A stretch of 64,000 nt of DNA from Halobacillus sp. Marseille-P3879 (GTDB lineage Bacteria; Bacillota; Bacilli; Bacillales; Halobacillaceae): assembly GCF_900240285.1 (NCBI RefSeq), contig NZ_OESS01000002.1, positions 992,001 to 1,056,000 on the forward strand, given 5' to 3'. The notes beneath the pieces were generated by a model. The model had not been told where the DNA came from, searched no databases, and worked only from the letters and a program-made list of their open reading frames with translations. This document shows, piece by piece, positions 1-64,000 of the stretch. Numbering within the stretch: position 1 is the first letter of the stretch; every line of letters starts with the position of its first letter. Made by a program: the position numbers and the translations under genes.

Positions 1-737
1 TGACCATACAGGGCTAAATTCGCTTCAAAACGCAAGGTATCACGTGCGCCAAGCCCAATCGGCTGAACACCGTGTTCCTGTCCATATTGTAGTATTGCCT
101 GCCATAATTCCGGACCTGCTTCACTCGGGAGATAAATTTCAAATCCATCTTCCCCTGTATATCCTGTGCGTGAAACAATTGCTTCCGCATCCACATCCTT
201 AAATCGTACTCTTTGAGCAAAGTTAAAGAATTTAATATCAGCCAGGCTGGTCTCTGTTAACCCCTGTAACGTCTGTTCAGCAGCAGGACCCTGAAGAGCT
301 AGCTGAACATATTCATCCGAAACATCAGAAATAGTTACTTTCTCTCCAGCATGTTTTTTCAGCCAGTCAACGTCTTTACTGCGGTTTGCTGCATTTATAA
401 CCAGCAGATATTTATTTTCCTCCAGCATATAAACAATTAAATCATCAACGGTTCCACCATTTTCATAACACATAATCGTGTACTGGGCTTTACCAGGCTT
501 CAGTTTAGATATATCGTTTGTCAGTAATTTTTGCAGGAAAAATAAGCTGTATTCTCCTTCTACCAATACCTCTCCCATATGAGAAACATCAAACAGACCC
601 GCTTTCTTACGAGTAGCATGATGTTCATCTTTTATACTGGAAAATTGAACGGGTAAATCCCAGCCGCCGAAATCAATTGTTTTGGCCCCAAGTTTTTTAT
701 ATTCAGGATACAAAGGGGTTCGCTTTAAATCTGCCAT
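1..737 (-). CDS. gcvT: Aminomethyltransferase (glycine cleavage T protein), 3' end outside the window
   Basis: T protein of the glycine cleavage system. It takes the aminomethyl group from lipoyl-H protein and passes the one-carbon unit to tetrahydrofolate, releasing ammonia. The frame is open to the window edge, so about 245 N-terminal residues are visible. The protein starts [13 protein letters not shown] and contains [20 protein letters not shown], the folate-site segment LTNDIS, ALQGPAA and [14 protein letters not shown], all typical of GcvT. The ATG at 737 follows a good AAGGAG site. The gene is first after a tandem glycine riboswitch, so glycine should switch it on. In Bacillus, gcvPA and gcvPB follow; here they would lie outside. 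Confidence 0.97.
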
Positions 738-768
738 TTAACCACTCCTTTTTTTCATAGTTGACATA

Positions 769-803
769 AAAAAGAGACTCCACCGTATAAAGTAGGAGTC
801 TCT
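769..803 (-). terminator. Intrinsic terminator, expression platform of the glycine riboswitch
   Basis: On the minus strand an AGAGACTCC/GGAGTCTCT stem is followed by six T, lying between the second aptamer and the gcvT ribosome binding site. The P1 strand of aptamer 2 overlaps the 5' arm, which suits an on-switch in which glycine binding breaks the terminator. Confidence 0.85.
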
Positions 804-976
804 GTCCGTGCACCAGAAAGTTTCGCGTTATTCATTACGCTTGCTTCTTGGGTGGTTTACTCTCTTTAGTAAACTCTCTCCAGAGCTGCGTCCTACAGAG
901 GTCTTCTTTGCCTGAGAGATTCACAATCATTTGCTTGCTCCTTCGGCGCTACATTACGTAGGCTCTCCCCCTGCAG
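800..976 (-). ncRNA. Tandem glycine riboswitch (two aptamers)
   Basis: The minus strand shows two successive glycine aptamers. The upstream one (about 908-976) has GGGGGAGAGCC, CGCCGAAGGAGCAAGC and AATCTCTCAGGCAAA. The downstream one (about 800-905) has CTCTGGAGAGAG, CCACCCAAGAAGCAAGCG and CTTTCTGGTGCACGGAC. These are the conserved core blocks of the gcvT motif. A short linker joins them, as in the known cooperative tandem class. A terminator and gcvT lie directly downstream, as in Bacillus. Confidence 0.96.
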
Positions 977-1060
977 TCATTCGCATTAGTATTTAGTTAG
1001 ATTGAACGGGACATACTAACCTGTAAAGAATACGATAAACTCTCTCATTTTTTCAGCTTC

Positions 1061-1069
1061 ATTATACCA
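1061..1069 (-). promoter_or_regulatory. Extended -10 promoter of the gcvT riboswitch transcript
   Basis: The minus strand reads TGGTATAAT, a perfect extended -10. There is no convincing -35 at 17 nt. It lies about 85 nt upstream of the first aptamer. Confidence 0.5.
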
Positions 1070-1149
1070 TAGCGATTTGAAACGTACAGATCAGATTTTA
1101 AAATTTCAAATAAATCTATAAATCGTACCGGAACAAGGAGGAATTTGAT

Positions 1150-2787
1150 GTGATCACAATACACCCGGACAATACGTTTTTACCAAAACTCTCGCAACGC
1201 CTTGAAGAATCGGATTCCCTTTGCAGCTATGAAGAATTTAAGCTCGCTTGGCAGGGACTTAAGCTTCAATCCATTCCTCAGTTTGAGGGTGTACTAGCCT
1301 TAAATCAGCTGCCGCACATCCAATTTCTTGAACACCAGATTGATGCCTGTAACAAAGTAGTTCATGAAATGAGCGGAAGAGCGATCCTTGCAGACGAAGT
1401 AGGTCTTGGAAAAACACTCGAAGCCGGTTTAATCCTAAAAGAATACATGATTAGGGGAATGGCAAAAAAAGTATTGATCCTCACTCCCGCTTCGTTGGTT
1501 AATCAGTGGATGCAGGAACTCAGTGAGAAGTTCTATATTCAAGCAGCCTCTCCGAGAAAAAAACATGCTGACTGGAAGCACTGGGATATAACCGTAACTT
1601 CTATAGATATGGCCAAAAGAGAGCAGCACAAAGAGGAAATTCTATCTATTTCTTATGACATGATTATTATTGATGAAGCGCACAAACTGAAAAACCATCA
1701 AACGAAAAACTTTCAATTTGTGAAACAATTGAAGAAGACATATTGTCTGTTACTTACAGCGACCCCTATCCAAAATAAATTAAGTGACTTATTTAATTTA
1801 GTGTCAATACTTAAACCGGGCTATTTAGGTGATTTAACAGAATTTAAAAAGAAATATAAGAATACATCTCTTGAGGAGGAAGATACCCAGAACCATATTC
1901 ATTCGCTTTTAGGCAAACTAATGATAAGGAACCTTCGAAAAGACACCGGTCTGGATGCTTCGAAACGTAAAGTCAAAAACATTACTTTGAACTTTAATGA
2001 AGAAGAACAGCAGTTCTATGATAAATTAGAAGCTTTAAAAGCAGATCACCCGTCGTTTACATGGTTAACACTAGCCAAAGAGCTTTGTTCTTCCAGAGAA
2101 GCATGCTTTATGTCTTTAAAATCACTTAATGAGAAAAATCCTTCTGACCTTTTAAAACAGCTTATGGATAGTATTGCCGAGTTACCCCACCATACAAAAG
2201 CCGAAAAAATGGCGGATTTGATTGAAAACTCGGGTGAAAAGTTCATTGTGTTTACAGAGTACCGCGCCTCGCAGTTTTATTTACAATGGTTCCTGCAGCA
2301 GAGAGGGATATCCTCTGTTCCTTTCAGCGGAAAATTTAATAAAAGTAAACGAGACTGGATGAAACAGCTTTTTAAAAACAAAGCCCAGGTAATGATTGCT
2401 ACAGAAGCTGGTGCCGAGGGGATTAATCTTCAATTTTGCCATAACATGATTAACTATGATCTCCCCTGGAACCCAATGCGGCTAGAACAAAGAATCGGAA
2501 GAATTCACCGTTTCGGACAAGAAAAAGATGTAAATGTATATAATTTTGCCATTAAAAATACTCTTGAGGATCATATTCTCAGCTTACTTTATGAGAAGAT
2601 ACAACTATTTCAAAATGCCGTAGGTGATTTGGATGCCATTTTAGAGCAGATTCCAGGAGGCAGTTTTGAGAAACACGTTCAATCAATTCTTCAGGAATCG
2701 GACTCCCAGGGAGAAATTGATATAAAACTGAAAAATCTGGTCAGTTACGTGGAATATTCGGTTGAAGAAAGGAAGGAATTAGGGTGA
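1150..2787 (+). CDS. yqhH: SNF2-family DEAH helicase, YqhH-like
   Basis: SNF2/RapA-like ATP-dependent translocase of 545 residues. Walker A is DEVGLGKT (about 82-89) and Walker B is DEAH (about 175-178); LTATPIQNK is motif III. The C-terminal helicase half has ATEAGAEGINLQ and QRIGRIHRFGQ (motifs V and VI). The start is GTG at 1150, because the ATG two bases earlier is followed at once by TGA; AGGAGG lies ten bases upstream. The physiological role is not established. It is divergent from the riboswitch and gcvT and overlaps yqhG by 4 nt (GTGA), so the two are probably translationally coupled, as in B. subtilis. Confidence 0.93.
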   Translation: MITIHPDNTFLPKLSQRLEESDSLCSYEEFKLAWQGLKLQSIPQFEGVLALNQLPHIQFLEHQIDACNKVVHEMSGRAILADEVGLGKTLEAGLILKEYMIRGMAKKVLILTPASLVNQWMQELSEKFYIQAASPRKKHADWKHWDITVTSIDMAKREQHKEEILSISYDMIIIDEAHKLKNHQTKNFQFVKQLKKTYCLLLTATPIQNKLSDLFNLVSILKPGYLGDLTEFKKKYKNTSLEEEDTQNHIHSLLGKLMIRNLRKDTGLDASKRKVKNITLNFNEEEQQFYDKLEALKADHPSFTWLTLAKELCSSREACFMSLKSLNEKNPSDLLKQLMDSIAELPHHTKAEKMADLIENSGEKFIVFTEYRASQFYLQWFLQQRGISSVPFSGKFNKSKRDWMKQLFKNKAQVMIATEAGAEGINLQFCHNMINYDLPWNPMRLEQRIGRIHRFGQEKDVNVYNFAIKNTLEDHILSLLYEKIQLFQNAVGDLDAILEQIPGGSFEKHVQSILQESDSQGEIDIKLKNLVSYVEYSVEERKELG

Positions 2788-3593
2788 ACAGTGCAAGCCA
2801 CTATGAATTTACGAAGACGTTTTTCGAATTAAATGGTTGTGAAATCACGGAAAAGAAACGGGGTCATATGAAAGTAAAACTTACTAAAGAAATGGATGAA
2901 TCTTTGATGAACCGTCCATTCTATTGGCATTACATGAAAAAAATGAATCGTGAAGGAGATCCACTAAGTTTAACGTTCAAAGATATTCAACTAGGAGAAG
3001 AGGAGGAGGGTATTTACCTGCACCCCGGGACCCCGAAGCTGCAGCAGATTTATCAAGTGTCTCTGGAAAAAGGCTATACCACAAGGTTATATGAAAACGT
3101 GAATGCAACCGTTCAAAATATTGCTCTTCACCCCTGGTTATGTATGAATGTAAGGCTTACTTTCAGGGGAAAGCAGTCCAAAGACCTGTTACTTTCCCTT
3201 GGTTTAAACCTTATTAATGGGGCTCTCATTCATGGAATTATGGAAAAACTGGATAACCTCCCTTTAATGTCCAAAGTCGCTGACTATACATTTCCGATGA
3301 CACCTTTAATTAAAATAGAGAGCGGTTATCAACGAATACTGGATCATATTGAATCTTATCTCTCAAGCCTTGACACTCACTGGGCAGAAGAGTCTCTTTC
3401 ACAGCTGCACCACGAAAAAGAACTATTAGAAAGCTTCTATCACTCGCAGGATGTTGATGAAGATCAATACGAAAAGGAGCTTGAGCAGCTCCTTATACGC
3501 TACCAGCCCAGGATTCAATTGGAAGTGGCTAACGGCGGTTTACTATATTTAACCAATCAAACGTCCAACAATATGCTCACGAAAAAATCCTAA
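2784..3593 (+). CDS. yqhG: YqhG family protein
   Basis: Protein of 269 residues that matches YqhG by its position directly after yqhH and by size. It has no signal peptide or membrane segment and no catalytic motif I can name. The C-terminal third (about 195-255) is rich in Glu, Leu and Gln and probably helical. Its GTG start overlaps the yqhH stop. Its TAA overlaps the stop codon of the convergent yqzE. A role alongside the YqhH helicase is likely from this pairing, but the function is unknown. Confidence 0.85.
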   Translation: MNSASHYEFTKTFFELNGCEITEKKRGHMKVKLTKEMDESLMNRPFYWHYMKKMNREGDPLSLTFKDIQLGEEEEGIYLHPGTPKLQQIYQVSLEKGYTTRLYENVNATVQNIALHPWLCMNVRLTFRGKQSKDLLLSLGLNLINGALIHGIMEKLDNLPLMSKVADYTFPMTPLIKIESGYQRILDHIESYLSSLDTHWAEESLSQLHHEKELLESFYHSQDVDEDQYEKELEQLLIRYQPRIQLEVANGGLLYLTNQTSNNMLTKKS

Positions 3594-3606
3594 CGACGAT
3601 TTTTTT
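3582..3606. terminator. AT-rich hairpin at the yqhG/yqzE convergence
   Basis: AAAAAATC and GATTTTTT can pair around an 8-nt loop that holds both stop codons, with a U-run on each strand. The stem is almost all A-U, so this is only a possible shared terminator. Confidence 0.35.
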
Positions 3607-3763
3607 TAAGCATCTTTAAAGCGAATGGCAGCAGACCAAACCAATATGCTGAATTTTTTTTCGATTGTTTTGTTTGTTTCTGCTCCTTTTTTTCCTGTTT
3701 AGTCATATGCATATGTTTCATCATTTCTTCAGTTAAAAACTGTGCATACTCACTCTTTTTCAT
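3590..3763 (-). CDS. yqzE: Small basic protein YqzE
   Basis: A 57-residue ORF starting ATG at 3763 after AAAGGTGGGATCACTTT, ending TAG at 3590. It reads MKKSEYAQFLTEEMM, then a Lys/Gln-rich middle, then a C-terminal AYWFGLLPFALKMLKK, which is the hallmark of YqzE. In B. subtilis yqzE belongs to the ComK-controlled comG transcript; here it lies on the opposite strand next to aroK. The function is unknown. The basic, Trp/Phe-containing C-terminus could be membrane-associated. Confidence 0.85.
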   Translation of the reverse strand: MKKSEYAQFLTEEMMKHMHMTKQEKKEQKQTKQSKKNSAYWFGLLPFALKMLKKNRR

Positions 3764-3810
3764 AAAGTGATCCCACCTTTACAAGAACTACCTTTATTAT
3801 GTCCGGCGGA

Positions 3811-4296
3811 TCAGCTTTTTAGACTATGAATAATTTCAGCTACAATCGTGTCTGTATCTTTTTTGTCCACGTTAATAATATGATCAGCAAGACCATGATA
3901 AACGGGACGGCGCTTATTAAACCGCTGACGGTTTCCTTCTCGATTACCCGTCCACAGAGGTCGGGTGGAATCATTAGAAAGCCTGTCATCAATTGTATCA
4001 AAGGAAGCATCCAGGAAAATAACAGTGCCATTTTTTAATGTTGCTTGATTTTCTCTGGATAAAATGACACCACCTCCTGTTGAAATTACTTTCTTTCCTT
4101 GAAATGATTTCAACAGGTTTGTTTCAAGCTCACGAAAATACTCTTCCCCATAGCGTTCAAAAATTTCCGTAATGCTCATCTGCTGATCTTTCTCAATTGT
4201 TTCATCCATCTCTATGTATTCCATATTTAAAGCGGTGCTAAGCTCCTTTGCAATTGTAGACTTTCCACTTCCCATATATCCGATTAAAAAAAACAT
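3811..4296 (-). CDS. aroK: Shikimate kinase
   Basis: Phosphorylates shikimate with ATP to shikimate 3-phosphate in the chorismate pathway. At 161 residues it has the family's usual length. Walker A is GYMGSGKST near the N-terminus. The shikimate-binding Asp sits in MDETIE, an Arg in FRELE, then STGGGVI, and the lid Arg in DSTRPLW. I place the start at the ATG at 4296 (MFFLIG), with GGAG nine bases upstream. The GTG three codons earlier abuts the ribosome site and is unlikely. It is head to head with comGA. Confidence 0.95.
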   Translation of the reverse strand: MFFLIGYMGSGKSTIAKELSTALNMEYIEMDETIEKDQQMSITEIFERYGEEYFRELETNLLKSFQGKKVISTGGGVILSRENQATLKNGTVIFLDASFDTIDDRLSNDSTRPLWTGNREGNRQRFNKRRPVYHGLADHIINVDKKDTDTIVAEIIHSLKS

Positions 4297-4394
4297 CCAA
4301 ATCACTCCAGTTTTTAAATTATAAGCAGGAATTTTACCATTTATGTCGAATTAGTATTAAAGACAGAGATTTTGAAATGAGGTGATCCATTAAG

Positions 4395-5390
4395 GTGAGT
4401 CAAATTGCCAGTCAAGCTAAAGAAATACTTTTATCTGCTTTTTCCAAGTCAGCCTCTGATATCCATTTCTCTCCTGACGAGAACACTACAAATATTCATT
4501 TCCGCATTTACGGTGAAAGACACTTTTACAAGTCTTTACCAACCCCAACTTACCAGAAGCTGCTCGCATATTTCAAGTTTACTTCTGGAATGGATATCGG
4601 GGAAATTACTAAACCCCAAAATGCTTCTCTTCAACACCGAGATCAATTCCAGCTATATCATTTAAGGCTATCCACTCTACCCACTATAAATAATGCGGAA
4701 AGCTTAGCCATTCGTATTCTCCCTCCTCAAGACTACGTAAACCTTGCCCGGCTTTTTCTTTTCCCTTATCAAATTCGAATAATTAGAAATTGGATGATTC
4801 ATAAAAGCGGTATGATTCTTTTCACAGGTTCAACTGGCTGCGGGAAAACGACAACGATCTATTCATTACTCGAAACCATTCTTCAGGAACATTCCATCCA
4901 GGCAGTTACATTAGAAGATCCGGTAGAGAAAAACCTAAACAATATTATTCAGGTCCAAATAAACGAAAGAGCAGGTATAACTTATGATGTTGGATTAAAA
5001 GCTGCACTCCGCCACGATCCTGACTTAATTATGGTCGGGGAAATTCGAGATGAGGAAACTGCCCGCTTTGCAGTACGTGCAGCTTTAAGCGGTCATCTAA
5101 TCGTAAGTACGATCCATGCAAAGGATGCGTACGGCACCGTTCAACGATTAAAGGAAATGGGTATTAAAACCGTTGATCTGGAGCAAACGCTTATTGCGAT
5201 TGCCTCTCAAGAGCTTGTTCGTACGAACCTGACTAACGACGTTCCTAAAAGAGCTGCTATTCTTGAGATCCTCCACAACTCCGCCCTTCAAGCAGCTATC
5301 CATAGTATTCCCCCGCAGAATGATTCATCCTTCGTCCCCTTTTCTGCCTTAAGGAGGAAAGCCTATGCTCTCGGCTATTGGAAAAATTAA
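4395..5390 (+). CDS. comGA: Competence pseudopilus ATPase ComGA
   Basis: Secretion-type (PilB/GspE) traffic ATPase that powers assembly of the transformation pilus at the cytoplasmic face. Walker A is GSTGCGKTT (about 145-153); the Asp box and Walker B lie in LIMVGEIRDEETA (about 205-217); a His box follows in STIHAKD. It starts at GTG 4395 with GAGGTGAT eight bases upstream. It overlaps comGB by 26 nt and opens a seven-gene operon. I see no clean ComK box (AAAA-N5-TTTT pairs) in the 98-bp gap to aroK. Confidence 0.96.
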   Translation: MSQIASQAKEILLSAFSKSASDIHFSPDENTTNIHFRIYGERHFYKSLPTPTYQKLLAYFKFTSGMDIGEITKPQNASLQHRDQFQLYHLRLSTLPTINNAESLAIRILPPQDYVNLARLFLFPYQIRIIRNWMIHKSGMILFTGSTGCGKTTTIYSLLETILQEHSIQAVTLEDPVEKNLNNIIQVQINERAGITYDVGLKAALRHDPDLIMVGEIRDEETARFAVRAALSGHLIVSTIHAKDAYGTVQRLKEMGIKTVDLEQTLIAIASQELVRTNLTNDVPKRAAILEILHNSALQAAIHSIPPQNDSSFVPFSALRRKAYALGYWKN

Positions 5391-6426
5391 AAATATGCAT
5401 CAAAGAAGAAAGAACCCTCCGCTGGCTTTTAAGCATCAAATCACCTTCTTGAGCAGAACGTGCAAACTTCTCGATAAAGGCTACCCGCTCGTCAAGTCTC
5501 TGCAGATGATAAGCTGGGATGTTCAGTTTAAAAAAGTAACTATGGAGATCATTTACGAATTAAATCGGGGAAACCCTATCGATATAGCATTTAAAAAAGC
5601 TAACTTCTCAAGACAAGTTACATCTTTTCTCTACTTTGCACGTATACATCAGGACCTTCCTGCTTTATTTAGACAATGCAGAGAGCTTTTGCAGCTACAA
5701 CATACCTATAAACAAAAATTTAAAGAGGCTATGCGCTACCCCATTATACTTCTTATCTTTTTGATCGGATCGTTTAATGTGATCAAACACACCATTCTTC
5801 CCAGTTTTAGCATCCTGTTTGAGAGCGGGAATTCTTCCCCCTGGAGCCTTTTAATACTCAAAGGTTCCGATATAGCCTTAACAGTTCTCGGCATCGTATT
5901 TATGTTCATCGTACTCATAGCAGGAGGGTTTATATTAACCAATTACAAACGCCCCACTTCACAGAAATTAAAAATATATATTAGAACACCCTTTCTTCGT
6001 TCCTATAAAATGTTCACTCTGACATTTCTTTTTGCCACCCATTTAAGTTCACTTCTCACAGCAGGTCTTCCTTTAAAAGATTCGTTGAAAGTGATTTCGG
6101 ATCAAACAAAATACCCCGAACTGGCTTTTTACAGCAGTCACATTCAAAACCAGTTGAAGGACGGGCAAAGTTTATCGGCATCCATCCATCAATGCGCGTT
6201 ATTTCGTGAAGAGCTGACCTCTATATTCCATCAAACCAATGATTTACCAACACTCGCATCAGAGCTGCAAATGCTCTCTGAACTATTGATGGACCAATTA
6301 AAAGAAAAACTTATGAAAGCAGTACAGCTGATTCAACCAATATTTTTCATAATTGTAGCATGCTTAGTGATCTTGATTTACGCCTCCATTATGCTCCCGT
6401 TGTATCAATGGATGGATCAAATTTAA
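5365..6426 (+). CDS. comGB: Competence pseudopilus polytopic membrane protein ComGB
   Basis: PilC/GspF-like inner-membrane platform of the competence pilus, 353 residues. It has two T2SSF-type halves. Hydrophobic segments lie at about 125-145 and 165-192, and a third at the C-terminus. It starts at ATG 5365 with AAGGAGGAAAGCCT upstream, inside the end of comGA. It should work with ComGA to add and remove pseudopilins. Confidence 0.95.
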   Translation: MLSAIGKIKNMHQRRKNPPLAFKHQITFLSRTCKLLDKGYPLVKSLQMISWDVQFKKVTMEIIYELNRGNPIDIAFKKANFSRQVTSFLYFARIHQDLPALFRQCRELLQLQHTYKQKFKEAMRYPIILLIFLIGSFNVIKHTILPSFSILFESGNSSPWSLLILKGSDIALTVLGIVFMFIVLIAGGFILTNYKRPTSQKLKIYIRTPFLRSYKMFTLTFLFATHLSSLLTAGLPLKDSLKVISDQTKYPELAFYSSHIQNQLKDGQSLSASIHQCALFREELTSIFHQTNDLPTLASELQMLSELLMDQLKEKLMKAVQLIQPIFFIIVACLVILIYASIMLPLYQWMDQI

Positions 6427-6439
6427 AGGAGTGGGTCTG

Positions 6440-6736
6440 TTGAACCAAAAAGGATTTACACTAATAGAAATGCTTATTGTTTTACTAATAATATCAGTAT
6501 TACTAATAATAACAATCCCCAATTTAACCGATAATACAGAATCTATTCGAACTAAAGGATGTGAAGCCCTTGTCTTAACAACAGCCGCTCAAGTTGAATC
6601 CTATTACATTGAACACAATGCTTTTCCAGAAGATTTGAGTACTCTAGTAGAAGAAAATTATATTACTCAAACTCAATGCCCAAATGGGGAGGAACTTACT
6701 TATAACGCTGAGAATGGTCAAGTTGACAGTCCTTAA
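6440..6736 (+). CDS. comGC: Major competence pseudopilin ComGC
   Basis: Major pseudopilin, 98 residues. LNQKGFTLIEMLIVLL is a classic prepilin site: cleavage by ComC is expected between Gly and Phe, and the Glu at position +5 is kept. Two Cys (in TKGCEAL and TQCPNG) match the intramolecular disulfide known for ComGC. I choose TTG at 6440, nine bases after AAAGGAG; the upstream in-frame GTG at 6431 lies within that ribosome site. It follows comGB by 13 nt. Confidence 0.94.
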   Translation: MNQKGFTLIEMLIVLLIISVLLIITIPNLTDNTESIRTKGCEALVLTTAAQVESYYIEHNAFPEDLSTLVEENYITQTQCPNGEELTYNAENGQVDSP

Positions 6737-7169
6737 TAAACAAAGCGGCTATACGCTTACAGAAGTACTTCTTGTGTTAACCGTTTTTTCTATTTCTCTT
6801 ATTCTGGTCATTCCGCTTCAGAATAATGTAGTAAGAAAAATAGAAACACAGCAATATATGGAACAATTTCAAGAGGATATTTTACTTGCCCAGCAACTAA
6901 CGATGACTGATCACCCTAATTATTGGATTATGATTCGCCCTGCTCATCGTGATTATTATTTGTACGATTATAAAAATAAGCTCACTATTTATCATAGAAA
7001 ATTTCCAGACCAATGGAAAATAAATCTACAAAGTCTTACTTCCCCTATACGCTTTAACGCGGCAGGTACGCTGCGAAATCCAGGAACGATGACCATTGTC
7101 TCTCCCTATGCAACCTATAAAATTACCTTCCCATTTGGAAAAAGCCGGGTGTCCATTATTGAACAGTAA
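6714..7169 (+). CDS. comGD: Minor pseudopilin ComGD
   Basis: Minor pseudopilin of about 151 residues, with prepilin motif SGYTLTEVLLVLTVF in which Gly precedes Tyr at the cleavage site. The start is uncertain. ATG 6714 gives a short basic leader (MVKLTVLNKQSG) and overlaps comGC by 23 nt; TTG 6723 is also possible. The earlier in-frame GTG-type start would give an implausibly long leader. Confidence 0.9.
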   Translation: MVKLTVLNKQSGYTLTEVLLVLTVFSISLILVIPLQNNVVRKIETQQYMEQFQEDILLAQQLTMTDHPNYWIMIRPAHRDYYLYDYKNKLTIYHRKFPDQWKINLQSLTSPIRFNAAGTLRNPGTMTIVSPYATYKITFPFGKSRVSIIEQ

Positions 7170-7476
7170 AGGATTAACGCTTATAGAAGTTATATGCTCA
7201 TTCAGTGTACTGATGGTTGCGTCTTTATTGATTGTCCCATTACTTACTGATATAAGAAGTGATCAAAAAGCTTTATCAGAAAAAAGAAATGCGGTGATCA
7301 CATTGCAAAACAAGCTGCACGAATATACAGACTCCCCTATAGCTGCACGCATAGAAAATAATATTGATGGTATTAAATTAACCTTTGAGGTTCAGCAAGG
7401 TTACATCGAGGGATGTGCTTCCTGGGAGGACCGCAATAATAAAACAGAGAGGTTATGCCTTTATGCGCCACCATAA
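7159..7476 (+). CDS. comGE: Minor pseudopilin ComGE
   Basis: Minor pseudopilin of about 105 residues, with the motif NSKGLTLIEVICSFSVL. TTG at 7159 gives a leader of the same form as ComGC (LNSKG against LNQKG) and overlaps comGD by 11 nt; the ribosome site (GGGTG) is weak. B. subtilis ComGE is similar in length. Two C-terminal Cys are present. Confidence 0.85.
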   Translation: MNSKGLTLIEVICSFSVLMVASLLIVPLLTDIRSDQKALSEKRNAVITLQNKLHEYTDSPIAARIENNIDGIKLTFEVQQGYIEGCASWEDRNNKTERLCLYAPP

Positions 7477-7882
7477 AGAACTCGGCTTCACTTTTTTAGA
7501 AACAATCATATCTTTAACTGTAGTTACTATCCTGTTAACCCTCAGTATCCCAACTATAGAAATGATGAAAAGCAGCGGTTATTATGAAGAACTGGCAGCG
7601 TTTCAATTCTTTACTTTTATTGAGGATGAAATGAATGTCTCCACTAAATTACTCATTTCCAAAGAAAAAATCGTCATAACGGATCTTAATAACAGAAACA
7701 TTGAAATTGAAAAATACAGAGATAATATTCGGAGAAGAGTAGATGCCCAGGGACACGAACTTTTGATTCACGATATTAAAGCCGTCAGTTTTACTGAAGC
7801 CGAAGGTAATTTAAAGATTCAACTAACCACAAAAAACAGAGGTGATTACTATAAGACAATTCCTTTACCCGTTCATATGTAA
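7463..7882 (+). CDS. comGF: Minor pseudopilin ComGF
   Basis: Minor pseudopilin of 139 residues with the prepilin-like N-terminus RHHKELGFTFLETIISLTV. ATG 7463 has AGAGAGG ten bases upstream and overlaps comGE by 14 nt. The globular part is charged and lacks Cys. It is expected to form the pilus initiation complex with ComGD, ComGE and ComGG. Confidence 0.9.
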   Translation: MRHHKELGFTFLETIISLTVVTILLTLSIPTIEMMKSSGYYEELAAFQFFTFIEDEMNVSTKLLISKEKIVITDLNNRNIEIEKYRDNIRRRVDAQGHELLIHDIKAVSFTEAEGNLKIQLTTKNRGDYYKTIPLPVHM

Positions 7883-8216
7883 TCAAAAAGGGATTGTATT
7901 CCCCTGGGTAGTTATTCTGGTGAACCTAATTATTCTTATTACAATTATGACAAGCAGCCTGTATCAAAATCAAATTCGGTCTACGCAGTCTCTTATTTCT
8001 TCTGCTCAACTCCAGAATCTATATTACTATGCTGAGGCTGAGATGCTGAAGATAGAGAAGACCGAGTTGCTTCTTTCAGAAAATACATTTACGCTTCCGA
8101 GCGGGGAAGCCAGCATTGACTGCGAGTCATTTAGTGAAGACTCCATAAAATGTACATGGAACATAGAAATTACTACTGGCCAAAATAAAAATTTTAAAAA
8201 AATTTATCACTATTAA
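7842..8216 (+). CDS. comGG: Minor pseudopilin ComGG
   Basis: Last comG gene, 124 residues, the same length as in B. subtilis. A hydrophobic N-terminal stretch (IVFPWVVILVNLIILITIM) follows a QKG leader. The Glu at +5 is missing, as is usual for ComGG. The GTG start at 7842 sits inside an SD-like GAGGTGAT, so the true initiation site is doubtful. It overlaps comGF by 41 nt. Confidence 0.85.
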   Translation: MITIRQFLYPFICNQKGIVFPWVVILVNLIILITIMTSSLYQNQIRSTQSLISSAQLQNLYYYAEAEMLKIEKTELLLSENTFTLPSGEASIDCESFSEDSIKCTWNIEITTGQNKNFKKIYHY

Positions 8217-8246
8217 AACCGATGCTTTTACCTGAACACCGGTTTT
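8215..8246 (+). terminator. Possible comG operon terminator
   Basis: AAAACCG pairs with CGGTTTT across an 18-nt loop. The T-run is short, so this is a weak candidate. Confidence 0.35.
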
Positions 8247-8262
8247 ACGACTAGTGAGTTGG

Positions 8263-8637
8263 TCACTGCTTAGAGCAGGCTGCTAAATCTTTAAGCCCTT
8301 CTTCACTATAACCAATAACCAGCTTCTTCCCATCCGTCAAAATAGGGCGCTTTAATAGTTTTGGCTTGTTGTGAACAAGCTGCAAAAGTTCATTGACCGT
8401 TAAATTTTCGACTTCTAGGTGTAATGACTTAAACTCCTTGCTTCTTTTGGCCAGAATTTCATCAATCCCATTTGTGGTCAGTGATAAGATCTCTTTCAAC
8501 TCTTTTACTGTGGGAGTTTCTCTAAAAAGGTGACGCTCGTCAAACTGAACACCTTCCGTCAATAACCATTTTTTTGTTCGCCGACAGGATGTACAACTTG
8601 GATAGCTGTAGAACTTTACTCCTTTTATTGGAATCAC
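8263..8637 (-). CDS. mgsR: Spx/ArsC-family regulator MgsR (YqgZ)
   Basis: Spx-like thioredoxin-fold regulator of 124 residues. The redox CxxC is in YPSCTSCRRTK (about 12-22), and the family's RPI motif appears as KRPILTDGKK. In B. subtilis MgsR binds RNA polymerase and controls a subset of sigma-B stress genes. It starts at GTG 8637, six bases after AAAGGA. A near-consensus sigma-B promoter lies 50-73 bp upstream, as expected for mgsR. Confidence 0.9.
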   Translation of the reverse strand: MIPIKGVKFYSYPSCTSCRRTKKWLLTEGVQFDERHLFRETPTVKELKEILSLTTNGIDEILAKRSKEFKSLHLEVENLTVNELLQLVHNKPKLLKRPILTDGKKLVIGYSEEGLKDLAACSKQ

Positions 8638-8686
8638 TCCTTTTCCTTTAAAAAATTTGTCGAATTATTGATGACCTTTTAATGTA

Positions 8687-8710
8687 TTACCCTGTTTTAA
8701 TTTAATAAAC
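8687..8710 (-). promoter_or_regulatory. Sigma-B-type promoter of mgsR
   Basis: Minus strand GTTTAT (8710-8705), 12 nt, GGGTAA (8692-8687). This fits the sigma-B consensus GTTTAA-N12-15-GGGWAW, with five of six at -35 and all at -10. mgsR is sigma-B dependent in B. subtilis. Confidence 0.75.
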
Positions 8711-8747
8711 CTTATTTGTTCCTTTTTCTAACTTTTTGTTAGAGGCG

Positions 8748-8771
8748 GTTTAAAATTTTAAATTTGGGAAA
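8748..8771 (+). promoter_or_regulatory. Possible sigma-B-type promoter of yqgY
   Basis: Plus strand GTTTAA, 12 nt, GGGAAA, a full match to GTTTAA-N12-GGGWAW. It lies 105 bp upstream of yqgY and back to back with the mgsR sigma-B promoter. Confidence 0.55.
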
Positions 8772-8798
8772 GAGTATAAGAGATAAGTATTTGGTTTA

Positions 8799-8827
8799 TT
8801 TACATTCTGAATTAGGTCGTTTATAAT
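8799..8827 (+). promoter_or_regulatory. Sigma-A promoter of yqgY
   Basis: TTTACA, 17 nt, TATAAT. It is one mismatch from consensus and 49 bp upstream of the yqgY start. Confidence 0.75.
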
Positions 8828-8875
8828 ATGGATGATAGCGTTACGATGATAGATGATAAAGGAGGGGGAAGAAGC

Positions 8876-9121
8876 ATGGATCGCATGTTTCGAGTAATGG
8901 CTTTTTGGACTGGGATATTTGCTGTCATGTTTTATACTGGCGACATGATGGAGGCAGCATTCTTGTCACTGGCACAAACAGCCTTTTTCCTTGCAATTGG
9001 GTACCTCAAACTGTCTGAACGTATGTACATATACATATTCTTTTCGTACTTGACAGTGTTTATGATTGGTTTTACTTACTATTCTTCATTCATTTTGGTT
9101 CCATCATTTGGAGGTCACTAA
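8876..9121 (+). CDS. yqgY: DUF2626 family membrane protein YqgY
   Basis: An 81-residue membrane protein with the DUF2626 pattern: MDRMFRVMAFWTGIFAVMFY, GDMMEAA, then YLKLSERMYIYIF and TYYSSF, making about three hydrophobic segments. The start is ATG 8876, eight bases after AGGAGG. The upstream in-frame ATG at 8828 overlaps the -10 of the sigma-A promoter and is rejected. The function is unknown. It is a single-gene unit ended by a strong terminator. Confidence 0.88.
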   Translation: MDRMFRVMAFWTGIFAVMFYTGDMMEAAFLSLAQTAFFLAIGYLKLSERMYIYIFFSYLTVFMIGFTYYSSFILVPSFGGH

Positions 9122-9156
9122 AAACTGCTGCCCGCTTAAAGGGCAGCAGTTTTTTC
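9121..9156. terminator. Terminator after yqgY
   Basis: AAACTGCTGCCC, a short loop and GGGCAGCAGTTTTTT form a strong GC-rich hairpin that can serve yqgY and the convergent yqgX. Confidence 0.92.
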
Positions 9157-9166
9157 TTTACTCCAT

Positions 9167-9790
9167 TTATGAAAAAAATGGGTTCTCCTTCTTTTCCTCT
9201 TCCACTGTTGTCGGAAGTCCATGACCCGGATAAATTTTCATATCATTTCGTAAACTAAACAGCTGGGTAGTTATACTGTCTTCCAGGATTTCTCGATCTC
9301 CTCCTGGCAGATCTGTCCTTCCTATCCCACGCTGAAACAACGTATCACCTGCTACAGTGAATCGCTGGTTCCGAAAAACAAACGATACACTGCCCGGCGA
9401 ATGACCTGGTGTGTGGCGAACTTCAAAAGTAAACGGCCCGATCTCAAGAGGACCAGGCTTAAGCTCGTAATCAGCTGGTTCTGCTGTTATCTCACCAATT
9501 TGAAAAAGGGCGGAACCGTTCAATGTACTATCCGTTAACCAGTCATGTTCAGCCTGATGGAGGTACACCGGTGCTTGATAGGCTTGACGCGCGTCATCTA
9601 CTGCACCGATATGATCAAAATGAGCGTGCGTTAAAAGGATCGCAATCACCTCTACCCCTTTCTCCTGAATCAATTGGTCAAGCTTTTGAAAATCCCCGCC
9701 TGGATCTACCACTAATGCCTTGTTGTTTTCAGTTATAATATAAGAATTCGTACCCATTAACCCTAAAGGTAATCTTGTAATGTTTAACAC
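9167..9790 (-). CDS. yqgX: Metallo-beta-lactamase-fold hydrolase YqgX
   Basis: Glyoxalase II-like MBL-fold hydrolase of about 207 residues. The metal site is THAHFDHIG, with further ligands in HTPGHSPGS, VAGDTLF and YPGHG. The substrate is not known; family members hydrolyse thioesters such as S-lactoyl-bacillithiol. I choose GTG at 9790 because GAGGTG lies six bases upstream and the protein then starts like B. subtilis YqgX; the GTG three codons earlier lies within that site. Confidence 0.9.
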   Translation of the reverse strand: MLNITRLPLGLMGTNSYIITENNKALVVDPGGDFQKLDQLIQEKGVEVIAILLTHAHFDHIGAVDDARQAYQAPVYLHQAEHDWLTDSTLNGSALFQIGEITAEPADYELKPGPLEIGPFTFEVRHTPGHSPGSVSFVFRNQRFTVAGDTLFQRGIGRTDLPGGDREILEDSITTQLFSLRNDMKIYPGHGLPTTVEEEKKENPFFS

Positions 9791-9947
9791 TTTATCCACC
9801 TCAAAATCATGTATTTAAAATACTTTCCAACTACTCGACAAAACCGTGCGAATACTATAAAATAAATGTGGAATCAAAACGGTACATATAGTATAACATC
9901 CAAACTGATCGGGTGATAATAAAGAAAAGGATATTGGAGGGTTTCTA

Positions 9948-10112
9948 GTGGTAACAGCAATTCTTCTTTTACTCGTAACCATTTTATGTGTATTTGCAGT
10001 ATTTAGAGAAATTAAGACAAAAAATTTCTTTGCTGTATTATTTGCGGCTGTCTCGGCTCTGCTGTTTGGCTGGTTTTCCGTAATGACAATCTATTCAAAT
10101 TTGTTTGGCTGA
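9948..10112 (+). CDS. yqgW: DUF2759 family small membrane protein YqgW
   Basis: A 54-residue ORF with two hydrophobic helices: a valine/leucine-rich N-terminal one, a FREIKTKNFF loop, and a second containing LFGWFSVMTIYSNLF. The pattern and neighbourhood match YqgW. GTG 9948 follows GGAGGG with good spacing. It is a single gene closed by a strong terminator. The function is unknown. Confidence 0.85.
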   Translation: MVTAILLLLVTILCVFAVFREIKTKNFFAVLFAAVSALLFGWFSVMTIYSNLFG

Positions 10113-10116
10113 TGAT

Positions 10117-10153
10117 AAAAAATCCAGTTGCTCCTGCAACTGGATTTTTTATT
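10117..10153. terminator. Bidirectional terminator between yqgW and fetB
   Basis: AAAAATCCAGTTG and CAACTGGATTTTTT form a long stem with T-runs on both strands between convergent genes. Confidence 0.93.
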
Positions 10154-10943
10154 AAGATTGGTTGCGAATAGCTTCTTCCGTTTCTAGGAGCTGATCCTGT
10201 TCATTAAAGAAGTAACGGTACATCGCTAGAGTAATAAACATGGCACTCAATGAAACAGAAGAGAAAATACTCAATGAAATTACGAGCTGATACTTAATAG
10301 CCATGGCTGGTTCCACTCCTCCTAGGATCAATCCTGTCATCATACCGGGAAGCTGTACAAGTCCTATGGTTTTAAGTTGATCCACGTTTGGAATAAGGGC
10401 AGCGTTTAATGTTTTCTGCACAATTAATTTCGAAGCTGTTTTCGGCTTTGCTCCTAAAGACAACGCGGCCAGTAACCGCCCATTGTTTTCTTTAAATTCA
10501 TTTTTCATCCTTTCGAGAGCCAGACCCATTGCGACCATACTATTACCAATCACCATTCCGCTCATCGGAATAACTTCAGAAGGGGTAAACTCTACCATAT
10601 CAAACAGCAGCCACATGCTGAGTACACCTACTTCAATGACTATTAATCCAAATAATATATACCAAAAAACGTGTGGAAGCTCTTTTCCTTTTAATCTTGC
10701 GTGAAAGGTAGCTACAGTGATCATAATAGTGATCATTAAAGGAATACCTATGGCAGCCCTTAAATCGAATAAATACGTCAAAAGATAGCCGATTGCAAAA
10801 AGCTGAATAGTTCCCCGGATAGTAGACCATAAAATATTCTTACTGAGACCGAGTTGATAAAAGTAAGATAATGAAAGAGGAATAAACACAAACACAATTA
10901 AGAATAACAGCGATTGATTCGAAATCTCCGGCTCCATAAACAT
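10152..10943 (-). CDS. fetB: Iron export ABC transporter permease, FetB/UPF0014 family
   Basis: UPF0014 permease of about 263 residues with roughly seven membrane helices and family segments STIRGTIQLFAIGY, GNSMVAMGLALER and LPGMMTGLILGG. In E. coli FetAB exports iron and protects against peroxide; B. subtilis YjkA is the homologue. The ATG at 10943 has GGGAG only three bases upstream; the second ATG (10937) has better spacing and may be used. It follows fetA by 9 nt. The pair is an insertion relative to the B. subtilis yqg cluster. The iron substrate is inferred from the family. Confidence 0.85.
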   Translation of the reverse strand: MFMEPEISNQSLLFLIVFVFIPLSLSYFYQLGLSKNILWSTIRGTIQLFAIGYLLTYLFDLRAAIGIPLMITIMITVATFHARLKGKELPHVFWYILFGLIVIEVGVLSMWLLFDMVEFTPSEVIPMSGMVIGNSMVAMGLALERMKNEFKENNGRLLAALSLGAKPKTASKLIVQKTLNAALIPNVDQLKTIGLVQLPGMMTGLILGGVEPAMAIKYQLVISLSIFSSVSLSAMFITLAMYRYFFNEQDQLLETEEAIRNQS

Positions 10944-10952
10944 TCACTCCCT

Positions 10953-11639
10953 TTATTCTTCGATAAACCTTGCAAGCTCCTTAGTATCAGGCTTGTCTAA
11001 CATTTCTGGGATATTACCATCTTCAACTAGCTCACCATTAACGAGAAACAATCCTCTTTGCCCTAAACGGCGAGCCTGGTTTAAATTATGTGTAACCATA
11101 ATCATCGTTAAACCGTGCTCGTTTATTAAGCTCTCTAAACATTCCTCTATTTCTTCCGCTGTCCTGTAGTCTAAAGCACTCGTCGGTTCATCAAGCAGAA
11201 GAACCTCCGGGGAGTTAGCTAATGTACGAGCTAAAGATACTCGTTGTTTTTCCCCGCCGGAAAGCTGTTCCACATCTCTATCTAAATATGAAGAAGGCAG
11301 CTGGACATAGCGGAGCAGCTGTTCAGCATGTTCATCCTGCCATTCTCCAAATAAGGCAGGTCCGTATTTAATATTGTCTAATACAGTACCAGGAAATAAA
11401 TTGGGTTCCTGAAGTACTAACCCTACTCGTTTTCTTAAATCAGTAACTTCCTGTTCAACTATATCCCGACCTCCCAAGAGAATCGTTCCGTTATCAGGAC
11501 TATGTAAACGGTTGAACAAGTACAGCAGTGTACTTTTCCCTGCTCCTGACGGGCCAAACAGCATAACTTTTTCTTTTTTACTAATGGAAAATGATATATT
11601 CTTTAAAGGTCCATAAGTCACATCTTCAAAACGAAACAT
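10953..11639 (-). CDS. fetA: Iron export ABC transporter ATP-binding protein, FetA-like
   Basis: ABC ATPase of 228 residues. Walker A GPSGAGKST, Q loop VLQEPNLF, signature LSGGEKQRVSLAR, Walker [13 protein letters not shown] and a switch His in MVTHNL. Paired with the UPF0014 permease directly downstream, which identifies it as FetA/YjkB-like rather than a general importer ATPase. ATG 11639 follows GGGGGA. There is no substrate-binding protein nearby, which fits an exporter. Confidence 0.86.
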   Translation of the reverse strand: MFRFEDVTYGPLKNISFSISKKEKVMLFGPSGAGKSTLLYLFNRLHSPDNGTILLGGRDIVEQEVTDLRKRVGLVLQEPNLFPGTVLDNIKYGPALFGEWQDEHAEQLLRYVQLPSSYLDRDVEQLSGGEKQRVSLARTLANSPEVLLLDEPTSALDYRTAEEIEECLESLINEHGLTMIMVTHNLNQARRLGQRGLFLVNGELVEDGNIPEMLDKPDTKELARFIEE

Positions 11640-11717
11640 TAGTTTTCCCCCTTTTCACTCTACGGTTCTTTTTGCGGCACCATTCTTATAATACCCGAGA
11701 CGTCCATATATAAAAGC

Positions 11718-11753
11718 AAAAAGTCATTATGAGCATAGTCTCATAATGACTTT
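11718..11753 (-). terminator. Hairpin after the LTA-synthase-like gene
   Basis: A perfect 14-bp stem (AAAGTCATTATGAG with its complement, 6-nt loop) lies 4 bp past the stop, followed on the minus strand by a U-rich stretch. Confidence 0.8.
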
Positions 11754-11757
11754 CCAT

Positions 11758-13617
11758 TTAATTAAAATCATAAAATCTGAATAGATCCCCGTAGATAATA
11801 TCGTTTGAATACTGTAGTTCCTGATCCACTTTTTCTCTTACCGGAGCACAGGCTTCTTCTTCCTGATCAATTTCTTCCCCTGTCCCGCGATCATAACAAA
11901 TACCATCCGTATAAATGTAATCTTCACTCACAAAGCTTCCATCTCGCATTGCCACAAATCCTTTACGGTTATCTGAAAACATATCCGAGCCAAAGGTTAG
12001 ATCATTTTTATCTTCAATTCCTAAAAGATTTAACAATGTTGGTTTTACATCAATCTGGCCAACGACTTCATCCCGTTTCTCCCCGTCTTCATAACCTGGA
12101 ATGTGAATCATAAAAGGCACACGCTGAAGCTGCATATGTTGGTAACCATCAATTTCTTTACCAATAAACTCGCCCATCGCCTTATCGTGATATTCACTAA
12201 TGCCATAGTGATCACCCATTAGAACAATGATCGAATCCTCATATAAGCCGGAAGCTTTCAATTCATCAAAGAAGACCTGTAAAGCTTCATCCGTATATCT
12301 GGCGGTTTGAAAGGAATTATTCAACGTTTGTGAACCGGAATCATGTTTATCAATATTTGCCTTCTCTTCTGGTAATTCAAATGGAAAATGGTGAGTTAAC
12401 GTAATAAATTTACTGTAAAATGGTTGTTCCTGTTCCTCTAAATAAGGAATCGATTGTTTGAAAAATTCTTTATCCTCTAACCCCCACCCAAACGAATTTT
12501 CTTCTGTTTCTTCAAATGATTGATCACCGTAGAATTCATCATAACCAATGTTGTCATACATTACGTCTCTATTCCAGAAACTCTTGTTATTGGCATGAAA
12601 AACGCTGGTTTCATAATCATTCTGATTTAAAATTTCAGGAAGGGCGTTATATTCATTTTGAGCATGTGTGAAATACACAGCGCCACGATCAAGCGGATAT
12701 AGTGAATTCTCCACAATAAATTCTGAATCAGATGTTTTACCTTGAGCTGTCTGGTGATAAAAATTCTCGAACCAGATAGTGTCTTCCCTTTCCTTAAGAT
12801 CATTTAAGAAAGGTGTAGTTTCAGTCCCATTTATTTCAGAATCCAATAAATAATTCTGGAAGGATTCGATACTTACAAATATTACATTTTTGTCCTCCGC
12901 AACTCCAAACATATCAGAGGATTCTTTAGATCCCGTTTCTTCCTTCATATAACTTTCAATATCACTGATTTGACTGCTGTCGGCAAACACTCGTTGTGCT
13001 TTTGTTTTCGTCTGCATGGTTGCATCATAGATATGGTAGTTGTATATCCCAATATTTTTCACGAGGTATTCACGGTCAAATGCCCTCACAAACAGCATTG
13101 GACGTTCAATTTCGGCCAGGACTACGTTCCCTGCAAGGAGAAGGAAAGTAACAGCGGTTGCTGCAATCTTAGAATGCTTGTTAAAATGGGTGGCTGCATA
13201 CGGTGATTTAATGCTTATCAGCCAAATTAAAACCACATCAATGATTAGCAGGATATCTTCAATATGAATAAGGGTAAGAATACTTGAAGTAAGATCAGCA
13301 GCATTATTGCCCTGAAACAAAACAGGGATAGTTATAAAGTCAGTGAAATTACGATAAAATACTAAATTTAAATATAGAATTAACGTGCCCACGACGGCTG
13401 TCCAGCGTAGATATCTCATTTGGTTTTTCGGTTTCAGCCACACGCTTATAGCAAATACTAAATAGGCGCTGGCAATTGGATTTAAAAATAAAATAACTTC
13501 CTGCATCAAATTTTCAATGGTTAAACCAAACATAAAACGATACATAAAATATGCTTTTACACCAAAGAGAAAAGATGCAATCACAAATAAAGGCAGCCGC
13601 AATTTGTTAAATTGCAT
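11758..13617 (-). CDS. Lipoteichoic acid synthase-family sulfatase (YqgS-like)
   Basis: A 619-residue LtaS-type enzyme: about five N-terminal membrane helices (to about residue 180), then an extracellular sulfatase-fold domain. The nucleophile Thr is in QGKTSDSEF; metal-site segments are VSIESFQ, LMGDHYG and THHFPF. LtaS-like enzymes polymerise glycerol phosphate from phosphatidylglycerol, or prime the chain. By position next to glcK it matches B. subtilis YqgS, one of four paralogues, so its exact role is open. The exported domain is strongly acidic. ATG 13617 follows GGAGGGGG. Confidence 0.88.
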   Translation of the reverse strand: MQFNKLRLPLFVIASFLFGVKAYFMYRFMFGLTIENLMQEVILFLNPIASAYLVFAISVWLKPKNQMRYLRWTAVVGTLILYLNLVFYRNFTDFITIPVLFQGNNAADLTSSILTLIHIEDILLIIDVVLIWLISIKSPYAATHFNKHSKIAATAVTFLLLAGNVVLAEIERPMLFVRAFDREYLVKNIGIYNYHIYDATMQTKTKAQRVFADSSQISDIESYMKEETGSKESSDMFGVAEDKNVIFVSIESFQNYLLDSEINGTETTPFLNDLKEREDTIWFENFYHQTAQGKTSDSEFIVENSLYPLDRGAVYFTHAQNEYNALPEILNQNDYETSVFHANNKSFWNRDVMYDNIGYDEFYGDQSFEETEENSFGWGLEDKEFFKQSIPYLEEQEQPFYSKFITLTHHFPFELPEEKANIDKHDSGSQTLNNSFQTARYTDEALQVFFDELKASGLYEDSIIVLMGDHYGISEYHDKAMGEFIGKEIDGYQHMQLQRVPFMIHIPGYEDGEKRDEVVGQIDVKPTLLNLLGIEDKNDLTFGSDMFSDNRKGFVAMRDGSFVSEDYIYTDGICYDRGTGEEIDQEEEACAPVREKVDQELQYSNDIIYGDLFRFYDFN

Positions 13618-13818
13618 GATATTTCCCCCTCCACCCTGTTTCTCAGGATGTTTATCTTTTATTAATTTCCATGCTTATGCTTTTCTAAACAATTCCCCCT
13701 AATATGACGAATATATTATCATAAAAGTTTCATTGAAAGTAGTATTTGCCATTATATTCTATATTTGCGGACGGAGGAAAGGTAATTTCCACCAGCTTGT
13801 TAACCACCCTGTTTCCCA

Positions 13819-13849
13819 TAAAAAAAAGCCAACTTAATGACTTTTTTTA
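13819..13849 (-). terminator. Terminator downstream of glcK
   Basis: On the minus strand AAAAGTCA and TTGGCTTTT pair (one wobble), followed by a run of eight T. Confidence 0.65.
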
Positions 13850-13886
13850 AAGACAGACCAGACATCCAACTTCTATGCTGTTTATT

Positions 13887-14837
13887 TTAATGATACTGGT
13901 TAACCAATGAGGCGCCTCCGATTACCCCTGCATCATTCCCCAATTCGGCAAGCTCAAATGTACACGCTTCGGCTGCTCGAGGGAGAGCATATTTCTTATA
14001 AGCCGCTCTTAAAGGATCTAACAGCTGGTTACCAGCTTTTGATACCCCTCCGCCTAATACAATCTTATCTGGGTTAATTGTAACCGTTAAATTAGCCAGA
14101 GCCAGCCCTAAAGTATCAATAACCTCATCGAGTACTTTAGCTGCTGTCTCATCCCCGTTATTTGCAGCTTCGAATACATCCTTTGCAGTAATACTGCTCA
14201 AGTCAGCCAATTGTGAAGATGAATGATGACCAAGCGCTTCCTTTGCTTTCCTAACAATCGCTGTAGCTGATGTTTCTGTTTCTAAACAGCCTGACCTTCC
14301 ACAATTACACGGAGCCCCTCCTGCTGTTTTCATCGTCATGTGGCCTATTTCTGCAGCAGTACCATTAGCACCATTCAGAATATCTCCATTTGCAATTATT
14401 CCCCCGCCTACTCCGGTACCTAACGTGACGGCAATAAGATTCTCTACACCTCTTCCAGCTCCCAGCCAATTTTCTCCCAGTGCTGCAAGATTCGCATCAT
14501 TGTCGACCCACACCGGCAATCCTGTTAATTCCTTTAATTCAATACCGAAGTCAAAATGTTTCCAGCCGATGTTAATTGCCTCATTGATATATCCTGTTTT
14601 CGTATCAACGAAACCAGGGGCCCCTGCACCAATTCCCAGGATAGAAGATTTATGTATGTTCAGCTCTTTTAACGTATCATTAATCGCTATGTTTATATCT
14701 CTGGTAATATTCTTCCCATGTTCACTTGTATCCGTGTGAATTTCCCATTTCTTATAAATTTTACCTTCAGTAGAAATCACCGCCAATTTGATCGTTGTAC
14801 CACCAATGTCTGCTCCAATACAATATTTTTCACTCAT
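13887..14837 (-). CDS. glcK: Glucokinase, ROK family
   Basis: Phosphorylates glucose with ATP to glucose 6-phosphate in the cytoplasm. It has 316 residues, usual for GlcK. The ATP motif is GADIGGTTIKLAV at the start. The ROK segment GTGVGGGII follows, then a zinc site in GHMTMK plus CNCGRSGCLE. ATG 14837 has GGGGAG upstream, formed by the last codons of yqgQ. Gene order yqgQ-glcK is as in B. subtilis. Confidence 0.96.
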   Translation of the reverse strand: MSEKYCIGADIGGTTIKLAVISTEGKIYKKWEIHTDTSEHGKNITRDINIAINDTLKELNIHKSSILGIGAGAPGFVDTKTGYINEAINIGWKHFDFGIELKELTGLPVWVDNDANLAALGENWLGAGRGVENLIAVTLGTGVGGGIIANGDILNGANGTAAEIGHMTMKTAGGAPCNCGRSGCLETETSATAIVRKAKEALGHHSSSQLADLSSITAKDVFEAANNGDETAAKVLDEVIDTLGLALANLTVTINPDKIVLGGGVSKAGNQLLDPLRAAYKKYALPRAAEACTFELAELGNDAGVIGGASLVNQYH

Positions 14838-14844
14838 TCTGTAA

Positions 14845-15054
14845 TTACTCCCCTTTTTGTTTATCTCTTAATATAGCTATTTCTGAACGCAGCAGCAAAA
14901 CAGCCATTGAGTACTCTTCTTTCGTTACACATTGCGCTTCATATAAGGTTTGAATTTCGTCCTCCATTAGTTCTAGTTCTGCAAGACGATCTCCTACGTA
15001 AATAAACGTCCCGAATTTCTTTAACAGTTGTTGAACATCGTAGATTGTTTTCAT
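14845..15054 (-). CDS. yqgQ: YqgQ family protein
   Basis: A 69-residue cytoplasmic protein starting MKTIYDVQQLLKKFGTFIY and containing GDRLAELELMEDEI, the YqgQ signature. The true start is ATG 15054 with AGAGGTGATAAA upstream; the longer reading frame lacks a ribosome site. Mostly helical. It ends 7 nt before glcK, so the two are co-transcribed. The function is unknown. Confidence 0.9.
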   Translation of the reverse strand: MKTIYDVQQLLKKFGTFIYVGDRLAELELMEDEIQTLYEAQCVTKEEYSMAVLLLRSEIAILRDKQKGE

Positions 15055-15120
15055 TTTATCACCTCTCTCATTATACCAATCCAACAACGGATTGAAAACG
15101 ATTAAAGCCCTGACCATTCA

Positions 15121-16575
15121 TTAACGGTCAGGGTCTTTAGGATGAAGGAAAGCGGGTCTTCTATTTTTCAATGGAATAGGGGAGCGGATAAAAATATCAC
15201 GGAAAGCACGTAAAGAAAATGGAAGGAAAGGCCAGAGGTATGGCGTTTTAAAGGTTTGCATATTAGATAGGTACAAAATCCACAGCGTAACTCCGATGAT
15301 ATAGCCCTTCAAACCAAAGAAACCTGTAATTAATAATAGAGCAATTCTTGATATTCGATCGGCTAACCCTACTTCATAACTAGGTGTCGCAAAGGTTCCA
15401 ATTGCTGCAATCGATAAATAGAGGACGACTTCAGGAGAGAATAGTCCTACATCTACCGCCACTTGCCCTATGAGAATTGCTGCGACAAGCCCAAGAGCTG
15501 TAGCCAGGGAAGAAGGTGTGTGTATAGCTGCCATGCGCAGCATATCGATACCAATTTCCGCGATTAAAAACTGGATAAGAAGAGGAGTTGTTCCTTCTTC
15601 CTGAGGACCGATGTAAGCCAAAGCATCAGGCAGTAAATCAGGACGGATAGAAAACAAATAATATAAAGGTAATAAGAAGACAGACATAAATAATGCAACG
15701 AATCTTACCCAGCGTAAATACGCACCCACTAAAGGCTTCTGCCTATATTCTTCCGCATGCTGCATATGGTGCCAGAAAGTGGCCGGGGTTATCATTACAC
15801 TGGGGGATCCATCAATTATGATTAGGACGTGCCCTTCATACAAATGAGCAGCTGCAGTATCAGGCCGTTCAGTATAGCGTATCATCGGATAAGGATTCCA
15901 ATGCTGACCGCTGATATATTCCTCAATAGTTTTTTCCGCCATAGGCAGAGCGTCCGTATCAATTTCCTTTAATACACGCTGAAGATGTTCAATCCGTTCA
16001 TCATCCGCAATTTCTTTAATATAACAAAGGCAGATATCTGTTTGCGACCTTCTCCCGATTTGTAAATATTCCATACGTAAGGATCGATCCCTTACCCTTC
16101 TTCTTGTCAGGGCAGCGTTAAAGACAATCGTTTCTACAAAACCGTCTCTGGAACCTCTTACCACCCTTTCCAAATCCGGTTCTTCCGGTCCCCGTACTGG
16201 ATAAGTTCTAGCATCAATCATTATGATCTCGTCGACGCCTTCAACGACAAGCGCTGTAGGCCCAGCCAGCACAGAATCCCCTGCCTTTATTAAATCTTTC
16301 TCCTGATCCAATTCCACATATGGGATATGAGTCTTTAATAGTTTTTCTAATGGATCGATACTGAGGTCATTAGGGTCGAGATAGGATAGAACCCTCATTA
16401 AATAATGGAGAATTTCATCTTTAACAAAACCATCGACCATGAATAAGGACATTTTTCTGTTCGCATAGACGACGTCCAGGTGGATCAAATCAAAGCTCTC
16501 ATCTACAGCTAAATATTCTTTAAGAAAGTTTACATTCTGCTCATATTTATCGAACATAGGTTGTTTCTTTTTCAT
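15121..16575 (-). CDS. spoVAF: GerA-family spore germination protein, SpoVAF-like
   Basis: A 484-residue GerA-type A subunit: a hydrophilic domain (about 1-290) with VVEGVDEIIMIDAR, GPEEPDLERVVRGSRDGF and IIIDGSPSVMITPATF, then about five membrane helices. The overall pattern is closest to SpoVAF, which in B. subtilis forms an ion channel with FigP (YqhR) that amplifies germination. Here it is alone, not in a spoVA operon. ATG 16575 follows GGGGGG with 6-nt spacing; the 30 residues upstream in frame are unlike the family. A clear sigma-G promoter is not visible. Confidence 0.85.
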   Translation of the reverse strand: MKKKQPMFDKYEQNVNFLKEYLAVDESFDLIHLDVVYANRKMSLFMVDGFVKDEILHYLMRVLSYLDPNDLSIDPLEKLLKTHIPYVELDQEKDLIKAGDSVLAGPTALVVEGVDEIIMIDARTYPVRGPEEPDLERVVRGSRDGFVETIVFNAALTRRRVRDRSLRMEYLQIGRRSQTDICLCYIKEIADDERIEHLQRVLKEIDTDALPMAEKTIEEYISGQHWNPYPMIRYTERPDTAAAHLYEGHVLIIIDGSPSVMITPATFWHHMQHAEEYRQKPLVGAYLRWVRFVALFMSVFLLPLYYLFSIRPDLLPDALAYIGPQEEGTTPLLIQFLIAEIGIDMLRMAAIHTPSSLATALGLVAAILIGQVAVDVGLFSPEVVLYLSIAAIGTFATPSYEVGLADRISRIALLLITGFFGLKGYIIGVTLWILYLSNMQTFKTPYLWPFLPFSLRAFRDIFIRSPIPLKNRRPAFLHPKDPDR

Positions 16576-16723
16576 TCTCAGCCCCCCATGTTTCTTATGA
16601 TGATTAGACTTTACCATTCCAGTGAAAACATACATAAACGCTCGATTATAATAACTTTTAAGCATGTCCTCAGCGCTTTCATCATAGTTCTATAACATAG
16701 AGTTATAAAGGGGATGCTGAACA

Positions 16724-17581
16724 TTGAAATACATTTGGTTATCCATCTGCGCTTTTTTAATTTTTCTAATGGTATTTTATTTTTACAACGTATCAAAAGA
16801 AGAGACAGTCGTTAAATACTTCCCTATTGCTGAGGATGTGACTTTTGACAAGGCAGAGACCTTACTCTCCTATCAGGAAGGAGAGGGGGATGACGAATAT
16901 GAGGTAGGCTGGAAGACTTCTTCAAAAAGTACTGAGCCGGTTTATCTTAGGCAGGATGTTTCTTTACTTTACGTAAATGGAAGATTAAAAGGCGTCGTTA
17001 ATAAATGGAAGGAAAATGAAGCGAAGCTCACTAAACATTCCACGCTTCATGGAGAAGAAACTAAAAAATATGAAGCCATTTCTTTTCACCATGGTGAAGT
17101 ACATAAAGGAGAGGATGTCATCAATAGTATTCAGGCTACTACATACGATAAATTGTACATTGTAGACTCTCCGCATTCAAAAAGGATGGCGTTTAAAAAT
17201 GCTGAATCAAAAGAAGAAGAAGAATGGCAGAATAAGCTGGATCACTCCATTCATCAGCAGCTTGAAGTACAGTGGGATGGACTTAAATCTTACTACCAAA
17301 TTCCTCAAGGACAGTATGAACAAGTTCCCTTAACTGATTTGCACTCATTCAATGAAGAAAACCCTTTTCCCTATACTTCATCCGAGCAATACAATAGAAT
17401 ATCCGGTCAGCTCTGGGAGGGATTGTACAAGAATTATGTACTGGGGATTAAGGATGCAAAATCGAAACACCCTATTCAAAGTTATATCCCTCTCCTTCTC
17501 TTCGACAAAAACGGCAAGCATTTAATGGTTTTATATGAAGATGATCAAGGTGAAAAACATCAGCTGATCCAGTATTATTAA
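16724..17581 (+). CDS. Membrane-anchored protein of unknown function
   Basis: A 285-residue protein I do not recognise. It has one N-terminal hydrophobic segment (about 4-24, IWLSICAFLIFLMVFYFY) that is probably a signal anchor, then a soluble, charged, probably extracellular domain with aromatic-rich patches (KYFPIAEDV, PVYLRQDVSLLYVNG, YIPLLLFDKNGKHLMVLYEDD). It starts at TTG 16724 with AAAGGGGATG upstream. It is divergent from spoVAF and may share its control region; any germination link is only suggested by that. Confidence 0.75.
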   Translation: MKYIWLSICAFLIFLMVFYFYNVSKEETVVKYFPIAEDVTFDKAETLLSYQEGEGDDEYEVGWKTSSKSTEPVYLRQDVSLLYVNGRLKGVVNKWKENEAKLTKHSTLHGEETKKYEAISFHHGEVHKGEDVINSIQATTYDKLYIVDSPHSKRMAFKNAESKEEEEWQNKLDHSIHQQLEVQWDGLKSYYQIPQGQYEQVPLTDLHSFNEENPFPYTSSEQYNRISGQLWEGLYKNYVLGIKDAKSKHPIQSYIPLLLFDKNGKHLMVLYEDDQGEKHQLIQYY

Positions 17582-17645
17582 ATTGCAATTCACTATAATT
17601 TCTACTAACTGTAAGAAAATCATGTTAGCCAGGTGATTGGAACGA

Positions 17646-17691
17646 TCAAGCCCTTTTCTTCCCTAAGCAGGGCTTGACCGCATATTTTTTT
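17646..17691 (+). terminator. Terminator after the unknown membrane protein gene
   Basis: TCAAGCCC and GGGCTTGA pair over a 16-nt loop; a T-run (seven T) begins six bases after the stem. Confidence 0.55.
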
Positions 17692-17714
17692 GCTCTTATA
17701 TAACTGAAACTCAT

Positions 17715-18905
17715 TCACAAAGAGAAGCCATCTCCTTTGAAGATTCCTATACTGAGCATTACTACCATACAAAATCCATAAAGAATAACAGCAACCAGCT
17801 TGTTTCTCTTTAAATGCTGCTGTGAAGGGAGCCCCACCATCATCGAAGCAATAAATCCTCCTGCTAATCCTCCTATATGGGCGCCGTTGTCAATCTGGGG
17901 TACAATTAGACCGAACGCAATATTTATCCCGATGATCATCAGCAGGTTATATCCCATGGTCTGAAAAAATAACCGCTTGTTTTTTAAACCGAAATATAAT
18001 AAAGCACCGAACAAGCCAAATATCGCTCCGGAAGCTCCTGCCGCTATATTCGGATTCAGCATAAAGCTAGCTGATCCCCCAAAAATACCAGCAAGAAAAT
18101 ATATCGTGAGAAATCGAGTGGATCCGTATATTTTTTCAACAGCTGCTCCTAAATAAAACAAAGCCAGCATGTTCATAAGTAAGTGAACAATGCCTATATG
18201 AAGAAACATTGAGGTGATAATCCTCCACCATTCTCCTTCAATAATGGCTGGATTATATTTGGCCCCGAATTCAATAAGTGTCGAGGTTGATGTACTCGCT
18301 CCATACCTCTCCATCAGAGCAAAAACAATTAAGTTTAATATAATAAACACAAAAGTTATCACAGTTTTTCCATAAGAAAATACTTCTTGAAACTCTTTCT
18401 TTCTTCTTTTATGGATCGACATGACCTGCTGTTTTAAATATTGAGATTGTCTCTCATATTCAATTTCTTCAGTTGTGGAATGATAGGGCTGCAATGAGAT
18501 CTGGAAATGTTTCATAAAGAAAGGGAGTTCTTTATACTTTTCCGCATCATCTAAGAAGTGGACACTCACTTCTTTTACATGTTTAGCTGGTGGATATTCT
18601 ATACTATCCCATTCGTCAACGGGCGGATATTCTGATATGAAAACACAATGAAGACGAGTACGGCCTCCGGGGAAAACATGTTTATTTCTTGATATGTGAT
18701 ACTGCACATCATCAACTTCCCGTTTCAACTCATTCCTCCAATTAATCTCTTTATGAACGAGCCTCACGACAACTTGTATCCCTCGTTGTTCCTTAGCCAG
18801 CCATATCTCGCTGTTTTGAGCATCAATGAAAACTATGTCAAACCTTTGATTCACGGCTAGATCGTAAGATAATCTCCATAAATAAAATTCCTGTTGAATA
18901 AACAA
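17715..18905 (-). CDS. gluP: Rhomboid intramembrane serine protease GluP (YqgP), short form
   Basis: Rhomboid protease of about 396 residues: an N-terminal cytoplasmic domain (about 1-180), then about seven membrane helices. The catalytic Ser is in AGASGAIFG and the His in NGAHIGGL; WWRIITSMFLHIGIVHLLMNM is the typical L1/H motif region. Unlike B. subtilis YqgP (507 aa) it ends soon after the last helix and has no TPR tail. I choose TTG 18905, since GGGGTGGGAGG lies just upstream, the protein then starts like YqgP, and the longer frame would run through an intrinsic terminator. In B. subtilis YqgP works in membrane-protein quality control. Confidence 0.9.
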   Translation of the reverse strand: MFIQQEFYLWRLSYDLAVNQRFDIVFIDAQNSEIWLAKEQRGIQVVVRLVHKEINWRNELKREVDDVQYHISRNKHVFPGGRTRLHCVFISEYPPVDEWDSIEYPPAKHVKEVSVHFLDDAEKYKELPFFMKHFQISLQPYHSTTEEIEYERQSQYLKQQVMSIHKRRKKEFQEVFSYGKTVITFVFIILNLIVFALMERYGASTSTSTLIEFGAKYNPAIIEGEWWRIITSMFLHIGIVHLLMNMLALFYLGAAVEKIYGSTRFLTIYFLAGIFGGSASFMLNPNIAAGASGAIFGLFGALLYFGLKNKRLFFQTMGYNLLMIIGINIAFGLIVPQIDNGAHIGGLAGGFIASMMVGLPSQQHLKRNKLVAVILYGFCMVVMLSIGIFKGDGFSL

Positions 18906-18969
18906 AGCCTCCCACCCCTTTTTAAAAGCATACCACGTCCTAAAAAAGGAAAGCGAAAAAAGTGCATGT

Positions 18970-19000
18970 AAAAAAACTACCTTCAAGCCAGGTAGTTTTA
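18970..19000 (-). terminator. Terminator between yqgO and gluP
   Basis: On the minus strand AAAACTACCT and AGGTAGTTTT pair, followed by T residues. It lies within the spurious 5' extension of the gluP frame. Confidence 0.85.
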
Positions 19001-19048
19001 TACATGGATGATTCATACTTTGCTCTAGCTGCACTCAAGCTGAAAAGG

Positions 19049-19231
19049 TTACTTAAAAAGATTTCCGATCAGTTTTTTCCTTACAAAAGGAAGCTTCATC
19101 ATAAAGCGAACACTAAATTTTCTTAGAATGGGTACTGAAGCGACAAATGGGATAAGCTTATTTCTTTGGATAAAGAGAACAGCTCCTAAAGGGAGAAGTA
19201 GCAGAGAAAGGATTACACTTTTGTTGTTCAT
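19049..19231 (-). CDS. yqgO: Small membrane protein, YqgO position
   Basis: A 60-residue protein with an N-terminal hydrophobic helix (about 6-22) followed by a basic tail containing FMMKLPFVRKKLIGNLFK. ATG 19231 has a perfect AGGAGG eight bases upstream, so it is translated. Identified as YqgO mainly by its place between gluP and yqgN. The function is unknown. Confidence 0.7.
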   Translation of the reverse strand: MNNKSVILSLLLLPLGAVLFIQRNKLIPFVASVPILRKFSVRFMMKLPFVRKKLIGNLFK

Positions 19232-19292
19232 CGTGGAAACCTCCTGATGTATTTGGTTCCCTCTAGTTTTTGTCTATTCGAGTTCAGTTATT

Positions 19293-19862
19293 CTAATTAG
19301 AGAATGTATTTATAATTTCATTTTCTATCATTAACTGCTGAACAGGTTCGTCAAACGTTTCAACAGGAATGGATTTAATCAACTGTTCTTTCGATAACAT
19401 AGAAGCTGTCCTGCCTTGATAGTCCACCAGGTATCGATCGTAGAAACCACCGCCGTATCCAATTCGGTACCCTTGACGATCAAATAACAGCCCAGGTACT
19501 AAAATAAAATCGATGTCGTTTTTTAATACAGGGGTTGTTTTTGAGGGAGAAGGCTCCTTTAAACCATAAAAAACAGTTTCCAACTGATTGAAGTCTGTTA
19601 AGTGATAGAACGTCATCTTTTTACTTCTTGGATCGCATTTGGGAACAAATACTTTTTTCTTCTCTTCCCAGGCATGCTTAATGATTGGGTATGTACTCCA
19701 TTCACCTGGTAAAGAAACCGTAGTCGCAATTGAACCGGACTGCTTAAAAGCAGCAGAGTTAAAAAGCTGTTGATGCAGCTTCTCTTCGATTAATCGCTTC
19801 TTGTTATTTGAAAAAGATTTTAGAATCAGTTTACCTTGCTCTCTCAATAATTGTTTTTTCAT
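19293..19862 (-). CDS. yqgN: 5-formyltetrahydrofolate cyclo-ligase
   Basis: Converts 5-formyl-THF to 5,10-methenyl-THF using ATP, returning stored folate to one-carbon metabolism. It has 189 residues, usual for the family. The hallmark is VPGLLFDRQGYRIGYGGGFYDRYL (about 125-148), with an N-terminal basic helix and LPGEWST. ATG 19862 has AGGGATGA upstream and lies just 15 nt past the rpmG terminator, so expression may rely on read-through. Confidence 0.94.
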   Translation of the reverse strand: MKKQLLREQGKLILKSFSNNKKRLIEEKLHQQLFNSAAFKQSGSIATTVSLPGEWSTYPIIKHAWEEKKKVFVPKCDPRSKKMTFYHLTDFNQLETVFYGLKEPSPSKTTPVLKNDIDFILVPGLLFDRQGYRIGYGGGFYDRYLVDYQGRTASMLSKEQLIKSIPVETFDEPVQQLMIENEIINTFSN

Positions 19863-19876
19863 ATAATCATCCCTAT

Positions 19877-19906
19877 AAAAAAACAGCAGAGTATAATACT
19901 CCGCTG
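19877..19906 (-). terminator. Terminator after rpmG
   Basis: A 10-bp stem on the minus strand (CAGCGGAGTA with TACTCTGCTG, one wobble, 3-nt loop) followed by seven T. Confidence 0.9.
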
Positions 19907-19907
19907 C

Positions 19908-20057
19908 TTATTTAGTCTCACGATGAAGCGTATGCTTCCCAACACGCGGGCTGTATTTTTTAAGCTCGATGCGTTCAGGGTTAGTACGCTTGTTTTTTGT
20001 AGTAATATAATTGCGGTCACCGGTCTCAGTGCAAGCAAGTGTGATATTTACACGCAT
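19908..20057 (-). CDS. rpmG: Ribosomal protein L33, cysteine-poor form
   Basis: Large-subunit protein bL33, 49 residues: [20 protein letters not shown], then [18 protein letters not shown], ending HRETK. Zinc-binding L33 has two Cys pairs. Here only one Cys remains (ACTET where CTECG is usual, and KYSPR where KYCPR is usual), so no zinc ribbon can form. ATG 20057 has GGAGGG upstream. The position matches rpmGA of B. subtilis. No Zur box is evident upstream. Confidence 0.95.
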
Positions 20058-20118
20058 GGTTTATCCCTCCAAATCAAGATTCAATTCACTGTCTTTATCC
20101 ACATAATCAGACTTTATA

Positions 20119-20147
20119 ATCGTACCAAAACTTCTGTCCGCTTTCAA
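20119..20147 (-). promoter_or_regulatory. Sigma-A promoter of rpmG
   Basis: Minus strand TTGAAA, 17 nt, TACGAT, 62 bp upstream of the rpmG start. Confidence 0.65.
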
Positions 20148-20236
20148 GTGTGGGAATATAAATAGACGAAATAGATCATGGATATCTTCAATTAAATATG
20201 GTATAACTGTACGTGGAAAGTGAGGAATGCAACAAA

Positions 20237-20608
20237 ATGATACCTACATTATTTACATTAGCAGCTGTTAGTGTGGTCCTATTCATCGCTTCATTTTTTA
20301 TGAATGATCGGTTAAAGGATATGGAAGATCAAGTCGAGCAATTGTCCATTCAAGTCATGCAGGATACATATCAAGTTAAGAAGAAGCTTAACGTCTTAGA
20401 AGAAGAGCTGTTAACTGGTGATTCCCCTAGACAAATGATAAAACATACGCGTTCTGCTTCATCGCAAGGATCTACACTTGCCCAGACTATTAAGAGCATG
20501 TATCAGGGAGGCTATTCACCTGAGCGGATTGCCAAAGAAACAAATATGAATGTTCATGAAATCAAGTCCATTGTACATAATTACTCTTCTAAAGGTGTTA
20601 CACAATGA
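20237..20608 (+). CDS. Membrane-anchored coiled-coil/HTH-like protein (YqzD-like)
   Basis: A 123-residue protein: an N-terminal hydrophobic helix (about 3-20), a coiled-coil stretch (about 22-55, MNDRLKDMEDQVEQL), and a C-terminal helix-turn-helix-like segment (YQGGYSPERIAKETNMNVHEIKSIV) resembling a small resolvase-type HTH. ATG 20237 has GTGAGGA ten bases upstream. It overlaps the next gene by 4 nt (ATGA). The place next to rpmG and the pst genes fits B. subtilis yqzD. The function is unknown; the HTH is inferred from pattern alone. Confidence 0.75.
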   Translation: MIPTLFTLAAVSVVLFIASFFMNDRLKDMEDQVEQLSIQVMQDTYQVKKKLNVLEEELLTGDSPRQMIKHTRSASSQGSTLAQTIKSMYQGGYSPERIAKETNMNVHEIKSIVHNYSSKGVTQ

Positions 20609-21111
20609 AACAGGCCATTCGATTTTTTTCATTAGGAATAATAGTAGCAACCATTACCATTGGTACTGCTTATTGGCTGGGACTGAATGAATCATCTGAA
20701 AGTTCAACTACTATGGCTGAGAAAGATATGATCCAAGAGATAGAGAAAAGCAATTATTATGTACTTACCGAAGAAGAACTTCAGGAGCAGATTAATAATG
20801 CGCTGGCTGCAAAGAAAGATAGCGAAGACAAAGAGAGTTCAAAAGAAACCGAAAATAAAGAACCTGCTGAAGAAGAAACTGATGAACAATCAAATGAAGA
20901 TGAACCAGTTCCCTATACTTTGGTTATAGAAGAAGGCGTTAGTTCAACAGAAATCAGCCAGATATTGGAGCAGGAAGGGATCATTGATAATGCTGATTCC
21001 TTTGAAACGTATATGGCTGACCGTAACTTAACTCAATATATACAAATCGGTGAATTTGAATTAAACCAAAGTATGAATAGAGATGAAGTTGCTGATGCCA
21101 TCACTCAGTAA
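20605..21111 (+). CDS. Membrane-anchored YceG/MltG-like domain protein (YqzC-like)
   Basis: A 168-residue protein: an N-terminal membrane anchor (about 7-26), a Glu/Lys/Ser-rich linker (about 60-105), and a C-terminal module (about 108-168: TLVIEEGVSSTEISQILEQ, then an EFELNQSMN segment) resembling the LysM-like N-terminal part of MltG/YceG. The catalytic transglycosylase portion is absent, so it may bind rather than cut peptidoglycan. It is coupled to the upstream gene by ATGA overlap and closed by a strong terminator. Confidence 0.78.
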   Translation: MKQAIRFFSLGIIVATITIGTAYWLGLNESSESSTTMAEKDMIQEIEKSNYYVLTEEELQEQINNALAAKKDSEDKESSKETENKEPAEEETDEQSNEDEPVPYTLVIEEGVSSTEISQILEQEGIIDNADSFETYMADRNLTQYIQIGEFELNQSMNRDEVADAITQ

Positions 21112-21123
21112 TTGAATGAAAAA

Positions 21124-21153
21124 TGACCCCTTCCATAAAAGGGGCCTTTTTTT
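21124..21153. terminator. Terminator between the yqzC-like gene and phoU
   Basis: GACCCCTT and AAGGGGCC pair; seven T follow on the plus strand. The arrangement is convergent with phoU. Confidence 0.85.
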
Positions 21154-21811
21154 ATTCATTTAAATCGTAAGAGACTCCTTTTACAAGGTAAAGAATGCTC
21201 TCCCCTATATTTGTAAGATGATCAGCAAACCGTTCAATGTATCTTGCTGTATAGGCTGTCTGCATAATATATTGAATTTGATCCGGGTTGTTTGCCGTTA
21301 GCTCTAACAAATCTTTCGTGACTTGGCCATATAATTCGTCTACTTTATCATCTTTCTCAGCAAGTAATTTAGCAAAGGATATATCCTCGTTATGGTAGCC
21401 TTTGGTAGCAATATCAACCATAGACACCGCGTTTTCCATCATTTTCCTAATCGTAGGATGAACCGAAATGGGGTGGTCGTCCCCCAGAAAGAGAGTAGCT
21501 TTTGCAATATTTTTTCCATGGTCCGCCATTCTTTCTAAATCACTGGATATTTTAATAGCGGCAATTAATCTTCTTAAATCCGAGGCGACAGGCTGTTGTT
21601 TAGCAATCATAATCAAAGCAGAGTCGTTAATATGCTGTTCTTTTTCATTATAAACGTGATCTTCATCGATGATACGTTGTGCTGTTTTAAGATCACTATT
21701 GTATAATGCATCAACAGAGGTGCTCAGCACATTTTTAGTATCTTCCGCTAAACCTTCTACTTCAAGCTTTAACTGTTGCAGCTCTTCATTAAAAAAACGA
21801 CGTGTTGTCAT
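21152..21811 (-). CDS. phoU: Phosphate transport system regulator PhoU
   Basis: PhoU of 219 residues, all-helical, with two PhoU repeats (about 15-105 and 118-210). Metal-binding patterns appear as ERMADHGKN and ERFADHLTN. It links Pst transport activity to the PhoR sensor and limits phosphate uptake. It is the last gene of the pst operon, 20 nt after pstB. B. subtilis 168 has no phoU here. Confidence 0.95.
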   Translation of the reverse strand: MTTRRFFNEELQQLKLEVEGLAEDTKNVLSTSVDALYNSDLKTAQRIIDEDHVYNEKEQHINDSALIMIAKQQPVASDLRRLIAAIKISSDLERMADHGKNIAKATLFLGDDHPISVHPTIRKMMENAVSMVDIATKGYHNEDISFAKLLAEKDDKVDELYGQVTKDLLELTANNPDQIQYIMQTAYTARYIERFADHLTNIGESILYLVKGVSYDLNE

Positions 21812-21831
21812 AATTAGGTTCCCCCTCTTGA

Positions 21832-22590
21832 TTATCCAAATCTTCCGCTAATATAATCTTCGGTGCGTCTATCTTTAGGATTAGAAAAGATCTGATCTGT
21901 TTTGTCATACTCAATAATTTCCCCATTTAAGAAGAAAGCCGTACGATCAGAAATACGTGAGGCCTGCTGCATGTTGTGAGTCACAACTACTATCGTGTAA
22001 TGTTCTTTCAGCTGCTGGATTAATTCTTCAACTCTCAGTGTAGAAATAGGATCCAGTGCTGAAGTTGGTTCATCCATCAACACAACATCAGGCTCGTTAG
22101 CAATCGCCCGGGCGATACAGATCCTTTGCTGCTGTCCACCCGATAAGCCCATTGCATTAGCATTTAATCGATCTTTCACTTCATCCCAAATTGCAGCTCG
22201 CTTTAAGCTTTTCTCCACCATCTCGTCTAAAACAGCTTTTTTACGAATCCCCTTAACTCTTGCACCAAATGCAACATTGTCATATATAGATTTAGGAAAA
22301 GGATTTGGGTGTTGAAAAACCATTCCCACTTTCGTCCGGAGTTCTTCTGGGTGATAATTGGCGTTTAAAATATCATCTCCATTATACTTAATTTCCCCTG
22401 CTACTTTTACACCAGGCACCATTTCAACCATGCGATTCAAGGCTTTTAAGAATGTAGATTTTCCACACCCTGAAGGACCAATAATAGCTGTGACCTGATT
22501 AGAAGGAATATCCATCTTTACTTCATGTAAAGCTTGAGAACTGCCATACCATAAATTTAAATTTTCTACCTGATAAGAGTGTTTCTCCAT
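21832..22590 (-). CDS. pstB: Phosphate ABC transporter ATP-binding protein PstB (second copy)
   Basis: PstB ATPase of 252 residues: Walker [12 protein letters not shown] loop [11 protein letters not shown], signature [13 protein letters not shown], Walker [12 protein letters not shown], switch His in VTHNM. It corresponds to pstBB of B. subtilis. It follows the first pstB by 71 nt, which is long for this operon. The two PstB proteins may form a heterodimer or serve different conditions. Confidence 0.95.
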
Positions 22591-22661
22591 TTGAACTCAT
22601 CCTTTTATAAGAAAAGTATCTCTTTAAATGCCTCATATTTATATCTAATAGTTAATAATGA

Positions 22662-23501
22662 TTAACTGAACTTTCCAGAAATATAGTCTTCGGTACGTTG
22701 TTCTTTAGGATTTGTAAACAGGTCTGACGTGTTACCGAATTCAATTAAGTCCCCATTGTATAGGAAAGCTGTGTTATCTGAAATCCGAGCCGCCTGCTCC
22801 ATGTTATGGGTTACAATGGCGATTGTATAGTGCTGTTTAAGTTCCATAACCAGATCTTCCACTTTAGCACTTGAAATAGGATCAAGCGCGGAAGTTGGTT
22901 CGTCTAATAATAATACGTTTGGCTGTAATGCCAACGCTCTAGCAATACAAAGTCTCTGCTGCTGTCCACCCGATAGCGAGAGGGCAGAAGTATCTAACCT
23001 GTCTTTAATTTCGTCCCATAATGCTGCTTGCTTCAAAGAGGTTTCCACAATTTTATTCATGTTGGACTTTGCCATACCCATAAATTTCAAGGCATGGGTT
23101 ATATTCTTTCTAATCGGTTTAGGAAATGGATTCGGTTCTTGAAACACCATCCCTATTTCTTTTCTTAACGCTACCACATCAATATCTTTGTTTAAGATGT
23201 TGACCCCGTCATAATTAATTTCTCCATCATAATGGGCTGAAGGAATTTGATCATTCATGCGGTTAATAGTACGCAGCAAGGTGGATTTACCACACCCTGA
23301 AGGTCCAATAAACGCAGTAACTTTGTTTTTCTCTATCGGCATTGATACGTTTTTTACAGCTTGATGTTCACCGTAATATATACTTAGATTGCGTAAATCA
23401 AGAAGTGAATTATATTCGGGTTTATTCGTTTTATCCAAGGTTTTCTCTTTAGTTTGGTTCTCTCCATATGCTTTTTCAGCATTTTTTTCCACTTTTAACA
23501 T
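22662..23501 (-). CDS. pstB: Phosphate ABC transporter ATP-binding protein PstB (first copy)
   Basis: PstB ATPase of 279 residues, corresponding to pstBA. It has Walker [12 protein letters not shown] loop [11 protein letters not shown], signature [13 protein letters not shown] and Walker [12 protein letters not shown]. It carries about 27 extra N-terminal residues rich in Lys and Glu, which the second copy lacks; an internal start is possible. It lies 15 nt after pstA. Confidence 0.95.
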
Positions 23502-23516
23502 GAGGGATCCCCTTTC

Positions 23517-24404
23517 TTATTTTGAACCAGTTATCTTGTTGTAAATAATGTTTCCAATCACTCGGGCTGTAACATTAAAAACAAGTACAAAAATAATCAA
23601 AACGGCTGCAGATCCGCTCGCAATTTCATCGACATCAGGCATAATTCCCTGCGAATTGACTTTCCAGATATGAACGGATAAAGTTTCAGCCGAACGAAAA
23701 GGGTTTAGCGGGGAATCAGAATTAAAAGGGTTCCACGTATCAAATTGTAAGTTGTTTGTGGAAAGCCCGGCCGTAAATAGTAAAGCAGCTGCCTCCCCAA
23801 AGATGCGTCCTGCTGACAGTAAAATTCCTGTTAATATACCAGGAAAAGCGGCTGGAACTAATATTGTTTTAACCGTATGCCAATGAGTAATTCCCAGTGC
23901 AAGGCTGGCATTTTTTTGTTTTTTAGGAACCGAGCGGATTGAATCTTCTGTTACACGAACAATTATCGGAAGGTTAAACACGGTTAGTGCCAAAGCTCCT
24001 GCAATAATTGAATAACCCAGACCGGCATATTGAACGAAAACTAGTAAACCAAACATTCCTACTACAATTGAAGGAAGAGAAGATAGTACTTCTACACTTG
24101 TACGAATAACGTTCGTTAATTTACCCGGCTTCGCATATTCTGCCAGATAGATGCCGCCCAATACACCCAGCGGCACTGAAAAAATCAATGTGACAACTAA
24201 AATATAGAAGGAATTCCAAAGTTGGTTTTTAATTCCCCCGCCTGCCATAGATGAACTGGAGTCAGAGGTTAAGAAAGACCAGTCTACGTTAGAGAGACCA
24301 TTTGTCAGGATATAACCTAGTAAATATATTAAGGTTGCCGTCATAATTACCGCACACATAATGAACAAAGATGTGGCAAAATTGTTTACGAGACGTCTAC
24401 TCAT
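23517..24404 (-). CDS. pstA: Phosphate ABC transporter permease PstA
   Basis: Membrane permease of 295 residues with about six helices and the EAA-type loop seen in ALGITHWHTVKTILVPAAFPGI. The start is ATG 24404 (MSRRLVNN), with AAGGAGG upstream and a TAATG junction with pstC; the longer frame runs back into pstC and is not used. Confidence 0.94.
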   Translation of the reverse strand: MSRRLVNNFATSLFIMCAVIMTATLIYLLGYILTNGLSNVDWSFLTSDSSSSMAGGGIKNQLWNSFYILVVTLIFSVPLGVLGGIYLAEYAKPGKLTNVIRTSVEVLSSLPSIVVGMFGLLVFVQYAGLGYSIIAGALALTVFNLPIIVRVTEDSIRSVPKKQKNASLALGITHWHTVKTILVPAAFPGILTGILLSAGRIFGEAAALLFTAGLSTNNLQFDTWNPFNSDSPLNPFRSAETLSVHIWKVNSQGIMPDVDEIASGSAAVLIIFVLVFNVTARVIGNIIYNKITGSK

Positions 24405-25324
24405 TACACTTTCCTCCTTGAGGACACAAAACGAATAATTATAATAAATACATAGGACATTATTAATAAGAATAGACCTAGAGACCATAGTAAGCTGTTA
24501 TGCACACTTCCATAAGTGGTGTGCGGCATATCCAGCGTTATAATAGAGGTTAACGTAGCTGCTTGATCGGTAATTGACTCGGGAAGTCCTTTAACGTTCC
24601 CTATGACCATTTGAACAGCTAAAGCTTCACCGAATGCGCGTGCCATACCAAGAACGATCGCGGTCATTAAGGATGGCAGCGCTGCTGGAATTATTACTTT
24701 ATATATCGTCTGCCACCTCGTTGCGCCCAGCCCATAAGAGGCATCTTTAATATCTTGCGGAATAGCTTTAATAGCATCAGCAGAAATACTAGTTATTGTG
24801 GGCAGAATCATTACCCCTACAACAATCATTCCGGCAAGCAAACTAAAACCCAGTCCTCCTACGTTCTCTCTTAATAGAGGAACAATAACCGTAACACCAA
24901 TTAACCCATAAACAACCGAAGGGATACCTACTAAAATTTCAATAACAGGCTGGAGGACTTTCTGCCCCCATTTCTTCGCAATTTCGGTCATAAAGATGGC
25001 GCTGCCTATACCTAATGGAGCCGCCACTAAAGCAGCAAGAAAGGTAACGGCAAATGAACCAAATATAAACGAGAAAGCACCGCTGTTTTCTGTACCATCC
25101 CATTCAGTGGTCGTTAAAAAGTTCCATACACTCACATCAAATACAAAGAAAGTTCGAATTCCTTTATATCCAAGGAAAACAGTGATTGCAATAGTAGCCA
25201 AAATTACAATAAATGCACTGGAATAAACAAGGGCTTTACCCCTGCCTTCATTCTTTTTACTGGAAGAGCTATTCTTCTTTAGTAATCTATGATTGTTATT
25301 CTCAGACTTCTGAGCATTCTCCAT
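24404..25324 (-). CDS. pstC: Phosphate ABC transporter permease PstC
   Basis: Membrane permease of 306 residues with about six helices and an EAA loop (GLGATRWQTIYKVIIPAALPSL). Its N-terminal 35 residues are hydrophilic and rich in Asn, Ser and Lys. The start is ATG 25324 with AGGAGG six bases upstream; the 23-codon in-frame extension overlaps a structured intergenic region. Overlaps pstA by one base. Confidence 0.94.
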   Translation of the reverse strand: MENAQKSENNNHRLLKKNSSSSKKNEGRGKALVYSSAFIVILATIAITVFLGYKGIRTFFVFDVSVWNFLTTTEWDGTENSGAFSFIFGSFAVTFLAALVAAPLGIGSAIFMTEIAKKWGQKVLQPVIEILVGIPSVVYGLIGVTVIVPLLRENVGGLGFSLLAGMIVVGVMILPTITSISADAIKAIPQDIKDASYGLGATRWQTIYKVIIPAALPSLMTAIVLGMARAFGEALAVQMVIGNVKGLPESITDQAATLTSIITLDMPHTTYGSVHNSLLWSLGLFLLIMSYVFIIIIRFVSSRRKV

Positions 25325-25350
25325 AAATATCCTCCTAAAGCATGGGAAAC

Positions 25351-25427
25351 GGGTTGAACCCAGCATCTGACAGACTAATGAACTAAGATTCAATCATTAG
25401 TTTATGTTCAGATTTCCAGGTCAACCC
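25351..25427 (-). promoter_or_regulatory. Composite stem-loop between pstS and pstC
   Basis: Three nested complementary pairs are seen: 25351-25357 with 25421-25427 (GGGTTGA/TCAACCC), 25365-25370 with 25408-25413 (ATCTGA/TCAGAT), and 25374-25381 with 25394-25401 (ACTAATGA/TCATTAGT). There is no T-run, so it is not a standard terminator. It probably stabilises or marks a processing point that keeps pstS mRNA above the rest of the operon. Confidence 0.6.
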
Positions 25428-25463
25428 TTATGATATCCCGATTAAATTGTTAAGTTATAAAGC

Positions 25464-26387
25464 TTACTCAATATCTGATTCGTTACCTTCAGCGTCGCGT
25501 TCTACTTCCATTTCAGTAGCAGGAATATAACCTTGATCCGGAAGAAGAGAAGTTTGAACTTCTTCGCTCATCATATAATCAAGAAATTCTTTTTCCAGAC
25601 CCTCAGGTTCACCTTGCGTATAGCTGTGCTGATATGCCCAGATCGGGAAATCCCCTGTTTGTACGTTTTCATCTGTAGGTTCGACTCCATCAATGCCTAA
25701 TGGTACAATATCTTCGTTGCGCTCGAAGTAAGCGAATGATAGATAACCTACAGCCCCAGGAGTATCATTTACAATCTGCATCACACGGTTTGAAGAGTCT
25801 TCAGTAATTCCTTCAGCAGGCTCCTCACCGTCTAGTCCGAATTCATTGAACGTTGCTCGGGTTCCTGAACCATCAGGACGGTTGACCAGAGTGATTTCTT
25901 CGTCTGCTCCGCCAACTTCAGACCAGTTCGTGATTTCTCCTGTGAAAATGTCTTTTAGTTCATCTTTAGATAAGTTATCAACACCAACTTCTGGGTGAGC
26001 AGCTGCCGTCATACCTACAACGGCTACTTTGTGGTCCACAAGTTCATCGGCATCGATGTCATCTTTGGATTCCGCAAAATAGTCTGAATTACCAATGTCG
26101 AAGTTCCCGGCAGATACTTCACTTAATCCAGTGCCGCTGCCTCCGCCTTGAACATCGATTTGAGCGTCAGAGTTCTCAGCCATATATTCTTCAGCTGCTG
26201 CTGCCACTAGAGGCTGCATGGCACTTGAACCACCAACAGTGATGGAACCTGATTCACCAGACCCTTCTTCAGATCCTCCATCTTCGGAACCTGAACTTCC
26301 TTCCTCAGAAGATCCCCCACATGCTGCAAGTACTCCAACTACTAAGAAGAATGCAAATAGTAGTGCTAATCTCTTAAAATTCTTCAT
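25464..26387 (-). CDS. pstS: Phosphate-binding lipoprotein PstS
   Basis: Phosphate-capture subunit of the Pst importer, 307 residues. It has a lipoprotein signal with lipobox VLAAC (Cys at about 22), then an acidic Ser/Gly/Glu linker, then the PBP fold beginning ITVGGSSAMQPLV. Phosphate-site segments QGGGSGTGLSEV and NRPDGSGTRATF are present. The domain is very acidic, as in halophile surface proteins. ATG 26387 follows GGGGGAG. A four-repeat PhoP box lies 75-115 bp upstream. Confidence 0.96.
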   Translation of the reverse strand: MKNFKRLALLFAFFLVVGVLAACGGSSEEGSSGSEDGGSEEGSGESGSITVGGSSAMQPLVAAAAEEYMAENSDAQIDVQGGGSGTGLSEVSAGNFDIGNSDYFAESKDDIDADELVDHKVAVVGMTAAAHPEVGVDNLSKDELKDIFTGEITNWSEVGGADEEITLVNRPDGSGTRATFNEFGLDGEEPAEGITEDSSNRVMQIVNDTPGAVGYLSFAYFERNEDIVPLGIDGVEPTDENVQTGDFPIWAYQHSYTQGEPEGLEKEFLDYMMSEEVQTSLLPDQGYIPATEMEVERDAEGNESDIE

Positions 26388-26462
26388 TATTTACTCCCCC
26401 TACATTCTCTAATGTTTTGGATGTTGGCTGACCAACTCACAATTCATATATTAAAGGGGGAG

Positions 26463-26501
26463 TATTAATTCCATATGAAAAGAAAGTAAAGGTTTTGTAA
26501 A
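26463..26501 (-). promoter_or_regulatory. PhoP box of the pst operon (four repeats)
   Basis: On the minus strand TTTACA, TTTACT, TTCATA and TTAATA are each separated by exactly 5 nt (26501-26496, 26490-26485, 26479-26474, 26468-26463). The 11-bp period and the TT(A/T/C)A(C/T)A form match Bacillus PhoP-binding sites. A TAATAT-like -10 follows about 10 nt downstream. Confidence 0.85.
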
Positions 26502-26635
26502 TCGTACGGATTTATGTATAAATATTTTCGAAAATGGTGAGTAATGTTGACTCATAGAACAATGGCGCCTGCGCCGGGTATGGGTCTACAAGAAAATATA
26601 GCCACAGATTAATATTTTATGGTTTTCTATAATAT

Positions 26636-26670
26636 AAAAAAAGAGCAATGCCAGGAAAGGCATCACTCTT
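26636..26670 (-). terminator. Terminator overlapping the end of pbpA
   Basis: AAGAGTGATGCC pairs with GGCATTGCTCTT (two wobbles), followed by T residues on the minus strand. The pbpA stop codon lies in the 5' arm. Confidence 0.85.
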
Positions 26671-28822
26671 CATTTTCAACTTCTTCTACTTTTTCATCCG
26701 CTTCAGTGAGCTCCAGGTTAATCCCATCCTCTGCGCGTTCTTCTTTCAGGTCAAAGTAAGCATCAAGGATCCTTCGGGAGATCTCTCCATTAATGCTTGT
26801 ATCCGCATCCTGACCTGTAAACGGAACAATTACGGAAAAGGCGACTTCGGGATCATCGTAAGGAGCGTATCCTACCATCGTTAAGTTTAGGGTTTCATAC
26901 TGCACAGGATCACCATCTGCGTCATAAACAATATTGCCTTCATCATCACGCTCGGTAACAATCTCCTGAGCTGTACCGGTTTTCCCTGCCGGCTGGTAGT
27001 CTGCACCCTCGAAATAACCCGAAGCTGTTCCTCCTGGCAGCATTACATCACGAAAGGCTTCCTGTACTCTTGTTATGTCACTGTCATCCATCGTTAAACG
27101 ATTCATTACAGTAGTATCATTTTTATTATATAGTGGTCCAAGTCCTTCTTCTTCCTGGTTTGGATTGTGCACTTCTTTAACCAGTTTAGGTTGAACTCGA
27201 TTGCCTCCGTTTGCGATCGTCGAGACATACTGATTAAGCTGCATGGCGGTGTACGTACTGTATTGCCCAATAGAGAAGTCTAATACATTACCAGGGCTAT
27301 CAAAATCCAGCTCTTCAAAGCCCTTAGCTTCATAAGGGAAGTCAATTCCAGTCTCCACCCCAAGTCCAAACTGGTTAAAGTGATAAACAAACCGCTGCAG
27401 CGTATCACTCTGTAAACCTAATGGGCCGTTTTCTACATATTCGTGTCCACCCATCCACATGGCAATAAAAAACATATAAACGTTGGAAGATTGCTGCAAA
27501 GCCTGACGATAGTTAACATTCCCTATCCCCGGCCGATACGAGCTTTTATCCTGACTACTTTGAAAGCGCAGGGTACGGTCATTAATTGTAGTTCCAGGGT
27601 TGATGACCCCCTCTTCAAGTCCTGTGAGGACCGTAGCTCCTTTAACTGTAGACCCCGGCATATAAGCGTTATAAACAGCTTGATAAGAGGCATCGGAAAC
27701 TTTATCATCACCTGGTTCACGATCCCGGTTATATTCTTTTCCCGAGACAGCGAGTACTTCTCCATTATTCGGGTCAGACATCACAACTATTGCATTTTCC
27801 ATATGTCTGTTCGCTTGAGGATTTTTTTCAATCGTTTCGACCAGCTCTTCTTCTACAATCTTGTCAACTTCCTGCTGCAATTCAATATCAAGGGAAAGCA
27901 TAAGATCCTTACCTCTAGATCCTTCCCTCACCACTTCAGTATCAATTACATTATTACTTTTGTCTGTCGTGTATTGAACTTTTTCTTTCTGTCCACGTAA
28001 CACACTTTCATACTGCTCTTCCAGGCCGCTCGTACCTACACGGTCGTTACGGCTGTAGTCTAGCGACATGTAGTATTCTTCTTCGTCTCTTGGTATCCCC
28101 TGATCACTCGTTGTAATTCCTCCGAGAAAACCTCTGAACGTATTCTCAAATGGGTACTCCCGCTCCCAATCAGAGGTTACATTAATTCCGGGAAGCTCGG
28201 AAAGGTGTTCCGCTACTGTTGAATATTCTTCCTGGGAAATTTCTGCATTTTTTACTACATGAGGAGACAAAGTGTATGCTTGATCCAATTCCTTCTTAAT
28301 AGCAATAATTTCTTTGGTGTCATCGTCAAAGTTGCTGATTTCATCTTCTGTAATGCTATCAATTTGTTCCTGATAAACTTCCCCATTGTCTAAACCTTCT
28401 AACTCTTCTTCAGAGAGCCGGGAAGTTACCTCTTCTTCATTTTGTATAAAATAATAATCCTTCAGATCTCTTTCTGTTAATTCATCTTCAAAATCCATGT
28501 CTATATATTCGGCCATCTTTTCGGCAACCTCCAGCCTATCCTGCGGCTGAACTCCTTTAGGAGGTGTGTATGTAATCGAATAAAGAGGCTCATTATTTAC
28601 CATCACACGTCCATACCGGTCATACATCTCGCCTCGAGGGACCGGTATAGTGGTCGTAGTATTTTCCGTACGATCAATCTCTTCCTGGGCAGATTCCCCT
28701 GTTAATATTTGTACAACGCCCAATTGAAGAATTAACCCTGCAAATAATAAAAACACGATAAAAAAGATAATATTTAAACGGAAAGGGACGTGTGATTTCT
28801 TTTTATTTGTTTTCTTCCCCAT
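26663..28822 (-). CDS. pbpA: Penicillin-binding protein 2A, class B transpeptidase
   Basis: Class B PBP of 719 residues for cell-wall elongation, cross-linking peptidoglycan outside the membrane. It has a basic N-terminus and one membrane anchor (about 15-38), a dimerisation domain with PRGEMYDRYGRVM, and a transpeptidase domain with active-site SxxK in MPGSTVKGA, SxN in QQSSNVY and KTG in AGKTGTAQE. The C-terminal tail and insert regions are acidic. The order pstS-pbpA-yqgE is that of B. subtilis. Confidence 0.96.
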   Translation of the reverse strand: MGKKTNKKKSHVPFRLNIIFFIVFLLFAGLILQLGVVQILTGESAQEEIDRTENTTTTIPVPRGEMYDRYGRVMVNNEPLYSITYTPPKGVQPQDRLEVAEKMAEYIDMDFEDELTERDLKDYYFIQNEEEVTSRLSEEELEGLDNGEVYQEQIDSITEDEISNFDDDTKEIIAIKKELDQAYTLSPHVVKNAEISQEEYSTVAEHLSELPGINVTSDWEREYPFENTFRGFLGGITTSDQGIPRDEEEYYMSLDYSRNDRVGTSGLEEQYESVLRGQKEKVQYTTDKSNNVIDTEVVREGSRGKDLMLSLDIELQQEVDKIVEEELVETIEKNPQANRHMENAIVVMSDPNNGEVLAVSGKEYNRDREPGDDKVSDASYQAVYNAYMPGSTVKGATVLTGLEEGVINPGTTINDRTLRFQSSQDKSSYRPGIGNVNYRQALQQSSNVYMFFIAMWMGGHEYVENGPLGLQSDTLQRFVYHFNQFGLGVETGIDFPYEAKGFEELDFDSPGNVLDFSIGQYSTYTAMQLNQYVSTIANGGNRVQPKLVKEVHNPNQEEEGLGPLYNKNDTTVMNRLTMDDSDITRVQEAFRDVMLPGGTASGYFEGADYQPAGKTGTAQEIVTERDDEGNIVYDADGDPVQYETLNLTMVGYAPYDDPEVAFSVIVPFTGQDADTSINGEISRRILDAYFDLKEERAEDGINLELTEADEKVEEVENEE

Positions 28823-28911
28823 GGTTCCTCTCCCTTACTAATAAAGATTCCAACCTATAGTATATCATTGATTTAAGGTTAGAAAACAGTAGGAAAACCA
28901 AAGAAAAGGTA

Positions 28912-30147
28912 TCAATTTTGTCCTGATGGTTTTGTTTTAAATTGTATGCCTTTTATTGAAAAGTAAATGATGAAATAACCGCCTCCGATAATCAGCAGAA
29001 TATAAGGAATTCCAGTCTCAGGGGGGATAAAGGCAATGGCTACTAAAAACACCGCAATGGACAATACTCTTCCGGCATTAAGAAAAATTTCACGTACCAC
29101 TATATACTCGATCCTCATTTCCCCTGCATTCCACGATTTCCCTATTACATCGAATGTTAAGGATTGATAAGGAACATAAAGCAACGGGAAAAACACTCCT
29201 GTTACAGCACCATAGAAGAGGAGCAGCAATAAGCTGTCTCCCATAAGCAGTAAGAGTACAGACACATACAAAACAAGACCTGCATAAAAGATAGCCTGTT
29301 TTCTCCGGCTTGGTTTAACGAATCGTGTAACAAGAAAAAAGAAGAGTAATGAAAAGCCTGAATACACAAGATTATAAATTCCTAACGTAAACTCATCTCT
29401 TGTTAAGAGATAAACCCAGATGGTAACAGCAAATAAAAATGTACCTTCTCTAAACCCTTGAGATACATGAGCTTGCAGGATTTTATTCCAATTTGCATTG
29501 TATTTTCTCTCCAGGACAATCCTTCGAAATGAAAAATTCCCCTTGGCTTTTCTTCTCGATAAACCAAAGCTTATAAAAACCGCTAAAATAAAAAAGCTGA
29601 ATGAAATGGCAAATATAACCGTATAACCTGTAAGTTGATCCAGAGTAGAAATCACATAACCTGCAAATAAAGGACCTGTCATTCCGCCAAATGACTGGAG
29701 TACGCCTAGAAAACCGTTAAAGAAATCTCGTGTGTCCGGTTCAGTGATTTCGAAAGTGAGTACGTTGTAAGCCAGCCAGTAAAATCCGTAGCCAATACCG
29801 AGCAGCGATCCGAGGAGGATATTAAATTGCGCAGCCTTTTCTCCGATAATAAGAACGGCAAGAAAAAATGCTGAAAGGACAATGACTCCTGAACGAAGCA
29901 CAATTACACGGTCAATTTTTTTAGCGCATTTTCCAGCAACAATAAAGGTTAACGGCTGCATAACATATATACTTAAGTTATACAATGCGATGTCTGTATA
30001 ACTGTTAGACTGCTTCCATAAATAAACATTAACAAACGTACTTGATAAAAAAATACCTAATGAATAAAGTCCTCCAATTAATAGTAAGAAAATAAGATCC
30101 TTTGAGACATTTTCCTTGTTTAACCACACCTTTAACATCTTCAGCAT
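28912..30147 (-). CDS. yqgE: Major facilitator superfamily transporter YqgE
   Basis: A 411-residue MFS protein with about twelve hydrophobic helices and an arginine/lysine loop GKCAKKIDRVIVLRSG between helices 2 and 3, typical of the family. It matches YqgE by position between pbpA and sodA. The substrate is unknown. ATG 30147 follows AAGGAG with a 10-nt gap. It has no terminator I can see before pbpA, so both may share a transcript. Confidence 0.85.
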   Translation of the reverse strand: MLKMLKVWLNKENVSKDLIFLLLIGGLYSLGIFLSSTFVNVYLWKQSNSYTDIALYNLSIYVMQPLTFIVAGKCAKKIDRVIVLRSGVIVLSAFFLAVLIIGEKAAQFNILLGSLLGIGYGFYWLAYNVLTFEITEPDTRDFFNGFLGVLQSFGGMTGPLFAGYVISTLDQLTGYTVIFAISFSFFILAVFISFGLSRRKAKGNFSFRRIVLERKYNANWNKILQAHVSQGFREGTFLFAVTIWVYLLTRDEFTLGIYNLVYSGFSLLFFFLVTRFVKPSRRKQAIFYAGLVLYVSVLLLLMGDSLLLLLFYGAVTGVFFPLLYVPYQSLTFDVIGKSWNAGEMRIEYIVVREIFLNAGRVLSIAVFLVAIAFIPPETGIPYILLIIGGGYFIIYFSIKGIQFKTKPSGQN

Positions 30148-30205
30148 AATTGTATATCTCCTTTAACCATCTGTTCTTAGTGTGATCAGAACACTTTGAG
30201 ATATA

Positions 30206-30242
30206 CAAAAAGAAGGGTACAGAAACGAATCTGTACCCTTCA
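30206..30242. terminator. Terminator between yqgE and sodA
   Basis: A perfect 11-bp stem GAAGGGTACAG with its complement, 8-nt loop, and TTTTT on the minus strand: the sodA terminator. Confidence 0.92.
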
Positions 30243-30252
30243 CTTCCTATTA

Positions 30253-30867
30253 TTATTTAGCTGCGTCGTAGCGCTTAGAAACCTCATCCCAATTAACCAC
30301 GTTCCAGAACGCTTTTGCGTAATCCGGACGACGGTTTTGATAGTTCAGGTAGTATGCGTGCTCCCAAACATCAAGACCAAGAATTGGTGTTTTACCTTCC
30401 ATGATAGGAGAGTCCTGGTTAAGTGTATCAATCACTTCAAGCTGACCATTATTAACTACTAACCATGCCCATCCTGAACCGAAACGGCCAAGAGCTGTAG
30501 CTTCAAATTTCTCCTTGAATTGATCGAATCCACCAAAAGTCTCTTCGATTTTAGAAGCAAGCTCTCCGGAAGGCTCTCCTCCGCCGTTTGGAGAAAGAAT
30601 GGTCCAGAAAAGACTGTGGTTAGCGTGTCCGCCGCCATTGTTGCGGACTGCTGTTTTAATATCTTCCGGTACAGCTTCAAGGTTATTTGCAAGCAGTTCC
30701 TCAAGTGACTTGTCTTGAAGAGCAGCGTGCCCTTCAAGTGCACTGTTAAGCTTTGTCACGTACGTGTTATGGTGCTTCGTATGGTGGATGTTCATCGTTT
30801 CCTTATCAATAGTGGGTTCAAGTGCATCGTATGCGTAAGGTAGTTCTGGTAGTTCAAATTTAGCCAT
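30253..30867 (-). CDS. sodA: Superoxide dismutase [Mn/Fe]
   Basis: Dismutates superoxide to oxygen and peroxide in the cytoplasm. It has 204 residues beginning [18 protein letters not shown]. Metal ligands are in [13 protein letters not shown] (His), NHSLFW (His) and [13 protein letters not shown] (Asp, His). [12 protein letters not shown] suits the Mn type. The start is ATG 30867 with GGAGGAG upstream; the 59-codon in-frame extension into the promoter region is not coding. Confidence 0.97.
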
Positions 30868-30986
30868 GTTTAACTCCTCCTTAAATAGTATGTACATTTT
30901 GTGAATGACTTCATTCCACAATTGTACCTTACCAAAATGAAAATTTTCTTGCAAATCATTTGCACCTTGTTTGAGGTGATTTTGAT

Positions 30987-31011
30987 TTCCCGTAATATAC
31001 ATTCCCGTAAT
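30987..31011. repeat. Short direct repeat upstream of sodA
   Basis: TTCCCGTAAT occurs at 30987-30996 and 31002-31011, 15 bp apart, 120-145 bp upstream of the sodA start. The second copy lies in a partial palindrome (TACATTCCCGTAATGTA). It could be an operator; no known regulator motif is recognised. Confidence 0.45.
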
Positions 31012-31027
31012 GTATTTATTTAAACAT

Positions 31028-31052
31028 AAAAAAACAAGCTTCATCGCTTGTT
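31028..31052 (-). terminator. Terminator of the tRNA operon
   Basis: AACAAGC and GCTTGTT pair around a 6-nt loop, with a T-run on the minus strand, 7 nt past tRNA-Phe. Confidence 0.88.
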
Positions 31053-31058
31053 AGTAAA

Positions 31059-31134
<76 letters not shown>

Positions 31135-31297
31135 TTATTAATTTATAACCCAGCTCTTAAAGCTGATATTATGGCAAAATATAACAAGCCATTCTGAAGC
31201 ATGTCGTTCTAAATGGATGTACCGTTACGTAGTACACAAATATCGTCCTACGAATGTATAGATCATTGTCCCGAATACCGCAAAAATCAATATGTAA

Positions 31298-31390
31298 TGG
31301 CGGAGGAGGAGGGATTCGAACCCCCGCGGGCCGTGAAGCCCCTGGCGGTTTTCAAGACCGCTCCCTTCAGCCGGACTTGGGTACTCCTCC
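31298..31390 (-). tRNA. tRNA-Ser (TGA)
   Basis: A 93-nt class II tRNA starting GGAGGAGTACCCAAG, with anticodon TGA in TCTTGAAAA, a long variable arm, and CCA encoded. A 163-bp spacer without a recognisable tRNA separates it from tRNA-Phe; in Bacillus, fMet and Asp genes often sit here. Confidence 0.96.
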
Positions 31391-31399
31391 GCAAAAAAA

Positions 31400-31476
31400 T
31401 GGTGGACCCTGCAGGACTCGAACCTGCGACCGATCGGTTATGAGCCGATAGCTCTAACCAGCTGAGCTAAGGGTCC
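31400..31476 (-). tRNA. tRNA with CAT anticodon, probably Ile2 (lysidine)
   Basis: A 77-nt cloverleaf GGACCCTTAGCTCAGC with anticodon loop CTCATAA and encoded CCA. It differs from the elongator Met at 31881-31954 and resembles the Bacillus tRNA-Ile2 in body and anticodon stem, whose C34 becomes lysidine. Assignment as Ile rather than Met is inferred. Confidence 0.8.
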
Positions 31477-31480
31477 AACA

Positions 31481-31557
31481 TGGGGCGGTTGATGGGGATC
31501 GAACCCACGAATGCCGGAACCACAATCCGGTGCGTTAACCACTTCGCCACAACCGCC
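31481..31557 (-). tRNA. tRNA-His (GTG)
   Basis: A 77-nt cloverleaf GGCGGTTGTGGCGAAG with the extra 5' G(-1), anticodon GTG in ATTGTGGT, and CCA encoded. Confidence 0.97.
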
Positions 31558-31618
31558 ATGTTTAAAGATAATGTATGTAGTCAAATTCAGTTTTCCATGC
31601 GAAAAGCTTCAAAGCCAC

Positions 31619-31743
31619 TCAGCACTTGGTTTATCCAGCTTCACGGGCCAGACACTCGCGAGATAAGTCAGTCCCTTCTATGTTCCAAAGATAGGGAACT
31701 TTGCAGCGCCTGTCTTATCCGTTTCGTGTCTAAACAGGCCCCT
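31619..31743 (-). ncRNA. Structured element, unit 1
   Basis: Helices on the plus strand: 31645-31649 with 31737-31741 (GGGCC/GGCCC), 31650-31655 with 31726-31731 (AGACAC/GTGTCT), 31663-31667 with 31714-31718 (ATAAG/CTTAT), 31682-31686 with 31695-31699 (GTTCC/GGAAC), and an 8-nt apical loop AAAGATAG. The strand is given as that of the surrounding tRNA transcript. The family is unknown to me. Confidence 0.6.
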
Positions 31744-31866
31744 TCAGCACTTGGTACATCCGGCTTCATGGCTTAGATGCTCGCGTCATAAGTCAATCAT
31801 CTGAATGGTCAAAGATCAGACCATTACAGCTGCTTGTCTTATGCGAGTCGCATCTATCAAAGCCAC
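31744..31866 (-). ncRNA. Structured element, unit 2
   Basis: Helices equivalent to unit 1: 31769-31773 with 31861-31865 (TGGCT/AGCCA), 31775-31780 with 31850-31855 (AGATGC/GCATCT), 31780-31784 with 31843-31847 (CTCGC/GCGAG, not paired in unit 1; it competes for base 31780), 31788-31792 with 31838-31842 (ATAAG/CTTAT), 31804-31810 with 31819-31825 (AATGGTC/GACCATT), and an 8-nt loop AAAGATCA. The helices are kept though their sequences differ from unit 1. Confidence 0.6.
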
Positions 31867-31880
31867 TCAGCACTTGGTAG

Positions 31881-31954
31881 TAGCGGCGGAGGGGATCGAA
31901 CCCCCGACCTCACGGGTATGAACCGTACGCTCTAGCCAGCTGAGCTACGCCGCC
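31881..31954 (-). tRNA. tRNA-Met (CAT), elongator, CCA not encoded
   Basis: GGCGGCGTAGCTCAGC with anticodon loop GTTCATACC, essentially the Bacillus elongator Met tRNA. After the discriminator A the genome reads CTA, not CCA; a CCA occurs three bases further on, where the repeat block begins. The other four tRNAs here encode CCA. First gene of the operon. Confidence 0.94.
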
Positions 31955-31995
31955 ATGTCATAAATTGTGTCGGCTTCAATGAAGCGACGCAAATA

Positions 31996-32024
31996 AATAT
32001 ACCATGCTTTCAAGAAAGTGTCAA
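31996..32024 (-). promoter_or_regulatory. tRNA operon promoter, proximal
   Basis: TTGACA, 17 nt, TATATT with an extended TGG: nearly perfect sigma-A, 42 bp before tRNA-Met. Confidence 0.93.
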
Positions 32025-32058
32025 CAACAATTTTTAAAGTGAAATCGACAACAAAAAT

Positions 32059-32087
32059 AATATAGCATGTAGCCTCAATCGTTTCAA
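32059..32087 (-). promoter_or_regulatory. tRNA operon promoter, distal
   Basis: TTGAAA, 17 nt, TATATT, 63 bp upstream of the proximal promoter with the same geometry. Tandem promoters are common for stable RNA operons. Confidence 0.85.
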
Positions 32088-32112
32088 TATATTTCAGAAA
32101 TATTTTTTAAAA

Positions 32113-32148
32113 AAATTTGAACCGCTGAGACTCTCAGCGGTTCATTTG
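32113..32148 (-). terminator. Terminator of the Na+/Pi symporter gene
   Basis: A perfect 13-bp stem TGAACCGCTGAGA with its complement and a single-base centre, followed by a T-run on the minus strand. Confidence 0.93.
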
Positions 32149-32154
32149 CTGGAT

Positions 32155-33795
32155 TTATAAGCTTTCTTTCTCTCCAAGTACTTCTTCTGCAATATTCACT
32201 GCATGGTCGCCGATACGCTCTAAGTTACTTAGCATATCTACAAACACGATGCCGGCCTGACCCGTACATAAGCCTTCGTTCATACGGATAATATGCTTTT
32301 TACGGAATGTTCTTTCCATTCTGTCTAGTTCATTCTCTTTTTGTACAACGGACAGGGCTTCTTCACGATCCATAAATTCCAGAGATTTCGTTGCCTGTTT
32401 TACTGTCATTAACGTTAAGTCGAACATTTCATTTAAATCTTCAATGGCTTGTTCTGTCAGCAATACTTTATTTGAATTCTTATAGTCAATCAGTTCAATT
32501 ATATTCTCGAAGTGGTCACCAATGCGCTCTATATCCCGGACAGAATCCATTAAAGCCGTATGCTTATGACTGTCTTCATCAGAAAGTTCAGCCTGTGAAA
32601 GATCCACTAAATAGTCAGTAATTTTACGATCCAGGTTATTTAATGCTTCCTCAATCTGCATAGCTAACTCAGAATGTTTCTGCTGTTTGTTATTTAAATA
32701 TAACCCTGTTTCTTCTAGTCCTTTATAGGCATATTCACCCATTCGAATAACTTCTTCTTTCGCTTGATCCAGCGCTAAGGATGGAGATTGTTCAATAAAG
32801 ATTGGATCAAGGTGTTGTGGCTTAAACTCGATTTCTGAATCATTACCAGGAATGATTTTCATTACAAGCCAAGCTAAAAAGGCGATAAATGGAAATTGAA
32901 CGATGGTGTTAGCAATGTTAAAAGAGCCATGGGCAAACGCAATGGTCATTTCAGGATTCAAATCTAATGTTATCCTCAGCCAATCCACAAATGCATAAAA
33001 CGGAACAAGGAGTATTAAGAATACCGTAGCACCGAGTACGTTAAAAATAACGTGAGCCGTAGCAGCTCTTTTAGCACCGACACTGGCTCCTATACTTGCT
33101 AAAACAGCCGTAATCGTCGTACCAATATTGTCACCAAACAGAACTGGAAGCGCTGCCTGCAAATCGACAAGCCCTTCACCCATCAATTGTTGTAAAATCC
33201 CAATTGTCGCACTGGAACTTTGAACGATCACTGTAAACAAAGTCCCTATAACAACGCCAAGGACAGGATTGTCACTCATGCTCACCGTAAGCTCCTGGAA
33301 GGCCTCCAGGCTTCTAAGCGGCTTCATCCCGCCACTCATAACATCTAAACCAAAGAACAGTGCACCTAGGCCAAATAAGGTCTGACCCCAGTTCGCCACC
33401 TTTTTACTCTTGAAGAAAAAGAGAAAAAATGAACCTACAGCTAAAATAGGAAGGCCATATGCTCCTACATCAATACCTATAATGAATGCAGTAACCGTAG
33501 TACCAATATTGGCTCCCATTATAACCCCGATGGCTTGTCTAAAAGTCATAAAGCCGGCGTTTACGAGGCCGACCGTCAGTACCGTCGTCGTTGTACTGCT
33601 CTGCACAAGAACCGTTACAACCAACCCGGCTAATACTCCCATAAATGGATTGCTTGTAAATTTGTCTAATATCTCTCTTAAGCGGTCGCCAGCTGTACGC
33701 TGAAGCCCATCCGCCAAATATTTCAAACCAAAAAGGAAAATACCGAGACCACCAATGAACTCAAAAATCATCTGTTGAACATCGATTTCTGCCAA
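32155..33795 (-). CDS. Na+/phosphate symporter family protein with C-terminal PhoU-like domain
   Basis: A 546-residue protein: an NptA/PNaS transporter part (about 1-310) with the two inverted-repeat signatures VLVQSSTTTTVL and VIVQSSSATIGI and the GANIGTT / GDNIGTT loops, then a helical PhoU-like domain (about 345-540, with DIERIGDHFENI and LERIGDHAVNI). Predicted low-affinity, Na+-driven phosphate uptake, possibly self-regulated by the PhoU tail. It starts at TTG 33795 with GGGTGGAG upstream. A PNaS-PhoU fusion is a known arrangement. Confidence 0.92.
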   Translation of the reverse strand: MAEIDVQQMIFEFIGGLGIFLFGLKYLADGLQRTAGDRLREILDKFTSNPFMGVLAGLVVTVLVQSSTTTTVLTVGLVNAGFMTFRQAIGVIMGANIGTTVTAFIIGIDVGAYGLPILAVGSFFLFFFKSKKVANWGQTLFGLGALFFGLDVMSGGMKPLRSLEAFQELTVSMSDNPVLGVVIGTLFTVIVQSSSATIGILQQLMGEGLVDLQAALPVLFGDNIGTTITAVLASIGASVGAKRAATAHVIFNVLGATVFLILLVPFYAFVDWLRITLDLNPEMTIAFAHGSFNIANTIVQFPFIAFLAWLVMKIIPGNDSEIEFKPQHLDPIFIEQSPSLALDQAKEEVIRMGEYAYKGLEETGLYLNNKQQKHSELAMQIEEALNNLDRKITDYLVDLSQAELSDEDSHKHTALMDSVRDIERIGDHFENIIELIDYKNSNKVLLTEQAIEDLNEMFDLTLMTVKQATKSLEFMDREEALSVVQKENELDRMERTFRKKHIIRMNEGLCTGQAGIVFVDMLSNLERIGDHAVNIAEEVLGEKESL

Positions 33796-34022
33796 AGTTT
33801 CTCCACCCTTTCTTCATCCAAGTTTTGTTTTTTATTTCTTTCTCTTTAAAACACCTTCCTCATTATTGACGATTTAAAAACGCTTTGTAAAGAGAATTCA
33901 TGAATCTTAACATTAAATTTACATTCGTGTTATTTTGACAGTTTCCCAGCCATTCTTACCTTGCCTTCATGAAGCATTGTCGATTACGATAGAAACGATT
34001 AATGTAAAGGAGATATTTACAT

Positions 34023-34523
34023 ATGAGTAAAACTAAACAAATGATAAAAAGTTTCTATCATCTAAAGATGATCTCGGCATTTCGTATTCAGCCTATGGGC
34101 AGGGCTATTAGTTATTTATTCTACTTGAGTCTTGTGATTTTACTGCCCGTGCTGGGGGGAGCTTTATACACTTACTTTAGTGCTGGTGAGAGTTCTTCCA
34201 TTACCAGCGGCATATCCAGTGGAATATTTATTGTGATTTTCCTTCCCTTTTTGTATTTCCTTATTTCAGCTGTTTTATTTAGCTTAGTTTCTATTCTTGC
34301 TAGTGCCGCTCTTCTCTATGCACGTCTGAAATGGCGGAGAACCGACTATAAACAGCTTTGGAACATTACCGCTTTTTCTATCACAGCACCTACCATCATT
34401 TTTGTTGTCATTGAAAGCTTTTTATTTTCTAGCTCCTGGCTGATTATCTTTCACCTTCTTATATCTGTTGTTTACGCAGGACTGGCTGTTCAACATTTAC
34501 CAAAAAAAAATAGACCAGCTTAA
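34023..34523 (+). CDS. DUF1189 family membrane protein
   Basis: A 166-residue membrane protein starting MSKTKQMIKSFYHLKMISAF, with about four hydrophobic segments and a charged ARLKWRRTDYKQLWN loop; this is the DUF1189 (YqgB-type) pattern, but shorter than the B. subtilis protein as I recall it. ATG 34023 follows AAAGGAGATATTTAC. The function is unknown; the KWRRTDYKQLWNI segment resembles Yip1-type membrane proteins. Convergent with the NfeD gene. Confidence 0.8.
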   Translation: MSKTKQMIKSFYHLKMISAFRIQPMGRAISYLFYLSLVILLPVLGGALYTYFSAGESSSITSGISSGIFIVIFLPFLYFLISAVLFSLVSILASAALLYARLKWRRTDYKQLWNITAFSITAPTIIFVVIESFLFSSSWLIIFHLLISVVYAGLAVQHLPKKNRPA

Positions 34524-34545
34524 CCGCACTGGTCTATTTTTCAAT
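34507..34545. terminator. Shared terminator of DUF1189 gene and NfeD gene
   Basis: AAAAATAGACCAG and CTGGTCTATTTTT pair; both stop codons lie in or beside the hairpin, with T-runs on both strands. Confidence 0.9.
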
Positions 34546-35178
34546 TGGAGCAGATGTTTTTTTAACTAATATCCTCGTTCCATCTACGGAAACTACTCTG
34601 ATTGAATCTCCTTTGTAAATCCACTGGCCGTTAGATATGGCACTGTATTCTTCTTCATCTATCTGAATGGTTCCAACCGGCCTCATATCCGTTAAGGCTT
34701 TACCTGATCGATCAACCAATTGAGAATAAGATTCTTTCATTGAGTTGTAGCCCATTTCAGAGCTAAGTTGATCAACGAGTGCAATTTTTGTCCACATTTC
34801 ACGTCGTTTAAACACTTTTAGAAACATAAGAGATGAAGCACCGCCAATTAAAACACCGATCACCGCATATAATCCTGAAACCCAATTAGGTGCGCTGAAA
34901 CCCACGGCAATCACCATGGCAGTAGCTCCTATCGTAGCCAGCGTGCCGTCATTGACTACTTTGCCGTCAATAATAATCAAGGTCAAACCAAGAATATAAA
35001 CAAACATCATAAGAGCAAACATATCAGGAGTTAAAAAGGAGTAAAAATATACAGTAATAAACCCTAACCCTAACACGCCAAATAACCCCCGCATATTTAC
35101 GAGCAGCTCGCCGATTAAAAATAATGTACCAAATAATGTAACAAGCAGGACAATCCAATCATGACTTAACAACCCCAC
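34534..35178 (-). CDS. NfeD family membrane protein
   Basis: A 214-residue protein with about four to five N-terminal membrane helices (to about 120) and a C-terminal OB-fold NfeD domain (about 148-205: GKALTDMRPVGTIQIDEEEY, then GDSIRVVSVDGTRILVKK). It lacks the N-terminal ClpP-like protease found in long NfeD proteins such as YqeZ in this window. NfeD proteins usually partner flotillin-like proteins; here there is no such gene adjacent. Confidence 0.85.
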   Translation of the reverse strand: MGLLSHDWIVLLVTLFGTLFLIGELLVNMRGLFGVLGLGFITVYFYSFLTPDMFALMMFVYILGLTLIIIDGKVVNDGTLATIGATAMVIAVGFSAPNWVSGLYAVIGVLIGGASSLMFLKVFKRREMWTKIALVDQLSSEMGYNSMKESYSQLVDRSGKALTDMRPVGTIQIDEEEYSAISNGQWIYKGDSIRVVSVDGTRILVKKTSAPIEK

Positions 35179-35346
35179 TTCAATTCACCCTCCCTCATTC
35201 CTCTTTATTATATACGTATGACTAACTTCTTTTGTTTCAAAACAGCTGTAAAGTTTTCTATCTTCCTTCCCTCATGATATAATTTTTAAGGATAGCGCAC
35301 AATTGCTGACCAATGTAAACGTTCGGTAAGTTTCAAGCGTCTATAC

Positions 35347-35375
35347 TTCTCATTTACCATCATACCCCTTATAAT
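35347..35375 (+). promoter_or_regulatory. Possible sigma-A promoter of ispG
   Basis: TTCTCA, 17 nt, TATAAT, 54 bp before the ispG start. TTATAATGAG is duplicated 21 bp downstream (TATAAT again at 35391), which lacks a matching -35. Confidence 0.5.
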
Positions 35376-35429
35376 GAGAGGTGGTATTTTTATAATGAGC
35401 TTTTTTCAGATACAAAGGAGCGATTATTA

Positions 35430-36539
35430 ATGGCAATAACTCACAGAAAAGATACTCGACCTGTCAAAGTCGGTGATCTGACAATAGGTGGAGCTGATCA
35501 AGTTGTGATACAGTCCATGACTACTACTAAAACGCACGATGTTGAAGCTACAGTTGCAGAAATCCATCGTTTAGAAGAAGCAGGTTGTCAGGTTGTCCGT
35601 GTAGCTTGTCCAGACGACCGGGCGGCTGATGCAATACCAGAAATTAAAAAAAGAATTAACATTCCTTTAGTGGTCGATATCCACTTCGATTACAAAAAAG
35701 CTTTAAAAGCTATTGAAGGCGGAGCTGATAAAATCCGCATTAATCCGGGAAATATCGGGAAACGTGAAAAGGTCGAAGCGGTTGTGGAAGCAGCAAAGGC
35801 TAAGAATATTCCAATTCGTATTGGAGTAAATGCCGGGTCTCTTGAACGCCATATTCTTGAAAAATATGGCTACCCTACAGCCGACGGTATGGTGGAAAGT
35901 GCCCTGCACCATATTAGAATTCTTGAAGAATTGGATTTCCACGATATTATTGTTTCCCTTAAAGCTTCAGATGTTAAATTAGCCATAGAAGCTTACGAAA
36001 AAGCGGCCGAAGTCATTCCTTATCCGCTTCATCTGGGGATTACGGAGTCTGGTACTTTATTTGCTGGTACAGTAAAAAGTGCCGCAGGGTTAGGAGCTAT
36101 TTTAAGTAAAGGGATCGGAAGCACCCTGCGTGTCAGCCTTAGTGCCGATCCTGTAGAAGAGGTAAAAGTGGCTAAAGAATTACTGAAGTCCTTTGGTTTA
36201 GCTTCCAATGCTGCCACCTTAATCTCCTGCCCAACCTGTGGACGCATCGAAATCGATTTAATTTCAATTGCCAACGAAGTTGAAGAATATATTCAATCCA
36301 TTAAAGCACCGATCAAAGTAGCCGTTCTCGGATGTGCGGTAAATGGTCCTGGGGAAGCAAGAGAAGCGGATATTGGAATTGCTGGAGCGAGAGGAGAAGG
36401 GCTTCTCTTCCGTCACGGTGAAATTATTCGTAAAGTTCCCGAAGACATTATGGTTGAGGAATTAAAGAAAGAAGTAGATAAGCTGGCTGAAGAGCACTAT
36501 GAAAAAGAACGATTAGAGAAAGAACAACAAGAAGCATAA
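35430..36539 (+). CDS. ispG: 4-hydroxy-3-methylbut-2-enyl diphosphate synthase
   Basis: Iron-sulfur enzyme of the MEP isoprenoid pathway, turning MEcPP into HMBPP, the substrate of IspH (also in this window). It has 369 residues, the short bacterial form. The TIM barrel begins VGDLTIGG and VIQSMTTT. The cluster Cys are in [13 protein letters not shown] and [15 protein letters not shown] 35430 has AAAGGAGCG upstream. It is a single gene with its own terminator. Often called gcpE or yqfY. Confidence 0.97.
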
Positions 36540-36542
36540 GTA

Positions 36543-36573
36543 AAAGGTGGACCAAATTGGTCCACCTTTTTTA
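36543..36573. terminator. Shared terminator of ispG and yqfX
   Basis: AAAAGGTGGACCA and TGGTCCACCTTTTTT form a strong perfect hairpin between convergent genes. Confidence 0.93.
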
Positions 36574-36575
36574 AG

Positions 36576-36992
36576 TTAGAACATCTGAGTCACGGGTGCC
36601 AGAAATAAAGAGAACAAGATAGAGACGATACTAATAATGATCGCCATATTACCTAACGTATCTGCTCCACGCCTTTTTCCTATGACACCAAATACTATTC
36701 CCACAATTCCTAATAAAAACGGAGCAAAGAAAAAGGAAAGAATGGCAGCTGCAAGTCCTACCCAAGCCATTCCTGACTTGACTTCCTCTTCCATATTCGT
36801 TTCCGCTTCTTCAGATCTAATGGGTTCATTCACAGGTACTGCCGCTTCCTGAGCATATTCTTCATCATAACTTTCACCATAGACAGGCTGATTGGCTACT
36901 CGTTCAACTTCGGTTGAGTGTTCTGCTTCTTCACTATGCTCCTGAAGCTCCTGGTTTTTCTGATCCCCTACAGACTTATTTGTTTCATCCAT
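36576..36992 (-). CDS. yqfX: YqfX-like membrane protein (DUF4190-type C-terminus)
   Basis: A 138-residue protein: a long acidic, Glu-rich N-terminal half (about 1-70) and a C-terminal membrane hairpin (about 74-138) with GMAWVGLAAAILSFF, GIVGIVFGVIGKRRGAD and a second helix, the pattern of DUF4190-like proteins and YqfX. ATG 36992 follows GTGAGGG. The function is unknown. The acidic half should be cytoplasmic or surface-exposed. Confidence 0.75.
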   Translation of the reverse strand: MDETNKSVGDQKNQELQEHSEEAEHSTEVERVANQPVYGESYDEEYAQEAAVPVNEPIRSEEAETNMEEEVKSGMAWVGLAAAILSFFFAPFLLGIVGIVFGVIGKRRGADTLGNMAIIISIVSILFSLFLAPVTQMF

Positions 36993-37082
36993 ACTAAACC
37001 CTCACTTTCTGTTTGAGAATCATGCTTAGTATGTGAAGAAACCATTTTTTTAGCTGAGGTATATAATGGATTGAAAATCGTG

Positions 37083-37796
37083 TTAGTTGGCACTTGCGAC
37101 TGTTTCATGACGGCTGGCTTTAGTTTGAATTTCTTTAGCATACCAGCTTTTCGCATCCCCGTTTTCCTCAATATATTCCTTTAGACCTTCTACTCCCCGA
37201 TGATAAGCTGTCAGCGCCTTATCCCAGTCATTATATTTATTATATAGGTAGTCGAGATATACGACAGACAGCTGCATGGAATAGTAAGGGTCAAAAAGCA
37301 GTTCTTCCTCATAAGGAAGGCCGGCCATATCTGCGATCCATGGTGCTGTATTTTTCATAAACTGCCCCATTCCGTATGCTTTTCCATATTCTGTTTCAGG
37401 ACCGACAAGATTCGGGTTAAAGGTATCTCCAGTTTCCACTTTCAGCAGCTCGTACACAACAACAGGATCTATGCCGTATTTCTCTGCCTTTTTAACTAAA
37501 AATAAGGCCCATGGCTTCTTAAATTCTCCATCACTATCTTTATAAAAAGCATGGGCCTGCTCTTCTAAGTATGCCCAGTCTTCAAAGTCACTGGTTTCTT
37601 CGGCTGCACCTTCTGATGATACATATTCATACTCTGACTTCAGTTGTTCATTCTCTTCAGTTAATTGATCATTTTTTTCTGCTAACAGCCGATTATCTCT
37701 GTCCTTATAATAATTGACGATTAAAACGGAACCAGTGACAACGACAATCGTTAAGCTGATTTGAATAAATACTGTTACTGCTCTCAAAACTAACAC
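37083..37796 (-). CDS. Lytic transglycosylase-like (SLT domain) protein
   Basis: A 237-residue protein: a membrane anchor (about 9-28), a short coiled coil (about 33-57), and an SLT-type lysozyme-like domain (about 85-220). The likely catalytic Glu is in YELLKVETGDTF; GMGQFMKNTAPWI and TAYHRGVEGL match the later SLT motifs. It would cleave peptidoglycan glycan strands outside the membrane. ATG 37796 is preceded by GAGGAGTGTTAGTTTTG. Confidence 0.82.
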   Translation of the reverse strand: MLVLRAVTVFIQISLTIVVVTGSVLIVNYYKDRDNRLLAEKNDQLTEENEQLKSEYEYVSSEGAAEETSDFEDWAYLEEQAHAFYKDSDGEFKKPWALFLVKKAEKYGIDPVVVYELLKVETGDTFNPNLVGPETEYGKAYGMGQFMKNTAPWIADMAGLPYEEELLFDPYYSMQLSVVYLDYLYNKYNDWDKALTAYHRGVEGLKEYIEENGDAKSWYAKEIQTKASRHETVASAN

Positions 37797-37941
37797 TCCT
37801 CACTACTACAATTCCCCACAGGGCGTACCGAATGATTCATCCCCCCGTCTCCTTAAAATAAGATTCAGCAGGAAAACTTAGAACGCTTCCCAACTCCTTA
37901 ACATAAGGTGTACTGAATAGAAAACGAAGGAGAATGGATAG

Positions 37942-38226
37942 ATGAAAAACATAGCACAACAGTACATTACCCATAAATTAAAGAACTTAACCACAGATGA
38001 ATTAATTTATTACAGCCAAATGTATAACATCCCCCTGACCAGTCAACAGGCCGATCAAATTGTGAAAGAATTCAAGAAAAACAAAGAAAACCCTTTTGAA
38101 AAAAAAGGGAGAAAAAAGATGCTTCATAAACTCGCTCAAATCACCTCGAACGAAACCGCTCATTCTGTAGATATCCTGATTCACCAGCTGGCCAAACAAT
38201 ACGGAGTGGAGGAATGGCTCCATTAA
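37942..38226 (+). CDS. yqfT: DUF2624 family protein YqfT
   Basis: A 94-residue soluble protein starting MKNIAQQYITHKLKNLTTDELIYYSQMYNI, the DUF2624/YqfT pattern, all helical. ATG 37942 follows AAGGAGAATGGATAG. It lies next to nfo (yqfS) as in B. subtilis but is convergent with it. The neighbouring yqfU and zur of B. subtilis are missing. The function is unknown. Confidence 0.85.
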   Translation: MKNIAQQYITHKLKNLTTDELIYYSQMYNIPLTSQQADQIVKEFKKNKENPFEKKGRKKMLHKLAQITSNETAHSVDILIHQLAKQYGVEEWLH

Positions 38227-38251
38227 AAAGAGAGTGCGAAATGCACTCTCC
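38226..38251. terminator. Shared terminator of yqfT and nfo
   Basis: GAGAGTGC and GCACTCTC pair around GAAAT; TTTTT follows on the minus strand. Confidence 0.88.
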
Positions 38252-38258
38252 TCCCGTA

Positions 38259-39152
38259 TTACTGCGCCATAATTTTTTCCTTTAAATCTTCTTGAAAACG
38301 ACCTTCTTTAATCATTTCGATTTCAAATCGATAAGGCGGCTGCTTATTCTTTTTATCCTCACCCACATACGGGGTTTCAAGGATCTTTGGAATGTCCTTG
38401 AACGTTTCATGATGTATTACATAATGCAGGGCATCAAAGCCGATATGACCAAAACCGATATTTTCATGACGATCTTTACCAGCACCCTGTACGTTTTTAC
38501 TGTCATTAACATGTACGACCTTTATTCGATCGATCCCTACAATTTTATCAAATTCATTTAGTACACCATCGAAATCATCGGTTACAGGATAACCAGCATC
38601 GTGAATGTGACAAGTATCCATGCAAACAGACAATTTATCGTTATGAGTCACACCATCGATAATCTGCGCCAATTCCTCAAAACTTCTTCCGCATTCTGAC
38701 CCTTTCCCTGCCATTGTCTCTAACGCAATCTGAACGTTCTGGTCTTTATGAAGCACCTCATTTAGCCCTTCTATAATCTTAGCTATCCCCTTATCTGCTC
38801 CCTGTCCTACATGAGAACCAGGATGGAGTACAATTTGTTTAGAGCCTAAAGCTTCTGTCCTTGCGATTTCATTTCTTAAAAAATCGACACCCAGCTCAAA
38901 AGTTTCAGGTTTCGTTGTATTTCCAATGTTAATGATATACGGGGCATGAACGATAATATCGTCGATTCCGTTTTCAGTCATATGCTTTGTACCATTTTCA
39001 ATATTTAATTCTTCGATTGGACGCCTTCTTGTGTTTTGGGGTGCGCCTGTATAAATCATAAACGTGGAAGAACCATATGAAGCTGCTTCTTCACTTGCTC
39101 CTAAAAGCATTTTCTTTCCCTTCATTGACACATGAGACCCGATTTTAACCAT
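38259..39152 (-). CDS. nfo: Endonuclease IV (AP endonuclease)
   Basis: Zinc-dependent AP endonuclease for base excision repair, 297 residues. Family segments are [81 protein letters not shown] and [11 protein letters not shown], carrying the metal His, Glu and Asp residues. It follows cshB by 14 nt and shares its transcript, as in B. subtilis. Confidence 0.96.
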
Positions 39153-39166
39153 AATGGTACTCCTCT

Positions 39167-40489
39167 CTAACGCTTCTTACGGTAACTGTCCCGTTTAAGC
39201 TTTTTATAATTTTTATCAGCTTCTTGTTTCATCTTCTTTTTATAGCCTGGTTTTACTTTTTTAGGTTTTTTCACCATTTGCTTTGCTTTTTTCTCTAATT
39301 CAGAATGAACAGGCGTTCGTTTCTGTCTTTCTTTGTATGATTTAGCCTCTCGCCATTCTCCATTTTTCACTTCATAAAAGTTAAAAGTTAATCCCCTTTT
39401 TTCAAGTTTTTCAATTAATGGGAAATCTTCCTCTGTATATAGATTAATTGCCGTACCTTCTAAACCAGCACGGGCGGTTCTTCCTACACGGTGAATATAA
39501 AACTCCTCTTCCTTCGGCATTCTGGCGTTTATTACATGACTTACTCCTTGAATATCGATTCCTCTCGATGCCAGATCGGTTGCTACAATATACTGATAGC
39601 GAAGGCTTTGCAAATCTTTAAGCATTCTTTTTCGTTCCCGGGGGCTTAAACCACCATGTATAAGACCTGTTTCCAACCCTCTGTCTAATAAGCCTGAGGC
39701 CAGCTCATCAGCCTGTTCTTTACCATTTGTAAAAATGATCGCCAGATAAGGCTGAATACTTTTAGAAATATCCATAATTAAATCAGCCGGATCTTTATGC
39801 CGTAAAGCGACCAGACGATGTTCCATTGATTCAGGTGAAGGTTTGTTATCATCAATTTTAATGTGTGTCGGGTTTACTAAATATTTTTTTAAAAAGGGCT
39901 GAAGCCTTTCAGGAATAGTAGCTGAGAATACGAGTAACTGAAGGTCTTCATTCATGCGAATCAGAATTTGATCAACATCTTCAATAAAACCTAAATCAAG
40001 CATTAAATCTGCTTCATCAAGCACGAAAGATTTTACGTTATGCACGTCCAGAGCTTCCTCTGTAACCATATCCAAAATGCGGCCCGGTGTTCCTACAATA
40101 ATTTGCGGGGGATTACTCGTAAGCTTCTCCACCATTCTTTGCTTATCTGTACCTCCAATCACCAGGCTTGATTTCCATACCTCTTCTTTCCCAGCAAGCT
40201 CAACAGCTTTTTTTACTTCATTATATATTTGCATGGCCAGTTCACGAGTAGGAGCCGTAACAACAAATTGTACATGTTGACTATCGTCTTCCAGCTGATT
40301 TAACAAAGGTAATAAATACGCGTGAGTTTTTCCGGAACCAGTGTGAGATTGTCCAATCAAACTTTCTCCACGCAATACCGCAGGAATGACCTGCTCTTGA
40401 ATAGGTGTAGGATTAAAAAAACCTAACCCTTCTATAATCTGTTCAACATTAGAGCTAATTGCATATTCTTTAAATGAATGGTTACCCAT
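39167..40489 (-). CDS. cshB: DEAD-box RNA helicase CshB
   Basis: ATP-dependent RNA helicase of 440 residues. Motifs in order: Q motif [12 protein letters not shown], Walker [25 protein letters not shown] in [12 protein letters not shown], then [10 protein letters not shown] and HRVGRTAR. A Lys/Arg-rich tail (about 375-440) should bind RNA. In Bacillus, CshB acts in RNA remodelling and the cold response. The order cshB-nfo is conserved. Confidence 0.95.
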
Positions 40490-40569
40490 AACCGTACTCC
40501 TTTAATGTAAAATATCCCTATCCTATTATAATCGACTATTAGCTGAATTGCACGAATCATAGAGATTCT

Positions 40570-40598
40570 TTGTCTTATTATGCTTTAGCCTTTATAAT
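40570..40598 (+). promoter_or_regulatory. Sigma-A promoter of ispH
   Basis: TTGTCT, 17 nt, TATAAT, 63 bp before the ispH start. Confidence 0.7.
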
Positions 40599-40661
40599 AG
40601 AGGATGAATCAATTCGTAGGAAAAGTTGATTTTTCACAGAACGAAGAGGAGGATTTATGAA

Positions 40662-41609
40662 ATGGAAGTCATAAAAATCGCCCCTCGCGGTTATTGTTAC
40701 GGAGTGGTGGATGCTATGGTCATTGCGCAGAATGCTGCCAAGGATCCTAACCTGCCGCGCCCTATATATATCTTAGGTATGATTGTTCACAACACACATG
40801 TTACAGATGCATTTGAAAGTGAAGGAATTATAACCGTCGATGGTAAAAACCGTTTAGATCTGCTCGAAGGTATTAATGATGGCACTGTCATTTTTACAGC
40901 TCACGGGGTTTCCCCTGAAGTAAAAGAACGAGCCAAAAGAAAAGGTTTGACTACGTTAGATGCGACTTGCCCCGATGTAACAAATACTCACAATTTAATT
41001 AGAGATCGAGTAGCTGACGGATATGAAATTATTTATGTTGGAAAAAAAGGACATCCTGAGCCTGAAGGTGCCATGGGTGTTGCGCCAGGTAAGGTTCATC
41101 TCGTTCAGACAGAAGAAGATGTGGAAGAGCTTGAGGTTGACAATGATAAACTGTTAATTACGAATCAGACAACAATGAGTCAGTGGGATGTTTATGATGT
41201 AATGGAGAAAGTGAAAGAAAAATATCCGCAGGTAGAAAAACACCAGGAAATTTGCATGGCTACTCAAGTGAGACAAGAAGCGGTTTCTGAGCAAGCAAAG
41301 GATGCAGATTTAACTCTCGTCGTAGGGGATCCTAAGAGTAATAACTCTAACCGTTTAGCACAGGTTTCTATGGAAATTGCCGGTACACAAGCTTACCGTA
41401 TTGCTGATGTGACCGAAATTGACATCGATTGGCTTGAGGGAGTCTCCACAGTAGCTGTTACAGCAGGGGCGTCAACTCCTACCCCCATCACAAAAGAAGT
41501 CATCAAATTTATTGAACAATTTGATCCAGAAGACGAGAATACGTGGATTCGTGAATCAAAAGTAGAGCAGAAGAAAATTCTCCCTCGAGTAAAAACCAAG
41601 AAAAAATAA
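40662..41609 (+). CDS. ispH: 4-hydroxy-3-methylbut-2-enyl diphosphate reductase
   Basis: Last MEP-pathway enzyme, making IPP and DMAPP from HMBPP with a [4Fe-4S] cluster. It has 315 residues. Cluster Cys are in [21 protein letters not shown] and [17 protein letters not shown] carries a substrate His. The start is ATG 40662 ([10 protein letters not shown]) with GAGGAGG upstream; the 12-codon extension upstream contains that ribosome site. A tiny out-of-frame ORF (ATG 40657, five codons) overlaps the start. It is also known as lytB or yqfP. Confidence 0.96.
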
Positions 41610-41656
41610 AAAAATAGTCCCCCTTTCTCTTAGGAGAACAGAGGGACTATTTTTTA
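41608..41656. terminator. Shared terminator of ispH and yqfO
   Basis: AATAGTCCC with GGGACTATT, and an inner TTCTC/GAGAA, followed by T-runs on both strands. Confidence 0.9.
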
Positions 41657-42769
41657 TTCAAATTTAAATGGTTCTGTGTGAGATTGAGAAATAATAACAC
41701 TTAGATCTTTTCCAAAGTCATCGTCTATCCATTTCGCCAGTTCCGGGAGTATAACTTTTTCCACATGATGGCCTGGATCAATAACCGCCAGGCCGTTTTC
41801 TTCAGCTTCCTGGGCAAGGTGAAAAGACATATCACCAGTAATGTAAACATCTGCACCCTGGCTTAATGCTGACGAATAATATTTCTCGCCGCTTCCTCCT
41901 AAAACAGCTACTTTTTGAACCTTTTGTTCCGGTTTCCCTACAAAGCGTAATTGAGGTACCTCATATTTATCTTTTATCTGCCTGCATAACTCCTTTAGAC
42001 TTAAAGGGTTATTTAAAACACCAATTCTCCCGATCCCTTTAGGTGCCCCATCATTTAATAAAGGGTAAAGATCATAAGCTGCTTCTTCATAAGGATGAGC
42101 CTTAATCATTGCATCTAAGACCTGAGGAAGAATTGATTTAGAAAGGATCGTTTCTATCCTTTTCTCCTCTACTTTTTCCAATTCTCCAGTATTGCCTATA
42201 TAAGGGTCACTACCTTCCAAAGGCTTGAAGGTTCCCTCTCCATTTACTTGATAAGTACAGTGGCTGTAGTCTCCTATATGCCCTGCTCCAGCTTCACTTA
42301 TAGCGTTACGTACTTGTTCAGTATGAGTGTGAGGCACATAAACCGCTAACTTTAAGAGCTCTTCTTTATTCGTCTCTATTAATGGCCTGGTATCCTGCAG
42401 GTCTAGCAGTCGGCTCATCACGTCATTCACTCCGCCGCTTGCAATATCCAGGTTCGTGTGTGAAGCATAAACCGATATATTGTGCTTCAGCAATTTTTGC
42501 ACCACACGTCCTTTAGGCGTTTCCACATCAATTTTGTTTACCTTTACGAACAAAAGCGGATGGTGTGCGATGATAAGGTCAACACCTTCCTCTATTGCTT
42601 CATCCACTACGTTTTCCAGGACATCCAGCGTAACCATCACTTTTTCCACGTTCTGCTTCAAAGATCCTACCTGCAGGCCTACATTATCCCAGTCAAACGC
42701 ATCATAAGCGGGAGCTCTATTTTCGAGCAATGCAACGATCCTACCTACTGTTATTTCTTCCTTGCTCAC
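41654..42769 (-). CDS. yqfO: Nif3-like dinuclear metal center protein YqfO
   Basis: GTP cyclohydrolase type 1/Nif3 family protein of 371 residues, with Nif3 halves either side of a CutA1-like insert (about 135-235, VYVPHTHTEQVRNAISEAGAGHIGDYSHC). Metal His residues are in IAHHPLLF, SHTNLD and PGHHVEK. GTG 42769 has AGGAGG upstream and overlaps the trmK stop by 4 nt. The activity is uncertain; partnership with trmK is conserved in Firmicutes. Confidence 0.93.
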   Translation of the reverse strand: MSKEEITVGRIVALLENRAPAYDAFDWDNVGLQVGSLKQNVEKVMVTLDVLENVVDEAIEEGVDLIIAHHPLLFVKVNKIDVETPKGRVVQKLLKHNISVYASHTNLDIASGGVNDVMSRLLDLQDTRPLIETNKEELLKLAVYVPHTHTEQVRNAISEAGAGHIGDYSHCTYQVNGEGTFKPLEGSDPYIGNTGELEKVEEKRIETILSKSILPQVLDAMIKAHPYEEAAYDLYPLLNDGAPKGIGRIGVLNNPLSLKELCRQIKDKYEVPQLRFVGKPEQKVQKVAVLGGSGEKYYSSALSQGADVYITGDMSFHLAQEAEENGLAVIDPGHHVEKVILPELAKWIDDDFGKDLSVIISQSHTEPFKFE

Positions 42770-43467
42770 TGCAATACCTCCTCTAACCACCTGATTTCCT
42801 GTTCGAATTGTTCAATCTTACGTTGGTTCGGTTCAGCTGCTTTTTTCATTTGTTTAACAATTTGTTGTTTCTTAGCTTTTTCCTCCGACCACTTCTTATG
42901 AAACACCTTATTCTTTTCTCTTATTAAATGAGGGCCCAGCCATAATTCTAAATTCATATGACGTTTACTATATTCCAAATCAGGCTTTCCCTTCTCCCCG
43001 ACGAGTATTTCGTAAATATGTCCATTTTCTTCAAGGATGACTTCGTTTACAAGATTGTATTGATTGGCTAAGAACCACTTTCTTATCGAACGTGCATCAA
43101 TATTAGGTTGGGCAATAATTCTATTAATGTTCGATAACTTTTCCTTCCCCTGATTCAGAATCTCAGTTATAAGAGGGCCGCCCATACCAGCGATAACGAC
43201 TTGATTCACTCGCTCGTCAATAACCTCTAACCCATTCCCTTGAATGACTTTAACCTGATGATCCAACTGTCGCGCTTCCACTTCTTCTAAGGCACTTAAG
43301 TAAGGTCCTTTATTTAATTCTCCCGCAATGGCGAAAGCCTCTTCGTCGTGCTGGCACACGTAACAAGGCAAATAGGCATGATCAGATCCTATGTCAGCAA
43401 AACGTATGGGTTTTTTTAAAAAACTGGCCACTGTGCCAAGTCGTTTAGACAACTGCTCCGCGTTCAT
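42766..43467 (-). CDS. trmK: tRNA (adenine-N1)-methyltransferase TrmK
   Basis: Makes m1A22 in tRNA using S-adenosylmethionine. It has 233 residues: a Rossmann-fold methyltransferase (motif I FADIGSDHAYLPC, then GLEVI, VIAGMGG) and a C-terminal coiled coil (about 185-230). I choose ATG 43467 (MNAEQLSKRLGTV), aligned with B. subtilis YqfN; two in-frame ATGs lie 4 and 7 codons upstream, close to AGAGGA. Coupled to yqfO. Confidence 0.93.
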   Translation of the reverse strand: MNAEQLSKRLGTVASFLKKPIRFADIGSDHAYLPCYVCQHDEEAFAIAGELNKGPYLSALEEVEARQLDHQVKVIQGNGLEVIDERVNQVVIAGMGGPLITEILNQGKEKLSNINRIIAQPNIDARSIRKWFLANQYNLVNEVILEENGHIYEILVGEKGKPDLEYSKRHMNLELWLGPHLIREKNKVFHKKWSEEKAKKQQIVKQMKKAAEPNQRKIEQFEQEIRWLEEVLQ

Positions 43468-43488
43468 TTTATTCATCTTTCCTCTCAT

Positions 43489-43530
43489 AAAAAGAAAAGC
43501 TTCCTGTACATTTACAGAAAGCTTCTCTTC
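43489..43530 (-). terminator. Terminator after cccA
   Basis: AGAAGCTT-TCTGTA and TACAGG-AAGCTTTTCT arms form a long hairpin followed by T residues on the minus strand. Confidence 0.85.
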
Positions 43531-43532
43531 GT

Positions 43533-43898
43533 TTATTGATGCTCTTCAGCAAGCCATTCTGCCAATGTTGCAGCATCATCACCTGTATAAAGACCAGCCG
43601 GCATCGCACCGCCGCCCTTACCATTTTCGATAATGTCTTGAATTTCTGAAGCATCATACCTGGAACCTACTTCCTGCAGGTTCGGTCCATTCTGTCCCTC
43701 TAAGTCTCCACCGTGACAGCTTGAACATTGTTGTTCATACATTTCTTCAGGTCCTGCGGCTGTTTCTTCACTTTCTTCGCCATCTTCTGCATTTTCAATT
43801 GCTTCTCTTTCGTTAATACCTACTGATGATACAACAATCATCACTAGTATTCCTAACACAGCAATAAGTGCAAAAGGAATCACAGGGTTTCTTCTCAT
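43533..43898 (-). CDS. cccA: Cytochrome c-550, membrane-anchored
   Basis: Small c-type cytochrome of 121 residues: an uncleaved signal anchor (about 4-26, [19 protein letters not shown]), a Glu-rich acidic linker (about 30-50), and a heme domain with CSSCHGG and axial Met in GGAMPAGL. It carries electrons at the outer membrane face. ATG 43898 has AGGAGG nine bases upstream; the ATG three codons earlier directly abuts that site. Confidence 0.95.
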
Positions 43899-44325
43899 TA
43901 GTTGCATCCTCCTTATGTATCCCTTTAAAAGTTTGAGAGATGTCTAATCGACTATATTTATTTTACTTTAAATTCCTTCCTTAGGAAAGGGAAAACATGA
44001 AAACTTATAAAACTGTTGAAATAGCTAAACTACACTAAATAAATTTCAAATAGCGCCTGGCTGCACTCCATTTGGTTAAAATTTAATACAAGTTATGAAA
44101 CTTAATTGAACGATAGTTAATAACATGTTTTTAAAAAACACTATCGATGAAAGAGCATCCTCTAGACATCGCCGGATATTTATGTAAGCGATAACAACAA
44201 ATATCGACAAAAGCCCTGTTTGCATTATATTACCCATTTCAGTAAAATAAATGACAAGAAATGAAAGCGGAAGCAATAAAAGGCTTTAAAGAATTAATAC
44301 AAAAATGTATGTAAAGGGAATGCTG

Positions 44326-44445
44326 ATGACCTGCGGTGCCCTGTATATATCTTTTACAGAATATTATGGCACAGGAATCAGCCGTTTCTATTCAATTTCC
44401 TTTACTCTGTTCCAGTACGGGGTTGAGAACAACCAATACTTATAA
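44326..44445 (+). CDS. Possible small protein gene
   Basis: A 39-codon ORF with ATG 44326 six bases after AAAGGGA, reading MTCGALYISFTEYYGTGISR and on with Phe/Tyr/Ser-rich residues to TAA 44445, then 8 bp to a symmetric hairpin usable as its terminator. I recognise no family and see no strong promoter. It may be chance or a remnant. Confidence 0.25.
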   Translation: MTCGALYISFTEYYGTGISRFYSISFTLFQYGVENNQYL

Positions 44446-44452
44446 GAAAGGT

Positions 44453-44476
44453 TCAGGGACCTTAAAGGTCCCTGAA
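44453..44476. terminator. Terminator downstream of rpoD
   Basis: TTCAGGGACC and GGTCCCTGAA form a perfect stem with a short loop, 18 bp past the rpoD stop. The U-rich tract is short on both strands. Confidence 0.8.
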
Positions 44477-44494
44477 AATAAACGATTAAATTCA

Positions 44495-45622
44495 TTATTC
44501 CATAAAGTCCTTTAACCGCTTGCTTCTGCTTGGGTGTCTAAGCTTTCTAAGTGCTTTAGCTTCTATTTGACGGATACGCTCTCTTGTAACTCCGAAAACT
44601 TTTCCGACTTCTTCTAACGTTCGTGTCCGGCCGTCGTCGAGGCCAAAACGCAGACGTAATACATTCTCTTCTCGGTCAGTTAACGTATCCAATACGTCTT
44701 CAAGTTGTTCTTTTAAGAGCTCATAAGCTGCATGATCAGAAGGAGAAGTAGCTTCCTGGTCCTCAATAAAGTCACCCAAATGAGAATCATCTTCTTCTCC
44801 TATTGGAGTTTCCAGAGAAACTGGTTCTTGAGCAATTTTTAAAATTTCTCTTACTTTATCCGGCGTAAGCTCCATGTCTTGTGCGATTTCTTCAGGTGTA
44901 GGTTCACGTCCAAGGTCTTGAAGCAGCTGACGTTGAACTCTAATCAATTTATTAATCGTTTCCACCATATGAACCGGAATCCTAATCGTCCTTGCCTGGT
45001 CTGCGATAGCACGTGTTATAGCCTGTCTAATCCACCAAGTAGCATAGGTACTAAATTTAAAGCCTTTACGATAGTCAAACTTCTCCACAGCTTTAATCAA
45101 ACCCATATTGCCCTCTTGAATCAGGTCAAGGAACAACATCCCACGCCCTACATAACGCTTGGCAATACTTACCACGAGACGCAGGTTTGCCTCTGCTAAT
45201 TCTCTTTTTGCTTCTTCATCACCGTCTTCAATGCGGTGTGCAAGGCTGATTTCATCGTCAGCAGATAGAAGGTTTACACGTCCGATTTCTTTTAAATACA
45301 TCCGGACAGGGTCATTTATTTTTACTCCAGGCGGCACACTTAAATCATTTAAATTAAATTCTTCTTCTTTGTTAAGCTGCTGCATGCTTGGATCCTGATC
45401 TGAGTCACCTATAACTTCAACACCCTGTTCATTCAGGTACTCGTAATATTCATCCATTTGATCGGAATCTAATTCAAAACTCGAGAGTTTTTCGGCTACT
45501 TCCTCGTAAGCTAAAATCCCTCGCTTCTTTCCCACTTCAAGCAGCTGTTCTTTCGCTTGCTCCAGGGTTAATTCACTTTCGTTTTCTTTAGAACGTGATG
45601 GCTGTTGTTGCTTATCCGCCAT
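44495..45622 (-). CDS. rpoD: RNA polymerase primary sigma factor SigA
   Basis: Housekeeping sigma-70 factor of 375 residues. Region 1.1 is at about 1-80 ([19 protein letters not shown]). Region 1.2-2 has [17 protein letters not shown] and the -10-reading segment [18 protein letters not shown]; region 4.2 has [30 protein letters not shown]. The start is ATG 45622 (MADKQQQP), six bases after GGAGGGGG. It follows dnaG by 30 nt, the conserved macromolecular-synthesis arrangement. Confidence 0.98.
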
Positions 45623-45652
45623 GAGTCCCCCTCCTTCCAACTATCCATACCA

Positions 45653-47479
45653 TTAATGAGTATTTTTCAACTCTTGCTTTCGTCTCAATATTTCCATTGC
45701 AATTTCTGCAGCTTTTATGGGGTTATTATGCTGCTCTGCTTTTTTTTGTTCTGCCTCTAAGCTTTTTATATCATTGCGATCGGTACTTTCTGAACGAATT
45801 CTATGAAGATAATCGGAAATTTCCTGGTCAGATATTTCTTCATCCATTCCTGAGGACATCGTCAGTTCGATCACTAGATTCTTCAAAGATTGATCTTCCA
45901 GCCGCTCAATAAATTGACTGACGTTTGGCTCATGGCCATCTTCATAGTATGCATATAAGTGCGTTACAATAACCTGGTGTTCAGAAATATTAAAAGCTCC
46001 TCCTAATTCCTCTTGCACTTTATCAGCAATAACAGGGTTTTTCAACATATTTGCTATCAGTTTTCGTTCTGCATTATGAAAGGCTGGCAGCAGCTTATGT
46101 TGCGTAGAATTCCTTTTCAGGGGAGCATTTTGCCGATGTTTGGTCCTAGAAGCCTCTGCTTGTTTAACGTTCTGCTTAGATTGAAGATGTTCAACTTCAC
46201 TTTTTAATGTCTCCATAGACATTTGGAACTCTTCAGCTAAAGCATTTAAATAATGCTCTCTTTCAATCGTACGCTCTAGTTGAGCGATCTCCTGTAATAC
46301 CTTTTCGATATAGGCAATACGATCTCCTTCTAATTGAAGGTTATAATTTCTACGAAGGTAATTTATAATAAACGACGTATAAGGATCACTTGCTTCTATT
46401 ACTTCTTTTTCAAAGCGATCTCCGCCAAATTTCTTTATATAGTCATCAGGATCCATGCCTTCTGGCAATCGAGCAACATGAGTCTGGCAGCCTGTCTGTT
46501 TTAAAAGCTGGGCTGCTTTTGCAGCTGCAGCTGTGCCGGCATCATCGCCATCGTAGCAGATGACCACTCGATCAGAGTATCTCTTAATTAACTTTGCCTG
46601 AGTCTGGGAGATTGAAGTCCCCATAGTTGCTACACCGTTATGAATTCCTGCCTGGTCTGCAGCAAGCACATCTGCATATCCTTCAAAAAGAACCATGGTT
46701 TTTGTCTTCCTTATTGAGGAACGTGCGAGATCAAAGTTAAAGAGCAGCCTCCCCTTCTGAAAAAGTTCAGTTTCTGGAGAATTTAGATACTTTGGTTCCT
46801 GATCTCCTAGTGACCTTCCTGCAAACGCTACGGTCTTTCCTAAATGATTTCGAAGAGGGAACATAATTCTACCACGAAAGCGATCGAAATATTCTCCATT
46901 TTCACTGGAAGTCAGCAGTCCTGCTTTTACCATGGTTTGAGGATGAAACCCCTTCTTTTCCAGGAAAGTCGCTACGAATGATGGAGATGTAGGGGAAAAA
47001 CCAAGCTGGTATTTCTTTATTGTCTCTTCGGTAAAACCTCGATCCAGTAAATAACGCAAGGCTTCCTTACCCTCTTTAGAGTTTCGAAGCATGTGATTGT
47101 AAAGCTTCGTCATCCATTCATGGGCATCCAATATACTTTGAGACTCAGGATCAGTCTGCTGAACCGGACCTTCGCTTAATTCCTCAGGGAGAGAATGACC
47201 CGTGACCTCTGCCACTTTAGAAACGGCCTGAAGAAAACTGAAGCCCTCTACTTCCATTAAAAACGTATAAACGTTTCCACCCTTTCCGCATCCAAAGCAA
47301 TGAAAGATCTGTTTATCACTGGATACAGAAAAAGAAGGGGTGTTTTCTCCATGAAATGGGCATAGTCCGAAGTAGTTCCTGCCCTGTCTTTTTAATTGGA
47401 CATATTCCGCAACTACATCTGCAATATCAACGGACTTTCTTATCTCGTCTACTTTTTCTTCTGGGATGTGTCCAGCCAT
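45653..47479 (-). CDS. dnaG: DNA primase
   Basis: Makes RNA primers for replication, about 608 residues. The N-terminal zinc ribbon is CPFHGENTPSF...FHCFGCGKGG. The TOPRIM core has LFEGYADVLA, with acidic residues in VVICYDGDDAGTAAA. The C-terminal helicase-binding region is at about 450-600. I choose ATG 47479 (MAGHIPEEKV) with GGTGA seven bases upstream; two earlier in-frame starts are close by. Forms an operon with rpoD. Confidence 0.96.
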   Translation of the reverse strand: MAGHIPEEKVDEIRKSVDIADVVAEYVQLKRQGRNYFGLCPFHGENTPSFSVSSDKQIFHCFGCGKGGNVYTFLMEVEGFSFLQAVSKVAEVTGHSLPEELSEGPVQQTDPESQSILDAHEWMTKLYNHMLRNSKEGKEALRYLLDRGFTEETIKKYQLGFSPTSPSFVATFLEKKGFHPQTMVKAGLLTSSENGEYFDRFRGRIMFPLRNHLGKTVAFAGRSLGDQEPKYLNSPETELFQKGRLLFNFDLARSSIRKTKTMVLFEGYADVLAADQAGIHNGVATMGTSISQTQAKLIKRYSDRVVICYDGDDAGTAAAAKAAQLLKQTGCQTHVARLPEGMDPDDYIKKFGGDRFEKEVIEASDPYTSFIINYLRRNYNLQLEGDRIAYIEKVLQEIAQLERTIEREHYLNALAEEFQMSMETLKSEVEHLQSKQNVKQAEASRTKHRQNAPLKRNSTQHKLLPAFHNAERKLIANMLKNPVIADKVQEELGGAFNISEHQVIVTHLYAYYEDGHEPNVSQFIERLEDQSLKNLVIELTMSSGMDEEISDQEISDYLHRIRSESTDRNDIKSLEAEQKKAEQHNNPIKAAEIAMEILRRKQELKNTH

Positions 47480-47510
47480 TATCATCACCGTACCAGTTGT
47501 ATAGAATTAC

Positions 47511-47975
47511 TTACTCTCGATTTTCAATGCCCGTTAAGAGTTCAGTTAAAGTTTGCGTAAACACCCTTCGATCCTCATCCGTAAATGCCCGTGGACCTTT
47601 CCATTTTTTTTTACGCTTCAATGACTGCTGTCGAAGATGCTTCTGATTCATAATATCAGTGGCTTCCCCCTCTTTTATCAGTTTACCTCTTGGCGTAATA
47701 ACATAAACCCCTCTAGGCGTCAATAATACAGCTAAAGAGTAATCTTGAGTAACCACTATATCCCCTGACTTTACGCGGTTTAAAATAAAAAGGTCCACAG
47801 ATTGCGAACCGTGATCAAGATACGTCCAGTTTTCATTATTTGTGCCATGCTTATAGTGATTTACTGTTGCCACAAATTTAGGCTCTAATTGAAAACTTGA
47901 GCAAACCAAACGAATCTCTTCTTGAACAGGACAACTATCGGCATCTACCCACACACTACTGTTTAAATTCTGCAT
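47511..47975 (-). CDS. yqxD: UPF0178 (YaiI/YqxD) family protein
   Basis: A 154-residue PIN-like protein: SSVWVDADSCPVQEEI, FVATVNHYK, SQSVDLFIL, SGDIVVTQDYSLAVLL (acidic residues typical of PIN nuclease-like folds), KGPRAFTDEDRRVF. The function is not settled. The order yqxD-dnaG-rpoD is as in B. subtilis. The ATG at 47975 has only a weak ribosome site. Confidence 0.9.
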   Translation of the reverse strand: MQNLNSSVWVDADSCPVQEEIRLVCSSFQLEPKFVATVNHYKHGTNNENWTYLDHGSQSVDLFILNRVKSGDIVVTQDYSLAVLLTPRGVYVITPRGKLIKEGEATDIMNQKHLRQQSLKRKKKWKGPRAFTDEDRRVFTQTLTELLTGIENRE

Positions 47976-48130
47976 ACTTGAGTAATTCTACAATAATCGT
48001 TAGATTCCTTCCCTTTTCTTAATGTTTTATTATTCAGAAAAGTATATTCATGTAAATAGCAATATGATTATTTTTACACAAATAATTATTATAATACATA
48101 AGAATTAAAAAATCTATATATTTTCAAGAA

Positions 48131-48155
48131 AAAAAGCGCTTAAAAAATAAGCGCA
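48131..48155 (-). terminator. Terminator after ppsR
   Basis: GCGCTTA and TAAGCGC pair around a T-rich loop, followed by seven T on the minus strand. Confidence 0.85.
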
Positions 48156-48167
48156 AATTAATGATTT

Positions 48168-48986
48168 TTAATCGGCTGAAATAGAATTCTGCCGTTTTAA
48201 GTTCATAATGACGTTGGCCGTTTCTTCTACTGCTTTATGAGAAACATCGATAACATGGCAGCCTATTCTATCTACAACATCCTCAAAGTGTTCAATTTCC
48301 TGCTGAATCCGATCCATATTTGCATAGCTCGCTTCTGACCCCAAACCTAGCGACTTCAAACGTTCGCGACGGATATCATTTAATTTTTTAGGGCTGATCT
48401 TCAATCCTATACATCGCTTAGGATCAACTTTAAATAATTCTTCCGGAGGTTCTACTTCAGGCACAATTGGGACATTTGCCACTTTTAGCCGCTTGTGGGC
48501 CAGATATTGGGATAAAGGAGTCTTTGAAGTTCGTGAAACGCCAATGAGAACAATGTCTGCCTTAGTAATCCCTCTGGAATCTCTTCCATCGTCGTACTTC
48601 ACAGCGAATTCGATGGCTTCTACCCGTTTGAAATAATCCTCATCCAATTTATGAACAAGGCCTGGTTCCAATCGCGGTTCCGCTTGGAAGTACCTTTGCA
48701 TAGCGTCCATCATAGGGCCCATAATATCGATACACTCAAGCTCATACTCTCTGGCTTTCTTTATTAAATGAGACCGGAACTCGGGAATTACCAATGTAAA
48801 ACCAATCATTGCACCGCGTTCTTTAGCTTGAGCTAAAGCTTCATTAATTGTACCTTTATCCTCAACATAAGGAATTCTCTGTACTTCAAACGGACCGTCG
48901 TCAAACTGACTCAATGCTGCTTTGACTACAAGTTCAGCAGTTTCCCCTACGGAATCGGATAGTATATAAATAAAAGGTTTCTTCAA
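48168..48986 (-). CDS. yqfL: Pyruvate, phosphate dikinase/PEP synthase regulatory protein (YqfL)
   Basis: DUF299 bifunctional ADP-dependent kinase and phosphorylase that would control pyruvate phosphate dikinase or PEP synthase. It has 272 residues. N-terminal [14 protein letters not shown] and the P-loop [16 protein letters not shown] (about 147-162) are diagnostic; [11 protein letters not shown] follows. The start is TTG 48986 after AAGGAGAGG. It lies 30 nt behind ccpN, which in B. subtilis also controls gluconeogenesis, so the pairing makes metabolic sense. Confidence 0.93.
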
Positions 48987-49016
48987 TGTTTTTCCTCTCC
49001 TTCTTAGAAGGGATTC

Positions 49017-49646
49017 CTATAAATGTTGATCAGTAGCAAGCTCAACCAGAGCTTTTGTAACACTAGTTTTTGTCAGTCTTCCTATAACTTCCATTCCATT
49101 CTCAACCGGCTTAACAACAGGCAGACCATCTATCTGCTTTTCAATCAGCTTCTGAGCTGCATCTAATAAAAGGTCATCTTTCTCGCAGACTGAAATATTA
49201 GGCATTCTAGTCATAATGATATGAACAGGAACCGAAGTTAAGTCCTGGTTTCCAATGCTTGCCCGAAGCAGGTCCTTCCTCGATAAAACCCCGACGAGTA
49301 AAGAATGATCATTAGTGACAAATAAAGTTCCAACATCCTCTAAGAACATTGTACAAATAGCATCATAAGCAGATACATCTTCTGCCACTACTACGGGCAT
49401 AGCCTGATACTCATGAACCTTAAACTTCTTGAGTTTTTCTGTTAGAAGCTCCGACCCCGTCTTCCCTGTAAAAAAATAGCCTACTCTCGGACGCGCATCT
49501 AAATAACCGGCCATCGTTAATATAGCTAGATCAGGACGTAAAGTCGCTCTTGTAAGACTTAAGCTTTCAGCAATATTTTCCCCGGTAATCGGTCCGTTAT
49601 CTTTAACAATTTGAATAATTTGCTCTTGTCTGTTGGATAGTTCCAT
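49017..49646 (-). CDS. ccpN: Transcriptional regulator CcpN (YqzB)
   Basis: A 209-residue repressor: an N-terminal winged HTH (about 1-60, QIVKDNGPITGENIAESLSLTRATL) and two CBS domains (about 75-205). In B. subtilis CcpN represses gluconeogenic gapB and pckA and the sr1 RNA, and responds to nucleotide levels through its CBS pair. ATG 49646 follows GGTGGTGAAAGA. It leads yqfL in one unit. Confidence 0.94.
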   Translation of the reverse strand: MELSNRQEQIIQIVKDNGPITGENIAESLSLTRATLRPDLAILTMAGYLDARPRVGYFFTGKTGSELLTEKLKKFKVHEYQAMPVVVAEDVSAYDAICTMFLEDVGTLFVTNDHSLLVGVLSRKDLLRASIGNQDLTSVPVHIIMTRMPNISVCEKDDLLLDAAQKLIEKQIDGLPVVKPVENGMEVIGRLTKTSVTKALVELATDQHL

Positions 49647-49728
49647 TCTTTCACCACCCTAATCACCAACTGTGACATACTATTTATTCATTATAGCTCA
49701 TTTATTTATCGGGGTAAAAGAATGAAAG

Positions 49729-51810
49729 TTAATACTGTTGTTTCCATTCAACTTTATTTAGGTCGGCAAAGAGAAGAACATCATCTGCAATGTTCCTAAG
49801 CAGTGCCAAACGATTCGCACGGACGGACATGTCTTCGGTCATTACCATCGTTTGATCGAAGAATGAGTGGATCGGCTCAGCAAGTTCAGATAACTGCTCA
49901 AGAGCTGACTGAAAACGACCTTCATTGTATAGGTATATATAAGATTTATGCACGTTTTTATAGTGGTTAAAAAGCGCATATTCACTATCATTTTCAAATA
50001 GCTCCGGGTTAATTGATAATTGCTCTGCTTTTGCAGCCAGATTCAATACTCGTCCCAGTGCTTCATGCACCCTTTTGAATTCCGGATCATTTCTCTTGGC
50101 AGATAGTAGCTCAGCCTTCCTTAAAGTAGACGTATATTGCTGAATTCCATTCCTAAGTACCGCTTTCACTACATCAGGAGCAATACCTTCATCTCTAAAC
50201 AAGAAGCTTGCCCGCGTAGAAAAGAATTCACGTATTTCCATCTCTAACTCATTTTTACTGATGGTAGGCAGCTTTTTCTCTTCGTAAAGATGAATAACAT
50301 CATCAAGCAAATCTTCTACGAACAGCGGCCAGTTACGCTCCTTTAGAATTTGTAATACACCTAGAGATTGTCTTCTTAGTCCGTATGGATCCTGAGAGCC
50401 TGAAGGCATTTTGCCGATCGCTATTGAACCTACAATTGTATCTAACTTATCAGCAACACTTACAATTGCGCCAATTTCTGTAGCAGGCAGCTGGCCATTA
50501 GCCTGCCTGGGCATGTAGTGTTCTTTTATTGCTGTTGCTACTGCTTCATCCTCACCGAATAGTTTTGCATATTTCTCGCCCATGATTCCTTGTAATTCTG
50601 TGAATTCGTCCACCATGTGGGTCACTAGATCAAATTTGCTTATTTCTGCCGCTCGTATAGCCTTACTTTTAATACTTTCCTGACCAAGTTCCTCGCAAAT
50701 ATGCTGAGTAATTGTTTTTATTCGATTAACCTTATCCGCCAAGGTTCCAAGTTCAACCTGGTATACCATTCGATTTAATTTTTGGAGCTTTTGATTAATT
50801 GAACCTTTTTGATCTTCATGATAGAAAAATTGAGCATCGGCTAACCTTGCTTTGAGAACTTTTTCATTTCCCTTCGACACTTTTTCAATGTGCGCAGAAT
50901 TTCCATTTCGAACAGCAATAAAATGAGGTAGTAATTGACCATTGGTCGATTGGACTGGGAAATAACGCTGATGTTCTTTCATTGACGTAATTAATACTTC
51001 ATCTGGAACTTCCAGAAATTCTTCACTGAACGCCCCACTAAACACAGTTGGATATTCGACAAGGTGTGTAACTTCATTTAGTAATTCCCTATCTGTCAGT
51101 ATTTCCCACCCTTTTTCGGCTTCAATTTGCTTTAACTGCTTTTGAATTTCCATTTTTCGTTTATTTTTATCAGCTATAACAAATTCATCGGTCATGACTT
51201 TTTCGTAGGAATCCGCATGGGGGACAGAGGTTTTCGAACCGAGAAAACGATGACCATAGGTTTCCTTACCGGTTTCAACGTTTTCTATCTGGAAATGAAT
51301 AACTTCATCTTCAAAAAGCCCAACCATCCATCGAATGGGGCGGACGTACCGCAGATTAAAGTCACCCCAGCGCATATTCTTTGGAAAAGTCAAACCCAAT
51401 AGAACTTCTTTAAAATCCTGCAGCAGAACTTTTGTATCTTTACCTTCGATATATTTTTTTATATGGACATACTCTACACCTTTAATTTCTTTAAAGTATA
51501 TGTCTTCAACTGTTTTGCCCTGACCTTTAGAAAACCCCTCAGCAGCTTTGGACCATTCCCCTTTTTCATTTAAAGCAATTTTCTTTGCTGGTCCTTTTGC
51601 TTCCTCTTCAATATCAGGCTGCTTGCTTTCAACACCAAAAATCTGTATCGCTAACCTGCGGGGAGTAGAATAAGATTTGACTGATTGGTAAGGTATTCGC
51701 TGATTCTTCAGCCAGCTTTCAGTATTTTCAACTAGCTGTTTTTCTGCGTTATCAATAAAGCGGGCAGGAAGTTCTTCAAGCCCTAATTCAAATAACACTG
51801 TATTACTCAT
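49729..51810 (-). CDS. glyS: Glycyl-tRNA synthetase beta subunit
   Basis: A 693-residue tRNA-binding subunit of the alpha2beta2 enzyme. It starts with [14 protein letters not shown] and contains [37 protein letters not shown] and the HD-type domain [14 protein letters not shown], with an anticodon-binding C-terminus. It overlaps glyQ by 8 nt and follows an AAGGAG site within glyQ. Confidence 0.96.
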
Positions 51811-52690
51811 GAGACGACTCTCCTTTCTGAAGCATTGGGAACCCTAATCTTTCTCTTTCCTCTACATACGTTTTAGCTATCGACCTTGCCAGGTTTCTTA
51901 CTCTTCCGATATATCCGGTACGTTCGGTAACAGAGATGACTCCTTTTGCATCCAGTAAATTAAACGTATGAGAACATTTCAGTACGTAATCATAGGCAGG
52001 AAACACAAGTCCTTTTTCCATAATACGTTTGGCCTCAGATTCATAAGTTGTAAATAAATCGAACAACATATCGTCATCAGAGGCTTCAAAAGTGTACACG
52101 GAATGTTCGTATTCTGGTTGAGTAAATATATCTCCAACAGTAACACCGTTCGTCCATTCTAATTCAAATACATTTTCCTTATCCTGAATATAAGAGGCCA
52201 AACGCTCAAGACCATAAGTAATTTCAGCGGATACCGGCCGAGCCTCGAGTCCGCCGATTTGCTGAAAATACGTAAATTGGGTAATTTCCATGCCATCAAG
52301 CCACACTTCCCACCCAAGACCTGCTGCCCCAAGTGTCGGGTTCTCCCAGTTGTCCTCAACAAAGCGGATATCATGTTGATCAGGGTCGATTCCTAGTGCT
52401 TTCAACGAATCTAAGTATAGTTCCTGAATGTTATCAGGTGAAGGCTTCATAATGACTTGAAATTGGTGGTGCTGATACAAGCGGTTAGGGTTCTTGCCAT
52501 AGCGACCGTCAGCGGGTCTTCTGGATGGCTCTACATAAGCCACATTCCACGGCTCTGGACCTAAACTTCTAAGAAGCGTCATTGGCGACATCGTTCCCGC
52601 CCCTTTTTCCACATCATATGCCTGCATAAGCAGACAACCTTGATCAGACCAATACTTCTGCAAAGTTAAGATCATTTTTTGAATATTCAT
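51803..52690 (-). CDS. glyQ: Glycyl-tRNA synthetase alpha subunit
   Basis: Catalytic class II subunit of 295 residues; it activates glycine and charges tRNA-Gly together with GlyS. Segments [43 protein letters not shown] and ERLASYIQ are typical. It is preceded by a T-box leader with terminator, so it is expressed when uncharged tRNA-Gly builds up. ATG 52690. Confidence 0.97.
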
Positions 52691-52718
52691 TCATTTTCCC
52701 TCCTGTATGATAAGACAT

Positions 52719-52935
52719 AGAGAAACCCCGTCTCTATGCCGGATTGACATAGGGACGGGGTTTTTCTCCGCGGTTCCACCCTATTTGCTTTCAACTTGTG
52801 AAAGCCACTTTAAACGCTTATCGCTCCAGAACGCCTTCATCGCCCAATGCCATCCGATTCACACCATCACGGATTCTCTGCTCACATTGGATTCGACTAC
52901 TACTTTCCTTCAAAGCGATACATATAGTAAGTTAA
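52719..52935 (-). ncRNA. T-box riboswitch of glyQS
   Basis: The T-box sequence GGGTGGAACCGCGG lies at 52768-52781, followed by a terminator (52719-52766, ACCCCGTC/GACGGGGT arms with T-run). In the 5' stem I, a ATGAA-GGC-G segment puts a GGC (Gly) codon at 52833-52835 in the specifier position. Assigning the specifier is by inspection of the stem I fold. Confidence 0.93.
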
Positions 52936-52940
52936 GTAGA

Positions 52941-52969
52941 ATCATACTGAATCGTTTTTATTTTGTCAA
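52941..52969 (-). promoter_or_regulatory. Promoter of the glyQS T-box transcript
   Basis: TTGACA, 17 nt, TATGAT. The TGA of the -35 box is also the stop codon of recO. Confidence 0.88.
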
Positions 52970-53727
52970 TTATTATCCTTAAACATATCGAGCTGCTTTA
53001 TAAACTTTTTTGACTTTAGGAAGTATCCGCCATAACGGTCATAGTACTCGTCCATTAAAGTTCTCAATTTGGTCTTATTTTCTGCTTTCATCGTAATTTG
53101 ACCAACTCTTTTAACGTCCATATGTAAAAACAAGCGGAGCAACTTAGAAAGCGGCTCGGTTAAACCGTATGCCTGAGGGTCTAGATGTTTACATCGAAAG
53201 CACAAGTATCCCCCTTCTATTACAGAAAAAGAAAATGGCCCATCAGAAACTCCGCAATTCAAACAAGCGTCGACCTTCGGGGCAAATCCAGCCTTGCGAT
53301 ACATTTTCAACTCATACATCATAGAAAGAATTTCCGGATCCTTTCCTTCTGCCATCCAGGTAAGCGTTTGAAGCAGCTGTTCATAAAGAAAAGGGTCAGG
53401 TTTTCTTTCATCTAACAACTTGTCCGTTAACTCAGCAAGATAAGATGCATAAGCTGTTTTAACAATATCTTCCCGTATGGAACGCAAAGAAGTGAGCATC
53501 TCCCCCTGACTCAAAGATCCAAGTCCTGACCCTATGTGAATTAAAAATTGACCATGAATAAAAGGCTGGGTAACAGACGCCATTCGGCTTTTAGGCTTTT
53601 TGGCTCCCCGGGCCATAACACCGATTTTCCCTTTCTCTCTCGTGAATAATGTTACGATTTTGTGGGTTTCCCCGTAATCGCGGGTGCGTATTACAATTCC
53701 TTCCACTTTTTCCAACAAAGCATTCAC
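52966..53727 (-). CDS. recO: DNA repair protein RecO
   Basis: Recombination mediator of 253 residues: an N-terminal OB fold (VEGIVIRTRDYGETHKIV, GVMARGAKKPKSR), then a helical part with a zinc site (CLNCG and CFRCK, about 157-184). It helps RecR load RecA on SSB-coated DNA. Its stop codon is shared with the -35 box of glyQS. Follows yqzL closely. Confidence 0.95.
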   Translation of the reverse strand: MNALLEKVEGIVIRTRDYGETHKIVTLFTREKGKIGVMARGAKKPKSRMASVTQPFIHGQFLIHIGSGLGSLSQGEMLTSLRSIREDIVKTAYASYLAELTDKLLDERKPDPFLYEQLLQTLTWMAEGKDPEILSMMYELKMYRKAGFAPKVDACLNCGVSDGPFSFSVIEGGYLCFRCKHLDPQAYGLTEPLSKLLRLFLHMDVKRVGQITMKAENKTKLRTLMDEYYDRYGGYFLKSKKFIKQLDMFKDNN

Positions 53728-53732
53728 CTGCT

Positions 53733-53873
53733 TTATCCGATTGGATCCTCACGTTCTATTGCAGATGAAGCCTCTTCATTTCCTTTTTTACTGTCTGCTT
53801 CTAATTCCTTCATTAGCAAATAGGTTTCTATGTTTCCTGTCTTACTAAACACATTCCAATACAAATCTAGCAC
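53733..53873 (-). CDS. yqzL: YqzL family small protein
   Basis: A 46-residue ORF, GTG at 53873 after AAAGGGGTG, reading MLDLYWNVFSKTGNIETYLL, then a Lys/Glu-rich tail, ending at 53733, 5 nt before recO. The N-terminus WNVFSKTGN-ETYLL matches YqzL, which sits between era and recO in Bacillus. The function is unknown. Confidence 0.88.
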   Translation of the reverse strand: MLDLYWNVFSKTGNIETYLLMKELEADSKKGNEEASSAIEREDPIG

Positions 53874-53969
53874 AAGAAACACCCCTTTCCTAAAATCATA
53901 AAGAAAATGTTATGACAAACTTAGGTTGCTTCATCTACTTCAAACAATGAATTTTAATTTTTACCAATC

Positions 53970-54875
53970 TTAGTATTCTTCTTCCTTATATCCAAAATCA
54001 CTAAGTTGAACTTGGCGGTTTCTCCAATCCTTCTGCACTTTCACCCACAGTTCCAAAAATACTTTACTTCCGAGCAGGGCTTCAATGTCTTTTCTTGCCC
54101 TTTGGCCAATTTCTTTCAACATACTTCCTTGCTTGCCTATAATAATTCCCTTTTGTGACTTTCTCTCAACGATAATTGCGGCTTGGATAAAAACAGCATT
54201 TGAATCCTCACGAGGCTTAATTGTTTCAATAACGACTGCAATAGAATGCGGGATTTCCTCACGAGTTAGATGAAGTACTTTCTCGCGAATCAATTCACTT
54301 ACAATAAAGCGTTCTGGATGATCGGTTATATGATCTTCCGGATAGAATTGCGGTCCTTCCGGCAAGTGGGATTTAAGAACCCCGAGCAAGTGCTCAACAT
54401 TGTTACCTTCTAGAGCAGAAATCGGAATAATCTCCTCAAAATTTAGCTTCTCACGATATTCATCTATTAAGGGCAGCAGTTGATCAGGGTGAACTTTATC
54501 AATCTTATTCACAATAAGGAAAACCGGCTGATTCACTTTCTGCAGGCGCTCAATAATAAATTGATCACCCCGTCCGTAACCTTCTTCAGCGTTAATCATG
54601 AACATAATAGCATCTACTTCATTTAAGGTATTTTCAGCCACATTTACCATAAAATCCCCAAGTTTATGCTTAGGTTTATGAATACCTGGTGTATCGATAA
54701 AAATCATTTGAGCATCCTTTTCAGTCAGCACCCCTTGAATTTTATTCCGTGTTGTCTGTGGTTTGTCACTCATAATCGCAATTTTTTCTCCGATTACACG
54801 GTTCATAAACGTTGACTTCCCAACATTCGGCCTACCTATAATAGCAACAAATCCTGACTTAAATTGTTCTTCCAT
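53970..54875 (-). CDS. era: GTPase Era
   Basis: Ribosome-assembly GTPase binding the 3' end of 16S rRNA, 301 residues. G1 [10 protein letters not shown]2 region with PQTTRN, G3 DTPGI, G4 NKID, G5 SALEG; the C-terminal KH domain has [27 protein letters not shown] 54875 follows GGAGG. The cdd gene usually found between era and dgkA in Bacillus is absent. Confidence 0.97.
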
Positions 54876-54904
54876 TGTATTGCCTCCATCACATTAGCTT
54901 CAAC

Positions 54905-55279
54905 CTAAAACATTACCATGAACTTAGGTAAAAAGATAATAAAACCGATAATAATTGAACTAATAGCTGCAATTAAGACGGCGCCGGCAGCGATATCTTT
55001 TATTGCCCCTACTAAATGGTGAACTTCTGGCGCTAAATAATTCATAACCCGTTCGATGCTTGAATTAATCATCTCTAAGGTGATCACAAGAGCTATCGTC
55101 AGTACTAGTAATGCCCACTCTAAAGAGGAGACCTTGAAGATCCCCCCAAAAACAACCACTATAATACTGATAATCAGATGTATTCTTAAATTTCTTTCAT
55201 TACGGAACGCTGCTATAATTCCGTTAATTGCAAAAGACAGTCCTATCCATTTCTTACGACCTTTGTAATCCGAATTCAT
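54905..55279 (-). CDS. dgkA: Diacylglycerol/undecaprenol kinase DgkA
   Basis: Small membrane lipid kinase of 124 residues with three helices. FAINGIIAAFRNERNLRIHL and the catalytic LEMINSSIERVMNYLAPEVH are diagnostic. In Gram-positives the substrate is mainly undecaprenol. It overlaps ybeY by 26 nt; ATG 55279 follows AGAGGA. Confidence 0.94.
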   Translation of the reverse strand: MNSDYKGRKKWIGLSFAINGIIAAFRNERNLRIHLIISIIVVVFGGIFKVSSLEWALLVLTIALVITLEMINSSIERVMNYLAPEVHHLVGAIKDIAAGAVLIAAISSIIIGFIIFLPKFMVMF

Positions 55280-55724
55280 TTAAAATATCCTCTTGTCGCT
55301 GAAACATTTTCTTTTCTTCTTCCTCATTCATATGATCGTACCCTAAAAGGTGAAGAAAGCCGTGAAGCGAAAGAAAAGCGTATTCTCTTTCCAGCGAATG
55401 GTTGTAGTCTTCAGCCTGTTCTTTGGCTTTATCTACTGATATGACAATGTCTCCTAACAGGACGGGAAGGTCTTCATTTTGCACTTCCACTTCCCCATCA
55501 CCGAGTTCCTGCATGGCAAAAGAAATGACATCAGTCGGCTGGTCCTTCTGGCGGTAATTACGGTTCAATTCCTGGATTTCCTTGTTATCAACAAATGTAA
55601 TGGACAGTTCGGCTTCATGAGCGGCCTTTTCTTTTTCTCCAGCAAATTGTATGACTCTCTCTACTAAATCTACAAAAGCTTCATCTACTGAGTTGGTTTC
55701 GTCGTGAAAATCAATGTGTATCAC
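55254..55724 (-). CDS. ybeY: Endoribonuclease YbeY (rRNA maturation)
   Basis: Zinc-dependent endoribonuclease for 16S rRNA 3' processing and ribosome quality control, 156 residues. The metal site is HGFLHLLGYDH; NRNYRQKDQPTDVISFAM is the second signature. GTG 55724 has AAGGAGG upstream, which overlaps the end of yqfF. It sits in the phoH-yqfF-ybeY-dgkA-era group, as in Bacillus. Confidence 0.96.
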   Translation of the reverse strand: MIHIDFHDETNSVDEAFVDLVERVIQFAGEKEKAAHEAELSITFVDNKEIQELNRNYRQKDQPTDVISFAMQELGDGEVEVQNEDLPVLLGDIVISVDKAKEQAEDYNHSLEREYAFLSLHGFLHLLGYDHMNEEEEKKMFQRQEDILNEFGLQRS

Positions 55725-55728
55725 TTTA

Positions 55729-57837
55729 TTATGCCTCCTTTACGGCCTTATCCTGATTAGGGTACTTAACCCGCGAGTGGAATATTCCTTTCAGCGTTTC
55801 ACAAATCGCATTTTCCACCCTTACCATCTCATTTAATGTAAGACTGCAATCGTTTAACTGACCATCAAGCATTCGATCTTCAATGATCGTATGCACAATG
55901 TTGTTTATCTTTTCCTGAGTAGGGTGGTCAAGTGATCGAACAGCAGCCTCTACTGAATCGCATATGCAAACGATCGCTGCTTCTTTTGATTGTGGCTTTG
56001 GTCCTGGATAACGAAAATCCTTTTCTTCAGCCGCTGGATCTTTTTCCTGTGCTCGATAGTAAAAATACTTGAGTAGAGTAGTACCATGATGCTGTTCAGC
56101 AATATCAATAATTTCCTTTGGGAGTTTATGCTCTTCAAGCAGTCTGGCACCTTCATAGGGGTGATTGATTATTATCGTAGCACTTTCCTCTGGTTTAATA
56201 AAATCATGCGGATTTTCTATACCCATCTGGTTTTCAATAAAATAATGCGGGTGGATCGTCTTCCCTAAATCATGGTAATAAGAAGCTACTCTTACCAACA
56301 GACCTCTTGCTCCAACTGCTTCACAGGCCGCTTCGCTTAAATTTGCTACCATAACACTGTGGTGATAGGTTCCTGGTGCTTCAGTTAATATTTTTCTTAA
56401 CAGGTCATGGTTCGGATTGGCTAAAGCCAGCAGCCTGCTGTCAGACAGTATATCGAAAGCTGATTCTATTAAAGGTAATAGCCCCAGGGTTAATACAACT
56501 GCCAGCAGTGCGCTAATGATCCCGTAACTGGAAAATACTACCCAATCCGTCCACGTATACCTTTCAAATGCCAGGAATACAGTAAAACTTAACGTCATAC
56601 AATTGACTAATGCAATTGCCAAACCAGTTTTAGCAATAAACTGCCGGCCATTTGTATTCCATAAGAAAAATATACCCGCTAATTGAGTGAACAATACATA
56701 AATTCCAGCATGAGCATTAATTGTACCAGCTACATGACCATTAAATATAACTGCAGCCATTAATGCAAAGACGACACTCATTAATAATGCGAACCGCTCG
56801 TTACAAAGAACCTTAATTAAAAGAGCCCCCATCGCAGCCGGCACCAAGTAAAAAAGTGATTCATTCGACATAGGGATAAGGCTAATGCCTTTCATAAGGC
56901 TTACCAGGATAATGGAAATCACTACAGTTACGTAAATATGCTGAAGAGTAATCGATTTTTCTTTAACCATGTGGATAAAGTGATAATAAATTGCAGTAGT
57001 TAAAAGAATAGAAAAAATAGCCAAACCGATGTATGGCATCACATTCCTTTCTTCATTCAACAGCCCTGTAATTTCTAATTCTTCATATACCTCGTTTGTT
57101 ATGGTGACACCTTGAGAGACTATTACTTCTCCAGCCTGAATTAAGTCCGGCTGAACCTGAGAGACCGCTTCTTTCCGTGCTTCATCTGTAGCTTCAGCGT
57201 CAAAAAATGAATTCTCTACTAAACCAAATTTCGCCACCTCTGTTGTTTCTTCCTTTAAATTATCAGGAAGGGTAGAATAACGGATTTTCAATTGAAGAGT
57301 CTGCCCGGCATCCTCTAATTCGGTTGTTCTAATTCCATCATCAAAATAGGATTCAAGAGAGGAAATCAGTAAATCCTCTGCTTTTATTAAGTCATCTTTA
57401 TCTGCTTGAACAAATGGACGGAAAATTTCAATGGGCAGTTCGTTAGTAATGTTCTCTGATAGCAGCGACTGAAGCTGGGCCATCTTTTGACCTGTAGAGG
57501 CTTCTTCTTCATTTACTTCTTCAACTGCTTCAAATATCTCTTCAATATAGGACAGCCTTTCCTCAGTAATCGTATCGGATACCTGATAACGGTCGTCTAC
57601 ATCCTGGGTGGCTTTGCGAATTCTTTGTTCTGTTTTCTTTTCATTCTCAATGGTGATTGGGGAATGAATTGTTTTTTCGGCTGTACTGAATTTTTCAAGA
57701 TTATAAGTCTCAGTATGTACGTTTGAAAAACTAAGTATAAAGAAGAACAAGCCGATAAATAGTGCAGAGCTCATTAATTTAAAATGGTTACTCCCTGCCT
57801 TTTTAAAGCGCTTTCTTTTGAGTTTAAGGGGTTTAAT
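55729..57837 (-). CDS. yqfF: HD-family membrane phosphohydrolase YqfF (PgpH-like)
   Basis: 7TMR-HDED/HD protein, 681 residues from ATG 57774 or about 702 from 57837. It has one N-terminal membrane helix, an extracellular domain (about 30-240), seven helices (to about 440) and an HD domain with YYHDLGKTIHPHYFIENQ, HPYEGARLL and QHHGTTLL. PgpH in Listeria degrades cyclic di-AMP; the same role is likely. The ATG has no ribosome site nearby, while AAGGCGGTGA lies seven bases before an in-frame ATT at 57837 that adds a basic N-terminus, so the start may be non-canonical. Confidence 0.92.
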   Translation of the reverse strand: MKPLKLKRKRFKKAGSNHFKLMSSALFIGLFFFILSFSNVHTETYNLEKFSTAEKTIHSPITIENEKKTEQRIRKATQDVDDRYQVSDTITEERLSYIEEIFEAVEEVNEEEASTGQKMAQLQSLLSENITNELPIEIFRPFVQADKDDLIKAEDLLISSLESYFDDGIRTTELEDAGQTLQLKIRYSTLPDNLKEETTEVAKFGLVENSFFDAEATDEARKEAVSQVQPDLIQAGEVIVSQGVTITNEVYEELEITGLLNEERNVMPYIGLAIFSILLTTAIYYHFIHMVKEKSITLQHIYVTVVISIILVSLMKGISLIPMSNESLFYLVPAAMGALLIKVLCNERFALLMSVVFALMAAVIFNGHVAGTINAHAGIYVLFTQLAGIFFLWNTNGRQFIAKTGLAIALVNCMTLSFTVFLAFERYTWTDWVVFSSYGIISALLAVVLTLGLLPLIESAFDILSDSRLLALANPNHDLLRKILTEAPGTYHHSVMVANLSEAACEAVGARGLLVRVASYYHDLGKTIHPHYFIENQMGIENPHDFIKPEESATIIINHPYEGARLLEEHKLPKEIIDIAEQHHGTTLLKYFYYRAQEKDPAAEEKDFRYPGPKPQSKEAAIVCICDSVEAAVRSLDHPTQEKINNIVHTIIEDRMLDGQLNDCSLTLNEMVRVENAICETLKGIFHSRVKYPNQDKAVKEA

Positions 57838-57880
57838 GATGTCACCGCCTTACAATTTATTCCAAAATAAACAAATATTA

Positions 57881-57900
57881 AAGGCCCTTCTTCGGGCCTT
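57881..57900 (-). terminator. Hairpin between phoH and yqfF
   Basis: AAGGCCC and GGGCCTT pair around 6 nt, starting at the phoH stop codon. Only a short T-run follows, so it could be a weak terminator or a processing site. Confidence 0.5.
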
Positions 57901-58855
57901 AGTTTTTTTCATAAGCGTCAATTACTCGTTGAACCAATGGATGACGCACAACATCAGTCTGGTCTAAGTGAATAAAAGCTGAGCCTTTCACATGACTTAA
58001 CTTATCTTCAGCTACCTTCAATCCTGAGGTAACCCCTTTCGGTAAGTCAACCTGGGTTATATCCCCAGTTATAATCATCTTGGAACCGAATCCCAAGCGT
58101 GTCAAAAACATCTTCATTTGTTCTGGAGTTGTATTTTGTGCTTCGTCTAAAATCGCAAAGGCATCATCAAGTGTTCGTCCTCTCATGTAAGCAAGAGGGG
58201 CAATTTCTATCGTACCCCGGTCAATCAGGCGAGCCGTATGCTCAGCTCCAAAAACATCATGAAGAGAATCATATAACGGACGTAAGTAAGGATCCACTTT
58301 TTCCTTAAGATCTCCAGGCAGGAAGCCGAGACTCTCACCTGCTTCGACAGCAGGGCGAGTTAATATAATTCGTTTTACTTCTCCGTTTTTCAATGCATTT
58401 ACAGCCATTACCACAGCTAAGTACGTTTTACCAGTACCTGCTGGACCGATACCAAACACGAGGTCATTATTCTTTATTGCTGCCACGTAACTGCGCTGTC
58501 CTAATGTTTTCACTCTAACTGACTTGCCTTTGGCATTCTTTGTGATCTCATCTTCAAACAGAGCTTCAAACTGATTGATTTTTCCTTTTTTTGCTAACTC
58601 TACGGCATAAACAACATCGCGCTCAGAGATAGATAAGCCTTTTCGAATAAGCTCAAGTACAGCCAGCAACACTTCCTCTACCAGTTTGACATGTTCTGCC
58701 TCACCTGATACATTCACCTGTTCTCCACGTGAAATGATGGTTACTTTTAACTGCTCTTCTATTCTTTTTAAATGACGATCTTCAGTGCCAAATAAAGATA
58801 AGGCTTCAGTAGGATTATTTAATTGGATGTCTATAGTTTTCAAATCTCCTTGCAT
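57899..58855 (-). CDS. phoH: PhoH family ATPase
   Basis: PhoH-like ATPase of 318 residues with a possible RNA-binding N-terminal region (about 40-75) and P-loop ATPase: GIGPAGTGKTYLAV, LTRPAVEAGESLGFLPGD, ILDEAQNTTPEQMKMFLTRLG. It is linked to RNA metabolism and ribosomes by its constant neighbourhood with ybeY and era. ATG 58855 has AAGGAG seven bases upstream, within the last codons of yqfD. Confidence 0.95.
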   Translation of the reverse strand: MQGDLKTIDIQLNNPTEALSLFGTEDRHLKRIEEQLKVTIISRGEQVNVSGEAEHVKLVEEVLLAVLELIRKGLSISERDVVYAVELAKKGKINQFEALFEDEITKNAKGKSVRVKTLGQRSYVAAIKNNDLVFGIGPAGTGKTYLAVVMAVNALKNGEVKRIILTRPAVEAGESLGFLPGDLKEKVDPYLRPLYDSLHDVFGAEHTARLIDRGTIEIAPLAYMRGRTLDDAFAILDEAQNTTPEQMKMFLTRLGFGSKMIITGDITQVDLPKGVTSGLKVAEDKLSHVKGSAFIHLDQTDVVRHPLVQRVIDAYEKN

Positions 58856-58857
58856 AC

Positions 58858-60042
58858 TCAATCTCCTTGGGAAACATACTTAGTTTCTGCAATATTCTCT
58901 TCAACTTTTACTAAAAGGATTAATTTTACTTTACCATGGTCCTCACTCTCGTGCAAAATTTTTTCTTCCGTGATCTCAGCGTCTTCCTCTAGTTGTAACA
59001 AGAGGGATTGTCTTGCTGTATCGACGGACTCCTTTGTTGTTTGCTCATCGGTTAAGGACTGGAACTGTTCTTCATTTTTATAAGTTGTTGTTTCTCTTAA
59101 TAGGATAGGGAATTTCCAGCCAAATAGTTCTAAGCTATGGTCATAGCTTTCCTTCCTTACTTGATCTTCATACTTTCTCCAGAAACCCCACACTGGTATG
59201 CTAAAATTATTGACTACAAATGAGTAGGAGTGATCTGATTCTCCATCCGTTACATTCTGCTGCCTTTCCCTAGTGCCCTCCACTTCAACGCGGTACCAGG
59301 TTTCTGCATAAACCTCCCCCTCTGCTTCTATGAATTCCTCACTGTCTTCCTTCAACTCACCTGTAGCTAAAAGTTCCCCCTTTTTAACTACGTTGTTCAC
59401 TTCGACCATAGGCCGCCCTTTTGAAATAAACATTCTAGTTACCAAACCTTTTTTCGCTGCCACAATATTAGATGGCCTGGGCTCCTCTTCTTCATCAAAG
59501 GTGGTTTGTTTCACACCATATAAATGATAACTTGTCCCTTGTTTTTTTACTCCAACCCAAAGCAGGTCAGGGATATCTTCTAGAAGCAGCCGCTGGACTT
59601 CCCGAGGCTGCTTCATAGAAAAGGTCGTGGAGCCAGGTTTGATACCGTAAGTTTTTAATTTAGATTCCACTTCGGCTTCCAACTCTGGATCAAGGCCGGT
59701 TATTTTTATCGACCATAACGTATTTGCTAATAAGAAAGCTGCCATAAACCCAATCAGCAAAGCTGCCAAAAGCGATTTTCTATTTTTTAGACGTTGTAAA
59801 AAAAAGGGGACTCCTTTTTTTGAAACGATATTAATTTTACAGTGATAAGCTTTTCTTAATTCTCTTATCTTTTTCCAGTCCTTCAAAAAAATGGTTGTCT
59901 GAACTTTGCGGTCGTTTAAATACGTAATTTCAGAGAAGGTACACCCCTTCTTTACACAAGCCTGTATAAAGGCCTCCAATACTTGTCCCTCTATGGTTAT
60001 CACGAGTGTACCTTGTAAGGAAGTAAGCTGTTCCTTCTTCAT
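58858..60042 (-). CDS. yqfD: Sporulation protein YqfD (stage IV type)
   Basis: A 394-residue protein: a cytoplasmic N-terminus (about 1-85), one membrane helix (about 90-108), and a large outer domain with YHLYGVKQTTFDEEEEP, PMVEVNNVVKKGELLATG and FGWKFPILLRETT. It matches YqfD, made in the mother cell during sporulation in B. subtilis. It starts at ATG 60042 with a TAATG junction to yqfC. Confidence 0.92.
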   Translation of the reverse strand: MKKEQLTSLQGTLVITIEGQVLEAFIQACVKKGCTFSEITYLNDRKVQTTIFLKDWKKIRELRKAYHCKINIVSKKGVPFFLQRLKNRKSLLAALLIGFMAAFLLANTLWSIKITGLDPELEAEVESKLKTYGIKPGSTTFSMKQPREVQRLLLEDIPDLLWVGVKKQGTSYHLYGVKQTTFDEEEEPRPSNIVAAKKGLVTRMFISKGRPMVEVNNVVKKGELLATGELKEDSEEFIEAEGEVYAETWYRVEVEGTRERQQNVTDGESDHSYSFVVNNFSIPVWGFWRKYEDQVRKESYDHSLELFGWKFPILLRETTTYKNEEQFQSLTDEQTTKESVDTARQSLLLQLEEDAEITEEKILHESEDHGKVKLILLVKVEENIAETKYVSQGD

Positions 60043-60338
60043 TACACCCCTCCCTCCCTCACTTCTTTAAAGTCAATCGACTTTAATTCACCTTCAAGTA
60101 GCAACTCTTCTTTTAACATCATTTTGATCCTTAAATCTTTCCCTTTAATAAGCAATTCACCTCTGCGGTGCTGAATTCTTACTTCTTTATCAGAAAAATG
60201 GAGAAGCCCCGTACAATTTTCTATGTACGCGTGCAGTGAGCCTATAGTCGTAACCCTTGGAAGGTCAAGCATGACATCAGCCGGCAGGTCAAAATATTGA
60301 CTTACCCAATTTCTTAATTGATTTTGCCACTTTGACAT
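60042..60338 (-). CDS. yqfC: Sporulation protein YqfC
   Basis: A 98-residue YabP/YqfC-family protein: WVSQYFDLPADVMLDLPRVTTIG, then a beta-rich region with IENCTGLLHFSDKEVRIQHRRGELLIKG. It resembles the coat-related YabP. It is co-transcribed with yqfD. A terminator of the upstream unit lies between yqfB and this gene, so its own promoter (sigma-E in B. subtilis) is expected but not evident. ATG 60338 follows GGGGGGA. Confidence 0.92.
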   Translation of the reverse strand: MSKWQNQLRNWVSQYFDLPADVMLDLPRVTTIGSLHAYIENCTGLLHFSDKEVRIQHRRGELLIKGKDLRIKMMLKEELLLEGELKSIDFKEVREGGV

Positions 60339-60365
60339 GCAGCTCCCCCCTCACTTATACATACG

Positions 60366-60403
60366 AAAAACGCACGAATTGTATCACTACAATTCGTGCG
60401 TTT
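60366..60403 (-). terminator. Terminator of the yqeZ-floA-yqfB operon
   Basis: AAACGCACGAATTGTA with its perfect complement (16 bp, 4-nt loop), followed by T residues on the minus strand. Confidence 0.95.
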
Positions 60404-60405
60404 CT

Positions 60406-60921
60406 TTATCTTTTTCTCGGGTGAGAGCTATGCGGTTTATAAGCTCGCGGCTGACCTAGAATTTCTGACATCACAATTCCCTCAGCAAGACGATTCCGGT
60501 TAAACTTCGTCGAATACTTTAAGGAAGACTTCCTTTCCACGGAGTCGTCTTGAACAAAGACTTCCATTTTGTCCTTATTTAAATCTTTTTGATCAAAAGT
60601 TAAAGACTCTTGAGCCCGTCTGTCTTGATAGTCAGCCATCTCTTCAAGCCGCTGCTTCTTCTGTTCATAGTACTCCTCTACTCGCCCTTTTGTCTCTTGA
60701 GCAGCCTCTTTTGTCCTGCTTTTAACTTCTTCCGCCTTTTCAGCATAAGGCCGATGCTGCATTGGACCTGAAGGAGTCTTTGTAGGCTTTGGTTGTTTTG
60801 GAGCTCGGTCTTGCTTATCTGATTCTTCTTTGCTCATTCCTGAGAACCAGCTGATGATCCCTCCAATAATTGCCGCTACAATTAAAAAGTTGCTAAAGAT
60901 TAATTCAATTAGATCATTCAT
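60406..60921 (-). CDS. yqfB: Membrane-anchored coiled-coil protein, YqfB position
   Basis: A 171-residue protein: an N-terminal membrane helix (about 7-25), a Lys/Pro/Gln-rich linker, a charged coiled coil (about 62-105, EEVKSRTKEAAQETKGRVEEY), and a basic tail ending SHPRKR. VMSEILGQPRAYKPH near the end could be a conserved motif. Third gene of the yqeZ-floA unit, which in B. subtilis is under sigma-W. Assigned to yqfB by position; the function is unknown. Confidence 0.75.
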   Translation of the reverse strand: MNDLIELIFSNFLIVAAIIGGIISWFSGMSKEESDKQDRAPKQPKPTKTPSGPMQHRPYAEKAEEVKSRTKEAAQETKGRVEEYYEQKKQRLEEMADYQDRRAQESLTFDQKDLNKDKMEVFVQDDSVERKSSLKYSTKFNRNRLAEGIVMSEILGQPRAYKPHSSHPRKR

Positions 60922-60950
60922 AGCAATTCTCCTTTATGTCATTAGGAAAA

Positions 60951-61940
60951 TTATTGATCATCATTCTCCTTATCTTCTGACATGCCGCCTAATGTCTTTC
61001 TCATATCAGTATCAGCATTTATATTCTGGTAGTTCATGTAGTCCATAACACCCATTTTCCCTGAACGTAAGGCTTCAGCAAGAGCCTGTGGCACTTCTGC
61101 TTCAGCTTCCACAACTTTAGCCTGCATTTCCTGCACACGTGCACGCATCTCTTGTTCCTGGGCAATCGCCATCGCGCGACGTTCTTCAGCCTTAGCCTGG
61201 GCAATATTCTTATCTGCTTCTGCCTGGTCAGTCTGAAGGATAGCACCAATGTTTTTACCGATATCAATATCAGCAATATCAATTGATAAAATCTCAAACG
61301 CTGTACCTGCATCCAGACCTTTCCCAAGTACATTTTGTGAAATCATATCAGGGTTCTCTAGTACTTTATTATGGTTCGTACTTGAACCAATTGTAGAAAC
61401 AATTCCTTCCCCTACACGAGCAATAACAGTATCTTCACCTGCACCACCGACTAATCGATCGATATTCGCACGCACTGTTATACGGGCTTTCGCTTTAACC
61501 TCGATTCCATCCATTGCCACCCCGGCGATGAATGGAGTTTCAATTACTTTCGGGTTTACACTCATTTGCACAGCTTCAAGCACATCACGTCCTGCTAAAT
61601 CAATAGCTGCACAGCGCTCAAAGCTTAATTCAATATTAGCTCGCTGAGCAGCAATTAATGCATTAACCACTCTGTCAACGTTACCACCTGCTAAATAGTG
61701 GCTCTCTAATTGATTCGTATCCACGTTGACTCCTGCTTTATGTGCTTTAATTAAAGGATTAATAACTCTTGAAGGTATAACCCTTCTCAACCTCATTCCA
61801 ATAAGTGTAAATATACTGATCTTAACCCCTGCGGCTAAGGCACTGATCCACAGCATAACCGGGATAAATGTAAATAGTACAGCCAGTACAATGATGATAA
61901 CCCCAACAATAATGATGGGCATTAATTCCTGAATAGACAT
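60951..61940 (-). CDS. floA: Flotillin-like protein FloA
   Basis: Membrane scaffold of functional lipid microdomains, 329 residues. It has an N-terminal membrane hairpin (about 5-55), then a SPFH-type domain: [60 protein letters not shown], and a coiled-coil C-terminus with [29 protein letters not shown]. It is 3 nt downstream of yqeZ, its NfeD partner. Confidence 0.96.
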
Positions 61941-61943
61941 CTT

Positions 61944-63290
61944 CTATTCCTCCTCTGATTTGTGTAATGCTCTTACTACAATTCTCGACCCTTCTGTTTT
62001 CACAATAACAACCGTCTGGTCAGCTCCAATAAAACTCCCTTCCGTCACAACATCCAATCTTTCATTATCAAACAAAGCAGTTCCTGAAGGTCTGAGCGGA
62101 GTTATGGATTTACCTTCTAATCCGATCAGCTCTAACCTTGTGACAGAAGACACATACCCTTTTTCTGCCGATGTAGCATCACTTAAAATCACTCGTTTGA
62201 AAAATCCTTTCTCTAATCCGATTGTTTTAAACAATATGATGGAAACAGCAATTGTAACGAGAAGAGCAACTCCAATACTCATCGCCATTTGCCCCATATC
62301 TGCGGAAGACAGCATTAATGACGTAACGATTGCTGCAACACCGGCGATCCCTAATATACCACTGGAAATAAAAAACTCTGCAACAATTAATCCTATTCCT
62401 AATACAAGCAGAATTATGGCCTCATAGCCGGCGAGACCTGCAACAATATGTCCGTAGAAGAATAATACCAGGGAAAGGATTCCCATCGTTCCGGGGATGC
62501 CAAAACCAGGGGAATATAACTCAACGACTAAGCCAATGCTGGCTACCGATAACAATATAGGGATGACGACTGGATCTGTAAGGAACCTTGCAAAATTCTC
62601 TGCAGGAGTAGGACTAGTTTCAACTACTTGAGCTTCAGACAAATCAAGTTCATTAAGTAATTCTACGCGATCCTGTACGATGCCTTCAGCATAACCTACC
62701 TCTTCCGCTTGGTTAGGACCAAGCGTTAAGAATTCCCCCTCAGGTGCACCGTAATCCGGTAAATCAATACTGCTGTCGGCCATCGCTCTGGCATAGATTG
62801 GATCTCTATCATTGGCTTCCGCAGCAGCTACCATTGAAGAAATCCAGGCCGATTGTGCTTTCTTATCTGCTGCAGTACCATCAGAATTAATAACTCCGGA
62901 CGCCCCCATCGTTGCCTGCGGCTTCATATAGATCTGATCTGCATTCAGTGCAATATAAGAACCGGCGGAATAGGCCTGACTTGTAATGTATGCCGTATTC
63001 GGCACATTTAAGTCCTGGAGGAGTTCACCAATCGTGCCAGCAGCATCAACTCTGCCTCCTGGAGTATCAATCTCAAATATGATATGGTCAGCTCCGTTTT
63101 CAATCGCCTCACTCGTTGTCCTTTCCAGAAAAGCAGTCATCCCCCGCTCCACGGTGCTCTCCACAGGAATGACATAAACTTGTTCGCCTTCCCCATCAGC
63201 ACTGACGAATGAAGACAGGTGAACCACTATTAAGAATACAGCTAATAAAGCGCTTGCCCAGAGAGGAAACCGCCCCGCCTTTTTACTCAA
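61944..63290 (-). CDS. yqeZ: Membrane-bound NfeD/ClpP-class serine protease YqeZ
   Basis: A 448-residue long-form NfeD: a signal sequence (about 10-32), a ClpP-class protease domain (about 35-235, catalytic Ser in MGASGVI, Lys in DKKAQSAW), four to five membrane helices (about 240-375) and a C-terminal OB fold (about 385-445). It works with FloA. It starts at TTG 63290 after AAGGGGGTGATAGG. A sigma-W promoter lies 45-70 bp upstream, as for the B. subtilis operon, which gives sublancin resistance. Confidence 0.93.
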   Translation of the reverse strand: MSKKAGRFPLWASALLAVFLIVVHLSSFVSADGEGEQVYVIPVESTVERGMTAFLERTTSEAIENGADHIIFEIDTPGGRVDAAGTIGELLQDLNVPNTAYITSQAYSAGSYIALNADQIYMKPQATMGASGVINSDGTAADKKAQSAWISSMVAAAEANDRDPIYARAMADSSIDLPDYGAPEGEFLTLGPNQAEEVGYAEGIVQDRVELLNELDLSEAQVVETSPTPAENFARFLTDPVVIPILLSVASIGLVVELYSPGFGIPGTMGILSLVLFFYGHIVAGLAGYEAIILLVLGIGLIVAEFFISSGILGIAGVAAIVTSLMLSSADMGQMAMSIGVALLVTIAVSIILFKTIGLEKGFFKRVILSDATSAEKGYVSSVTRLELIGLEGKSITPLRPSGTALFDNERLDVVTEGSFIGADQTVVIVKTEGSRIVVRALHKSEEE

Positions 63291-63333
63291 CCTATCACCC
63301 CCTTATTCTATCTTAACCGTTGAATACTATCTA

Positions 63334-63360
63334 TACGTTTTTATTATAAAATAAGTTTCA
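63334..63360 (-). promoter_or_regulatory. Sigma-W promoter of yqeZ-floA-yqfB
   Basis: Minus strand TGAAAC (63360-63355), 17 nt, CGTA (63337-63334). It is a consensus sigma-W site, 44 bp upstream of the yqeZ start. Confidence 0.82.
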
Positions 63361-63367
63361 TTAAATT

Positions 63368-63404
63368 AAAAAAGACTCCCCTTAAAATTAAAGGGAGTCT
63401 TCCT
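63368..63404 (-). terminator. Terminator of rpsU-yqeY
   Basis: AAGACTCCC and GGGGAGTCTT pair over an A/T-rich loop; TTTTTT follows on the minus strand. Confidence 0.92.
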
Positions 63405-63411
63405 CTTACAA

Positions 63412-63858
63412 TTACGATAATTGCTTAAGTACGAGCTGATTCACCTTAGAACCATCTGCTTTGCCTTTAACTTTAGGCATAACAGCACTCATCACTTTAC
63501 CCATGTCGGCTTTAGACGAGGCCCCTACTTCTTTAATGGTATCCTGAACAACCTGCTCAAGTTCCTGATCAGACAGCTGCTCCGGCATATATACTTGTAA
63601 AATCTCAATTTCATGATTAAGTTCTTCTACAAGATCGTCACGTCCAGCTTCTTTAAACTCATGGAGGGAATCGTTACGCTGTTTTACCTCGCGGGATAAA
63701 ACGGTAAGTTCTTCTTCTTCAGATAGTTCATTTTTACCCAGTTTAATCGCTTCATTCTGAATTGAAGCTTTCACCATGCGAATCACAGATAGAGTCTTTT
63801 TGTCTCTAGCTTTCATCGCGGTTTTCATATCTTGGTTTAGACGTTCAGTAATTGACAT
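63412..63858 (-). CDS. yqeY: GatB/YqeY domain protein
   Basis: A 148-residue protein: an N-terminal helical domain ([30 protein letters not shown]) and a C-terminal YqeY fold like the tRNA-binding tail of GatB ([38 protein letters not shown]). It may take part in tRNA-related amidation, but the role is unproven. It follows rpsU by 21 nt, a conserved pair. Confidence 0.95.
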
Positions 63859-63879
63859 CTATTTTGCACCCTCTTTAGA

Positions 63880-64000
63880 TCACTTGCGCTTTCTAGCGGC
63901 CTCAGACTTTTTCTTACGGCGTACGCTAGGCTTATCGTAGTATTCACGCTTACGATATTCAGCTAATGCACCGCTTTTTGATACATCGCGCTTGAAGCGA
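63880..64000 (-). CDS. rpsU: Ribosomal protein S21, 5' end outside the window
   Basis: The last 39 codons of bS21: [20 protein letters not shown] and a basic tail with [14 protein letters not shown], ending TGA at 63880. S21 sits near the anti-Shine-Dalgarno end of 16S rRNA. The start lies beyond base 64000. Confidence 0.96.

Follow-up and report, generated by a model that had tools for sequence, protein, structure and literature searches.

A covarying tandem hairpin in a Halobacillus tRNA operon is probably part of a dispersed palindromic repeat family of Bacillales

The enterobacterial repetitive intergenic consensus (ERIC) is described in a passage of PMC2229807 as an imperfect palindrome of 127 bp that is intergenic and also lies in transcribed units; the same part of that source offers ERIC and NEMIS as precedents for the use of a palindrome at the RNA level. 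Such repeats have length variants with inserts, such as the 107- and 155-bp forms of Correia (passages in PMC2229807 and PMC3049150). The BOX element of Streptococcus pneumoniae has the form boxA-boxB(n)-boxC, with a variable number of tandem structured modules (passage in PMC3049150), and the REP/RAYT repeats are palindromes of 20-40 bp tagged GTAG or CGTC (abstract of PMC3733652). Bhal-1, Bant-1 and bcr1 are dispersed stem-loop families of Bacillus genomes (passage in PMC2267715), and Bacillaceae-1 is listed in a table of PMC2864571.

We analyzed a stretch of 64,000 nucleotides from Halobacillus sp. Marseille-P3879, hereafter the window, in which two tandem units separate tRNA-Met from tRNA-His in an operon of five tRNA genes, all on the minus strand (Table 1). 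Each unit is a long hairpin interrupted by internal loops. The array holds two bodies and three heads, with a unit spacing of 125 and 123 bp. The initial annotation of this DNA had recognized two covarying units of about 124 bp, and our analysis confirms them as interrupted hairpins with real compensated changes; the sequence contains the three changed helices (outer, second, apical) and the constant ATAAG/CTTAT pairing as it claimed. Other parts of that description stand with changes. The loop AAAGAT is common to both window units but is not conserved across the wider family, and the location of the units in the tRNA operon is correct, although the head quoted on the plus strand is antisense to the minus-strand transcript. 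What had been called two strong promoters are indeed two minus-strand sites upstream of tRNA-Met, but they are promoter-like by consensus match only, and a scan of the region gave 5 promoter-like sites against 2.0 expected.

Both units outperformed dinucleotide shuffles in folding, with z scores of -4.0 (unit 1) and -5.9 (unit 2) on the plus strand and of -2.6 and -6.0, respectively, on the minus strand; 1 of 200 shuffles of unit 1 folded equally well on the minus strand. The window units matched no family of Rfam 15 up to E = 10, including Bacillaceae-1 (RF01690), in line with the earlier failure to place them in any known RNA family. They also had no match in plasmid records.

Table 1 The array in the tRNA operon (window positions) and copies of RF01690 nested in R1 at other loci (locus positions).
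Feature	Position	Strand or orientation	Remarks
R1 repeat unit 1: head TCAGCACTTGGT (31619-31630) and hairpin body	31619-31743	+ (model orientation, antisense to tRNA transcript)	R1 model match 31621-31754, 109.6 bits
R1 repeat unit 2: head (31744-31755) and hairpin body	31744-31866	+	R1 model match 31746-31877, 117.7 bits
Third head TCAGCACTTGGT, right end of array, adjoining tRNA-Met 3' end	31867-31878	+	Sequence reading
tRNA-Met (CAT), upstream gene of transcript, with the array at its 3' end	31880-31954	-	
tRNA-His, next downstream gene	31481-31556	-	
Promoter-like site TTGACA-17-TATATT upstream of tRNA-Met	31996-32024	-	11/12 consensus match only
Second promoter-like site TTGAAA-17-TATATT upstream of tRNA-Met	32059-32087	-	10/12 consensus match only
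RF01690 nested in R1	L018:1586-1652, L137:6188-6254, L175:2277-2343	Reversed relative to R1	Spanned by R1 match
RF01690 nested in R1	L273:1682-1748, L276:1365-1431, L282:1705-1771	Reversed relative to R1	Spanning R1 matches from copy survey (E <= 1e-5), not recovered in locus re-search

Copies of the unit occur well beyond this operon, both elsewhere in the genome and in its relatives, the two places where the initial annotation had proposed to look. We coined the name R1 repeat for the family, a dispersed imperfect palindrome of about 120 bp found in Bacillales, and built the R1 covariance model from 35 copies. It matched 17 places in the source genome at E <= 0.1. At E <= 1e-5 and on both strands, it found 40 copies in G007, 80 in G178 and 38 in G213. 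The copies occur singly or in head-to-tail arrays and in either orientation; three tandem units with four heads lie between atpE and atpF, the genes for ATP synthase subunits c and b, in the source genome (L003:1476-1853). A DNA search of this genome returned weaker relatives and, following the second tRNA-Met, a truncated copy; the same kind of search gave a match at E <= 0.01 in 17 of 41 related genomes. In a sample of the class, 22 of 200 genomes, the source genome included, had R1 matches. Among the matches listed from a pattern scan of named genomes, 46 of 80 loci held 86 R1 matches, all in Bacillales, with carriers such as Sporosarcina, Planococcus, Peribacillus, Halobacillus, Virgibacillus, Salirhabdus, Sediminibacillus, Jeotgalibacillus and Neobacillus; the pattern matches listed from other phyla, Paenibacillus and Alkalibacterium contained no R1 match.

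R1 behaves as a small dispersed palindromic repeat of the MITE-like kind, as four genomes each carry many copies of one hairpin unit in the range of about 100-200 bp. By description and not by alignment, it is closest to ERIC in its size, its long imperfect palindrome and its many intergenic copies in both orientations. However, ERIC hosts are enterobacterial whereas R1 hosts are Bacillales, and unlike ERIC, R1 forms tandem arrays with common heads and sets one end against gene 3' ends. The variable number of tandem structured modules is shared with BOX, but BOX is a composite in which distinct boxA and boxC flank boxB, whereas R1 arrays consist of whole palindromic units. R1 also differs from REP/RAYT repeats in its length of about 120 bp and in an alignment without such a conserved end tag. 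Bhal-1, Bant-1 and bcr1 resemble R1 as dispersed stem-loop repeats, again by description and not by sequence, and Bhal-1 (74 bp, B. halodurans) may belong to the R1 family. A search of open-licence papers yielded no named repeat identifiable with R1. We consider it probable that the two window units are copies of a dispersed R1 palindrome, an ERIC-like non-autonomous mobile element that travels as a passenger in the tRNA operon. The initial annotation had left a choice between a regulatory RNA, a processing module and a mobile palindromic repeat; the last fits best, given the dispersed copies in both orientations, the tandem arrays and the differences in copy number at the same spacers.

The pairing is conserved across many homologues. 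In the seed alignment, 25 of 32 predicted pairs had at least one double change, and pairing holds in 91.9% of the cells of alignment A2, compared with 66.7% after shuffling and 35-46% when the partners are slid. Our covariation null replays column changes on a tree and is a simplified, home-made version of the R-scape idea. Under this null, A2 (83 of 86 rows) had 13 significant pairs of 32 and A3 (83 of 84 rows) had 15 of 32. Each of these alignments, which were fitted to the covariance model, also had a single significant pair outside the structure. A structure-free alignment (77 of 86 rows), which has lower power than the model-fitted ones, gave 6 significant pairs, all of them in the structure. 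A covariation test of the kind that had been called for thus returned significant pairs, and the homologues keep their helices, contrary to what decayed transposon ends without conserved helices would look like. A sequence that covaries this strongly and is this widespread is easily mistaken for a structured RNA gene.

The repeat is placed asymmetrically with respect to genes. Neighboring ORFs of >= 80 aa were called mechanically for 116 distinct sites from fetched loci, which are not a random sample. Stop codons facing the right end of R1 lay within 4 nt of it in 28 of 49 cases. At the same distance there were none of 62 starts facing the right end, none of 73 stops facing the left end and none of 39 starts facing the left end (0/174 in total). 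The right end also lies just behind tRNA-Met. TTA stood at the right end in 30 of 49 stop-facing sites versus 5 of 49 for a control stretch, and in 26 of 62 sites with no stop facing versus 6 of 62. TTA is common even without a facing stop, so the junction might introduce or require TA(A), in which case a stop codon would be left. Short intergenic gaps may account for some of the flush placement. By eye, a hairpin followed by a run of T often precedes the left end. Placement at gene 3' ends on one side only gives a testable clue to the site choice or survival of such repeats.

Two further features of the flanks were seen. At L082 and, judging from its sequence, at L152, an R1 copy starts, right end first, a few bases past the 3' end of 23S rRNA, toward 5S in L082. 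The left flanks of L018, L023, L076, L079, L088, L128, L160 and L168 contain an upstream module that combines an exact TGTGGATAA with sequence resembling AAATTATAAAATT; by eye, at least 8 of 117 sites have this module. We take TTATCCACA to be the DnaA-box consensus and the TGTGGATAA of these flanks to be its complement.

RNA structure is expected to tolerate G-U but not A-C pairs. On the model strand, the R1 structure cells of 167 distinct rows contain 95 G-U and 199 A-C of 5028. Of these A-C cells, 81 come from two doubtful pairs; leaving those pairs out gives 89 G-U and 118 A-C of 4713. As a control, 184 tRNAs from the same loci have 205 G-U and 21 A-C of 2208 cells in their acceptor and T stems. 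In an RNA selected on one strand, G-U should be clearly commoner than A-C; on the model strand it is not, and on the complementary strand its excess is only mild. As G-U does not exceed A-C on the model strand, the pairing is not kept for that strand. Read on the complementary strand, the mild A-C excess becomes an excess of G-U. In the tRNA operon and at facing stop codons that strand is the transcribed one, and a role or weak RNA-level selection could exist there, although the copies at tRNA loci alone have 5 A-C and 4 G-U. This counts against a mobile passenger.

It also bears on the foremost alternative, that the palindrome is maintained for a role in RNA: in transcripts its stem would be cleaved by RNase III or would shield 3' ends, a use that would keep the pairing whatever its origin. 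We regard this as unlikely, though worth keeping in mind. Many copies come directly after stop codons, tRNA-Met or the 3' end of 23S rRNA and would hence be transcribed, the mild excess is of G-U on the transcribed strand, and ERIC and NEMIS provide precedents (passage in PMC2229807). However, relative to its mirror pair, G-U on the transcribed strand is far rarer than in tRNA stems, other copies are oppositely oriented or follow terminator-like hairpins, and copies are gained or lost between close species. Together, the wobble symmetry, the dispersal and the turnover argue for a mobile palindrome rather than an RNA gene.

The turnover is best seen at the tRNA spacers. Among 11 genomes of the genus, the Met-His spacer holds full R1 units in 3 and the Met-Glu spacer in 6; window unit 1 was scored for the Met-His count by the genome-wide R1 search and not by the spacer survey. 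A unit with an internal deletion stands in one more Met-Glu spacer, and short remnants were seen by eye in several others. Such occupancy within one genus indicates fast turnover. Between atpE and atpF in the same 11 genomes, R1 has three units in the source genome (G000), one in G010, partial matches of 80 nt in each of G005 and G007, and no match in the remaining seven; the sequences of seven of the 11 spacers were also read, that of G010 in part. Copy number at the same locus thus differs between relatives, as for MITE-like repeats. At the metA (Pfam HTS) locus, the gene is present in 5 of 11 genomes and the element in the source genome only, while the other four differ downstream and give no clean empty site or boundary. 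The flanks of single copies, read by eye, contain no clear target duplication. With neither a clean empty site nor a target duplication, we infer mobility from the distribution.

The survey of the tRNA spacers led us to set aside a module private to the tRNA operon. That the units process or regulate tRNA-Met and tRNA-His as a functional part of this operon would suit their position inside it, directly after tRNA-Met and behind promoter-like sites, and a similar placement recurs in the Met-Glu operon and in G213. It is nevertheless very improbable, as most copies lie outside tRNA operons and the spacers without full units have decayed copies or none; the regulatory or processing module of the earlier proposal accordingly finds no support as something proper to this operon. 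An RNA-processing effect is possible as a by-product of the array. For the mobile passenger, another difficulty comes from other families, where the same tRNA-Met is followed by two full units in G213 and by a truncated one in G136, which could also be read as an old, kept association.

That template switching keeps the pairing by copying one arm onto the other in a single step is just as hard to credit: double Watson-Crick to Watson-Crick changes outnumber one-sided ones about 3 to 1 in distant copies, but one-sided changes dominate the closest pairs (31 to 1, then 50 to 25), so that the growth of doubles with distance favors two separate steps under selection, and an interrupted helix with unpaired columns should have been smoothed out. 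One-step arm copying was set aside after this analysis of change against distance.

The mobile palindrome would then work as follows. The hairpin would be needed for the element's own copying, as single-stranded DNA or as a cruciform, and copies that lose pairing would stop spreading. The right end would tend to land against gene 3' ends, with a TA(A)-rich junction that leaves or makes a stop codon, and arrays would grow or shrink through recombination between the repeated heads. Within the tRNA operon, the array may be transcribed along with the tRNAs, tolerated as a passenger, and trimmed away.

A second hairpin family shares these genomes. Bacillaceae-1 RNA (RF01690) is, like R1, multi-copy and hairpin-forming, but it differs in sequence. 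It occurs 4 to 52 times per genome in seven genomes searched. Among 91 copies listed in three genomes, 15 lie inside R1 (6) or within 150 nt of it (9), where about 0.6 were expected, and all 15 have the opposite orientation to R1. Six loci score above the RF01690 gathering score, two of them named Sporosarcina. As Bacillaceae-1 is multi-copy and nested in R1, the doubt about the status of an RNA gene extends to this Rfam family.

We tentatively propose a wider picture. A mobile hairpin of Bacillales may join one end to the 3' ends of several kinds of gene (stop codons, tRNA, 23S rRNA), leaving or making a TAA stop on landing. It may copy itself via folded DNA, so that compensation in its arms would go from one Watson-Crick pair to another and seldom through wobble, and Bacillaceae-1 may be another mobile hairpin, nested inside the first.

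Some minor observations concern the tRNA genes and the rest of the window. After the second tRNA-Met of the source genome and before tRNA-Glu, only the first arm of the repeat is present (L002:1503-1549, 98% identity over 49 nt). The tRNA-Met of the array has CTA after the discriminator base in this genus, so CCA seems not to be encoded, and the same tRNA-Met gene encodes CCA in related genera. At 800-980 of the window, the minus strand carries tandem glycine riboswitch aptamers with scores of 42.6 and 66.3 bits.
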